A DNA stretch of 41,056 nucleotides, taken from NCBI GenBank assembly GCA_905182785.1, contig CAJJDF010000018.1, positions 1 through 41,056 on the forward strand, read 5' to 3'. The position numbers and the translations under genes were made by a program. Positions within the stretch are counted from its first letter, which is position 1. Every line of letters begins with the position of its first letter. The stretch comes from an uncultured Flavobacteriales bacterium. Lineage in GTDB: Bacteria; Bacteroidota; Bacteroidia; Flavobacteriales_D; CAJJDF01. The notes beneath the pieces are model-generated. The model saw only the letters and a list, made by a program, of their open reading frames with translations, was not told the origin of the DNA and did no database searches. Positions 1 through 41,056 of the stretch are shown piece after piece.

Positions 1-446
1 CAAAGGATACTAATACAACTAAGTTTGGACAATTAGGCGACAGTGTTTATTACGTAGATGGATTTGGCGATACGACCAAAGTATTTGTGAATAACGACAC
101 AGTGATTACTACTTTGATAGATAATGGAAATGGAACATTTAGTTATACAAGCGAAGATGGAACAGTAACAACCTTTGATGCAAAAGATACTAATACAACT
201 AAGTTTGGACAATTAGGAGACAGTGTTTATTACGTAGATGGATTTGGCGATACGACCAAAGTATTTGTGAATAACGACACAGTGATTTCAACATTGGTAG
301 ATGATGGAAACGGATTATTTACTTACACAGATGAAAAGGGATTAACTACAACCTTTGATACAAAGGACACAGTCTTAACTTACTTTGGACAATTAGGCGA
401 TTCAACTTACTATGTTGATGAGAATGGCGACTCTACAAAAGTTTTT
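1..446 (+). repeat. Tandem 180-bp in-frame coding repeats
   Basis: The period is exactly 180 bp (60 codons). A partial unit (to 86) is followed by units at 87-266 and about 267-446. Bases 1-107 and 181-287 differ at only two positions, whereas the last unit is more diverged. The array therefore grew or was homogenised recently at its upstream side, and it continues beyond the left edge. Confidence 0.9.
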
Positions 447-1805
447 GGAAAAAAAGAGACTTTAACTAAAATGATTTTATCAAATGATACTTTGATTTAT
501 ACGGATGAAGATAGTGTTGAAACAAAACTATATCTGCAAGATTTAGATTCAACTAACGAAAAAATTGATACTATGTATATTAAAGGAGATAGTCTTGTTT
601 TAGTTGAGGGGGGTGATACACTTTATGCTCATTATGGAGATGGAGATTGGAGAGAATCTAATGCAAGAGGGCTTGAAGGAATTCCAGGAGGAAGTTCAGC
701 ATCTGGTGTATATTCGTTAGCAGCAGGATCTAATAACACAGCTATAGGATATGCATCATTGACATTTGGTGGAAATTCAAACTCAGCAACAGGATTTGCA
801 TCATCAAATATTGGTGGTTCAAATAATAGCATTTCAGGTTCTCAATCTAGTAATCTTGGAGGGTTCTCTAATAATGTTTCTGGATTTCAGTCAACAAATA
901 TTGGTGGAGAGAATAATGTTGTACTAGGAGATAATGCTACAGTTATTGGAGGAGAGAGTAATACTGCTTTTTCTTATGGAGAAACTGTTCTAGGATTATT
1001 TAGTACTACTTATACTCCAGCTACTACAATGTCTTACACTAATACTGATAAATTATTAGTAGTAGGAAATGGAACATCTACAGGAGCTCGTTCCAATGCC
1101 TTTACATTACTTAAAGATGGAAGATTAGGATTGGGAGTTGATGGAAGTCTTGCACAAACAGCAACATTACATATTAAACCGCAAACCTCAATCGATCCCT
1201 TAAGAGTGGAAGGTATATCATTAGCTCAAACAAACGATACTTCTATTTTAGTTGTAAATCCTGCAGACGGAACAGTAAGGTATATGAATTTAGATTCTGT
1301 AGGAACAATTGATAGTATTTCTAACTTAAGAATTGATACTTTATCGGTACATCAAGGTAACTCTGTGAATAAAGTTGCTTTGGCAAATACAATGGCTGAA
1401 ATATATGATGTGACTGGAGGTAATATTTTGTTAGATATTTTTGCCAATCTTCCTTTTGGTACTGCTGGAATTGTAGATGCAAATTACATAATAACTGCAA
1501 ATAGTATTACGGTTACAAAAACAGGAAGGTATAAAATTACTTGTAGAGTTTCAGTTGAAATGACAGATGGTAATAATAGATCGGAAAGTGAATACCAATT
1601 GACAAATAATAATGTCGTGATTCCTGGAACTTATGCAGCAGCAAGTCATAGGAATAGAAATATTAATATTACTACGATTACTGTAATTAAAGTAGTAGAT
1701 TTATATGCAGGAGAAACAATAAGAGTAGAAGGAAGAAAAGCTCTTGGAGCAGGAAGGCTACAAACACACGCAAATGGTTCTTCTTTATTAATAGAAAGAC
1801 TTTAA
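1..1805 (+). CDS. Repeat-containing surface/adhesin-like protein, 3' part (5'-truncated by window edge)
   Basis: The frame is open from base 3, and the first visible start-like codon (GTG at 87) lies inside a repeat, so the true start is upstream of the window. The visible part has three regions. First come 60-residue repeats containing a DNGNGTFSYT-like core and a FGQLGDSVYYVD block (to about base 446). A Gly/Ser/Asn-rich stretch follows (about bases 700-1000), with recurring SNNxxG and IGG motifs like the stacked head repeats of trimeric adhesins. The last about 140 residues are beta-rich with Tyr, Thr and Asn and resemble the jelly-roll C-termini of C1q/BclA-like proteins. An LLKDGRLGLG motif precedes this, as seen in many Bacteroidota fibre-like proteins. 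The family assignment is by pattern only. An extracellular fibrous, possibly trimeric protein is inferred. No T9SS sorting domain is visible at the C-terminus. The next gene starts 13 bp downstream, suggesting one transcript. Confidence 0.7.
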   Translation, partial: KDTNTTKFGQLGDSVYYVDGFGDTTKVFVNNDTVITTLIDNGNGTFSYTSEDGTVTTFDAKDTNTTKFGQLGDSVYYVDGFGDTTKVFVNNDTVISTLVDDGNGLFTYTDEKGLTTTFDTKDTVLTYFGQLGDSTYYVDENGDSTKVFGKKETLTKMILSNDTLIYTDEDSVETKLYLQDLDSTNEKIDTMYIKGDSLVLVEGGDTLYAHYGDGDWRESNARGLEGIPGGSSASGVYSLAAGSNNTAIGYASLTFGGNSNSATGFASSNIGGSNNSISGSQSSNLGGFSNNVSGFQSTNIGGENNVVLGDNATVIGGESNTAFSYGETVLGLFSTTYTPATTMSYTNTDKLLVVGNGTSTGARSNAFTLLKDGRLGLGVDGSLAQTATLHIKPQTSIDPLRVEGISLAQTNDTSILVVNPADGTVRYMNLDSVGTIDSISNLRIDTLSVHQGNSVNKVALANTMAEIYDVTGGNILLDIFANLPFGTAGIVDANYIITANSITVTKTGRYKITCRVSVEMTDGNNRSESEYQLTNNNVVIPGTYAAASHRNRNINITTITVIKVVDLYAGETIRVEGRKALGAGRLQTHANGSSLLIERL

Positions 1806-1818
1806 TAGTAAACAAAGA

Positions 1819-4161
1819 GTGAATAGAAATTACATATCTTTATTTTTTATTTTGTTAGTCACAATAGGCATGGGAAGTTATGTTTATTTTAAAAAAATGA
1901 GTCATGTTCAGGATACAGTTTCTATTGTTGAGTTAATTCCACAAAATTTAACTTCTGAGATTATTGAAATAACATCTCCAGCAAAAAACTTAGAGGAGTT
2001 ATTTCGTGCCAATTTAATATGGAAAGAAATTGAAAATAAATCAAAGCTTAAGCGATTAGAATATTTTTGGGATCAATCGGATTCTGTTTTTAATGAAATA
2101 AAAAATGATGCTTTGGTCTTGGTCTCTTTCGTTAACAATGAAAATAAAGACGAGTATTTTATATTAGAATTTAAAGAATCACCATTGCTATTTAATAGTA
2201 AAAGCTGGAAAACTAAAGTAATAGGGAACTTTTTATTATTGACCCAAGGCAGTGGTTTTTCTGTTTTTAATGAGTCAAAGAAGATTGCTGAAACAAATCA
2301 GTCAAATTTTATTTCCATATTTAATTCGAGAGGGCAAGGTGAGAGTAAAATAAATGTTTTTCAAAGGAAGGGTAGCAATTGGTCGGTTTTTGATTTAACA
2401 TTTTTGCCGGAGCAAATATTTACAAATGGATTTGTAAGGAATACTTCTCAATCAAATGAACTAAATTCATCTATAGACTTATCCGTTTTTTCTCTTATTC
2501 CTTCAGAGTTTGAATCCATAAAACTTATTCATTTCGATTCTACGGAACAATTGAGAAAAGACAATGATTATTTGAAATTAAAAACCGAAGCCTGTAAGTG
2601 TGACTTGAATCATAGCGCATACAGCTGGATAGAATCTCCTTCCGTTTATTTTAAATCTCAATACCAAAGTGCAAGTTATGTTTTATTCAAGCTAACCAGT
2701 ATTGTAGATTTTAAATATAATATAAATAATATGTTGCCAGATAGTCTGGTAATGAAAGAAGATGACAACTTAGTTATAAGAGCTTTTGATAATGCATTTG
2801 ATTATAATTCTATTTTCAGAACAAATATGAATTTCAATTACTTTGTGAGAGTAAATGATTACGTTATGTTTTCAGAAGAAAAAATCCACCTTGAAAGACT
2901 TTTATTTCAGCAGTTTTCAAATTTAACAATTGAAAACAAAAAGGATTTAAGTTTATATTTAAAAAATAGCATTAATAAAAAGTCAAAAGAGATTACAATT
3001 TCAGGAGGACTAAATTATTGGGATTTTGATTTAAAATCCGGTATAGGAATTTCTCAATCTCATATTGAGAGTAAAGAATTGGTTTATGAAAGCATGTTGT
3101 ATACCAAAGAAATAAACTTGGATGGAGGAAAAACAAATCCTAAATGGAACCTTGAATTTAGTATCCCTTTATTTAAGAAAATTTATTTAGTGAATAATCA
3201 CAGAACAAACGACAAAGATTATTTAGTTCAGGATAAAAAAAATACACTTTATTTTATTACCCCAAACGGTGTAATAAAATGGAAAAAGGACATTGAAAAT
3301 CCAATTGTGGGAAATGTCAAAAATATTGATATACTTGGAAACGATAAGTATCAATTGATTTTTAATACTAAGAACAAATTATACATCTTAGATGTATTAG
3401 GAAGAAATGTAGAAAATTTTCCAGTTAAAATTTTAGATTCTGCTACTGCAAATGTTTCTATTATGGATTATGAAAAGGATCTTAATTTTAGATTTTTGGT
3501 TCCAACAACCCAAGGAATAAAAAGTATAAATAAACAAGGACAGATTGTAAAAGGATGGAGCCAACCCAAGCAAACGAGCGAAGTATTGGTAGATATAAAC
3601 CATTTATTAATAAATAACTTAGATTATATTCAAGTACAAGATTCTAAAGGGAAGTTGTATTTCTATAACAGAAAAGGGGAAGTGAGGCATACTGTTTCTT
3701 CCACATTCAATAATGAAATATATATCCTTCAAGGAAGTAGTATTGAACAAACAAGAGCTATTTATTTTGACAGTGTTTCCAATTCAATTAAAAGACAGTT
3801 TTTTAGTGATAAAGCAGTTTCCATACTATTAAGCCCAGAGGCAAAAATCAAAGAATTTTTCTTTGTAGATTATAACAAGGATAATAATAGTAATTTCGTT
3901 TTGGTATTCGAAAACGAAGTAAAAATTTATGGACAAGATTTAATCATCCAAAAAAGATTAGAATTACCAAGTAACATTACTCAATTCGAAATATGGAAAG
4001 GAGGGTATGGTTTTTTGAATCAGTTTGATGATTTTACTATTACCCAAGGGCAAGATGTCAAAGTGATAGAAGAAGTAAATGGATATCGAATAGATTTTTA
4101 CAAGGATAAAGTTAGAGCAATTATAAAAGGCGATAACAATCTAAAATTGATTCATATTTAA
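1819..4161 (+). CDS. Membrane-anchored protein of unknown function with repeat/propeller-like C-terminal half
   Basis: This 780-residue protein starts at GTG 1819; no ATG fits as well. Residues about 5-24 form a hydrophobic stretch followed by KK, read as a signal anchor with the rest outside the cytoplasm. No lipobox is seen. The N-terminal half (about residues 30-420) is not recognised. From about residue 440 on there are short repeated beta units of the type 'hydrophobic-N-x-L-Y-x-x-D-x-x-G-x-x' (for example YILDVLGRNV and SINKQGQIVKGW), as in PQQ-like or FG-GAP-like propeller blades. It lies 13 bp after the surface protein gene and 9 bp before a glycosyltransferase gene, so the three are probably co-transcribed. 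I infer an envelope role, possibly linked to surface protein display; the function is unknown. Confidence 0.75.
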   Translation: MNRNYISLFFILLVTIGMGSYVYFKKMSHVQDTVSIVELIPQNLTSEIIEITSPAKNLEELFRANLIWKEIENKSKLKRLEYFWDQSDSVFNEIKNDALVLVSFVNNENKDEYFILEFKESPLLFNSKSWKTKVIGNFLLLTQGSGFSVFNESKKIAETNQSNFISIFNSRGQGESKINVFQRKGSNWSVFDLTFLPEQIFTNGFVRNTSQSNELNSSIDLSVFSLIPSEFESIKLIHFDSTEQLRKDNDYLKLKTEACKCDLNHSAYSWIESPSVYFKSQYQSASYVLFKLTSIVDFKYNINNMLPDSLVMKEDDNLVIRAFDNAFDYNSIFRTNMNFNYFVRVNDYVMFSEEKIHLERLLFQQFSNLTIENKKDLSLYLKNSINKKSKEITISGGLNYWDFDLKSGIGISQSHIESKELVYESMLYTKEINLDGGKTNPKWNLEFSIPLFKKIYLVNNHRTNDKDYLVQDKKNTLYFITPNGVIKWKKDIENPIVGNVKNIDILGNDKYQLIFNTKNKLYILDVLGRNVENFPVKILDSATANVSIMDYEKDLNFRFLVPTTQGIKSINKQGQIVKGWSQPKQTSEVLVDINHLLINNLDYIQVQDSKGKLYFYNRKGEVRHTVSSTFNNEIYILQGSSIEQTRAIYFDSVSNSIKRQFFSDKAVSILLSPEAKIKEFFFVDYNKDNNSNFVLVFENEVKIYGQDLIIQKRLELPSNITQFEIWKGGYGFLNQFDDFTITQGQDVKVIEEVNGYRIDFYKDKVRAIIKGDNNLKLIHI

Positions 4162-4170
4162 AAAAGAGCT

Positions 4171-5124
4171 ATGGTTGTAAGTGGATTTACGTTTATCAAA
4201 AATGCATCAAAACTGTATATTCCTTTGCGAGAAAGTATATTGTCTGTATTGCCTTTGGTAGATGAATTTGTAATTGCAGTAGGTAACAATGACGAAGATG
4301 ATACCACTTTGGCAATTATAGAATCCATAGATTCTGATAAAATTAAATTAATTCACACGGTTTGGAATACTGAAAAGTATACTAAAAACACTGAATTTGC
4401 TCATCAAACAGACATTGCAAAAGAATCTTGTACAGGGGATTGGTTAATTTACATACAGGCAGACGAAGCAATTCATGAAGAAGATTACGACACAATAAAA
4501 TTAGCTTTGAACCATTATAAAGATGATAACTCTATAGATGGATTAATGTTTAAGTACCGTCATTTCTGGGGAGATTACAACCATTTTCATTTATCTCATA
4601 CTTGGTATCCAAAAGAGATTAGAATCGTTAAGAATAATCCAAAAATTCATTCTTGGAAAGATGCTCAATCTTTCAGGATATTTGAAAATGAATTTGGTCA
4701 AGAACCGAGTGATTATAACTCAACAGAGTCGTCTAAACTAAACGTAAAGCTTCTTGATGCCTATATTTATCATTATGGTTATGTGCGACCGCCTCAGCTT
4801 ATGAGTTATAAATCTAAAGTGATGAATAGAACTTATCACGGAAAGAAGGAAGCTGACATTAAATTCAAGAATAATCCAGATGAATTTGACTATGGACCGC
4901 TTAATAGAATTGAGAAATTTAAAGGAACTCATCCTGAAGTAATGAAAGACTGGATAGCAAAGTTTGATTGGGAAGATAAGCTTCAATTCAAAGGTTCTGT
5001 GAACTTAAACAGGCCTATTCATCCTCACGAAAAACTAAAATACAGAGTTACTTCATGGGTTGAGAAAAATTTACTTGGAGGTGAGCTTATTGGTGGATTT
5101 AAAAATTACAACTTAAAAAAGTAG
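4171..5124 (+). CDS. Family 2 glycosyltransferase
   Basis: This 317-residue cytoplasmic-type protein has the GT-A N-terminal pattern of GT2 enzymes: an early FxxNAxKL strand-loop, a VGNNDEDDT nucleotide-binding segment (about 38-46) and a QADEAI motif (about 96-101) at the position of the metal-binding DxD. Enzymes of this family move a sugar from a nucleotide-sugar to a glycan or protein acceptor. No membrane segment is seen. The second half is rich in His, Tyr and Trp and probably forms the acceptor side. The gene follows the membrane-anchored protein by 9 bp and ends 1 bp before the converging AI-2E family gene. Donor and acceptor cannot be told from the sequence; the neighbours suggest a cell-surface glycan or glycoprotein. 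Confidence 0.8.
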   Translation: MVVSGFTFIKNASKLYIPLRESILSVLPLVDEFVIAVGNNDEDDTTLAIIESIDSDKIKLIHTVWNTEKYTKNTEFAHQTDIAKESCTGDWLIYIQADEAIHEEDYDTIKLALNHYKDDNSIDGLMFKYRHFWGDYNHFHLSHTWYPKEIRIVKNNPKIHSWKDAQSFRIFENEFGQEPSDYNSTESSKLNVKLLDAYIYHYGYVRPPQLMSYKSKVMNRTYHGKKEADIKFKNNPDEFDYGPLNRIEKFKGTHPEVMKDWIAKFDWEDKLQFKGSVNLNRPIHPHEKLKYRVTSWVEKNLLGGELIGGFKNYNLKK

Positions 5125-5125
5125 G

Positions 5126-6184
5126 TTACTTTTTATAATTCATGGCAAAAGTTTTTTCGGGCCCAGCCATGAGTTTTGCAATTTTTTGAGTTCGTGGGAA
5201 ACGCTCCATAATTATTTTTAACAAAACAGTAATAGGAATTGACATGATCATTCCTGGTATTCCCCAAATATAACCCCAAAACATTAGCATTACTAAGATT
5301 GTAATAACATTAATAGAGAATGTTTTACCCATAAAAACAGGTTCTAAAATCGCTCCAAATAGCAGTTCTATTCCACCCACTACAGCAAAGAAAAGAAACA
5401 ACATTCCTGGATTTTCTATTTCAACAAAGGCAAATAAAGTGATTAGAATAACTGCAATTACAGATCCCACCATTTGCACGAAGTTAATTGCAAAGGCCAA
5501 TATTCCCCAAAAAATAGGGAAGCTGACATCAAAAGATATACAAGCAATTGTGAATCCTACTCCTGTTAGTAAACTCATTGCAAATTTTACAACTAAGAAT
5601 TTAAGGATGTCATTTTCTATCTTTAAAAAAGTCTTAACGGAAGTAAATTCTTGTTTAAACAATATATCTTTCATCACCACTTGGAGATTAATTGAACCGG
5701 CCAAGAGAAGAACTGTAAAGAATAAAATCATCAAAATCATTGTGATTGTTCTATTAGCAAACCCCAAAATTTTCCCTACATTGAAAGAGGATTTGTTTGT
5801 TTTAAAATAATCCATCAAAACATTGTTTCCATGCTCTTTAGACATTCCAAAAAAATCTTCTACTGAAAGAATGGTAGCAGTTATCTTGTCATTGGCTTTA
5901 GTAAAAAACACTTCATCCGTTTGGGTAATTTCTTTACTAGATAGTTTTATTAATTCTACTCCAATATAAATACTTCCAATAATAATTCCAATAACTATTG
6001 TTAAACTCAATGCTTTGTGAACTCCTCTTTTTTGTAACCATCTCATTATTGGTAAAAAAACCAAGGCAAGAAACATAGATGCAAAAAGGGGTATAAATAT
6101 GAAAGACAATATTTTGAGCAAGTAGAATATTACAGGAACCGCAATTACTAGCAATAATATATTAGTTGTTCTTAAGTCTCTCAT
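5126..6184 (-). CDS. AI-2E family transporter (PerM/UPF0118-like)
   Basis: This 352-residue integral membrane protein has the family layout: two hydrophobic helices at the N-terminus, a soluble stretch (about 85-140), then a block of membrane helices. In the second half it carries a GxIWGIPGMIMSIPITVLLK segment, which is characteristic of the family. Members form inner-membrane channels or exporters. Substrates differ (autoinducer-2 in one case, Na+/H+ exchange in others), so none is assigned here. The start ATG gives a short basic N-terminus before the first helix. The gene converges with the glycosyltransferase gene with a 1-bp gap, and no terminator hairpin is visible between them. It stands alone, 92 bp after the MoxR ATPase stop codon. 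Confidence 0.88.
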   Translation of the reverse strand: MRDLRTTNILLLVIAVPVIFYLLKILSFIFIPLFASMFLALVFLPIMRWLQKRGVHKALSLTIVIGIIIGSIYIGVELIKLSSKEITQTDEVFFTKANDKITATILSVEDFFGMSKEHGNNVLMDYFKTNKSSFNVGKILGFANRTITMILMILFFTVLLLAGSINLQVVMKDILFKQEFTSVKTFLKIENDILKFLVVKFAMSLLTGVGFTIACISFDVSFPIFWGILAFAINFVQMVGSVIAVILITLFAFVEIENPGMLFLFFAVVGGIELLFGAILEPVFMGKTFSINVITILVMLMFWGYIWGIPGMIMSIPITVLLKIIMERFPRTQKIAKLMAGPEKTFAMNYKK

Positions 6185-6276
6185 TCTTTATTGTTTTATA
6201 GAAAACAAAGATAGATTATTTATTTTATACGACTCACACATTCTTTATCATTAAGTTTATTTATTTCAATAATAAA

Positions 6277-7734
6277 TTAAAGATTACTAAAGAAATTTCC
6301 GTAAGTATCTTTAAATTGATATCCTTCGTCCACTCTTGATTTAGTTAATTTATCGAACTCTACTAATCCCCAAAGAATAATTTCTTTCCAAAAATAGCGA
6401 TCTTTTTTATCTAAATCAGGCTTGTAAGTGTCCAATAATTTATTTAAAGGTAATACGTCATCTAAAGTTGTTTTGTACAATTTCTCCGAAGCATCATCCA
6501 TTAATTCAAATCCAGACTCATTAAAAAACCATTCTAATGTTGATGTATAAGGAGTTTTTTCACCTTCTTTTTCTAATTTCTCAATTTTAGGGAATGAGGT
6601 AAGGAACAAAGTTTTTACTGCATCTCCAATTAGTGATAAAGCTACATTTCCTGCACCTTCTTGCTCGCCCTCATACACCAATTCTACTTTTCCAGTAATA
6701 GAAGGGATTACTCCCATAAAATCGGATAAACGAACCGCAGTTTTCTTTTCACCAATTACCAAGCACCTTCTTTCTGCTGTACTCAATAAATTTTCATAAG
6801 CCGTAATACTCATCCTTGCGCTAATTCCGCTTTTTGCATCAATGTATTCGCTTTCACGAGCTTCAAAACTTATTTGCTCCAATAAATCTTTTGCCAATTC
6901 TGGAACATGAATTGTTTTGTTTTGGACTGTGTCGGATTTTGCTTCTTGGTGAGTAATTTTTTTTGCAGTTTCAATATCCTCTGGATAATGAGTCAAAATT
7001 TGAGAACCAATTCTATCTTTCAAAGGAGTAACGATACTTCCTCTGTTTGTATAATCCTCAGGGTTTGCAGTAAATACAAACTGCATGTCAAGCGGTAACC
7101 TCACTTTAAATCCTCTTATCTGAATATCTCCTTCTTGTAAAATATTAAATAACGAAACCTGGATTCTAGCTTGTAAATCAGGAATTTCATTAATCACAAA
7201 AATACACCTATTTGCTCTCGGTATCATTCCATAATGAATAACTCTGTCGTCTGCATAACTCAGTTTTAAGTTAGCTGCTTTTATTGGGTCAATGTCTCCA
7301 ATCAAATCAGCTACAGTAACATCTGGAGTTGCTAGTTTTTCGAAAAATCTTTCATCTCTGTGCATCCAACTAATGGCTGTTTTATCTCCTTTTTCTGCAA
7401 TTAGCTCTTGCGCAAATCTTGAAATTGGACTCAAAGGATCGTCATTAATATCAGAACCTGTAACAATTGGAATATATTCATCCAATAATTCAGTCATTTT
7501 TCTTGCTAGCCTTGTTTTGGCTTGTCCTCTTAATCCTAATAAATTAATGTTATGACGAGAAAGGATTGCTCTTTCTAATTCTGGAATTACAGTTTTTTCA
7601 AATCCGTGAACGCCTTCAAAAGTTGTTTCTCCTTTTTGTATTTTCTCTCTCAGGTTGTTTCTCAATTCATCTTTAATTGATTTTGATTTGTACCCCGATT
7701 TATTTAATTCTCCTAATGTTTTAATCTTATTCAT
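6277..7734 (-). CDS. MoxR/Mg-chelatase-type AAA+ ATPase
   Basis: This 485-residue AAA+ protein has a Walker A GLRGQAKT (67-74), a Walker B-like FVINEIPDL (N182, E183) and a sensor-1 region FTANPEDYTNRG. A SGISARMS segment lies in the lid, and the sequence resembles the ChlI/MoxR clade. Such ATPases act as chaperones together with VWA-domain proteins, remodelling or activating protein complexes. The VWA partner is encoded immediately upstream on the same strand (7902-9020), separated by 167 bp containing a palindromic repeat. The usual Walker B Asp is replaced by Asn, but the catalytic Glu is kept. The many chelatase-like residues do not imply a role in chlorophyll synthesis; the window has no other pigment genes. 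Confidence 0.85.
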   Translation of the reverse strand: MNKIKTLGELNKSGYKSKSIKDELRNNLREKIQKGETTFEGVHGFEKTVIPELERAILSRHNINLLGLRGQAKTRLARKMTELLDEYIPIVTGSDINDDPLSPISRFAQELIAEKGDKTAISWMHRDERFFEKLATPDVTVADLIGDIDPIKAANLKLSYADDRVIHYGMIPRANRCIFVINEIPDLQARIQVSLFNILQEGDIQIRGFKVRLPLDMQFVFTANPEDYTNRGSIVTPLKDRIGSQILTHYPEDIETAKKITHQEAKSDTVQNKTIHVPELAKDLLEQISFEARESEYIDAKSGISARMSITAYENLLSTAERRCLVIGEKKTAVRLSDFMGVIPSITGKVELVYEGEQEGAGNVALSLIGDAVKTLFLTSFPKIEKLEKEGEKTPYTSTLEWFFNESGFELMDDASEKLYKTTLDDVLPLNKLLDTYKPDLDKKDRYFWKEIILWGLVEFDKLTKSRVDEGYQFKDTYGNFFSNL

Positions 7735-7814
7735 TCTATGTTATAAATGTTGTTTGTTCTTTTCTAAGTATACTTTTTATTTCCAGCTTTATTCCTCTCA
7801 CTATTTTTCGAGCT

Positions 7815-7886
7815 CAGAATTTAGTTCTGTTTAATTTCAATCCGAACCCTTCGATACTTTCTAATTTGTTGGAAAATATCGAAGGG
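7815..7886. repeat. Palindromic intergenic element between the VWA and MoxR genes
   Basis: Two adjacent inverted repeats are present. The first is CAGAA-TTTAG-TTCTG at 7815-7829. The second is CCCTTCGATA at 7847-7856 facing its exact complement TATCGAAGGG at 7877-7886, with further pairing inside the loop (7858-7862 with 7871-7875). The first has the same GAA-TTTAG-TTC core as the palindrome at 13691-13723, suggesting a dispersed REP-like family. Lying between two co-directional genes, it could also affect transcription or mRNA decay between VWA and MoxR. Confidence 0.7.
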
Positions 7887-7901
7887 TGGCTTCTCGTAAC
7901 T

Positions 7902-9020
7902 CTACTTTATTCTTTTCTTCCTATTCGTTTCGTAATCCTCAAAAATCATCTCTCCCAATCCTCTTAATCCTGTATAAAAAGCTTTTCCTTGATTTGCTTT
8001 GGTGAAATTCTCAACAAATTGTTGCAGGTAAGGATCTTGAGCAATCATAAATGTAGTAATAGGAATCTTTAATTTTCTTGCTTGTCGGGCTTGCGTGTAA
8101 CATTTTCCCACAATATAGGGATCCAATCCATTACTATTCATGTAATATTGACCATCTGGCTCAATCACGCAACTTGGCTTTCCATCCGTAATCATGAAAA
8201 TCTGCTTGTTGGTATTTCTCTTTCTTCTCAAAATATCCATTGCCAGCTGCAATCCAGCCACAGTATTCGTGTGATACGGTCCAACTTTTAAATAAGGTAA
8301 ATCAGCAATTTTTATTGCCCAAGCGTCATTTCCAAACACCAAAATATCTAGAGAATCTTTTGGGTAACGTGTAGTAATTAGTTCAGAAAGTGCCATGGCT
8401 ACCTTCTTGGCAGGAGTAATTCTGTCTTCTCCGTACAAAATCATACTGTGACTAATGTCAATCATTAATACGGTACTCATTTGTGCTTTAAACTGAGTTT
8501 CTTCCACCACCAAATCCCGCTCGGTAAGTTGAAAATCTCCCATTCCATTATTGATTTGTGCATTTTTAAGACTCTCTGTCAAAGATATTTTCTCTATTCC
8601 ATCTCCAAATCTAAACTCACGTAATTCTCCAGTGTGTTCATCTCCGTCTCCTCTGTGTTTTGATTTGTGATTTCCTGCGGCACTTTTTTTAATGTTTCCA
8701 AAAATCTGTTCCAAAGCTTTTTGGCGAATTAATCTTTCAGTTTTTGCAGTGATTACTGGTGCACCTTTTCCATCATCATCCAATTCTTCCCTTATGTAGC
8801 CTTTGTTTTTTAGGTCTTCAATAAAATCTTCAATCGTATAATCTTTGGTAGTTAGTTCATATTCCTTGTCCAATTCTCTCAGCCAAGAAATGGCTTCATC
8901 AAAATCCCCAGAAGTATGAACGATAAGTTCTTTGAAAACATCAAACAACCTATCAAAAGGGGAAAGGTTTGGTGCTTCGTATTTCGTAAAATAAAAACCT
9001 GTTCTTGTAGTTTTGCTCAT
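7902..9020 (-). CDS. VWA-domain protein, partner of the MoxR ATPase
   Basis: This 372-residue soluble protein has a von Willebrand A domain in its C-terminal half. The metal-binding MIDAS motif is seen as DISHS (188-192), a conserved Thr in the TNTVAGL segment, and Asp in MITDGKPS. The N-terminal half (about 20-170) is charged and helical, as in ChlD/CoxE-like partners. The protein is expected to bind its substrate through the divalent cation site and to hand it to the ATPase encoded directly downstream. No signal peptide or membrane segment is present, so the pair acts in the cytoplasm. The start ATG at 9020 has no better alternative. The physiological target is not evident. Confidence 0.87.
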   Translation of the reverse strand: MSKTTRTGFYFTKYEAPNLSPFDRLFDVFKELIVHTSGDFDEAISWLRELDKEYELTTKDYTIEDFIEDLKNKGYIREELDDDGKGAPVITAKTERLIRQKALEQIFGNIKKSAAGNHKSKHRGDGDEHTGELREFRFGDGIEKISLTESLKNAQINNGMGDFQLTERDLVVEETQFKAQMSTVLMIDISHSMILYGEDRITPAKKVAMALSELITTRYPKDSLDILVFGNDAWAIKIADLPYLKVGPYHTNTVAGLQLAMDILRRKRNTNKQIFMITDGKPSCVIEPDGQYYMNSNGLDPYIVGKCYTQARQARKLKIPITTFMIAQDPYLQQFVENFTKANQGKAFYTGLRGLGEMIFEDYETNRKKRIK

Positions 9021-9101
9021 ATAGTTTTAAGTAGCTAATTGCTACACCTAATTTAAAACAAATTAGAATTAGAAGTCTATTAATTTATAGTTTAAATATA
9101 A

Positions 9102-9133
9102 AAAAAGCCGATATTAATTGATATCGGCTTTTT
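9102..9133 (-). terminator. Intrinsic terminator of the lipoprotein gene
   Basis: A perfect 13-bp stem (9102-9114 with 9121-9133) encloses the loop TAATTG and contains GCCGATAT. Runs of A and T flank both sides, so it could work in both directions. It lies just beyond the lipoprotein stop codon and before the VWA gene. Confidence 0.85.
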
Positions 9134-9152
9134 AACTTAATATTAAGTTAGC

Positions 9153-9569
9153 TTATTTGGTTTTAAAGTATATTTTATCACCATCAGAATCTTTAATCCA
9201 CATTTCATCATTGGTTAATCTTAGGATCTCATCTGAAGTTACTTCACCATCATCAACATCAGTCAATGAAATTTTCTTTTTGCTATCAGTCAATTCCCAT
9301 GTGTATTTTGTAGTTGAAGTTGTTCCTAAAAAAGTCCAACTTGCTTCCATTGTTCCATCTTTTTCAAACTTGTATACTGGACTTTCATCTGCTGTAAAAG
9401 TAGTCTCATCTCCATCTGAGTCAATAGTTTTTTCAATAATCCATTCACCTGCAACTCTTGCTGTTTTAGATCTTAAAGAAATTCCTGGTCCATCTTCATA
9501 CTTACAAGAAGTAAATCCGAATATTAAAGCTAAGGCTAATAAAAGAGTAGTTAATTTTAATGTTTTCAT
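9153..9569 (-). CDS. Small lipocalin-like lipoprotein
   Basis: The start is ATG 9569, which gives a clean signal peptide (MKTLKLTTLL...) ending in the lipobox GFTSC. An in-frame start upstream (9608) would add 13 unlike residues and is rejected. The 138-residue product, after cleavage, has alternating beta-strand segments (GEWIIEKT, YKFEKDGTM, KYTWELTD, RLTNDEMWIKDSDGDKI) like the lipocalin-like domains common in Bacteroidota lipoproteins. Acidic D-rich loops might bind Ca2+, but this is speculative. It is a stand-alone gene with its own terminator and is probably attached to the outer membrane or facing the periplasm. Confidence 0.75.
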   Translation of the reverse strand: MKTLKLTTLLLALALIFGFTSCKYEDGPGISLRSKTARVAGEWIIEKTIDSDGDETTFTADESPVYKFEKDGTMEASWTFLGTTSTTKYTWELTDSKKKISLTDVDDGEVTSDEILRLTNDEMWIKDSDGDKIYFKTK

Positions 9570-9643
9570 GTTATTATGTTTTTTTTTAATATAAGAATTT
9601 TTTAACAACTATTATACCATTAGATTTATTTTACTCACTAATT

Positions 9644-10756
9644 TTAAGCGTCAATAGCCTCATTAATTCTTTCGTTAATCTCCTCAATAGTTCCCAATCC
9701 ATTTACCCCAATAAATTTATCTTGGTTTGAATAAAAATCTTTTAACGGAGCAGTTTCTTTGTTGTATACAACCATTCTGTTTCTAATAATAGATTCATCT
9801 TGGTCGTCTTTTCTTTGAGATTCTTGTCCTCTTAGTAGCAATCTTTTTACCAATTCATCTTCCTCTACTTCAAGAGCAATCATAGAATTTATTTGAGAAC
9901 CTTTCTTACTCAATAATTCGTCAAGAGCAATAGCTTGGTCAGTAGTTCTTGGAAAACCATCAAAAATATAACCTTTAGAATTGTTTGATTCATCCAATTT
10001 GTTTTCAATCATTTTTATTACCAATTCATCAGGAACAAGATTTCCTGCTTCCATGTATTCTTTGGCTTTTTTACCAAGAGCTGTATCGTTTTTCATGTGA
10101 AAACGGAACATATCACCCGTAGACAGATGAGTTAAATTGTATTTTGCTTGAATCAATTCTGATTGAGTTCCTTTTCCTGCTCCCGGAGGGCCAAATAAAA
10201 TTATGTTATGCATTGTATTTTCTTTGATAATATATATTTCATCTAAATTTCGTCCAATTTCGTCATAATCTAAACCATATCCAACTAAAAACTCATTTCC
10301 TACTTCAAATCCTACGTAATCTATTGGGTAATTTTTTGTGTATGCTTTTGGTTTAAATAAAAGTGTCGCCACTTTTAAGCTTTTTGGATTATTCGAAGAT
10401 AAATCTTTAAAGATGTTTTCAAGAGTAATTCCTGTGTCTACAATATCTTCCACGATAATAACATCGGTATTGTTAATGTCTTTATCCAATCCCAGTACTT
10501 TTTTCACGTTTCCTGTGGTTTCGGTTCCTTTATAAGAAGAAACTCTCAAGAACGCAACTTCACACTCAATGTCAAGTTGTTTTAGTAAGTCTGAGAAAAA
10601 AAGGATGGATCCATTCAAGATTCCTACCAAAAGAGGTTTCTTGCCTTGGTAATCTTTGTTGATTTGCCTCGCAACTCTAGAGATTTCATTTTCGATTTTT
10701 TCTTTACTTATAAAAGGCGAAAATGACTTGTCGTGAAGTTTAATTATTTTATCCAT
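9644..10756 (-). CDS. hpt-adk: Fused hypoxanthine phosphoribosyltransferase / adenylate kinase
   Basis: This 370-residue protein combines two purine enzymes. Residues 1-181 form a type I phosphoribosyltransferase with the PRPP loop VIIVEDIVDTGIT (99-111) and a VGYGLDYDE C-terminal segment typical of hypoxanthine/guanine enzymes. Residues 182-370 form a complete adenylate kinase starting at an internal Met (codon at 10213), with the P-loop GPPGAGKGT (189-197), an LSTGDMFR AMP-binding segment, a DGFPRT motif and a short LID without zinc cysteines. The first half salvages hypoxanthine or guanine to IMP/GMP; the second interconverts AMP, ADP and ATP. The start ATG 10756 is preferred over TTG 10762. 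A -7-like TAACTTTG ends only 3 bp before this ATG. Similar fusions are known in Flavobacteriia. Confidence 0.93.
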   Translation of the reverse strand: MDKIIKLHDKSFSPFISKEKIENEISRVARQINKDYQGKKPLLVGILNGSILFFSDLLKQLDIECEVAFLRVSSYKGTETTGNVKKVLGLDKDINNTDVIIVEDIVDTGITLENIFKDLSSNNPKSLKVATLLFKPKAYTKNYPIDYVGFEVGNEFLVGYGLDYDEIGRNLDEIYIIKENTMHNIILFGPPGAGKGTQSELIQAKYNLTHLSTGDMFRFHMKNDTALGKKAKEYMEAGNLVPDELVIKMIENKLDESNNSKGYIFDGFPRTTDQAIALDELLSKKGSQINSMIALEVEEDELVKRLLLRGQESQRKDDQDESIIRNRMVVYNKETAPLKDFYSNQDKFIGVNGLGTIEEINERINEAIDA

Positions 10757-10915
10757 TTTCAAAGTTAAAAAATTAATAAAGAATTGATAATTCTATTTAA
10801 CTATTTATTTAGATTTTTAACATTTGTATGTAACAATTGTATAAAAAATCACTCTTGGTTTTTACTTTTATCATAAAATAATTTACGATATTTGTGGTGT
10901 AAAAAAACGAACACT

Positions 10916-13669
10916 TTGGAACACACAAATATAAGTCATTTAGGTTATTTTTTAGTTTATCTATCCTTTGTAGCCGCTCTATTTTCATCAGTTTCTTATT
11001 TTATTTCATCAAGAAATAAATCTGATTTAGCTCTTTCTTCTCTTTGGAAAAGATCAGGAAGAATTAGTTTCTACGTTCATGCTACTGCATTAATTGGTGT
11101 AGTTACTCTGCTGTATATTTTAATTTATGGACATTTTTACGAATTTCATTACGTTTGGAAGTACTCTAACGATTCCATGCCTCTTAGGTATTTGGTATCT
11201 TGTTTTTGGGGAGGGCAAGAAGGAAGTTTCTTACTTTGGATGTTCTGGAATGTAGTAATTGGACTTATTCTTACCAAAACGGCTAAGAAATGGGAAAGCT
11301 CAGTTATGTCAGTATTTGTATTGTCTCAGGTCTTTTTAACAACTATGCTGTTGGGGATTTATGTATTTGATTTTAAAATTGGAAATAATGTATTTTTATT
11401 AACTAGGAATTTAGAAGAGAACTTAGGATTGCCTTGGACAGAAATGGCTGATTATATGACTAAAATTCCACTTTTTAAAGACGGACAAGGGTTAAACCCA
11501 TTGTTACAAAACTATTGGATGACGATTCATCCACCTACTTTGTTTTTAGGATTTGCATTGACTGCAGTACCATTTTCTTATGCCATTGCTTCTTTATTGG
11601 AAAATAAATGGAACGAATGGATAAAACCAGCACTTTCTTGGACTTTTGTAGGAGTTGGAGTGTTAGGAGTTGGAATCCTTATGGGAGGAATGTGGGCTTA
11701 TGAATCACTTAGTTTTGGTGGTTTCTGGGCTTGGGATCCAGTAGAAAATGTTTCTTATATTCCTTGGTTAACTTTTGTAGGTGCAGGGCATTTAATGTTG
11801 GTCAACCAAAGAAAAAACAGCTCTTTATTTTTTACTTTTATTCTTACATTTTTATCCTTTATTTTAGTCCTTTATTCTACATTCCTTACCAAAAGTGGTG
11901 TGTTGGGAGACAGTTCGGTTCACTCATTTACAGACAATGGAATGCTTGGACAATTGTTAGTTTATATCCTTTTCTTTGTCTGGTTATCAGTTTTTATGAT
12001 GCTAAAAGGTAAACAACACAAATTGATGTTTACCGTACTTTCAGTATTTTTATTTGTCATGTCACTGCTTACTTCAGATCAAGAAGTATTAGGAATACCA
12101 CCTTCAGGAATTATATTTATTTTGGGAACAATTGTAACAATAACCTTTTTGGTTATTGCTTCGGCTAAATATTTTCCAAAAACTAAGACTGAAGATTCTT
12201 TGTGGAGTCGCGAGTTTTGGATGTTTATGGGAAGTTTATTTTTATTATTAGCTTGTGCGCAAATATTTTGGAGAAACTCATACCCAGTTTGGAATATGTT
12301 GTTTGGAAGTAATGACGCAGGACCAGAGAATGTCATGCAATATTACAATGTGAGTCAAGGAGCTTTTGCAGTGTTTGTTTCCTTTTTTGTTGGTTTTGGT
12401 CAGTATTTGAGATATAAAGGACAAGCTTTTTCTGTTTTCTTTAAGAAAATTGCTCTTTCATTATTTGTATCAATCGCTTTGACAGTAATTAGTTTGTTTG
12501 TGTTCAAATTCAGTGATGGTGATTTTTCTAACACTGAAACTACTGTTTACACAGCTTTACTATTTACTTCTATTTATGCAGTAATTGGAAATTTAGATTA
12601 TTTCATTCGTTTTCTGAAAGGAAAATTAAATTTTGCAGGATCTTCTATCGCTCACATAGGATTTGGATTAATCTTGTTTGGAGCATTAATTTCCAATTCC
12701 CAAAGTAAAAAATTATCACACAATCAAGGAGGTAAATTTGATTTGACATCCTTAAGTGAAACGTTTAAAAACAATGAAGACGTTCAGATAACCTTGGGTG
12801 ATACCAATTATATGCGAGAGTATTTTGTAGCTTACAGAAGCCGAAAGCAAGAAGGAATAAACATTTATTACGAAGTAGATTATTTTGAACCGATTCCAGT
12901 TTCTTACGAAAAAGGAGAAGTAGTTGCTTACAACGGAGCTTTCTTTGAAGCAAAAGAATCACATTCCGTTTCTCAAGATTTATTTTTAGATAACATTAAA
13001 TTATGGAAACCGGCAAATGATTTGGATACAAATGCAAATGAATGGGTAAGCCACACTGTTGGAGATAAATTATTTACTTTAAATCCTTTTGTACAAATCA
13101 ATGAAAAATTTGGAAACGTAGCAGAGCCTTCTACTAAGCATTTCTTGGGACATGATGTTTTTTCTCACATTAAATACCCAGATCCAGGAATATTTGAAGG
13201 TGTAAATAATGGGTTAATGCCTTACGAAAATTACATTGCTGAAGTGGGAGATTCTATTGTTACAACCTTTGGATTGGTTAAAGTAAACTCTTTCAAAGAT
13301 ACTTTGTATAAAGGAAGAGACCAGGTAGGGATCATTAATTTAACAATAAAAGATTACCAAAAAAGATTGCCAGATGCGAATCATGATTTATTTTATTTAA
13401 TAAAAAGTGACTCTAGCTTGTATCCGTTAAATTCTATAGACGACAAGGAATTTGGGATGAAAATTTCCTTGATGAATGTTGGTGTCAATAATTTGAACGA
13501 GAGTTCTATAGCTCAACCTAAAAAAATCTCTTTAGATATAACAGGTGACGAGTTTATCATCATGCAAGCCAAAACATTTCCTCTTATCAATGTCTTGTGG
13601 TTAGGAGTTGTTTTGATGTTAATAGGTTCGTTAATGGCTGCTTTCTTCAGGTTTAAAAGAAGTAAGTAA
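10916..13669 (+). CDS. ccmF: CcmF/CcsA-type cytochrome c haem lyase
   Basis: This is a large polytopic membrane protein (about 917 residues). It has the family hallmarks WGGQEGSFLLW (about 98-108), HPPTLFLGF (about 205-213, a haem-ligand His) and the WWD-type GGFWAWDPVEN (about 268-278). Many membrane helices reach to about residue 570, followed by a periplasmic domain of about 280 residues and one last helix near the C-terminus. It attaches haem to apocytochrome c on the periplasmic side. There is no ATG near the start. TTG 10916 gives MEHTNISHLG and is preferred; TTG 10892 would add eight residues overlapping the putative promoter region (GATATTTG at 10887-10894). The gene is divergent from hpt-adk, and no other Ccm gene is adjacent. 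Confidence 0.88.
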   Translation: MEHTNISHLGYFLVYLSFVAALFSSVSYFISSRNKSDLALSSLWKRSGRISFYVHATALIGVVTLLYILIYGHFYEFHYVWKYSNDSMPLRYLVSCFWGGQEGSFLLWMFWNVVIGLILTKTAKKWESSVMSVFVLSQVFLTTMLLGIYVFDFKIGNNVFLLTRNLEENLGLPWTEMADYMTKIPLFKDGQGLNPLLQNYWMTIHPPTLFLGFALTAVPFSYAIASLLENKWNEWIKPALSWTFVGVGVLGVGILMGGMWAYESLSFGGFWAWDPVENVSYIPWLTFVGAGHLMLVNQRKNSSLFFTFILTFLSFILVLYSTFLTKSGVLGDSSVHSFTDNGMLGQLLVYILFFVWLSVFMMLKGKQHKLMFTVLSVFLFVMSLLTSDQEVLGIPPSGIIFILGTIVTITFLVIASAKYFPKTKTEDSLWSREFWMFMGSLFLLLACAQIFWRNSYPVWNMLFGSNDAGPENVMQYYNVSQGAFAVFVSFFVGFGQYLRYKGQAFSVFFKKIALSLFVSIALTVISLFVFKFSDGDFSNTETTVYTALLFTSIYAVIGNLDYFIRFLKGKLNFAGSSIAHIGFGLILFGALISNSQSKKLSHNQGGKFDLTSLSETFKNNEDVQITLGDTNYMREYFVAYRSRKQEGINIYYEVDYFEPIPVSYEKGEVVAYNGAFFEAKESHSVSQDLFLDNIKLWKPANDLDTNANEWVSHTVGDKLFTLNPFVQINEKFGNVAEPSTKHFLGHDVFSHIKYPDPGIFEGVNNGLMPYENYIAEVGDSIVTTFGLVKVNSFKDTLYKGRDQVGIINLTIKDYQKRLPDANHDLFYLIKSDSSLYPLNSIDDKEFGMKISLMNVGVNNLNESSIAQPKKISLDITGDEFIIMQAKTFPLINVLWLGVVLMLIGSLMAAFFRFKRSK

Positions 13670-13690
13670 TTAGTTTTTTCTCACCTACTC

Positions 13691-13723
13691 ATTATGATTC
13701 CGAATTTAGTTCGGGATCATAAT
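13691..13723. repeat. REP-like palindrome (14-bp stem)
   Basis: ATTATGATTCCGAA pairs with TTCGGGATCATAAT around the loop TTTAG, with a single T-G pair. It lies 22 bp after the ccmF stop codon. It may also terminate or stabilise the ccmF transcript, although there is no T-run. Confidence 0.75.
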
Positions 13724-13776
13724 CAGTATTAAAAGTTAATAAACATTGTTCAATTGTGAAATTTCAATGAATAAAG

Positions 13777-13797
13777 ATTCCGAAATAAATTCGGAAT
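13777..13797. repeat. REP-like palindrome (8-bp stem), second copy of the motif
   Basis: ATTCCGAA-ATAAA-TTCGGAAT shares the ATTCCGAA arm with the palindrome at 13691-13723. The two lie in the same 192-bp intergenic space between ccmF and the DUF2520 gene. This paired arrangement is typical of dispersed palindromic repeats. Confidence 0.75.
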
Positions 13798-13861
13798 GAC
13801 CTCAATTTTAGTTAATTTTAGATTAATTAAAACTGCTAAGAATTTACTTTTAATTTTTTAA

Positions 13862-14635
13862 ATGCTAAAAAAAATAACTCTCATAGGTTCAGGAAATGTG
13901 GCTCATAACTTAGGACATGCTTTTGTTGATAAAGGTTTTGAAATAGTAGAAGTTTATAGCAGAACGACTAAAAACGCAAAACAATTGGCAGAAAAATTAA
14001 CTGCTAATTACACTTCAGATTTATCTAAATTAAACGCTAAAAGTGATTTATATGTGATTGCATCTAGGGATGATGCAATTGAAAAAATTGCAGAACAACT
14101 TAACTTGATAAATAAATTAATAGTCCATACTTCGGGAAGTGTGGGGATTGAGGTTTTACAAAAAGCCTCTATTAATTACGGGAGTTTTTACCCGTTACAA
14201 ACCTTTACGAAATCTCATTTGGCAGATGTTTCTCAAATTCCATTTTGTATAGAAGGAAATACGGAAGAGAATAAACACAATTTGATTGAATTAGCAAATA
14301 AGCTTAGTAATAATGTGATAGAGATGGATTCTGTGCAAAGACAAAAATTACATTTAGCGGCTGTATTTACTTCCAATTTTGCTAATTACATGCAAGTCAT
14401 AGCACAAGATGTTTGTGAAGAACAAGAGGTAGATTTTGATTTATTGAAACCTTTGATAAAAGAAGTATATGAGAAAAATTCAAGGAGTAAAGCAGAAAAT
14501 AACCAAACCGGTCCAGCAAAAAGAGAAGATGAATTCACCATGCAGAAGCATTTGGACTTAATGAAAAACGACAAAGAGAAACAAGAATTATATTCCTTGA
14601 TTTCTTCAATGATTATAAAAAGATTTAAAAAATGA
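13862..14635 (+). CDS. Rossmann-fold DUF2520 protein
   Basis: This 257-residue protein begins with an NAD(P)-binding Rossmann motif (ITLIGSGNVAHNLG, GxGNxA at 9-14) and continues with a helical C-terminal domain containing HLAAVFTSNFANYM and a GPAKREDEFT segment, as in the DUF2520/ProC-like dehydrogenase group. It resembles imine- or ketopantoate-type reductases, but the substrate is unknown. Its stop codon overlaps the start of kdsC by 4 bp (ATGA), so the two are translationally coupled, as is common for this pair in Bacteroidota. The coupling suggests, but does not prove, a role tied to envelope sugar metabolism. The promoter should lie in the A/T-rich stretch after the palindromes. Confidence 0.85.
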   Translation: MLKKITLIGSGNVAHNLGHAFVDKGFEIVEVYSRTTKNAKQLAEKLTANYTSDLSKLNAKSDLYVIASRDDAIEKIAEQLNLINKLIVHTSGSVGIEVLQKASINYGSFYPLQTFTKSHLADVSQIPFCIEGNTEENKHNLIELANKLSNNVIEMDSVQRQKLHLAAVFTSNFANYMQVIAQDVCEEQEVDFDLLKPLIKEVYEKNSRSKAENNQTGPAKREDEFTMQKHLDLMKNDKEKQELYSLISSMIIKRFKK

Positions 14636-15162
14636 CAAAACTAAGCTACAAACAAAAACTAAACGAAATAGAAGCTGTATTTCTAGACGTGGACGGAGTA
14701 ATTACGGATGGACAATTAATTATGCATCCTTCTGGAGAGTTTTTGAGGAACATGAGTACTCGCGATGGTTATGCTATGAAAAAAACTGCAAACAGTGGAG
14801 TTCATGTCTTTATTATTTCTGGAGGAAGTTCTGAAAGTATGAAGAAAAGGCTAGAGTTTTTGGATGCAACCGAAGTTCACATGGGAGTGAAAAACAAAGT
14901 AGAGGTTTTGAATACAATTCTGAAAAAATATAACTTATCCAATAATCAAGCTTTGTATATGGGGGATGATATTCCTGATTATGCGGTAATGCAAGAAGTA
15001 GGAATTTCTGCTTGTCCCAAAGATGCTTGTACCGAGATTTTGAATATTGCCGATTATGTTTCTCATAAAAAAGGAGGACACGGTGCTGTAAGAGACGTAT
15101 TGGAACAATTATTAAAAATAAAGGGAAAATGGATGGATGAATTCACTACTCAAGCCAATTGA
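14632..15162 (+). CDS. kdsC: KdsC-like HAD phosphatase (KDO-8-phosphate phosphatase)
   Basis: This 176-residue capless HAD phosphatase has the nucleophile motif FLDVDGVITDG (D19, D21), a Thr/Ser motif II in IISGG, a Lys in HMGVKNK and the acidic motif GDDIPD. These match KdsC, which hydrolyses 3-deoxy-D-manno-octulosonate 8-phosphate to KDO during inner-core lipopolysaccharide synthesis in the cytoplasm. The C-terminal GGHGAVRDV segment is also typical of KdsC, where it contacts the active site in the tetramer. The gene overlaps the DUF2520 gene by 4 bp and is followed closely by the M61 peptidase gene. Related enzymes acting on CMP-nonulosonic acid pathways cannot be fully excluded. Confidence 0.85.
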   Translation: MTKLSYKQKLNEIEAVFLDVDGVITDGQLIMHPSGEFLRNMSTRDGYAMKKTANSGVHVFIISGGSSESMKKRLEFLDATEVHMGVKNKVEVLNTILKKYNLSNNQALYMGDDIPDYAVMQEVGISACPKDACTEILNIADYVSHKKGGHGAVRDVLEQLLKIKGKWMDEFTTQAN

Positions 15163-15196
15163 TTTCAAAAAATTAGTCTACCCAAAGTTGAATAAC

Positions 15197-16846
15197 ATGA
15201 ATTATAAGTTAAGTACAAGCAACAGAGAACAACATTATTTGAATATCGAATTCAAAGCGAAAGTGGAGGGTGAAATTACTAAAGTTCAATTACCAGCTTG
15301 GCGTCCTGGGAGGTATGATTCTGGAAATTTCGCTAAAAACATTCAACAATTTACGGTAGCAGATCAAAATGGGAAAAAGCTAGAATTTGATAAGGTAACC
15401 AAAGACAGTTGGGAGGTAAAGACCAAAAATACTAAGGAAATAATAATTACATATAATTATTATTCTATCGATTTTAATTCTGGTTCTACTTATTTGGACG
15501 AAGAAGTATTGTATGTCAACCCTGTGAATTGCTTGGTGTACATTCCTTCTCAAATAAATGAGGAATGTACAGTTGAGATTCCGAAAGGAAAAGGAGAACA
15601 AATAGCTTGTGGATTGCCACTTAAATCAGGAAAAATAAAAACGAATGATTTTCATGAATTAGCTGACACCCCTTTTTTAGTAAGTACTAATTTGCAGAGT
15701 AAAACCTACGAAAGCAAGGGAGTGAAATTTTATGTGTGGTTTTATGGCGAATGTAAGCCAGAGTGGAAAAAAGTAATCACAGATTTTAAAAAATATACGG
15801 ATTATCAAATCAAATTATTTGGAGGTTTTCCTGTTGAAGAATACCATTTTATTAATATCATTAAACCTATAAAAGCTTATCATGGAGTAGAACACACAAC
15901 CTCTACGGTAATTACTTTGGGTCCAAGTTATGATGTGATGGGCGAAAAGTATGTAGATTTATTGGGAGTGAGTTCACACGAATTGTACCACACTTGGAAT
16001 ATAAAATCTATTCGTCCAAGCGAAATGAATCCTTACGATTATACCACTGAGAATTATTCTAAGTTGGGTTATGTTGCTGAAGGCGTAACAACTTACATGG
16101 GAGATTTAATTTTATTTGAAAGTGGAGTTTTTGATAAGGAACAATACATCAATGAGATTAATCAATATTTAAAAAAACATTATAGTAACGGAGGAAGGTT
16201 AAATAAATCGGTAGCAGATTCTTCTTACGATACTTGGCTAGATGGATATGAAATTGGGGTTCCAGACAGAAAATCATCCATTTATGTGGAAGGTGCTTTG
16301 GTTTCATTCATGATAGATATGAAAACTCGTGAGGCAACCAAAGGGAAGAAAAATTTACATACGATTATGAAATTAATGTATGACAGATTTGGTAAAAAAG
16401 GAATTGGCTATACAGAAAAAGACTACCAAAACTTGATAGAAGAGGAGAGTGGAATTTCGTTTATATCCTTTTTCAATTCATACATTTGGGGAACCAAGGA
16501 TTTTACAAAAGAATTAAAAAAGTGCTTAAAATTTGCAGGATTTGAATTGCAAAAAAGTAGTTCTAAGCTTTCAACAGAAAGAAGAGGAATGATTGTGGTG
16601 CCAGTAAAAGAAGGAGCAAAAATTGTTCATGTACAAAAAGATTCAACTAGTTATGAAGCAGGTTTATCGCGTGGAGATGTTATCAGAACTGTAAATGGAT
16701 ATCCTATAAAACAAGACTTGGACAATTGGCTGCAATATTTTGAAGGAGAGAAAGTAGAACTACAAGTAAACAGAAACAACAAATTGAAATCTGTTACTTT
16801 AAAAAAATCTAACTCTTTTCAGTTTTGGGAACATTTGGTTAAATAA
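15197..16846 (+). CDS. M61 family metallopeptidase with PDZ domain
   Basis: The start is ATG 15197 (549 residues), where sequence typical of the family begins. An in-frame ATG at 15137, inside kdsC, would add 20 unrelated residues. The zinc site is HELYH (H261, E262, H265), with a third ligand candidate E295 in VAEGVTTY. An N-terminal beta domain (about 1-160) contains LPAWRPGRYDSGNF. A PDZ domain at the C-terminus (about 460-549) contains the AGLSRGDVIRTVNGYPI motif. M61 enzymes are glycyl-type aminopeptidases. No signal peptide is visible, so it is probably cytoplasmic. It is the last gene of the DUF2520-kdsC cluster. Confidence 0.9.
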   Translation: MNYKLSTSNREQHYLNIEFKAKVEGEITKVQLPAWRPGRYDSGNFAKNIQQFTVADQNGKKLEFDKVTKDSWEVKTKNTKEIIITYNYYSIDFNSGSTYLDEEVLYVNPVNCLVYIPSQINEECTVEIPKGKGEQIACGLPLKSGKIKTNDFHELADTPFLVSTNLQSKTYESKGVKFYVWFYGECKPEWKKVITDFKKYTDYQIKLFGGFPVEEYHFINIIKPIKAYHGVEHTTSTVITLGPSYDVMGEKYVDLLGVSSHELYHTWNIKSIRPSEMNPYDYTTENYSKLGYVAEGVTTYMGDLILFESGVFDKEQYINEINQYLKKHYSNGGRLNKSVADSSYDTWLDGYEIGVPDRKSSIYVEGALVSFMIDMKTREATKGKKNLHTIMKLMYDRFGKKGIGYTEKDYQNLIEEESGISFISFFNSYIWGTKDFTKELKKCLKFAGFELQKSSSKLSTERRGMIVVPVKEGAKIVHVQKDSTSYEAGLSRGDVIRTVNGYPIKQDLDNWLQYFEGEKVELQVNRNNKLKSVTLKKSNSFQFWEHLVK

Positions 16847-16866
16847 AGTGGGTTGTTTCACTTTTT
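16845..16866 (+). terminator. Weak intrinsic terminator after the M61 gene
   Basis: AAAGTG (16845-16850) pairs with CACTTT (16859-16864) around an 8-nt loop, followed by further T residues. The stem overlaps the TAA of the peptidase gene. It has only six base pairs, so its efficiency is uncertain. Confidence 0.4.
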
Positions 16867-16941
16867 GGTTACTTTTTTATCAGTACTTTAAACGACCAGT
16901 TAATTACTTAAAGTATTAAATTATAAGTCTAATTTTTGAAA

Positions 16942-18630
16942 ATGAGAAAAATAATTCAGTTCTTATCAGTTTCTATTTTTATAATAGTTCAGTTTTCGTG
17001 TAACTCTTCTTCCGACAAAAAGGAAAAGGTAAAAGAAGTACAAATACCTTTAGAAGAGATTATAGATGCGAATAAAAAAGAGATTTTTGGTTTGTTGAAT
17101 CAAACAGCCTTTAATAATTCATCTGATTTATTTCCAGATTCTATTACACTTACTTCTTTGGTTAAGCAATTATACAGTTCTGAAAAAGCATTGTGGTGTG
17201 ATACTTCCATCTTAAATTCTACAGCAATTAATTTCTTGAAAATTGTAACAGACGCAAGTTTTTATGGTTTGGATTCCAATTTATACAACTTACAAGAGTT
17301 AAAGAATCTTAATGATACTTTACTTCGTGTGCCAGGAAATAAAACTCTTTTGGCAAAAGCAGAATGGGAGTTTTCTAAATCGAGTATTTCATTTTTTACT
17401 CACCTTAAATATGGGTTTATCAATCACGATATTTCTGATTCTTTGTACTATCAACTAAAGGTTGATTCCTTAAAACAAGAAGATGTAGAACAGATAATAA
17501 AATCAATAGAAAACAATGAATTACCCTCAGGAATAGAAAGTTTAGAGCCTTCTTTTTACGAGTACAAAAACCTTATAAATTCTTGGAAAATTTTTCTTCA
17601 AAACAGAACAATTTCTAGTACAAGAATTGATGTTGAATCTTTGAAAGTAGATTCTTTTGATACTTATATAAAAACAAAAGAAGCCTTAATCCTTTATGGA
17701 TATTTGGACACCAACCTAGTAAAAACAGACAGTGGATGGATAGCTGTTTTGAAGCAGTTTCAGTTGGATCATGGATTGAAAGAAGACGGAAGAGTTGGCG
17801 GAGCATCTGCTCATGCATTATCGCGAAGTAATGAAGATAGGTGGCTATCGGTTATGTCTTCCTTAGAAACGTTAAAATGGAAAAAGAAAGAGGCTAAATT
17901 TTTGATGTATGCAAACATTCCTTCTTATACTCTTAAAGTGGTAGAAAATAATGAAATTAAAGAGCAATACAAAACTATTGTTGGGCGAACAATAAACAGA
18001 ACGCCAGTATTTGATGCAAAAATGACTTACTTAATTGTGAATCCTTATTGGCATATTCCCAACAGTATTTCTAGTAAGGAAATTTTACCAAAATTGAAAA
18101 ATGATTCGTCACACGCAAGTAAAAAAGGATATAGGATTTTGGATAAAAACAGAAAAGTTGTAGATCCAAAAATGATTAATTGGAGTAAGGTGACACAAAG
18201 TTCATTCAATTATAAGATTTCACAGGTTAGGAGTGGAGGAACAGCTTTAGGGAAAGTGAAATTTATTTTTGCCAATAAGCACAGTATTTATTTTCACGAC
18301 ACACCTTCAAAGAGGTTGTTTAAGAATGATATAAGAGCATATAGTCACGGATGTGTAAGAGTTCAGAATCCTTTGAATTTGGCAGCTTATATTCTTCAGA
18401 AGCAAGATTCTGCAATGACGATAGATTCTGTAAATAACCTAGCTAAGACTGGAGTTCAAAAACGATTTGATATTGTCGAAGAAATCAAAGTGAATATTTC
18501 TTATCACTCAGCTGAGGGAACAAATGATGGAAGAATGAAATTTTATAGAGATATTTACAGAAAGGAAACGGATCTTAAAAATGAGATTAAGAAAATTGTT
18601 CAAGAAAATCAGTATAGAACGAATCAATAA
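16942..18630 (+). CDS. L,D-transpeptidase (YcbB/LdtD-like) lipoprotein
   Basis: The start is ATG 16942, two codons after a TTG that would add MK. The 562-residue product has a signal sequence ending in IVQFSC, a plausible lipobox. An N-terminal helical scaffold (about 40-250) is followed by a peptidoglycan-binding-like segment (LKQFQLDHGLKEDGRVG) and a YkuD catalytic domain with HDTPS and SHGCVRV (H469, nucleophile Cys471). Enzymes of this type form 3-3 cross-links between diaminopimelate residues, or attach partners to murein, in the periplasm. The 3' end overlaps the converging second transpeptidase gene by 44 bp. The order of domains matches large YcbB-type enzymes rather than small YkuD ones. 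Confidence 0.9.
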   Translation: MRKIIQFLSVSIFIIVQFSCNSSSDKKEKVKEVQIPLEEIIDANKKEIFGLLNQTAFNNSSDLFPDSITLTSLVKQLYSSEKALWCDTSILNSTAINFLKIVTDASFYGLDSNLYNLQELKNLNDTLLRVPGNKTLLAKAEWEFSKSSISFFTHLKYGFINHDISDSLYYQLKVDSLKQEDVEQIIKSIENNELPSGIESLEPSFYEYKNLINSWKIFLQNRTISSTRIDVESLKVDSFDTYIKTKEALILYGYLDTNLVKTDSGWIAVLKQFQLDHGLKEDGRVGGASAHALSRSNEDRWLSVMSSLETLKWKKKEAKFLMYANIPSYTLKVVENNEIKEQYKTIVGRTINRTPVFDAKMTYLIVNPYWHIPNSISSKEILPKLKNDSSHASKKGYRILDKNRKVVDPKMINWSKVTQSSFNYKISQVRSGGTALGKVKFIFANKHSIYFHDTPSKRLFKNDIRAYSHGCVRVQNPLNLAAYILQKQDSAMTIDSVNNLAKTGVQKRFDIVEEIKVNISYHSAEGTNDGRMKFYRDIYRKETDLKNEIKKIVQENQYRTNQ

Positions 18631-19369
18631 ATTCATTTGTTTTTATCAATGTCGATTTCCTAGAATAACTCTTGTCTTTCCCGTAAATAAATAAACAACT
18701 TCCGTTCTTTATTTTATCTACAATCGTTTTATAATTAGCATGAGGAAGAGCTGGGCAACCGAAGCTTCTTCCCAACACATTTCCATTTTTTTGTAAAAAT
18801 TCTTCCGTAGCATAATCTGCAGAATGAATCACAACACCTCTTTCAAACGCATTGCTGTTTGAGTATTCTAACCCATGAAGTTTTAATGAATAACTGTATT
18901 TACCGTCATAAATTAATCCTGTGGTATAAAACCCAAGGCTACTCATTCTTGATTCTGATTCGTTAGAAAACTTTTTAGCCATTAATTGACCCGTATTTTT
19001 TCCGTGAGCAATTACCGTTTGAAACTCTATTGTTTTACTTTTCATGTCTATAATAAAACACCTTTTTTTATTACTCGCTTTAGTAAAATCGATTAAAGTT
19101 AAATACTTTGTATTGTTAAGTTTTTCTCCATTTTTTAGTGCGTAATAACCTTTAAGTCCTTTTTTAAATAAGGTGTAATTTAGTTCTTTATTATCAAAAC
19201 AATCATAAAATGATTCTGCATAAGTTTCAAAAGCCATTAATTTGGTGGCAGTAGAAATTAAAGAATTTTCAGTTTCTCTTTTATTTTTTTCTATTGTTTC
19301 AGGAATAGCTTCTATGATAGTGCTATTAATAAAAAGTAGAAAAAGAGGTAATAAAAGGATTCGCTTCAT
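18587..19369 (-). CDS. YkuD-type murein L,D-transpeptidase family protein
   Basis: This 260-residue protein has a signal peptide (MKRILLLPLFLLFINST..., cleavage near residue 21). Its catalytic domain carries the YkuD_2-type signature HSADYA (H182) and GRSFGCPAL (nucleophile Cys205). No lipobox is seen, so it is periplasmic. Family members are predicted to be L,D-transpeptidases or related murein enzymes; the exact reaction is unproven. The gene converges with, and overlaps by 44 bp, the YcbB-like transpeptidase gene at 16942-18630, and the two catalytic domains are clearly of different subfamilies. A good promoter with an overlapping dyad lies 30-60 bp upstream (19399-19431). Confidence 0.87.
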   Translation of the reverse strand: MKRILLLPLFLLFINSTIIEAIPETIEKNKRETENSLISTATKLMAFETYAESFYDCFDNKELNYTLFKKGLKGYYALKNGEKLNNTKYLTLIDFTKASNKKRCFIIDMKSKTIEFQTVIAHGKNTGQLMAKKFSNESESRMSSLGFYTTGLIYDGKYSYSLKLHGLEYSNSNAFERGVVIHSADYATEEFLQKNGNVLGRSFGCPALPHANYKTIVDKIKNGSCLFIYGKDKSYSRKSTLIKTNEFIDSFYTDFLEQFS

Positions 19370-19398
19370 TGGCGTGAACTAATTTAAAAATTAAAGTA

Positions 19399-19431
19399 CA
19401 AAGGTACTACATGTTTGTTGAACTTTCAACA
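19399..19431 (-). promoter_or_regulatory. Promoter of the YkuD-type gene with dyad over its -33 box
   Basis: On the minus strand TACCTTTG (19399-19406) is a perfect Bacteroidota -7 box (TAnnTTTG). TTG of the -33 region is at 19427-19429, 20 bp upstream. The perfect dyad TGTTGAACTTTCAACA (19416-19431) covers the -33 element and could be a repressor or activator site. Confidence 0.55.
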
Positions 19432-19538
19432 CTTCCTTATTCAACTGTAGATTTTAATTTTTTACTAAAAGAAAGAAGGGCAAAAAGAGTAAAGAAACTA
19501 AAGTTGACTATTCCTTTCATCTTTTTTATATTATATTG

Positions 19539-19591
19539 TGCAACTCTGTTACAAAGACGTAAACCCTTTTAATTAATGCAACACCGTTGTA
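19539..19591 (+). promoter_or_regulatory. Two Fur/Zur-type operator candidates before the regulator gene
   Basis: TGCAACTCTGTTACA (19539-19553) and TGCAACACCGTTGTA (19577-19591) are imperfect dyads of the form TGCAAC-nnn-GTTRYA. Their centres are 38 bp apart, and the second ends 7 bp before the ATG of the Fur-family gene. Paired dyads at this place suggest autoregulation. The half-sites contain a TGYAAC core rather than the classical GATAAT of Fur. Confidence 0.5.
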
Positions 19592-19598
19592 ATAAATT

Positions 19599-20006
19599 AT
19601 GAATAACTTATTAAAGAATAAAAAGATTAGCGAAACTCCTTTTAGGTTAGAGGTTTTATCCATTTTTAATAATTACAAAAATGCGATTCCTTTATCTGTA
19701 ATAGAAAAGGATTTGAAATCTTATAACCGAATCACTTTGTATCGAACTATTAAAGTGTTTTTGGGTAAGGGAATTATTCACGAGATAACAATTAGCGGAG
19801 AAGATTCCAACTATGCAATTTGTGAAGAAGATTGTGGAACCAATACTCATACCCACAATCACAATCACATTCATTTTAAGTGTAACAATTGTGGAATAAT
19901 AACGTGTGTAGAGCTAGAAAAATACCCAAAAATAAGTTTGCCTAATTATAAAATAAATCAGCTAGAAATACAAGCCTCAGGGGTTTGCAGCACGTGTAAT
20001 CAATAA
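19599..20006 (+). CDS. Fur-family metal-responsive repressor (possibly Zur)
   Basis: This 135-residue protein has the Fur layout: a winged helix in the first about 75 residues (helix with NRITLYRTIKVFLGKGI, the recognition helix YRT), then a metal-binding dimerisation part with HTHNHNHIHFKC, a CNNC pair and a second CSTC pair near the C-terminus. The four Cys form the structural zinc site. The His-rich stretch (THTHNHNHIH) is the probable sensing site. The protein binds DNA in the cytoplasm when loaded with metal. Paired dyads directly upstream support autoregulation. Zinc is the best guess from the His/Cys content; iron, manganese or peroxide sensing cannot be excluded. No metal transporter gene lies next to it. 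Confidence 0.85.
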   Translation: MNNLLKNKKISETPFRLEVLSIFNNYKNAIPLSVIEKDLKSYNRITLYRTIKVFLGKGIIHEITISGEDSNYAICEEDCGTNTHTHNHNHIHFKCNNCGIITCVELEKYPKISLPNYKINQLEIQASGVCSTCNQ

Positions 20007-20432
20007 TTACGACAGGTTATTAATAAAAAGTAATGTATAAATTAGGGCAAAAAAGAGAAACAGAAAGTTCATTCCGTAGCTTCCAATTTTGAAAATAGTT
20101 TTCTGAGGAATTTGATACATGGGGTAATAAGCAAACTGTGTTATTACTTTTCCTAACCAATACATTGCAATTAATCCTGTGAGTGCGATTGCCAAGTTCG
20201 AATGATTTTTTAAATCTTCGGGAATGAGAATAGCGATTAATCCAAATGAAAAATTGAGTGCAATAATATAGCGACCATAGGTTTTTACAATCTCTTGATT
20301 AAGCGGTTTCAACTGTTTCATGTCTTCGTACCAATCGAAAACAGTGTGGCGGATGTATGGATAAATTAAAGCAGTAAAAATTTGTCCAATTCCTCCTGCA
20401 ATTATCATCCAAGTTGGGATATTGATTTCCAT
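20007..20432 (-). CDS. Small four-helix membrane protein, unknown function
   Basis: This 141-residue hydrophobic protein has four predicted membrane helices, at about 8-28, 52-72, 81-102 and 117-138, with a charged loop (FDWYEDMKQLKP) after the first. It is not recognised as a named family, although conserved Bacteroidota membrane proteins of this size and shape exist. Its stop codon abuts that of the converging Fur-family gene (20006/20007) with no terminator between them. The 126 bp upstream contain no clear consensus promoter. Confidence 0.65.
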   Translation of the reverse strand: MEINIPTWMIIAGGIGQIFTALIYPYIRHTVFDWYEDMKQLKPLNQEIVKTYGRYIIALNFSFGLIAILIPEDLKNHSNLAIALTGLIAMYWLGKVITQFAYYPMYQIPQKTIFKIGSYGMNFLFLFFALIYTLLFINNLS

Positions 20433-20558
20433 AAAGTATTTTTAGTCTATACAAGTCATATAAAATATGCGCATGTGAACTAAAATAGTTATAATTTTAT
20501 AGGGTATATGAAAGCAAAGAGTAATAAAATTTAAAGATGCTTTATTAAATTAAATAAC

Positions 20559-21152
20559 ATGAAAACATTATTAATAACTATAGGAGTATTAGCAGTTCTA
20601 TTTGTCCTCGTTCAATCCTTTTTTATGAGTGCACAATCCGGAATAGAAAAATACCCTTATGAGGTTGTAAAAACTTACGATTCTTTTGAAGTTAGAGATT
20701 ATAAATCAACTCTTTTTACCTCAGTTAAACTTGGAACTAATGAATACAGAAAAGCATCCAGTCAAGGTTTTTCTATATTAGCGGGCTACATATTTGGAGG
20801 AAACGACAGAAATGAGAAAATTGCAATGACTTCACCAGTAGCTATGTCATTGGGAGATTCTATGGTAATGATGTTTATGGTTCCTGAAGGTTACAACAAA
20901 GAAAATTTACCAAAACCAAATCAAGCTTCCATCCAGATAAAAGAAGAACCGGCAAAAACTGTGGCAGCTATTACTTTTGGAGGTTGGGCAAACTCAGAGA
21001 AAATAGAATCTTATAAGGCTAAATTAATAGAATCGTTAGAAAAGGAAGGAATACAATATACCAACCGATTTTTCTTTTTGGGTTATAATGCTCCTTATGA
21101 AACAGTCAATAGAAAAAACGAAGTAATAGTTGAGTTGGAAGACTACAAATAG
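20559..21152 (+). CDS. SOUL family haem-binding protein
   Basis: This 197-residue protein has one N-terminal hydrophobic segment (about 4-23), a signal peptide or anchor, followed by a SOUL/HBP domain. Recognisable segments are the opening YPYEVVKTYDSFEVRDY, the central IAMTSPVAM and the C-terminal FFLGYNAPYE and NEVIVELE. Proteins of this family bind haem or other tetrapyrroles; the role in bacteria is unclear. It is probably anchored in the inner membrane facing the periplasm. msrA follows on the same strand after 29 bp, so the pair may be co-transcribed, which would fit a role in oxidative or haem stress. Confidence 0.88.
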   Translation: MKTLLITIGVLAVLFVLVQSFFMSAQSGIEKYPYEVVKTYDSFEVRDYKSTLFTSVKLGTNEYRKASSQGFSILAGYIFGGNDRNEKIAMTSPVAMSLGDSMVMMFMVPEGYNKENLPKPNQASIQIKEEPAKTVAAITFGGWANSEKIESYKAKLIESLEKEGIQYTNRFFFLGYNAPYETVNRKNEVIVELEDYK

Positions 21153-21181
21153 GTTAACACTATTAAATAAAGAATAAATTT

Positions 21182-21664
21182 ATGAAAAAAGCATACATAG
21201 CAGGAGGTTGTTTTTGGGGAATGGAAGACTTATTTAGAGTAAGACCCGGAGTTACCAATACTGAAGTAGGTTATATTGGAGGAGATAATGAAAATCCATC
21301 CTACAAATATCACCCAGGCCATGCCGAGGGAATAGAATTAACTTATGACGAAACAGAAACAAGTTTTAGAGAACTGTTAGATTATTTTTTCAGGATTCAT
21401 AACCCTACCACAGTCGACCAACAAGGAAACGACAGAGGGTCGAGTTACCGTTCGGCAATTTTTATACAAAACGCAGAAGAAAGAGAAATTTCAGAAGCAG
21501 TCATAAAAATTGTAGATGAATCAGGAAGGTGGAATGGAAAAGCAGTTACTACGCTGGAGCCAATTGCTAAGTTTTGGCCAGCAGAGCCTGAGCACCAAGA
21601 TTATTTGGTTCGTAATCCAAATGGTTATACTTGTCATTTTGAACGATTTGATAGTTTTATTTAA
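21182..21664 (+). CDS. msrA: Peptide methionine (S)-S-oxide reductase
   Basis: This 160-residue MsrA has the catalytic motif GGCFWGME (nucleophile Cys10), GYIGG, HAEGIELTYD and the conserved DRGSSYRSAIF segment. It reduces methionine S-sulfoxide in proteins and free Met(O) using thioredoxin. There is no signal peptide, so it is cytoplasmic. It lacks the MsrB fusion and C-terminal resolving Cys pair found in some relatives; the only other Cys visible is in YTCHFE near the end, which could resolve the sulfenic acid. Its last 4 bp overlap the 3' end of the converging M24 peptidase gene. Confidence 0.95.
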   Translation: MKKAYIAGGCFWGMEDLFRVRPGVTNTEVGYIGGDNENPSYKYHPGHAEGIELTYDETETSFRELLDYFFRIHNPTTVDQQGNDRGSSYRSAIFIQNAEEREISEAVIKIVDESGRWNGKAVTTLEPIAKFWPAEPEHQDYLVRNPNGYTCHFERFDSFI

Positions 21665-22338
21665 GACAATAATTGCTCAAAAAAACCACCTATTTCTAAT
21701 TCTCTGTCTATAAGATGAATTTCATAGATCCAATACCTTTCCTCTCCATTTATATCTTTATCAGACATTAATTGATTGTTATTGGGATGAATGTAATTTT
21801 TTTCATCCTCACCCAAAATTGTTTCGTGAGGAAAGTTTCCAATTAGATGGCCACAGTGATGGTTTCCATATTCCCAACCGTATTTTTCTGCAAGCTTTTT
21901 GGTGTAGTGATAAAAATCAGCTCCAGTCAATTTTGCTTTATTTAAATCAAAGTATTCTTTTCCCTCTTTCCAAGCCAGTTCTACATCTTGTTTTAGTTTC
22001 AGCTTTTTGGCATTGTTTCCAACCACATAAGTTTTACCCACATCTGCTTCCCAGTCGTCAAACACAGGTCCAAAATCAAAAAACAAGATGTCATCTTTTT
22101 GGATAGTTAAATTAACAGGGTTTTCCTTGTAAGGGAGAAGCGTATTTTTTCCTGACCTCACAATGCGTTTGTGCCAAAACTTTTTAATCCCAAATAATTC
22201 AAAAGCTAAGTTAAAAACTTCCTTATTTAATTCACTTTCTGTTTTTCCTTCAGTTACAATATTTCTATTCTCAATTTCTTGAAATAGAACTTCTGCTTTT
22301 CTTTCTGCTTCTATTAAGTTGGTTAAGGCTGTCGTCAT
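21661..22338 (-). CDS. M24 family metallopeptidase (Xaa-Pro aminopeptidase-like)
   Basis: This 225-residue single-domain M24 (pita-bread fold) protein shows the metal ligand pattern: Asp in FFDFGP, Asp in EADVGKT, His in CGHLIGNFPHE, and Glu in the YEIHLIDRE region. It lacks the N-terminal creatinase-like domain of full aminopeptidase P, so it is closer to the short M24 proteins often annotated as Xaa-Pro dipeptidase-like. The substrate is uncertain. Its ATG shares one base with the stop codon of the upstream PLP enzyme gene (TAATG), which indicates translational coupling. The 3' end overlaps msrA by 4 bp. Confidence 0.85.
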   Translation of the reverse strand: MTTALTNLIEAERKAEVLFQEIENRNIVTEGKTESELNKEVFNLAFELFGIKKFWHKRIVRSGKNTLLPYKENPVNLTIQKDDILFFDFGPVFDDWEADVGKTYVVGNNAKKLKLKQDVELAWKEGKEYFDLNKAKLTGADFYHYTKKLAEKYGWEYGNHHCGHLIGNFPHETILGEDEKNYIHPNNNQLMSDKDINGEERYWIYEIHLIDRELEIGGFFEQLLS

Positions 22339-24182
22339 TATATACTATTTACAAATTGTAAAAACACTTTTTTGTGTAGTTCCAAATCCATGTTAGCAGA
22401 AAGAGCTACACGCGCAATGTAATCTTTGTCTCCCTCTTTGGTTGTTCCTTGAGTAGAAGTTGCAGGAATAGTCCAATAACACCCTTTAAGCTGGCCGTAA
22501 CTCACACAATACTTACTCTCGTTAGGAATTTCTGTAATCATCAAATTAATTAACCTGTGATTCAATTCTCTTTTTACGGTTTCTTTTTCTTCAGCAGTAT
22601 CTCCTGTCGTAGGAAGATCCAGTGAAAATACAGAAGGAGTAAAACCTTGTTGGGCTAATTCTTCGGATACAAAATTGATTTTTGCTTCTGGCAATACATC
22701 TTGAATAAAATCGACAAATTCACGTGTGTTTTTATAAGCCTCCTCAATTCTTTGATTCATAGAAGGCAATTGTTTCGCCAATATTTCATATTGAAGAGCT
22801 GTTGCTTCATTGTCGCAAAGGGATAAATGCAATTCTATTTTATTTATCAAAGCTTCGGCTTTTTTATTTGCTACGCAATACCCTGCGGTACAGTTTCCAC
22901 CACTAGGAAACTTAGATCCACTTGCATAAGAAATAGTTCTCACTGTTGAGAGTATTTCTCCTTCGCCTAAAAAGTGAATGTTAGGACAAAATGTTTGATC
23001 CAAAATAAATACTGGGTCAATAGCAGTTTCGCCATTTGCAGTTTTACGCACTTTACCCAAAACCTCTTTCAGTTCAATGAGTTCAGGAACTTCTACTCTT
23101 GGGTTTGTAGGAATTTCTGCAATGATATAAGGAACGGCATCTTCGTTTGCAATTTTAGTTAAAACTGACTCAATACTTCGTACCATGTCATTCTCACCAT
23201 CTACTGCCAAGTCTACCACTTCCACATGATCAAGGCAAGCTGCAACTCGTCTTGCTTGGTCATTGGTTCCTCCGTAACAGTTTGTAGGAACAATAAATTT
23301 AATGTCTTTTCCTTTGTGATTTTCCTGCGCATCATGAATCAATCCCATCATAATGGCATATTGCATGGATAAACCACTTGAAGCAACCAATGGTTTTGTA
23401 TTGGCCACTGTAACCTCATTAATAGAATCTAGCGTACTCTTTTTGTCTGCCTCCACATTACTTTTCTTAGTCTCAATAGAAGAATTCGTTATGAGCGATT
23501 TCAAAGCAGAAAGTGAATTGACTGGAGTCATTGCGATTGTCTCTCTTCTTCGCACATGCTGAATGTCCGAAACATAACTGTCGTTTTGTTCTCCGTTTAT
23601 AAGCAAAATACTGCCTAGGTTAGCATAAAGGTTGATGTAAAAATCTACTTTAGAGTTCAACTCTAGGCTTCCTATTACTTCTTGTTCTGAAAGAAAGAGA
23701 GTACTTCCATCAAATTCAGCAATATCAGCAACACTTTCTACTTTATTCAATTCAAATTTATACCCATATACACTCTGGATTACTTCTGCATCAAAACAAG
23801 TAGGAAGTGAACCCGTATAAGAGATTTGAGTATTTTTATTCTCTAATAAATTTTTTCTTAAAACGGCTAATACAGGAACAGTTTTGGATGAAAAACTAAT
23901 TACGTTATTTGCTTTTAGTTTATTCAAATTTGCAATTCCCCATTCTAAAACACAAGATAGCGGATGACCCAATCTAATATAATCGTAAGCAGTAGGCAAT
24001 TCATTTAATGCTTTAGCCTCAAAATTATTAGCGTTATATAATTCTTGGAACTGATCTAAAAATTCAGTTTTAGCCAAATTTTCGTTATAAATATCTAACC
24101 TGTGAGTAGTAATACTCAACCAACCTACAGGCATATTTTCTAATACTTCTTTTATATAGTTCACCATTTTATTGTCTTCCAT
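22338..24182 (-). CDS. PLP-dependent enzyme of the Cys/Met metabolism (cystathionine gamma-synthase-like) fold
   Basis: The start is ATG 24182; TTG 24191 would add MEQ. The 614-residue protein has a C-terminal fold type I PLP domain, with the Schiff-base Lys in SYASGSKFPSGG (Lys424), the cofactor-supporting ILDQTF segment and the IPTNPRVEVP motif of the cystathionine synthase/lyase group. The first about 240 residues are not recognisable as part of the standard about 390-residue fold and make the protein much longer than usual. C-S lyase or synthase activity is inferred from the motifs; the substrate is unknown. It is translated together with the M24 peptidase (1-bp overlap). A TAAATTTG (-7-like) ends 7 bp before the chosen ATG. 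Confidence 0.75.
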   Translation of the reverse strand: MEDNKMVNYIKEVLENMPVGWLSITTHRLDIYNENLAKTEFLDQFQELYNANNFEAKALNELPTAYDYIRLGHPLSCVLEWGIANLNKLKANNVISFSSKTVPVLAVLRKNLLENKNTQISYTGSLPTCFDAEVIQSVYGYKFELNKVESVADIAEFDGSTLFLSEQEVIGSLELNSKVDFYINLYANLGSILLINGEQNDSYVSDIQHVRRRETIAMTPVNSLSALKSLITNSSIETKKSNVEADKKSTLDSINEVTVANTKPLVASSGLSMQYAIMMGLIHDAQENHKGKDIKFIVPTNCYGGTNDQARRVAACLDHVEVVDLAVDGENDMVRSIESVLTKIANEDAVPYIIAEIPTNPRVEVPELIELKEVLGKVRKTANGETAIDPVFILDQTFCPNIHFLGEGEILSTVRTISYASGSKFPSGGNCTAGYCVANKKAEALINKIELHLSLCDNEATALQYEILAKQLPSMNQRIEEAYKNTREFVDFIQDVLPEAKINFVSEELAQQGFTPSVFSLDLPTTGDTAEEKETVKRELNHRLINLMITEIPNESKYCVSYGQLKGCYWTIPATSTQGTTKEGDKDYIARVALSANMDLELHKKVFLQFVNSI

Positions 24183-24554
24183 TTGTTCCAAATTTATTAG
24201 GACGACAAGGTACAGAATTTAGAATTGTTTTGAAAGTGGAGAAGAGGGTTTGTTGAATATATCGAGTTAAGTATTGTCTGCTCCATTTTTAATAGCCAAA
24301 ATTACTTCTCTCAATGATTTTGGCTATAGTTTTTCTTTCGTTATTATTCCTTTATCAATTTAAGTACAGCTTTTAATATTCCTTTTGTTACACAAGTTAT
24401 AAAGAGACCCGACACCCTTTATTGATTATATTAAGCTATGAATTAGTTATTTTTATAGATGTTAATTATATGTTTTTTTACATAAAAAAAAACTAGCTTT
24501 TCCTTAAAACAATTAATCAGCTATCTTTTTTTTATCTTCGTCTTTTAATAAACT
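24183..24554. other. Divergent intergenic region with one strong hairpin
   Basis: These 372 bp separate the PLP gene and mutS2, which diverge. The one strong structure is at 24292-24327, where ATAGCCAAAAT pairs perfectly with ATTTTGGCTAT (11 bp, 14-nt loop) and is followed by a short T-run on the plus strand, like a terminator with no gene in front of it. A TATCTTCG shortly before the mutS2 start resembles a -7 box. Nothing else was recognised. Confidence 0.6.
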
Positions 24555-26702
24555 ATGCAATTAGACCCCCAGAGTAAAGTAGACTTAGAATTTGATTCAA
24601 TTTGTGAACTGTTGGCAAATTTTTGTAAATCTACAAAGGCCAAAGAGCAGGCATTAAACCTTAAGTTTTTTCCTGATGTAATCGCCCTCAAAAGTGAATT
24701 TGAGTTGTTAGAAGAGATTCAAACCATTCACCATACAGAAAGTTTAACTTTACCTCACCCAAATTCTGAAGACATTGATGGCGCGCTTAAATTATTAAGG
24801 GTAGAAAATGGAGTGCTTATTTTAGATGAACTCATAAAAATATACGCACTTTGTTTAGGAACGAAGGAGTTAATGAAATTTGCTAATCAAAATAGGGTGG
24901 AAGCTCCATTAATTTTTGAAGCATGCGCTCATATCGACAGCATTGATGAGGTGCTTAAACTGATTAGGAGTGTATTAAATGAAAAAGAGTTAGGAATAAA
25001 AGATGAGGCATCCAAAGCTTTGTTTGACATAAGAAATCAGTTAAGATCCAACAAAAAAGCAATCAATAAGAATTTCGAAAAGGCATTAATTCATTATCGA
25101 AATGAAGGTTTTTTGGGAGAAACAGAAGAAACTCATTTAGACAATAAACGGTTATTAACGGTCTTGTCTGCTTATAAAAAAAGAGTAAAAGGACGTATTG
25201 TTGGAATTAGTTCGAAGGGAGTGGTTTCGTATATAGAGCCAGAAGTAAATAATCAACTGAATAGAAATCAAGAACAATTAAGTATTCAAGAGCAACATGA
25301 ATTGTACTTGATATTTGAAAAAATCACTTTAGAACTGCGTTCTCAAAGGCATAATTTAAAAGCGTTTCAAAGGTTATTAGTGCGATTTGATGTGTACAAT
25401 GCCAAAGTAAGGTTTGCAGATATTTACGATGGGATTAAACCTAAAATAAATACGCATAAAAAATTGTACTGGGAGAATGCAACTCATCCTCTGCTTAAGA
25501 TTAAAAATACAGAACTTGGCCTCGAAACCATAGGGCAAACCATAGAGTTGGATGAGAATACCCGATTTTTAGTTATTTCGGGACCCAATGCTGGAGGGAA
25601 ATCAATTACGCTTAAAACAGTTGGTTTGGTTCAAATGATGTTTCAATCGGGTCTCTTTTTACCGTTAAATGGGAATAGTCAGTGTTGCTGGTTCGAGAGT
25701 GTATACTCGGATATTGGGGATAATCAATCTATAGAAAACCAACTGAGTACTTACAGTTATAGAATAAAGAGGATGAAGTTTTTTCTTGGGGCAGCCAATG
25801 AAAACACTTTGTTATTATTAGATGAGTTTGGAAGTGGTTCTGATCCAGAACTGGGAGGAGCTTTGGCAGAAGTATTTTATGAAGAACTGTATAAGAGAAA
25901 TACATTTGCCGTAATTACGACTCATTACACCAACATAAAGATTTTGACAGCCACACTGCCTCATGCAGTGAATGCTTGCATGTTATTTGACACAAAACAC
26001 CTAAAACCTTTGTATGAATTATCTGTGGGTCAGCCTGGTTCTTCTTTTACATTTGAAGTAGCTCAGTACAATGGGATTTCTAAAGAATTGTTGGATAAGG
26101 CTAAATTGAAAGTGTCGGAAAGTAAAATTAAAATTGATGAGCTAACAGTAGCACTTCAAAAAGAGAAATCTAAATTCAAAAAGATGAATACCGAACAGAA
26201 TTTAGCTCTTTCTAAAGCAAGAAGTAGGATAGGGGAATACGATAAGAAATTAATCACTCTTTCTACAAAGCAAAGTACACAAATTCAATATTTTGAGCAG
26301 CAAAATAAGTTTGTGAATATGGGGAAGAAGGTATACGAATTAATTAAGAAATTTAAAAAACATAAAACAAACAAAGCATTAAACGAAGCAGTAGAAAAAA
26401 TTGTAGGGATTGAAAGAGCAAAAGTATTAACGCTTGATCAACCGGTAGTGTTTAATGAAAACCTAAAAGCACCTAAATTAACTGAAGTTAAAATTGAAAT
26501 GGAGCAGGTTAAAAAAATGGAAAAAGAGGTAATTCTTGTTCAAGAAGTAGTTGCTAAAAAACCAATAAAAATTGGGGACAAGGTGAGAATGAAAAATCAA
26601 ACCAAACCTGGTGAAGTATTAGAGATTAAAGGAAAAAAAGTAAGTGTGATTATTGGAAACTTTACTTTTAATACTACGCTAAAGGAGGTTGAACACTTTT
26701 AA
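24555..26702 (+). CDS. mutS2: MutS2 family ATPase lacking the Smr nuclease domain
   Basis: This 715-residue protein has an N-terminal helical core/lever part, the MutS-type ATPase with Walker A GPNAGGKS (343-350), the LLLDEFGSGSDP Walker B/ABC signature and the TTHYTNIK switch. A long charged coiled coil follows (about 510-600), and a KOW-like segment (KIGDKVRMKN...) closes the protein. MutS2 binds branched DNA or stalled, collided ribosomes. Canonical MutS2 proteins (about 780-800 residues) end with an Smr endonuclease domain; here the gene stops before it, as in other Bacteroidota relatives, so a nuclease-free function is expected. Its stop codon abuts that of the next, converging gene. Confidence 0.9.
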   Translation: MQLDPQSKVDLEFDSICELLANFCKSTKAKEQALNLKFFPDVIALKSEFELLEEIQTIHHTESLTLPHPNSEDIDGALKLLRVENGVLILDELIKIYALCLGTKELMKFANQNRVEAPLIFEACAHIDSIDEVLKLIRSVLNEKELGIKDEASKALFDIRNQLRSNKKAINKNFEKALIHYRNEGFLGETEETHLDNKRLLTVLSAYKKRVKGRIVGISSKGVVSYIEPEVNNQLNRNQEQLSIQEQHELYLIFEKITLELRSQRHNLKAFQRLLVRFDVYNAKVRFADIYDGIKPKINTHKKLYWENATHPLLKIKNTELGLETIGQTIELDENTRFLVISGPNAGGKSITLKTVGLVQMMFQSGLFLPLNGNSQCCWFESVYSDIGDNQSIENQLSTYSYRIKRMKFFLGAANENTLLLLDEFGSGSDPELGGALAEVFYEELYKRNTFAVITTHYTNIKILTATLPHAVNACMLFDTKHLKPLYELSVGQPGSSFTFEVAQYNGISKELLDKAKLKVSESKIKIDELTVALQKEKSKFKKMNTEQNLALSKARSRIGEYDKKLITLSTKQSTQIQYFEQQNKFVNMGKKVYELIKKFKKHKTNKALNEAVEKIVGIERAKVLTLDQPVVFNENLKAPKLTEVKIEMEQVKKMEKEVILVQEVVAKKPIKIGDKVRMKNQTKPGEVLEIKGKKVSVIIGNFTFNTTLKEVEHF

Positions 26703-26954
26703 TCATCTTCTATCCATTTGATCCATTTCATAAACCCTTTGTCGCATTTCATCCATTTTTATACTGTGATAAAATGCATAAGCCATATAACAAAGGAATA
26801 AGCATAGTACGAATAGAACTGCAAATGAGAGCTTTGGTTTATTAAGCTTTTTTTTGAGAAGGTGTTTTTTGATTAATACAGTAATTAAAGAGGCTGGTAT
26901 AGATAATAGAATCAAAATTACAAGTATCCACCATTCCGAATAGCTAACTATCAT
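26703..26954 (-). CDS. Small two-helix membrane protein, unknown
   Basis: This 83-residue protein has two hydrophobic helices (about 8-28 and 43-63) separated by a very basic loop (KKHLLKKKLNKPK) and a Met-, Arg- and Asp-rich tail with repeated MD pairs. No family is recognised. It starts 7 bp after the stop codon of the DbpA-like helicase gene on the same strand and is probably translated from the same mRNA. The base composition and start context resemble its neighbours, so it is likely a real gene. Its end abuts the mutS2 stop codon. Confidence 0.55.
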   Translation of the reverse strand: MIVSYSEWWILVILILLSIPASLITVLIKKHLLKKKLNKPKLSFAVLFVLCLFLCYMAYAFYHSIKMDEMRQRVYEMDQMDRR

Positions 26955-26961
26955 TTTTTTT

Positions 26962-28287
26962 TTAAATATAACTAATCCTAACTTTCTTCTTTTTCAATCT
27001 TGAGTTGTTGGTTTTTTCGATAAGAGCTTCTGCAATATCTGCATGCACTCCTACAAATGAAGATTTTTGTTGTACTTCAATTACACCAATCTGATCTCTT
27101 TCTGCTTCACCTTGTTTAAAAAACAATCCAGCAATGTCACCTTTAGATATTTTATCACGTCTGCCCCCCGTAATATGAAGTGTAGTCCACTTTACTGCCG
27201 CAGGTGTTGTAATTCTTTGTAATTCGTCAATTTCTTGGTTTTCTGGATGAATTTCCAGAATAAAATCAGGTAAGGGCTCATCTTTAAATTGCAGAATATA
27301 CGCTACACCTTCTTTATTCATACGAGCTGTTCTTCCGTTTCTGTGAGTAAATTCTTTGTAGTGGGGTGGAAGATGGTAATGAAGAATAAATTTTATTTCT
27401 GGTATATCAAGCCCACGAGCAGCTAAGTCGGTAGCCAATAAAAGTTGACTAGTTCCGTTACGGAATTTTATCAATGCCAATTCTCTATCTACTTGTTCCA
27501 TTCCTCCATGAAAACACTCGTGAGTAATATTTTTTTTATCTAAAAAATCACTTACACGTCCTAGCGCATCTTTAAAGTTGCAAAAGATAATTCCGGGTTG
27601 GCCACTCAAAGAGGAAAGTACCTGTTCTAAGGATTGTAATTTATCTTTTTCAGGAGAAAAAAGTGTTTTTATAGCGAGTTTAGAACCTCCTACATTTTGT
27701 AGGTAATCAATAAAAATTGGGCTTTCTAGTTTGGCAAATTTTGGTATTTGAGAATCTTGTGTGGCAGAAGTTAAAATTCTTTGTCTCACATTAGGAAGCA
27801 TTTCAAAAATCGCTTTCATTTCTTCTTTAAATCCAATTTCTAGCGATTTATCAAACTCATCTAAAATTAGCGTATTGATATGATCCAAAGATAATTCATC
27901 TCTTTGGAATCTATCTACAACTCTTCCAGGAGTACCGATAAGAATTGCTGGCCTGTGTTTCAAATCTAGTTTATCTAGCGAACCTGCTCGTCCTCCATAC
28001 ACTGAATTTATTTTAAATCCTGAACCCATTTTTCTTGCAACTTGTTCTATTTGCTGTGCCAACTCTCGGGAAGGGACTAGAATAAGAGCCTGAATTTCAT
28101 CACAATCTTTGTCTAGTAATTCTATTAACGGCAGTAAAAAAGCAAGAGTTTTTCCAGTTCCTGTAGGCGAAAGTAAGACTACATCCGAATGATTTCGGAT
28201 AGTTTTCCCCGCCTTTTTTTGCATAGGATTAAGTGCTTTTATGTCAAATTTATCGAGAATGGAAGTAGTATATTTATCCAGAGCCAT
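26962..28287 (-). CDS. DEAD-box RNA helicase, DbpA-like
   Basis: This 441-residue helicase has the standard motifs: SPTGTGKT (40-47), PSRELAQQ, GTPGR, motif II as DEFD rather than DEAD, SAT, and in the second RecA domain LLATDLAARGLDIP and HRNGRTAR. The last about 75 residues carry a GGRRDKISKGDIAGLFFKQG segment typical of the DbpA-type RNA-recognition domain, which targets 23S rRNA during 50S assembly. It acts in the cytoplasm in ribosome biogenesis or RNA remodelling. The DEFD variant occurs in Bacteroidota members of this group and does not suggest inactivation. A small membrane protein gene follows 7 bp downstream. Confidence 0.92.
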   Translation of the reverse strand: MALDKYTTSILDKFDIKALNPMQKKAGKTIRNHSDVVLLSPTGTGKTLAFLLPLIELLDKDCDEIQALILVPSRELAQQIEQVARKMGSGFKINSVYGGRAGSLDKLDLKHRPAILIGTPGRVVDRFQRDELSLDHINTLILDEFDKSLEIGFKEEMKAIFEMLPNVRQRILTSATQDSQIPKFAKLESPIFIDYLQNVGGSKLAIKTLFSPEKDKLQSLEQVLSSLSGQPGIIFCNFKDALGRVSDFLDKKNITHECFHGGMEQVDRELALIKFRNGTSQLLLATDLAARGLDIPEIKFILHYHLPPHYKEFTHRNGRTARMNKEGVAYILQFKDEPLPDFILEIHPENQEIDELQRITTPAAVKWTTLHITGGRRDKISKGDIAGLFFKQGEAERDQIGVIEVQQKSSFVGVHADIAEALIEKTNNSRLKKKKVRISYI

Positions 28288-28348
28288 GGCTTTGTGTTTT
28301 AATTAATGATTCCTTTTGGAGGAGCGACAGAGGTTGTAATTTGTAAAT

Positions 28349-28738
28349 TTAATCTAGGTTAAATTTCTTTTTCAGACTTTCAACAATCTCTTCTTCTGTC
28401 ATTTTATTCTTAGCAGTTTTATTCGTTTCAACTAACCAATTGTATTTATTTTGTAAAGTTACAGCCGTTTTGGTATTCTCCCAGTTTATGGTATTATTTG
28501 GGCTGTTTTCTTGCACAATAGCCACAAATTCTTTCACGTATTTCCCTTCGGTCACTTTTTTAGTGAATAATTGAAGCGTCCATTTTGATACGTTTTCAAT
28601 TACAATTTGCTCAGTTCCTTTTTGTCCTACTTTCCAATCTATAGGGTTACCTAATCTTTCTACAGGAATTCTGTAAGAAAAATCTTGGTTAGGAATGGAT
28701 AAGTATAGGATGTCCTCTTTAATGGATTGGTTTATCAT
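28349..28738 (-). CDS. Conserved-looking hypothetical protein (129 aa), intact copy of a partly duplicated gene
   Basis: The start is ATG 28738 (MINQSIKEDILYL). The frame runs on upstream to 28801, but that part is a terminator-like palindrome and is not credible coding sequence. This choice is supported by a second copy of the first 13 codons at 31543-31581, where the corresponding ATG is preserved. The protein is soluble, of mixed charge, with no signal peptide and a Lys-rich helical C-terminus (MTEEEIVESLKKKFNLD). No family is recognised. Its 5' region (to 28862) is a direct repeat of 31542-31650. A 50-bp hairpin-bearing segment present only here separates the gene from its old upstream region, so its expression may have changed. 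Confidence 0.6.
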   Translation of the reverse strand: MINQSIKEDILYLSIPNQDFSYRIPVERLGNPIDWKVGQKGTEQIVIENVSKWTLQLFTKKVTEGKYVKEFVAIVQENSPNNTINWENTKTAVTLQNKYNWLVETNKTAKNKMTEEEIVESLKKKFNLD

Positions 28739-28862
28739 GTTAAAATTATGTGTTATAAAAAAAGGAGAGAACAATTGTTCTCTCCTTTCAAAATTACTCA
28801 TAAAATGTTAGTTTTATTTATAAAGGAGTATATTCCTTTGTTTTGTCGATTTTACTAGCGGT
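28699..28862. repeat. Direct repeat, left copy (5' end of the 129-aa gene plus upstream region)
   Basis: Two blocks match the right copy at 31542-31650: 28701-28755 to 31544-31598 (five mismatches in 55) and 28806-28862 to 31594-31650 (two mismatches in 57). They are interrupted in this copy by the 50-bp segment 28756-28805. Both copies have the same orientation and flank the T9SS protein and TPR regulator genes. Confidence 0.85.
28756..28805 (-). terminator. Hairpin-bearing insert, terminator-like on the minus strand
   Basis: A perfect 28-bp palindrome (28761-28788, centre CAATTG) is followed on the minus strand by seven T. It is absent from the second copy of this region and is flanked on both sides by TGTTA (28751-28755 and 28806-28810). 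It would stop transcripts from the T9SS gene, but it also lies between the 129-aa gene and the upstream region conserved in both copies. Confidence 0.7.
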
Positions 28863-28908
28863 TTGATTAAACTGTGTTTTAATGCAGTTTAGGTATTGTT
28901 AACAAACG

Positions 28909-29595
28909 TTATTTTTTGTAAACCTTTATTTTTACGATATCATTATTTTGGTTAAAAACTCTCATGTGATAGATGCCAGATGGATAATCACCAATATTTA
29001 ATGTATATGTTTTGGAATTTAAATCCTGTTCAAATATGAGCCTACCTGTCATATTAAATAGTTCTATTTTTAAAATTTGACCTTCCTTTAAGCTTATATT
29101 TACTAAATCATTTGATGGGTTTGGATATACGCTTGCGGTGAAAGGTTCTATATCACCAATGTTTAATGTATTTGTTACATCTACACCCACATTGCCATGG
29201 AGAAATTCCCACCTTCCAATAAAAGTACCTGGAATCGGTTCGGTTACTTCCCAATACAATTGATCTTCTATTAAACATGCAATCCCAGCGGAATCATTGG
29301 TCAAAAGCGCAGTAACATTCATTGTATCGGTAACAAGAATATTATGATAAAACAAAAAATCACTGTTATTAATTAAAGAATCATCAGCAACAATATTACC
29401 TTGAGAATCTGTAATTTTCCAAACAATAATATTTTCACTTTGTGGCCAAGTTAAATAATTTCCGGGATGATATAATTTAATCAAACCAGTATCAGAGACA
29501 TTGACAACTAAGTTCATCATGCCACAACTGACTTGTGCTTGAGTTATTTGGGTTAGCCCTAAGCCAACAATTAGTGTAAATAAAAATTTCTTCAT
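28909..29595 (-). CDS. Secreted protein with type IX secretion C-terminal sorting domain
   Basis: The start is ATG 29595, giving a signal peptide (MKKFLFTLIVGLGLTQITQAQ) cleaved after about residue 20; the frame extends upstream but without coding character. The mature protein has an Ig-like beta domain of about 125 residues that is not assigned to a family, and then a T9SS type A sorting domain (about 150-228) with the motifs VYPNPSNDLVNI, LFNMTGRLI and YPSGIYHMRV. It would be exported by Sec and then by the Por system across the outer membrane. A consensus promoter precedes it, and the TPR/HTH regulator gene lies 102 bp upstream on the same strand, which suggests local regulation. Confidence 0.85.
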   Translation of the reverse strand: MKKFLFTLIVGLGLTQITQAQVSCGMMNLVVNVSDTGLIKLYHPGNYLTWPQSENIIVWKITDSQGNIVADDSLINNSDFLFYHNILVTDTMNVTALLTNDSAGIACLIEDQLYWEVTEPIPGTFIGRWEFLHGNVGVDVTNTLNIGDIEPFTASVYPNPSNDLVNISLKEGQILKIELFNMTGRLIFEQDLNSKTYTLNIGDYPSGIYHMRVFNQNNDIVKIKVYKK

Positions 29596-29621
29596 AATAT
29601 TAGTTTTTGTTTTATAATTAC

Positions 29622-29668
29622 CAAATATAATACAGTAGCTCATTTCAATATTCACGCCTAGCCGTGAA
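29622..29668 (-). promoter_or_regulatory. Promoter and upstream dyad of the T9SS protein gene
   Basis: On the minus strand TATATTTG (29622-29629) is a perfect -7 box. TTG at 29646-29648 is a -33 candidate, although the 16-bp spacer is shorter than usual. Directly upstream, TTCACG-CCTAGC-CGTGAA (29651-29668) is a 6-bp dyad placed where an activator such as the neighbouring HTH protein could bind. Confidence 0.5.
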
Positions 29669-29697
29669 ATCCTTATTATCACGTGCACAAGTGATTT

Positions 29698-31317
29698 TTA
29701 AATGCTTATAGTAGGGTCATTTGATGTCTTAATTGCTTTTAACAATAATGAAATTTTCTTGTATTTAGATTCTTTTATTTCAAAGTATTCATACATTCTT
29801 CGTAATGATGAGCCTATTCCATCAATACTCATAAAAGCTTTTTCAGCTATTTCTTTATTTGTAATTACAGGATCATCAAGCAGTATGTTTAGGACCTTCC
29901 AATCCGTTTCATTTAACTTTTTATCGATATGTCTTTCAATGCTGGTTCGATTTAGCTGAAAGCTATTACCCGTAAATAAAATAGAGGAAGTTTCTACAGA
30001 TTTTAAACGTTCAATTTCATCCAGTAAATATTCTTGCTGAATTTGATTTTTCTTGATTTGAAAACGGTAGTAGAAAAATAAAATGAGGATAATTATCGCA
30101 CCAATCAGAATAAGAGAATAAATCAATCTCAATTGTTTCAATTTTAATTGTGCTTCATTTTTTTCGGCCTCTAATCTATTATCAAATAGCTTTGCATTGT
30201 AGTCGGATTTTAACACTTCTTTAACAATTACAGTCTTATTTTTCTCTATTCGAACACTATCTGCATAAAGCAAATATTGCTCATTCATTTCCAGTGCTAG
30301 TCCGTATTTTTCTTGTTTTTTGTAGCATTTATACAAGAGTTGAAACAAAGAAGATTTTTGGGATTTGTCATTTCCATTTAGGATTTGCTTTTTTACATCC
30401 TCTGCAATGCTATGAGCCTGTTCTAAATCAGTATCTAAAATCAGGTTAGCTTTAATTAGTTTCGAAGAAGTTATTTTGTCATCATTGCCTATTTCAGTGA
30501 GGATTTTCAACCCCTCTTCAACCATTAAAATAGCGCTGTCCAGCTTTCCGATATCCTCATAAAATACCGCCATATTCTGATAATAAATTGGAAGGTAATA
30601 CAAATCGTTTTTTGCTTTTAAAATTGGGTATGCTTTCTTAAAATGCTCTCTAGCGATTATAACGCGTCCAGTTCTGGTATAAATGATAGCCATATTTAAC
30701 CAAAGAAACCCCGATTTTTCTTCCGCTCCTTCTTCCGTATAAATATTCATAGCCTCTTTATAGTTGGGTAAGGCTAATTCATATAACTCTATGGATTGGT
30801 AAATACCTGCAATGTTGTTTAGAACATCGGCCACCAACAAGTTATTTTTTTGTTCTTTAAATAGGACTAAGGCTTCTGTGTAGTAATGAATAGCAGATTG
30901 GTAGTCTCCTTGGTCTTGTAATAGCGCGGCAATATTATTCTTTGTAGAAGCTATTCCATTGAAATTATTCAATTCAGTATAAATGGGTAATATTTCTTGA
31001 AGTAAAGAATTTACGCTATCTAAATCATAGCCGAGCATATGAAAAACAATTGCTTTCTCATTTATTGCTAGGGCTTCTTCTTTACGATTCCCAACTTGTT
31101 TGGCCAATTGGTAATGAAATTTAGAAAGTTTTAAAGAACTATCTGGGATACTGTGCGTGTTATTCACATAGAAATCCATAATAGCCTGAAAACGAATCGT
31201 ATCTGCTTGGGATTCATTTTCCCAAATAATTCTTAGTGAGTCGGCTCGACTTTGGGAATAAGTCAATGATATGCTCGCCAAGAGTAGAAAGATTATTATG
31301 AGTTTTGTATTTTTCAA
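29698..31317 (-). CDS. TPR - transmembrane - LuxR-like HTH regulator
   Basis: This 539-residue protein has a signal peptide (MKNTKLIIIFLLLASISLTYS), about five to six TPR repeats (about 60-350, for example NNIAALLQDQGDYQSAIHYY), a coiled linker, one membrane helix (about 397-418), and a cytoplasmic tail ending in a helix-turn-helix (about 468-530, with ITNKEIAEKAFMSIDGIGSSLRRM). This architecture is a Bacteroidota type of one-component membrane regulator: periplasmic TPRs sense a signal or partner and the cytoplasmic HTH acts on DNA. The start is TTG 31317; there is no ATG nearby. The partner is probably the secreted T9SS protein encoded 102 bp downstream. The pair is bracketed by direct repeats. 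Confidence 0.85.
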   Translation of the reverse strand: MKNTKLIIIFLLLASISLTYSQSRADSLRIIWENESQADTIRFQAIMDFYVNNTHSIPDSSLKLSKFHYQLAKQVGNRKEEALAINEKAIVFHMLGYDLDSVNSLLQEILPIYTELNNFNGIASTKNNIAALLQDQGDYQSAIHYYTEALVLFKEQKNNLLVADVLNNIAGIYQSIELYELALPNYKEAMNIYTEEGAEEKSGFLWLNMAIIYTRTGRVIIAREHFKKAYPILKAKNDLYYLPIYYQNMAVFYEDIGKLDSAILMVEEGLKILTEIGNDDKITSSKLIKANLILDTDLEQAHSIAEDVKKQILNGNDKSQKSSLFQLLYKCYKKQEKYGLALEMNEQYLLYADSVRIEKNKTVIVKEVLKSDYNAKLFDNRLEAEKNEAQLKLKQLRLIYSLILIGAIIILILFFYYRFQIKKNQIQQEYLLDEIERLKSVETSSILFTGNSFQLNRTSIERHIDKKLNETDWKVLNILLDDPVITNKEIAEKAFMSIDGIGSSLRRMYEYFEIKESKYKKISLLLKAIKTSNDPTISI

Positions 31318-31416
31318 ATTGATTTTTTTAATGGTTGCTAACAGTTAGTGTAAGAGTAGTAGCAGATTAAAACACGCTCACTTTAGGATACTAAGATACT
31401 TAATTAAATGCAAAAA

Positions 31417-31440
31417 CGGTTTAGATTAAAACCTAAACCG
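31417..31440 (-). terminator. Intrinsic terminator after the gene remnant
   Basis: CGGTTTAG (31417-31424) pairs with CTAAACCG (31433-31440), and five T follow on the minus strand. It lies 43 bp beyond the stop codon of the 32-codon remnant and would insulate the TPR gene from transcripts coming through it. Confidence 0.7.
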
Positions 31441-31482
31441 CTATTACTTGTTTTTGTCACAGTTCTTTGTTAGAGACAGTTA

Positions 31483-31581
31483 TTATTCCTTACTCCTTTG
31501 GTAATAAGTCACAATACTGGCCTTAGCTATTGTATTATTCCATAAGTATAAGGTGTCCTCTTTAATGGATTGGTTTACCAT
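31483..31581 (-). pseudogene. Truncated second copy of the 129-aa hypothetical gene (5' end only)
   Basis: The reading frame MVNQSIKEDTLYL... (32 codons, ATG 31581 to TAA 31483) matches the first 13 codons of the gene at 28349-28738 (MINQSIKEDILYL) in protein and DNA. After that the two are unrelated. The upstream sequence is duplicated too. It is best read as a remnant left when the TPR/T9SS segment or another sequence replaced the rest of the gene, although expression of a 32-residue peptide cannot be excluded. Confidence 0.65.
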
Positions 31582-31650
31582 GGTAAAATTAGGTGTTAGT
31601 TTTATTTATAAAGAAGGATATTCCTTTGTTTTGTCGATTTTACTAGCGGT
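31542..31650. repeat. Direct repeat, right copy
   Basis: This is the counterpart of 28699-28862 without the 50-bp hairpin segment. Identity ends abruptly at both sides: at codon 13 of the gene on the left, and after ACTAGCGGTT on the right. In this copy the GGTT starts the 64-nt structured element. Confidence 0.85.
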
Positions 31651-31711
31651 TAGTATAGGGCAAGTAGGGCAGTTAAAATCAATTAAATTTCAAGTTTGCT
31701 CTTAGCCAAAT
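31648..31711. repeat. Structured 64-nt element upstream of marC (element B)
   Basis: It aligns without gaps to 32513-32576 over 64 nt (43 identities by eye, with 22 of the last 24 positions identical). Both start with GGTT, share GTAGGG near position 17 and end with CTTAGCCAAAT. Together they bracket marC as direct repeats. Confidence 0.65.
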
Positions 31712-31753
31712 TTTTAATTTATTTGAATAGACAAGTAAAATTGAAAATTTGGC
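31705..31753. repeat. Long inverted repeat before marC
   Basis: GCCAAATTTTTAATTT (31705-31720) pairs with AAATTGAAAATTTGGC (31738-31753) over 16 positions with one T-G pair and a 17-nt loop. The left arm begins inside element B. There is no T-run, so it is not an ordinary terminator. Confidence 0.75.
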
Positions 31754-31884
31754 GGGATTTGTAAAATGTATTGAACTTTTTTTTAAGTAACAAACCCTTA
31801 TTATTTCACTCCGTTTTTTAATATAAAATTCACATAGATTTCATTTAAAAAAAGTCAAAAACATTAATCTTTGCAATAAAAAAA

Positions 31885-32511
31885 ATGGAATTATTTATAC
31901 TGATTTTTGCAGCATTATTCTCTGTTATGAATCCTTTTGGCACAGTACCTGTATTTGTAGGTTTAACAGAAGAAAAAAATAGGTTGGAGCGGAATAAAAT
32001 AGCATTTTGGACATCCTTAAATGTATTAATAATATTACTTATCTCATTTTTTGCTGGAAAGTACATCTTATTATTCTTTGGAATTACATTGAATTCGCTA
32101 AAAATTGCAGGAGGACTAATTATTGTTTCATCAGGTTTTGCTTTGTTGACGGGAGATTTTAACAAGCACAAAGGGATAAAAAAAGAGAAAGTAAAAACAG
32201 ATATTGAAACTCGATCTGATATTTCATTAACTCCTTTAGCAATGCCTATGATAGCTGGCCCAGGAACTATGTCATTATTAATAACTTATAATCAAGAGTC
32301 TGAAGGATTGAATAGTATGTTAATTATAAGTGGAGCAATTGTATTATCTACAATATGTATATATTTAATATTGAAAAGTTCATTTTATATTGTCAAAATA
32401 CTTGGAGCTTCTGGAATAAATGCACTATCAAGAATTATTGGTTTCATTGTTATTGCAATTGGTGTAGAATTTATTATTTCAGCAGTTGTTAGTATTTTTA
32501 ATATTGCCTAA
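31885..32511 (+). CDS. MarC family membrane protein
   Basis: This 208-residue protein has six hydrophobic helices and the MarC/UPF0056 signatures: FSVMNPFGTVPVFVGLT at the N-terminus, a GGLIIVSSGFALL helix, PLAMPMIAGPGTMS in the middle and SRIIGFIVIAIGVEFI at the end. It is an inner-membrane protein; despite its name, its transport substrate is unknown. It may have its own promoter (AATCTTTG at 31866-31873). The stop codon lies inside GCCTAAC, the start of a structured repeat that also occurs upstream in part, so this gene looks like a self-contained cassette. Confidence 0.9.
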   Translation: MELFILIFAALFSVMNPFGTVPVFVGLTEEKNRLERNKIAFWTSLNVLIILLISFFAGKYILLFFGITLNSLKIAGGLIIVSSGFALLTGDFNKHKGIKKEKVKTDIETRSDISLTPLAMPMIAGPGTMSLLITYNQESEGLNSMLIISGAIVLSTICIYLILKSSFYIVKILGASGINALSRIIGFIVIAIGVEFIISAVVSIFNIA

Positions 32512-32576
32512 CGGTTGGCTAAGAAATCGTAGGGGAGTTTGAAACTCTACCCTTTCAAGTTAGCACTTAGCCAAAT
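32506..32576. repeat. Structured 71-nt element at the marC stop codon (element A, attC-like)
   Basis: It starts with GCCTAAC (32506-32512), which overlaps the marC TAA, and ends with CTTAGCCAAAT. TTGGCTAAG (32515-32523) pairs with CTTAGCCAA (32566-32574), and an inner palindrome GAGTTT-G-AAACTC lies at 32535-32547. GTTAGC (32559-32564) partly complements GCCTAAC. This nested dyad resembles an integron attC site, but the second core does not match GTTRRRY. The stop codon of the next, opposite gene lies in the same element. Confidence 0.55.
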
Positions 32577-32751
32577 CAAATGTCTTTATTGTTAATTTAC
32601 TTTCAATTCTTAATATGTTTACCCAATCTTCTAAATCGATATTCCATTTAATTATTTTAGTGAAATTGTCTAACACTTCTTGTAAACGGTTAACATTTTC
32701 AGGAGAAGTACTTGTCTTATAAACAGATATTATTGTTCTTTCTGAATTCAT
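32560..32751 (-). CDS. Small HMA-like (ferredoxin-fold) protein without metal-binding cysteines
   Basis: The start is ATG 32751, giving 63 residues (MNSERTIISVYKTS...). An in-frame ATG at 32775 lies inside the upstream gene. The pattern beta-alpha-beta-beta (ISVYKT, NVNRLQEVLDNF, WNIDLEDWVNILRIES) is like small heavy-metal-associated-domain proteins of Bacteroidota, but there is no CxxC and the only Cys is the last residue, so copper-chaperone activity is unlikely. It follows the SRPBCC gene with a 7-bp gap and is likely co-transcribed with it. Its stop codon lies inside element A. The function is unknown. Confidence 0.55.
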   Translation of the reverse strand: MNSERTIISVYKTSTSPENVNRLQEVLDNFTKIIKWNIDLEDWVNILRIESKLTIKTFDLAKC

Positions 32752-32758
32752 TTTAACT

Positions 32759-33349
32759 TCATTTAGATACTTCACAATACTTTTTAAATGCAGTATTCAT
32801 TGTGTTGTATTTGACTACCATATTTTCTCTCATTGCTGGCTTCATTACTAAACCTTTCATAAGTCCGCTCATTTTTTCATAGTTAATAAATCGAGTTTTT
32901 TTTCCGGCATCAATGGATTCAAAAATATGAACGTGTTCCGCTTTCAATAATCCCCAATTAACTCCCCAAAAAAATACTTCAGGACTATTTTCGTAAACTT
33001 TGGGGTTAACTGGAGCGGGTGCAGGGTCGTTTTTTCGTCCAAAATTAATAACTAAATCTAACGTTGGTTTAGTTGTTAAATCATTTATATTTCCTTTTTT
33101 TACTGATATTTTTGGAAATACAGTGTTCCAATCACTCCATTTTTTGAAATCTAAGAATTTTGCTCTTACTACTTCTGGAGAGGCGTTAATAATAATTTCT
33201 GTAAATGCAGTAGTTTTACCAGTTACTTCAATGGCTTGCTTAATGTAAGATGTTTTTTTACTCATTTTTGTTTTCTGATTTGTGGTGTTTTGTGCTATAG
33301 TTGATAGACCGAGTACACTTATTAATAATGTTGTAATTGCTAACTTCAT
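32759..33349 (-). CDS. Secreted or periplasmic SRPBCC-domain protein
   Basis: This 196-residue protein has a signal peptide (MKLAITTLLISVLGLSTIAQ). After it comes a START/Bet v1-like SRPBCC domain: EIIINASPEVVRAKFLDFKKWSDWNTVFPKI at its N-terminus and a C-terminal long-helix segment (NMVVKYNTMNTAFKKYC). Such domains bind hydrophobic ligands in a deep cavity; the ligand is not known. Members with a signal peptide are less common than cytoplasmic ones. An internal Met (MSKKTSYIKQ, residue 29) could give a cytoplasmic form. A CACCTTTG -7-like box (33373-33380) precedes the gene, which leads the two-gene unit with the small HMA-like protein. Confidence 0.75.
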   Translation of the reverse strand: MKLAITTLLISVLGLSTIAQNTTNQKTKMSKKTSYIKQAIEVTGKTTAFTEIIINASPEVVRAKFLDFKKWSDWNTVFPKISVKKGNINDLTTKPTLDLVINFGRKNDPAPAPVNPKVYENSPEVFFWGVNWGLLKAEHVHIFESIDAGKKTRFINYEKMSGLMKGLVMKPAMRENMVVKYNTMNTAFKKYCEVSK

Positions 33350-33490
33350 TTTTGTTCTTTTTAATTATAGTACAAAGGTGAAATTTACAAAATCGGTTTA
33401 TTTAATTAAATCGCAAAATTTTGAATACATTTCGCAGAAGATTTATTTTTACTTGGTTTTGTGCATTCAGATGAGTTTTTTTTACCTTGT

Positions 33491-33560
33491 GCCTAACAAT
33501 GGAATATAGTTAACAGTTAACTATATATCTACTATGTATTTTGTTTGTTGTTATCCAAAT
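33491..33560. repeat. Third GCCTAAC...CCAAAT element (element C) with perfect 23-bp palindrome
   Basis: It begins with GCCTAAC (33491-33497), as element A does, and ends with ATCCAAAT after 70 nt (A: 71 nt). Inside, ATATAGTTAAC and GTTAACTATAT form a perfect 11-bp inverted repeat around one A (33504-33526). Only the ends and the length resemble A, so the kinship is tentative. Confidence 0.4.
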
Positions 33561-33730
33561 GTAATGAATCTAGAGGATTATTTATGTTAATTAACTCATT
33601 AATTTATAAGTGAGTATATGTTTCTGTAGTTTTGGAGCTGGAATAGGTTATTGCTTCTTTAAAACTATTTTATAGTAATAGTTGTTATTTGACTTAACTC
33701 ATTCCCTAACCAGAAAAACAATTCCCCAAA

Positions 33731-33762
33731 AAAAGGGAGAAAGCAATTGCTTTCTCCCTTTT
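33731..33762 (-). terminator. Intrinsic terminator of carB
   Basis: A perfect 32-bp palindrome centred on CAATTG, with GGGAGAAAG in the stem, lies 23 bp after the carB stop codon. A T-run follows on the minus strand. It closely resembles the hairpin at 28761-28788. Confidence 0.9.
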
Positions 33763-33785
33763 GAATAATTCTAGTTATTTGTTTT

Positions 33786-36599
33786 TTACTTACTCAATAA
33801 CATATTTCTTTCAGAATATATTTTTCTAAAGAATTTATCTTTCAAGTCATCAATGAAGTAAATTGCTTCTCCAGTCGATTTCATTTCTGGGCCAAGTTCT
33901 TTGGCAACTTCAGGGAATTTCTCGTAAGAAAACACTGGAATTTTAATTGCGTATCCTCCTTTCTTTGGGTTAAAGTTAAACTCACTCAATTTTGCTCCCA
34001 ACATTACTTTAGTTGCATAATTTACATACGGTTCGTCATAGGCTTTTGCAATAAACGGAACTGTACGAGATGCTCTTGGGTTTGCTTCAATGATGTATAC
34101 TTCGTCATCTTTTATTGCAAACTGGATGTTTATTAATCCAACTGTATTCAATGCGAGAGCAATTTTCTTAGTGTACTCAGCCATTTTTGTAAGGATTAAA
34201 TCTCCCAAGTTATAAGGCGGTAACAAAGCATATGAATCTCCAGAGTGAATTCCTGCAGGCTCTATGTGTTGCATCATTCCAATGATGTATACATTTTCTC
34301 CGTCACAAATTGCATCTGCTTCGGCTTCAATGGCTCCACCAAGAAAGTGATCGACTAAGATTTGGTTATTTGGCATATCCCTTAAGATATCTACCACATG
34401 CGTTTCCAATTCTTGCTCGTTTATTACAATCTTCATTTTTTGTCCTCCCAATACGTAAGAAGGTCTTACCAATAATGGAAATCCTAATTCTTTAGATATT
34501 TCTATGGCTTGTTCAGCACTTTCTACCACACCAAATTTTGGGTAAGGAATGTTCAATTCTTCAAGCTTGTTAGAGAATCTTCCTCTGTCTTCAGCCAAAT
34601 CTAGAGAATCGAATCCAGAACCAATGATCTTAATTCCGTGTTTTTCTAGTTTTTCAGCCAATTTAAGAGCCGTTTGCCCTCCCAGTTGCACAATTACTCC
34701 TTCAGGTTTTTCGTGACGTATAATGTCATAAATATGCTCCCAGAATACGGGTTCAAAATATAATTTATCTGCCGTATCAAAATCTGTAGAAACAGTTTCT
34801 GGATTACAGTTTATCATAATGGTTTCGTAGCCCATTTCTTTGGCTGCAAATATTCCGTGTACACAACAGTAATCAAATTCTATTCCTTGTCCAATTCTGT
34901 TTGGCCCAGATCCTAAGACAATAATTTTCTTTTTATCAGAAACTACAGACTCGTTCTCCATAGCAAACGTAGAGTAGTAGTAAGGTGTTTGTGCTTTAAA
35001 CTCTGCAGCACACGTGTCTACTAATTTATAAACTCTATTGATGTTAAATTCTTCTCTTTTAGAGTAAATTTCACTCTCCCAACATTTTAATAAGTGAGCA
35101 ACTTGTCTATCTGCGTATCCTTTTTGTTTGGCTTCAAATAATAATTCTTTAGGAATATCAGCCAAGCTATATTTCTCAATTCTTTTTTCTGTATGGATTA
35201 AATCTTCGATTTGCCTCAAGAACCAATCGTCAATTTTTGTAAGTTCTTTAATGGTTTTAAAAGGAATTCCTAGTTTTATTGCATCATACACATGGAATAA
35301 TCTATCCCAACTTGCGTGTTTCAAACTGTGTAATAATTTCTCCTGGTTTCTTTCTTCTTTTCCATCAGCCCCCAATCCGTTTCTTCCAATCTCTAGTGAT
35401 TGACAAGCTTTTTGTAAGGCTTCTTGAAACGATCCACCAATTGCCATTACTTCTCCTACCGATTTCATTTGAAGACCTAATTCACGGTTAGCTCCTTTAA
35501 ACTTATCAAAGTTCCATCTAGGAATTTTTACGATTACGTAATCCAAAGTTGGCTCGAATAAGGCAGAAGTATTTTTTGTAATCTGATTATCCAATTCATC
35601 TAAGGTGTAACCAATAGCTAATTTAGAAGCAATTTTTGCAATAGGATATCCAGTGGCTTTAGACGCTAAAGCAGAAGAACGAGAAACCCTTGGGTTGATT
35701 TCAATGGCAATAACATCTTCATTTTCATCTGGAGAAACAGCAAACTGTACGTTACATCCTCCAGCGAAGTTTCCAATCGAGCGCATCATAAGAATTGCCA
35801 TATCACGCATTTTTTGGAATGTCGTATCTGACAATGTCATAGCAGGTGCAACCGTAATTGAGTCACCCGTGTGAATTCCCATTGGATCGAAATTTTCAAT
35901 CGAACAGATAATAACTACGTTATCATTTGCATCACGCAAAAGTTCCAACTCGAACTCTTTCCAACCGAGTAATGCCTTATCGATCATTACTTCGTGAATC
36001 GGAGATATTTTTAATCCGTTTTCCAACAAGTTGTCAAACTCTTTTGGACTATGAACAATTGCTGCACCTGCACCCCCTAAAGTATAAGATGCTCGAACAC
36101 AAAGTGGAAATCCGAATTCTTGAGCAATTTCTTTTCCTTGTAAGAATGACTTTGCAGGCTTTTGTGGAGCCATTGGAACTCCAATTTTATCCATTAAAAT
36201 TCTAAATGCATCCCTATTTTCAGTGACTTCAATAGCATCAATATCTACTCCAACAATATCTACTCCATATTCATCCCATATTCCTAGTTCTTTACATTTG
36301 ATACATAAGTTCAAAGCAGTTTGTCCACCCATTGTTGGCAATACAGCATCAATGTTGTGGTTCTTCAGAATTTCTTCTACGTATTCAGGTTCTAATGGTT
36401 TAAGATAAATATTATCAGCTACCATCTTGTCTGTCATAATTGTTGCAGGGTTAGAATTGATTAGGGTAACTTCAATTCCTTCCTCTCTTAATGACCTAGC
36501 TGCTTGTGATCCGGCATAGTCAAATTCACATGCTTGCCCAATTACAATAGGTCCACTACCTATTATAAGAACTGATTTTATATCCGTATTTCTTGGCAT
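33786..36599 (-). CDS. carB: Carbamoyl-phosphate synthase large subunit, lacking the C-terminal allosteric domain
   Basis: This 937-residue protein has the duplicated CarB architecture. The first half contains a pre-ATP-grasp (IGSGPIVIGQACEFDYAG) and ATP-grasp for carboxyphosphate (EINPRVSRSSALASKATGYP). An oligomerisation segment follows (about 400-540), then a second pre-ATP-grasp (LGSGPNRIGQGIEFDYCCVH) and ATP-grasp for carbamate phosphorylation (EANPRASRTVPFIAKA). The protein ends after this, at about the point where E. coli CarB (about 1070 residues) continues with the MGS-like allosteric domain. With CarA it makes carbamoyl phosphate for arginine and pyrimidine synthesis in the cytoplasm. 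carA is not in the window. A strong terminator follows, so the end is genuine rather than a frameshift. Confidence 0.96.
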   Translation of the reverse strand: MPRNTDIKSVLIIGSGPIVIGQACEFDYAGSQAARSLREEGIEVTLINSNPATIMTDKMVADNIYLKPLEPEYVEEILKNHNIDAVLPTMGGQTALNLCIKCKELGIWDEYGVDIVGVDIDAIEVTENRDAFRILMDKIGVPMAPQKPAKSFLQGKEIAQEFGFPLCVRASYTLGGAGAAIVHSPKEFDNLLENGLKISPIHEVMIDKALLGWKEFELELLRDANDNVVIICSIENFDPMGIHTGDSITVAPAMTLSDTTFQKMRDMAILMMRSIGNFAGGCNVQFAVSPDENEDVIAIEINPRVSRSSALASKATGYPIAKIASKLAIGYTLDELDNQITKNTSALFEPTLDYVIVKIPRWNFDKFKGANRELGLQMKSVGEVMAIGGSFQEALQKACQSLEIGRNGLGADGKEERNQEKLLHSLKHASWDRLFHVYDAIKLGIPFKTIKELTKIDDWFLRQIEDLIHTEKRIEKYSLADIPKELLFEAKQKGYADRQVAHLLKCWESEIYSKREEFNINRVYKLVDTCAAEFKAQTPYYYSTFAMENESVVSDKKKIIVLGSGPNRIGQGIEFDYCCVHGIFAAKEMGYETIMINCNPETVSTDFDTADKLYFEPVFWEHIYDIIRHEKPEGVIVQLGGQTALKLAEKLEKHGIKIIGSGFDSLDLAEDRGRFSNKLEELNIPYPKFGVVESAEQAIEISKELGFPLLVRPSYVLGGQKMKIVINEQELETHVVDILRDMPNNQILVDHFLGGAIEAEADAICDGENVYIIGMMQHIEPAGIHSGDSYALLPPYNLGDLILTKMAEYTKKIALALNTVGLINIQFAIKDDEVYIIEANPRASRTVPFIAKAYDEPYVNYATKVMLGAKLSEFNFNPKKGGYAIKIPVFSYEKFPEVAKELGPEMKSTGEAIYFIDDLKDKFFRKIYSERNMLLSK

Positions 36600-36666
36600 T
36601 ATTTAGTTTTTTCTAGGTTTAATAACTGTTTAGACTCAAATTTGGTAAAATTACAGAAAATAGGGC

Positions 36667-36695
36667 AAAAAAAAAGGACAACTATTGTTGTCCTT
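36667..36695 (-). terminator. Intrinsic terminator of rpmH
   Basis: GGACAAC (36676-36682) pairs with GTTGTCC (36687-36693), extended by two A-T pairs. On the minus strand a T-run follows. It lies just beyond the rpmH stop codon and before the carB promoter region. Confidence 0.85.
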
Positions 36696-36712
36696 ATCAT
36701 TTTTTATTAACA

Positions 36713-36871
36713 TTATCTTTTTGGTCTTGCCTCGCAAGAAACAGATAGCTTTTTTCTTCCCTTCTTTCTTCTTCTAGCAAGAACTCTACGTCCATTAGCT
36801 GATGACATTCTTTCTCTGAAACCGTGTTTGTTTCTTCTCTTTCTTCTTGATGGTTGGTATGTTCTTTTCAT
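36713..36871 (-). CDS. rpmH: Ribosomal protein bL34
   Basis: This 52-residue, very basic protein begins [18 protein letters not shown] and continues with [21 protein letters not shown], the bL34 signature. It is part of the 50S subunit. The C-terminus ([10 protein letters not shown]) is a few residues longer than in many bacteria and contains a Cys. The gene is monocistronic: it has its own consensus promoter (36894-36923) and terminator (36667-36695). It is not next to rnpA, dnaA or dnaN, which neighbour rpmH in many other phyla. Confidence 0.97.
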
Positions 36872-36893
36872 ATCTGTTTATTATTACGAACTG

Positions 36894-36923
36894 CAAATTT
36901 ACATAATTTATTATTTATACAAA
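36894..36923 (-). promoter_or_regulatory. Consensus promoter of rpmH
   Basis: On the minus strand TTTG (36920-36923), an 18-bp spacer and TAAATTTG (36894-36901) match the Bacteroidota sigma-ABfr consensus (TTTG -33, TAnnTTTG -7) fully. The ATG of rpmH follows 22 bp after the -7 box, leaving a short A/T-rich leader. Confidence 0.7.
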
Positions 36924-37090
36924 GTATTATTAAAAATAATTTTAATTTTATGCAAAATAAATAGTACTTATCGTATTTATGTTTCGATATACCCCGTTAT
37001 ATAGGCATTTATTATTTGGATTGTAAAGTTAAAATTTTATCCTTTGTAGTAGATTTTTCAATTCTATTACGTAATAACTAAAAAGTAAGA

Positions 37091-38902
37091 ATGGCAAGAC
37101 CAGAAAGAATCAAATTAGAAAAAGGAACGTTTAAAAAAGCGGCTACTTTTTTTCGTTTTATAAAACCATACAAAGCAACTTTCATTCTCGGAATGATTTT
37201 TCTTTTTTTATCCAGTGTCACGGCCATGTTGTTTCCTTACCTTATGGGGCAACTTATAGGAAAAGAAAAACCGGTAGATATTGCTGGAGTAGAAACTATA
37301 ATTCCTGATGCATCTCAATGGATTGATATGAATAACACTTCTACACTTATTATTGTAATGATGTGTGTGTTTGGTGCGCAAGCCATCTTTTCTTTTTTCA
37401 GAATTTATTTGTTTGGATATTTTACTGCAAATGCTTTAAAAGACTTAAGACTCGAAGCTTTTTCTCAATTAGTTTCTTCTCCACTAAACTTTTTTAATAA
37501 AAATAAAGTAGGGGAGTTAACAAGTAGAATTTCTTCTGATGTAGAAATGTTGAGGGATACTTTAAATTCTACTTTAGCTACTTTTATTAGGCAAATAATT
37601 ACGGTAATTATTAGTTTAATTGCTTTGTTTTTTATGTCGCCAAGGCTTTGTTTTATAATGCTTGGAGTAGTTCCAGTGGTTGCAATTATTGCAGTGTTTT
37701 TTGGTAAATTCATTAAAAAAATAGCCAAAGAAACACAAGATTCGTCCGCACAATCTAATTCTGTATTGGAAGAAAGTCTCATGGGAATAAACAATGTGAA
37801 AGCATTTGCAAATGAATTTTTTGAAATAATTAGGTACAAAAAGAGAGTCATTGAAGTAAGAGACAAAACCATGAGAATTGTGAAATGGAGAGGGTTATTT
37901 ACCACTTTTGTTATCTTTTTTATGTTTGGATCCATTGTATTTGTTATTTGGCAAGGAAAACTGATGGTAGATAAGGGTGACATGAGTAATGAGAATTTTT
38001 TCAGTTTTATTTTGTACACTATTTTTGTGGGAGGAGCAATTAGTAATTTACCTGATTTATATGCTAAAGTTCAAAAGGCAGTAGGTTCTACAGAAAGTTT
38101 GATGACAATATTGGATGGAGAAACCGAAGATCTTTCTTTAAAACCAATAGAGAAACCTCTTAACTTGAAAGGGAAAGTAAATTTTAATAACGTCTCATTT
38201 TCTTACGAAACAAGGGATGATGTGGAGGTTTTAAAAGGAATAAGCATGAACGTGAAAGCTGGGCAGCAAATAGCTTTGGTTGGTCCTTCTGGTTCAGGAA
38301 AATCTACTTTGTCGGCTTTGTTGTTGCAATTTTATAAACCAATTTCAGGTTCTATATTATTTGATGATAAAAACGCAAACGAGTATTTTTTAAGTGAATT
38401 GAGAAATGAAATGGCGATTGTACCGCAAGAAGTAATTTTGTTTGGAGGAACAATAAAAGAAAACATTGCTTACGGAAACTTAAACGCTTCGGAAGAAGAA
38501 ATAATAGAAGCTGCAAAAGGAGCCAATGCACATGGCTTTATATCTGAGTTTCCAGAGGGTTACGAGACTTATGTTGGCGATAGAGGGATTCAGTTATCTG
38601 GAGGGCAGAAACAAAGAGTTGCCATTGCAAGAGCTATTCTCAAAAACCCTTCTATTCTTATTTTAGATGAAGCAACCAGTTCGCTCGATTCTGAAAGTGA
38701 ATTATTGGTGCAAGAAGCACTGGATAGGTTAATGAAAGGAAGAACTTCTTTTGTGATTGCACATAGACTATCTACAATAAAAAATTGCGATAAAATTCTT
38801 GTACTAGAAAGTGGTAATATTGTGGAATCTGGAACTCATGAAGAATTAGTGAAGTTGGAAAATGGCGTGTATAGAAATTTAAGTGAGATACAGTACAGAT
38901 AG
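37091..38902 (+). CDS. ABC transporter, fused permease-ATPase (MsbA-like exporter)
   Basis: This 603-residue half-transporter has six membrane helices in the first about 325 residues and a C-terminal ATPase: Walker A GPSGSGKST (398-406), a PQEVILFGGTIKENIAYG Q-loop region, signature LSGGQKQR (about 502), Walker B ILILDEATSSLDSES and the switch HRLST. It works as a homodimer in the inner membrane. MsbA/lipid A or drug export is the usual annotation; the substrate cannot be read from the sequence. An insertion between helices 1 and 2 (about 56-82, periplasmic) is longer than in MsbA. It stands alone, 132 bp before a GNAT gene. Confidence 0.92.
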   Translation: MARPERIKLEKGTFKKAATFFRFIKPYKATFILGMIFLFLSSVTAMLFPYLMGQLIGKEKPVDIAGVETIIPDASQWIDMNNTSTLIIVMMCVFGAQAIFSFFRIYLFGYFTANALKDLRLEAFSQLVSSPLNFFNKNKVGELTSRISSDVEMLRDTLNSTLATFIRQIITVIISLIALFFMSPRLCFIMLGVVPVVAIIAVFFGKFIKKIAKETQDSSAQSNSVLEESLMGINNVKAFANEFFEIIRYKKRVIEVRDKTMRIVKWRGLFTTFVIFFMFGSIVFVIWQGKLMVDKGDMSNENFFSFILYTIFVGGAISNLPDLYAKVQKAVGSTESLMTILDGETEDLSLKPIEKPLNLKGKVNFNNVSFSYETRDDVEVLKGISMNVKAGQQIALVGPSGSGKSTLSALLLQFYKPISGSILFDDKNANEYFLSELRNEMAIVPQEVILFGGTIKENIAYGNLNASEEEIIEAAKGANAHGFISEFPEGYETYVGDRGIQLSGGQKQRVAIARAILKNPSILILDEATSSLDSESELLVQEALDRLMKGRTSFVIAHRLSTIKNCDKILVLESGNIVESGTHEELVKLENGVYRNLSEIQYR

Positions 38903-39035
38903 TTTTCTAGACATTAGAGGTTAGAAAATAGATTTTAGAACTAACTTTATTAAATGATAGTTGTCTGTCTAAGGTTTTCTAATAAGCTTAAGATAAACTA
39001 AAGATAAAGACAAAGACTAAAACGAGAATCATACA

Positions 39036-39554
39036 ATGTTAAAAGGACAGAATATATATTTAAGAACAATAGAACCCAATGATGCTCAATTGATGTTGAA
39101 ATGGGAAAACAATTCTGAGAATTGGGCTGTGAGTAATACTTTAGTTCCATTTTCAGAGCATTTGATTTTACAATACGTGAACTCTGCTCAAGATATTTTT
39201 GAAACCAAACAATTGCGTTTTATTATTTGTGTAACAGATACGGATAAACCAATTGGAACAATAGATTTATTTGAATACGATCCTTTAAACCAAAGAGCAG
39301 GACTAGGTGTATTGATTGACGAGGTGAGTGAAAGGAATAAAGGATATGCAAATGAAGCTTTAAAACTGATGATAAGATACAGTTGGGATAGGCTAAACTT
39401 ACACGGATTGTTTTGTAATATATTTGAATCGAATGAACACAGCATTAAGTTGTTTCAGAAAAATGGATTCGTACAAACAGGAATTAAAAAAGACTGGGCA
39501 CTTATAAAAAAAAATTGGGAGAATGAATTGTTTTTTCAATTGATAAATGAATGA
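39036..39554 (+). CDS. GNAT family N-acetyltransferase (RimJ/SpeG-like)
   Basis: This 172-residue GNAT protein opens with the IYLRTIEPNDAQLMLKWENN typical of RimJ/RimL/SpeG relatives. It has a central GTIDLFEYDPLNQRAGLGVLI strand pair and the acetyl-CoA-binding motif (V..E.NKGYANEALKLMI), and ends with NEHSIKLFQKNGF. It transfers an acetyl group from acetyl-CoA to an amine, such as a protein N-terminus or spermidine; the substrate is unknown. Its stop codon overlaps the start of the next gene by 4 bp (ATGA). The last codons of its ORF and the next gene form an apparent operon with the M42 aminopeptidase. Confidence 0.9.
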   Translation: MLKGQNIYLRTIEPNDAQLMLKWENNSENWAVSNTLVPFSEHLILQYVNSAQDIFETKQLRFIICVTDTDKPIGTIDLFEYDPLNQRAGLGVLIDEVSERNKGYANEALKLMIRYSWDRLNLHGLFCNIFESNEHSIKLFQKNGFVQTGIKKDWALIKKNWENELFFQLINE

Positions 39555-40150
39555 GAAATTTTAATAGTAAAGAGAAGAAATTCTGGGATTGGTTTGTAAA
39601 AAATAAAACAAAACTAGAGGAGTTTATTGATTCTAATCAGAAGGACTATTCCATTTATCTTGAGCTAACAAGTGAACTTAAATCCTATAATGAATTGCTG
39701 AATCCCGAACTAACGGGAGACGAAGAGGGTGTTTACTGTTTTATAGTTACTCCAGATGGAATAAGAGAAGGGGTTGAGCCAACTACAAAAATAATTTATT
39801 CTGGTCCAGAAATTGTGGGATGGAAGTTTTTCAGATTTAGACAAGCAAAAGATAAATTTGGAATAAAAATTAATGAAGTAGATGTTGATATTGCAGACAT
39901 TAAAATACTAAGAAAACTAGATATTGAAAATAAGGGAGTAGACATTACTGTTTGTTTTAAAAACTATGAGGATGCAAATTCTGATTTTAAAACAGCAGGT
40001 TTTTTGATGTTGGATCATGTGGTTGGAGAAATGAATATGTTGGCAAGAGTTGATGCTGTGGATTTTTTAAGTTGGAATGATATTCCAAAACAAGAAGAAA
40101 CGATTACCTTGTTGGCGCTAAGAAAAGAAATAGAAGAAAAATTATATTAG
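39551..40150 (+). CDS. Conserved-looking hypothetical protein, 199 aa
   Basis: This soluble protein of mixed alpha/beta composition is not assigned to a named family with confidence. It starts with a charged helical part (KEKKFWDWFVKNKTKLEEF), followed by beta segments (VYCFIVTPDGI, KIIYSGPEIVGWKFFRF) and an acidic strand with EVDVDIADIKILRKL. The end includes FLMLDHVVGEMNMLARVDAVDFL. No signal peptide, membrane segment or metal-binding Cys/His cluster is visible. Overlap with the GNAT gene (4 bp) and an intergenic gap of 1 bp to the aminopeptidase gene make co-translation very likely, so it may work with one of them. Confidence 0.6.
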   Translation: MRNFNSKEKKFWDWFVKNKTKLEEFIDSNQKDYSIYLELTSELKSYNELLNPELTGDEEGVYCFIVTPDGIREGVEPTTKIIYSGPEIVGWKFFRFRQAKDKFGIKINEVDVDIADIKILRKLDIENKGVDITVCFKNYEDANSDFKTAGFLMLDHVVGEMNMLARVDAVDFLSWNDIPKQEETITLLALRKEIEEKLY

Positions 40151-40151
40151 A

Positions 40152-41056
40152 ATGAAATTATTAAAAGAATTATGTGGTGTTCATGCTCCATCAGGAAATG
40201 AAATTGCCATGACAGAATACCTTCTTGATTACATTGAGAAGAATAAGAAAAACTGGAAAGTACAACCAGAAATCATTTTTGGAGATGGATTTCAGGACTG
40301 CATCATGCTAAAGTTTGGAAATCCAACTACAGCTATTTTTGCACACATAGATTCTATTGGATTTACTGTAAAGTATAACAAAGAGATTGTAAAAATTGGA
40401 GGACCAAGAACAATTGAAGGAACCAAATTGGTAGGGGAAGATTCGCAAGGGAAATTTGAATGCGAATTATTGGTGATAGAGTATGAAGATGGACCAGACC
40501 GATACGAATATATATTGGATAGAGAGATTGATAGAGGGACTGATTTAGTTTTCAAAAGAGAATTTATTGAAACAGATTCTCACGTACAATCTTGCTACAT
40601 GGATAATAGATTGGGGGTTTGGAATGCATTACAAGTTGCCGAAAACTTAGAAAATGGAGTAATTTGCTTTTCTTGTTGGGAAGAGCACGGAGGAGGTTCT
40701 GTCGGTTATTTAGCAAGACACATGTACGAAAACTGGGGAGTTCGCCAGGCATTAATTTCTGATATTACTTGGATTACAGAAGGAGTAACAGATGGAGATG
40801 GAGTTGCAATCTCAATGAGAGATTCTGGATTGCCAAGAAGAAGTTACATAAACCGAATTATAGCACTTGCTAAGCAAGGAGGAATAAAATACCAGCTGGA
40901 AGTAGAGAATGCTGGAGGAAGTGACGGAAACGCGCTACAAAAATCTCCTTATCCATTCGATTGGTGTTTTATTGGAGCAGCAGAACATGATGTGCATTCA
41001 CCAACAGAGAGAGTGAACAAAGCAGATGTTATAGAAATGGTAAAGTTGTATGAATA
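40152..41056 (+). CDS. M42-like zinc aminopeptidase (3'-truncated by window edge)
   Basis: The first 301 codons are present and open to the right edge. The start ATG 40152 lies 1 bp after the previous stop codon. The co-catalytic metal ligands of the M42/glutamyl aminopeptidase clan are visible: His and Asp in FAHIDSIG, Asp in YMDNRLG, Glu-Glu in CWEEHGGGS, Asp in ISDITW, and His in AEHDVHSPTE near the end. Residues about 60-130 form the beta-type dimerisation insert. Enzymes of this clan release N-terminal residues from peptides as large cytoplasmic oligomers. No signal peptide is visible (MKLLKELCGVHAPSG). Only about the last few tens of residues are probably missing. Confidence 0.88.
   Translation, partial: MKLLKELCGVHAPSGNEIAMTEYLLDYIEKNKKNWKVQPEIIFGDGFQDCIMLKFGNPTTAIFAHIDSIGFTVKYNKEIVKIGGPRTIEGTKLVGEDSQGKFECELLVIEYEDGPDRYEYILDREIDRGTDLVFKREFIETDSHVQSCYMDNRLGVWNALQVAENLENGVICFSCWEEHGGGSVGYLARHMYENWGVRQALISDITWITEGVTDGDGVAISMRDSGLPRRSYINRIIALAKQGGIKYQLEVENAGGSDGNALQKSPYPFDWCFIGAAEHDVHSPTERVNKADVIEMVKLYE

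What the first reader, a model, noticed from the sequence alone, without database searches (positions are those of the whole stretch)
31648..32576. marC is bracketed by gap-free 64-nt structured repeats resembling integron cassette sites
Element B (31648-31711) and element A (32513-32576) align without gaps over 64 nt, with 22 of the last 24 positions identical. A is preceded by GCCTAAC, which overlaps the marC stop codon, contains nested inverted repeats and ends with CTTAGCCAAAT. A gene plus one structured repeat at its stop codon, bounded by a copy upstream, is the layout of an integron gene cassette. The second core (GTTAGCA) does not fit GTTRRRY, and no integrase is seen here, so this would be a divergent or orphan type.
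Basis: partly seen in the sequence, partly recalled or inferred. Interest (0 to 1): 0.7.

Follow-up and report, generated by a model that had tools for sequence, protein, structure and literature searches.

The report
A second, Bacteroidota-type gene-cassette integron
The repeats next to marC are worn-out copies of the recombination sites of an integron-like gene-capture system that is spread across the Bacteroidota phylum, uses its own integrase rather than the classical IntI, can hold about 190 gene cassettes in a row, and appears to be where the plasmid-borne antibiotic-resistance gene tet(X3) was once inserted.

Summary
The repeats are real, but A and B are fragments of longer palindromic elements (about 123 or 187 nt), and their cassette orientation is opposite to marC. 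About 14 copies lie in this genome. In GTDB genomes all listed motif hits are Bacteroidota/Balneola; 83 of 247 sampled phylum genomes carry the elements. Elsewhere they form one-gene, head-to-tail arrays: 94 of 94 neighbouring pairs share orientation. Lacinutrix neustonica has 191 elements in about 170 kb, all on one strand.

Each cassette's first ~10 nt is complementary to the last 10 nt before its own element. Near-identical cassettes recur beside different neighbours, with identity ending at GTT. So gene plus element moves as a unit, as in integrons.

Arrays start directly behind a dedicated ~375-aa tyrosine recombinase that fails the IntI model and lacks IntI's insertion. Just after its stop codon lies a palindromic site ending in the first cassette's GTT (an attI). 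The window keeps that palindrome behind carB (33495-33526), with a probable recombinase stub: a decayed small array without integrase. tet(X3) on Acinetobacter plasmids sits behind the same kind of site. I found no published description in the open-access library. Recombination is inferred, not assayed.

The parts
33532..33600 (-). probable 3' stub of a lost array integrase (NELININNPLDSLHLDNNKQNT, stop 33532-33534)
   Evidence: translation; resembles the C-terminal ..IKNPLDL / ..QSPLDSLTFE of array integrases and ends directly before the attI palindrome as in relatives; short, so inference
33495..33526 (-). attI-like site: perfect palindrome ATATAGTTAAC-T-GTTAACTATAT (33504-33526) and core GTT (33495-33497), continuing as GTTAGGCACAAG
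   Evidence: same architecture as behind intact integrases
32759..33349 (-). first cassette gene behind attI: SRPBCC / Polyketide_cyc2 protein, 196 aa
   Evidence: PF10604, E 1e-6
32560..32775 (-). 71-aa ORF between the SRPBCC gene and element A
   Evidence: no Pfam match
32510..32580 (-). element A: truncated attC-like element, core GTT at 32512-32510 (GTTAGGC)
   Evidence: positions 90-168 of the 187-nt element model
31885..32511 (+). marC (MarC family membrane protein), antisense to the array
   Evidence: PF01914, E 2e-52; in congener genomes marC lies at other loci
31645..31800 (-). element B: 187-nt-type element with degenerate ends (GCTAG in place of GTTAG)
   Evidence: positions 17-185 of the element model, 74 bits
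31340..31458 (-). element X: 123-nt-type element, core GTT 31342-31340, followed by GTTAGCAACCATT at the start of the 539-aa gene
   Evidence: covariance model E 1.6e-13
29698..31317 (-). cassette gene candidate: 539-aa TPR plus winged-HTH protein
   Evidence: PF13424, PF13412
28909..29688 (-). cassette gene candidate: 259-aa protein with secretion-sorting tail
   Evidence: PF18962
28857..28907 (-). mini element M: R' GTTTGTTAAC (28907-28898) plus short hairpin; R' is complementary to the X-cassette start GTTAGCAACC at 8 of 10 positions
   Evidence: the same short class (AACAACACCTAAACTGCATTAAAACGCA) ends the first cassette of L242
31542..31651 (.). duplicated copy of the right-hand chromosomal flank (original at 28699-28863)
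   Evidence: 97% over 58 nt and 91% over 57 nt

Best explanation
A, B and X are decayed attC-like sites of an integron-like system of Bacteroidota. A dedicated tyrosine recombinase, encoded at the head of the array, recognises (i) a palindromic attI site right after its own stop codon and (ii) long imperfect hairpins (attC-like, 123 or 187 nt, probably the folded bottom strand) that follow the cassette genes. It joins them at a GTT core, so that circles of one gene plus one element are inserted, excised and reshuffled as units. The window holds a small relic array behind carB: integrase lost except for a probable 3' stub, attI palindrome kept, a few cassettes left, marC lying antisense among them. 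Shown by sequence: arrays, common orientation, cassette-end complementarity, units bounded at GTT, conserved integrase-attI-array order. Inferred: strand used, circular intermediate, catalysis by this recombinase, expression of cassettes from the head of the array.
For: 94/94 consecutive elements in the same orientation, 79/88 longest ORFs in cassette orientation. Cassette start vs own end complementarity 5.16/7 against 2.42 +/- 0.18 for shuffled pairs and 2.46 within one element; 185/195 cassettes with at most 1 mismatch of 7 in Lacinutrix. 175 near-identical cassette pairs, 169 with different downstream neighbours, identity collapsing right after GTT. Outer-stem covariation; bottom-strand outer stem more stable in 121/127. 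Integrase directly upstream of and co-directional with arrays. Palindromic attI after the integrase stop, first-cassette start re-found as reverse complement at 16/19 main-group loci. Window attI. Congener without the island.
Against: No recombination assay. The window copies are degraded, R' ends of A and B are lost, marC is antisense, and the own genome has no array integrase. Some integrase loci show no recognisable element downstream (L263, L268, L269, L271, L277), although three of these (L263, L268/L258 not testable, L269) were tested by cassette-end search and L263 and L269 do show a first-cassette end. The integrase stub is only 22 codons. G002 lacks the island, but loss there cannot be told from gain here.
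Confidence: 0.9

Rival explanations
1. Ordinary IntI integron remnants (CALIN: attC clusters without integrase) of the known integron family.
For: Layout, core GTT, bottom-strand preference and cassette-end complementarity are the same as in integrons; GTTAGGC at A fits GTTRRRY.
Against: 0 of 399 genomes of the order have a TIGR02249 match over cut-off. The recombinase at array heads scores 186-219 bits against a cut-off of 265 and lacks about 43 residues present in IntI4. It is co-directional with the array and attI is a palindrome. Elements are 123/187 nt with about 10-nt end complementarity.
Confidence: 0.06
2. Mobile repeat (MITE or REP/RAYT-type element) that inserts between genes without carrying them.
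For: Palindromic, dispersed, conserved ends with a variable centre, and an AGTAG motif in the ends.
Against: The two flanks of one element are not related (2.46/7), while the two ends of one cassette are (5.16/7). All neighbours share orientation. Whole cassettes, not bare elements, recur with sharp edges.
Confidence: 0.02
3. Transcription terminators or a simple local duplication.
For: A folds into a hairpin at the marC stop. A real local duplication of flanking DNA exists at 31542-31651.
Against: About 14 copies across the genome next to unrelated genes, phylum-wide copies, copies just upstream of start codons, conserved ends. The local duplication involves the flank, not A and B.
Confidence: 0.01

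Closest known systems
Integrons (IntI / attI / attC gene-cassette systems), including sedentary chromosomal integrons and CALINs
   Same: Head-to-tail one-gene cassettes each ending in a palindromic element, GTT core, cassette start complementary to its own R' end, integrase gene plus attI at the head of the array, preferred folding of the bottom strand, arrays of up to about 190 cassettes.
   Different: Integrase below the IntI model cut-off, without the IntI insertion and with an extra N-terminal ~100 aa; integrase co-directional with the array; attI is a perfect or near-perfect palindrome; elements 123 or 187 nt with ~10-nt end complementarity; confined to Bacteroidota/Balneola as far as searched.
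XerA / archaeal Xer-type tyrosine recombinases (NF040815)
   Same: Best NCBIfam match and best solved structures (4a8e, 5hxy) of the array integrase.
   Different: The Bacteroidota proteins have an N-terminal extension and stand at the head of cassette arrays next to an attI palindrome.
ISCR2-xerD-tet(X3)-res region of Acinetobacter plasmids
   Same: Its 'xerD' falls in the same recombinase clade, and tet(X3) begins right behind an attI palindrome with a GTTATGTGCCAT cassette start.
   Different: Recombinase truncated (221 aa), no attC-like element beyond a possible R' end; literature ascribes present movement to ISCR2 (PMC8635130).
REP/RAYT (GTAG-tagged palindromes, PMC3733652)
   Same: Palindromic intergenic repeats; a GTAG motif occurs near the ends.
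   Different: Much longer, single orientation, carried with a gene as one unit.

Membership tests
Integron (IntI family) | Integrase of the IntI family (TIGR02249 over cut-off, with IntI-specific insertion) | tested here: not met
   186-219 bits vs cut-off 265; 22 residues where IntI4 has 65; 0/399 genomes over cut-off
Integron (IntI family) | Array of cassettes, each one gene (usually) plus a palindromic attC-type site, same orientation | tested here: met
   94/94 pairs, 79/88 ORFs; 191 elements on one strand
Integron (IntI family) | Recombination boundary at a GTT core; cassette ends complementary | tested here: met
Integron (IntI family) | attI next to the integrase gene, first cassette starting there | tested here: met
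   the site is palindromic, unlike classical attI
Integron (IntI family) | attC recombined as folded bottom strand | not testable with these tools
   bottom-strand outer stem more stable in 121/127, consistent but not proof
Integron (IntI family) | Core sites R' RYYYAAC / R'' GTTRRRY | tested here: inconclusive
   GTT always, fourth base A/G nearly always, then variable: consensus GTTRNNNRYMAT
Integron (IntI family) | Promoter Pc driving the array | not tested
   no promoter analysis was made
REP/RAYT or MITE | Element moves without its gene; target duplication or independent flanks | tested here: not met
Window locus as an active member of the Bacteroidota system | Intact integrase at the head of the array | tested here: not met
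   only a 22-codon stub before attI; no family member in the own genome

The most novel reading that the evidence does not exclude
A second, separately evolved integron: a phylum-wide gene-capture platform of Bacteroidota with its own integrase lineage, palindromic attI and long attC-like hairpins, missed by IntI-based searches, holding arrays of up to about 190 cassettes and acting as the donor context of plasmid-borne tet(X3).
Probability: 0.65. Interest if true: 0.95.

Novelty: new variant of a known kind. Interest (0 to 1): 0.9.

Why it matters
Integrons are treated as one family defined by IntI, and the IntegronFinder 2.0 survey found almost none in Bacteroidetes (earlier only In0, then one complete integron in Salinibacter; PMC9024848). 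If this reading holds, a major environmental and gut phylum has its own cassette economy, large reservoirs of mobile genes have been overlooked, and it becomes testable how a recombinase without the IntI insertion handles folded single-stranded sites. The tet(X3) context links the system to a last-resort antibiotic-resistance gene and would explain the 'xerD' gene next to it.

Tried and rejected
Rfam scan of the region: nothing relevant. Pfam/NCBIfam on the divergent zinc-finger-like ORF: no family over cut-off. The 207-aa recombinase beside an element in Maribacter (L225) was my first integrase candidate; it belongs to another recombinase group and was dropped. Terminator, MITE/REP and local-duplication readings rejected as listed. 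A plasmid gene annotated 'integron integrase' (L300) lacks the IntI insertion and was no usable IntI reference, so my tree contains no true IntI. A plasmid search with an element gave only one weak hit. Literature searches found no description, but subscription journals and preprints were not held.

Full report
Observation. The two repeats are as described: 43 of 64 identical without gaps, 22 of the last 24; shuffled windows give at most 32 of 64. Both are pieces of a longer element. B matches positions 17-185 of a 187-nt element model and A positions 90-168; a third copy, X, lies at 31340-31458.

Orientation. In clear copies one end reads TTATACTAACC-GTT-RNNNRY, and a start codon often follows within 5-50 nt; the other end reads ..YAAC-AATGTATAA, and a stop codon usually lies just before it. 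This is the cassette orientation, and in the window it is the minus strand. The GCCTAAC at the marC stop is thus the reverse complement of a 3' core, GTTAGGC, and marC is antisense to the array.

Distribution. In an even sample of the phylum 83 of 247 genomes have an element at E <= 1e-6, a lower bound.

Arrays and the unit of movement. In the fetched loci consecutive elements share orientation in 94 of 94 cases, and the longest ORF between them is in cassette orientation in 79 of 88. For 57 cassettes the 7 nt after GTT at the start match the reverse complement of the 7 nt before AAC at the end at 5.16 of 7 positions; shuffled pairs give 2.42 +/- 0.18 (maximum 3.07 in 10,000), and the two flanks of one element 2.46. 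That signature belongs to a circle of gene plus element, not to a mobile repeat. In Lacinutrix neustonica (NZ_CP113088.1) one array has 191 elements, all on one strand, in about 170 kb, and a second has 34; 185 of 195 testable cassettes have at most one mismatch of 7. There, 175 pairs of cassettes are at least 95% identical over full length; 169 have a different downstream neighbour, and identity drops from about 0.97 to about 0.3 right after GTT, with a matching step at the left end. Cassettes therefore move or duplicate as units bounded at GTT.

Structure. The outer stem of 42 short elements shows changes on both sides at 5 of 14 pairs, two of them about evenly split between G-C and A-U types. 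The outer stem is more stable in the bottom strand in 121 of 127 elements, the direction expected for integron attC sites (known biology).

The recombinase. The Lacinutrix array begins directly behind a tyrosine recombinase gene broken by frameshifts (L228). Intact relatives of about 375 aa stand at array heads, co-directional with the array, in Aquimarina (L210, L278), a Cytophagales MAG (L095) and a single-contig genome (L270). Where well-scoring elements lie near these integrases they are downstream and in the same direction. Many copies lie at contig ends on the array side, as repeats would cause. The protein has an N-terminal ~100-aa extension, a SAM-like domain and PF00589. It scores below the IntI cut-off, and where IntI4 has 65 residues it has 22. 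A modest-confidence model (mean pLDDT 71.5) matches XerA and IntI4 best. In 399 genomes of the order about 35 have a high-scoring member, with a score gap to the next group; the own genome has none and only one Phage_integrase gene over cut-off. A small divergently transcribed zinc-finger-like gene precedes the integrase at 28 of 41 loci (some overlapping) against 0 of 18 Xer loci.

attI. Directly after the integrase stop codon lies a palindrome, for example GTGGATAAAGTGCAC-TAG-TGCACTTTATCCAC-TT-GTTAGCAACAAT; 17 of 32 have arms of at least 9 bp and all 17 are followed by GTT, none in shuffles. The first cassette's start reappears as its reverse complement (at most one mismatch in 10, ending AAC) downstream at 16 of 19 main-group loci, about 0.4-1.8 kb away, so the cassette begins at that GTT. 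Several related recombinases outside the main group show the same site.

The window. Behind carB (stop at 33786) the minus strand reads ..NELININNPLDSLHLDNNKQNT-stop, which resembles the integrase C-terminus, then CATAGTAGATATATAGTTAACTGTTAACTATATTCC-ATT-GTTAGGCACAAG: the attI with a perfect 11-bp-arm palindrome. Then follow an SRPBCC gene and a 71-aa ORF, A, marC (antisense), B, X, a TPR/HTH gene, a protein with a secretion-sorting tail, and a mini element M whose R' is complementary to the X-cassette start at 8 of 10 positions. In a congener (G002) carB is followed by the gene that closes the island with only about 250 nt between and no cassette material; another congener (G003) has an unrelated gene there. 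About 110 nt of right-hand flank are duplicated between B and X, so the island was also rearranged. The window is best read as a relic array without integrase.

tet(X3). A plasmid search with the integrase brought up the truncated recombinase of Acinetobacter tet(X3) plasmids. In NZ_CP041297.1 its gene is followed by GTGGATATATACGCCATTTGGCGTATAGCCAC-TT-GTTATGTGCCAT and then tet(X3); AAACGGCTACTAAC after the gene resembles a cassette end, although it is not fully complementary to the start. The recombinase falls in the clade of these integrases. The arrangement xerD-tet(X3) is known (PMC8635130); that it is an attI-cassette junction is my inference.

Verdict. The system works like an integron by every sequence test available, but it fails the defining integrase test of the IntI family, so I file it as a new variant of the integron kind rather than as a member. 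Catalysis, strand use and circles remain to be shown.

Noticed in passing
L286:4043-6120 (NZ_CP041297.1): tet(X3) on an Acinetobacter plasmid begins right behind an attI-type palindrome and GTTATGTGCCAT, after a truncated recombinase of this clade; it looks like a captured first cassette.
   Followed up: partly
L228:13783-14160, L210:2666-3037, L095:686-1066: A conserved ~125-aa zinc-finger-like ORF is divergently transcribed just upstream of the array integrase (28 of 41 loci, 0 of 18 Xer loci); function unknown, possibly a regulator.
   Followed up: partly
L174:3813-5483 and relatives L056-L062, L072: Larger recombinases of the same clade (470-580 aa) carry N-terminal repeats with a weak HARP (branched-DNA-binding) match in Pfam; tempting for a folded-DNA recombinase but not tested.
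   Followed up: no
L281 (G003:C37), 3' end of carB: A congener has a different gene between carB and the 150-aa gene, followed by a second copy of the last ~120 bp of carB, so this locus looks like an insertion hot spot.
   Followed up: partly
L289-L299 (Lacinutrix arrays): Families of up to 10 near-identical cassettes of about 460 bp without an obvious ORF recur through the array (ORF-less cassettes).
   Followed up: no
L192, L194, L196 (IMG/VR viral contigs): Elements of this family occur in contigs called viral; three share the same neighbouring cassette end (GTTAGGGTGCGTT).
   Followed up: no
window 31542-31651 and 28699-28863: The right-hand flank of the island, including the start of the 150-aa gene, is duplicated about 2.8 kb apart.
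   Followed up: partly
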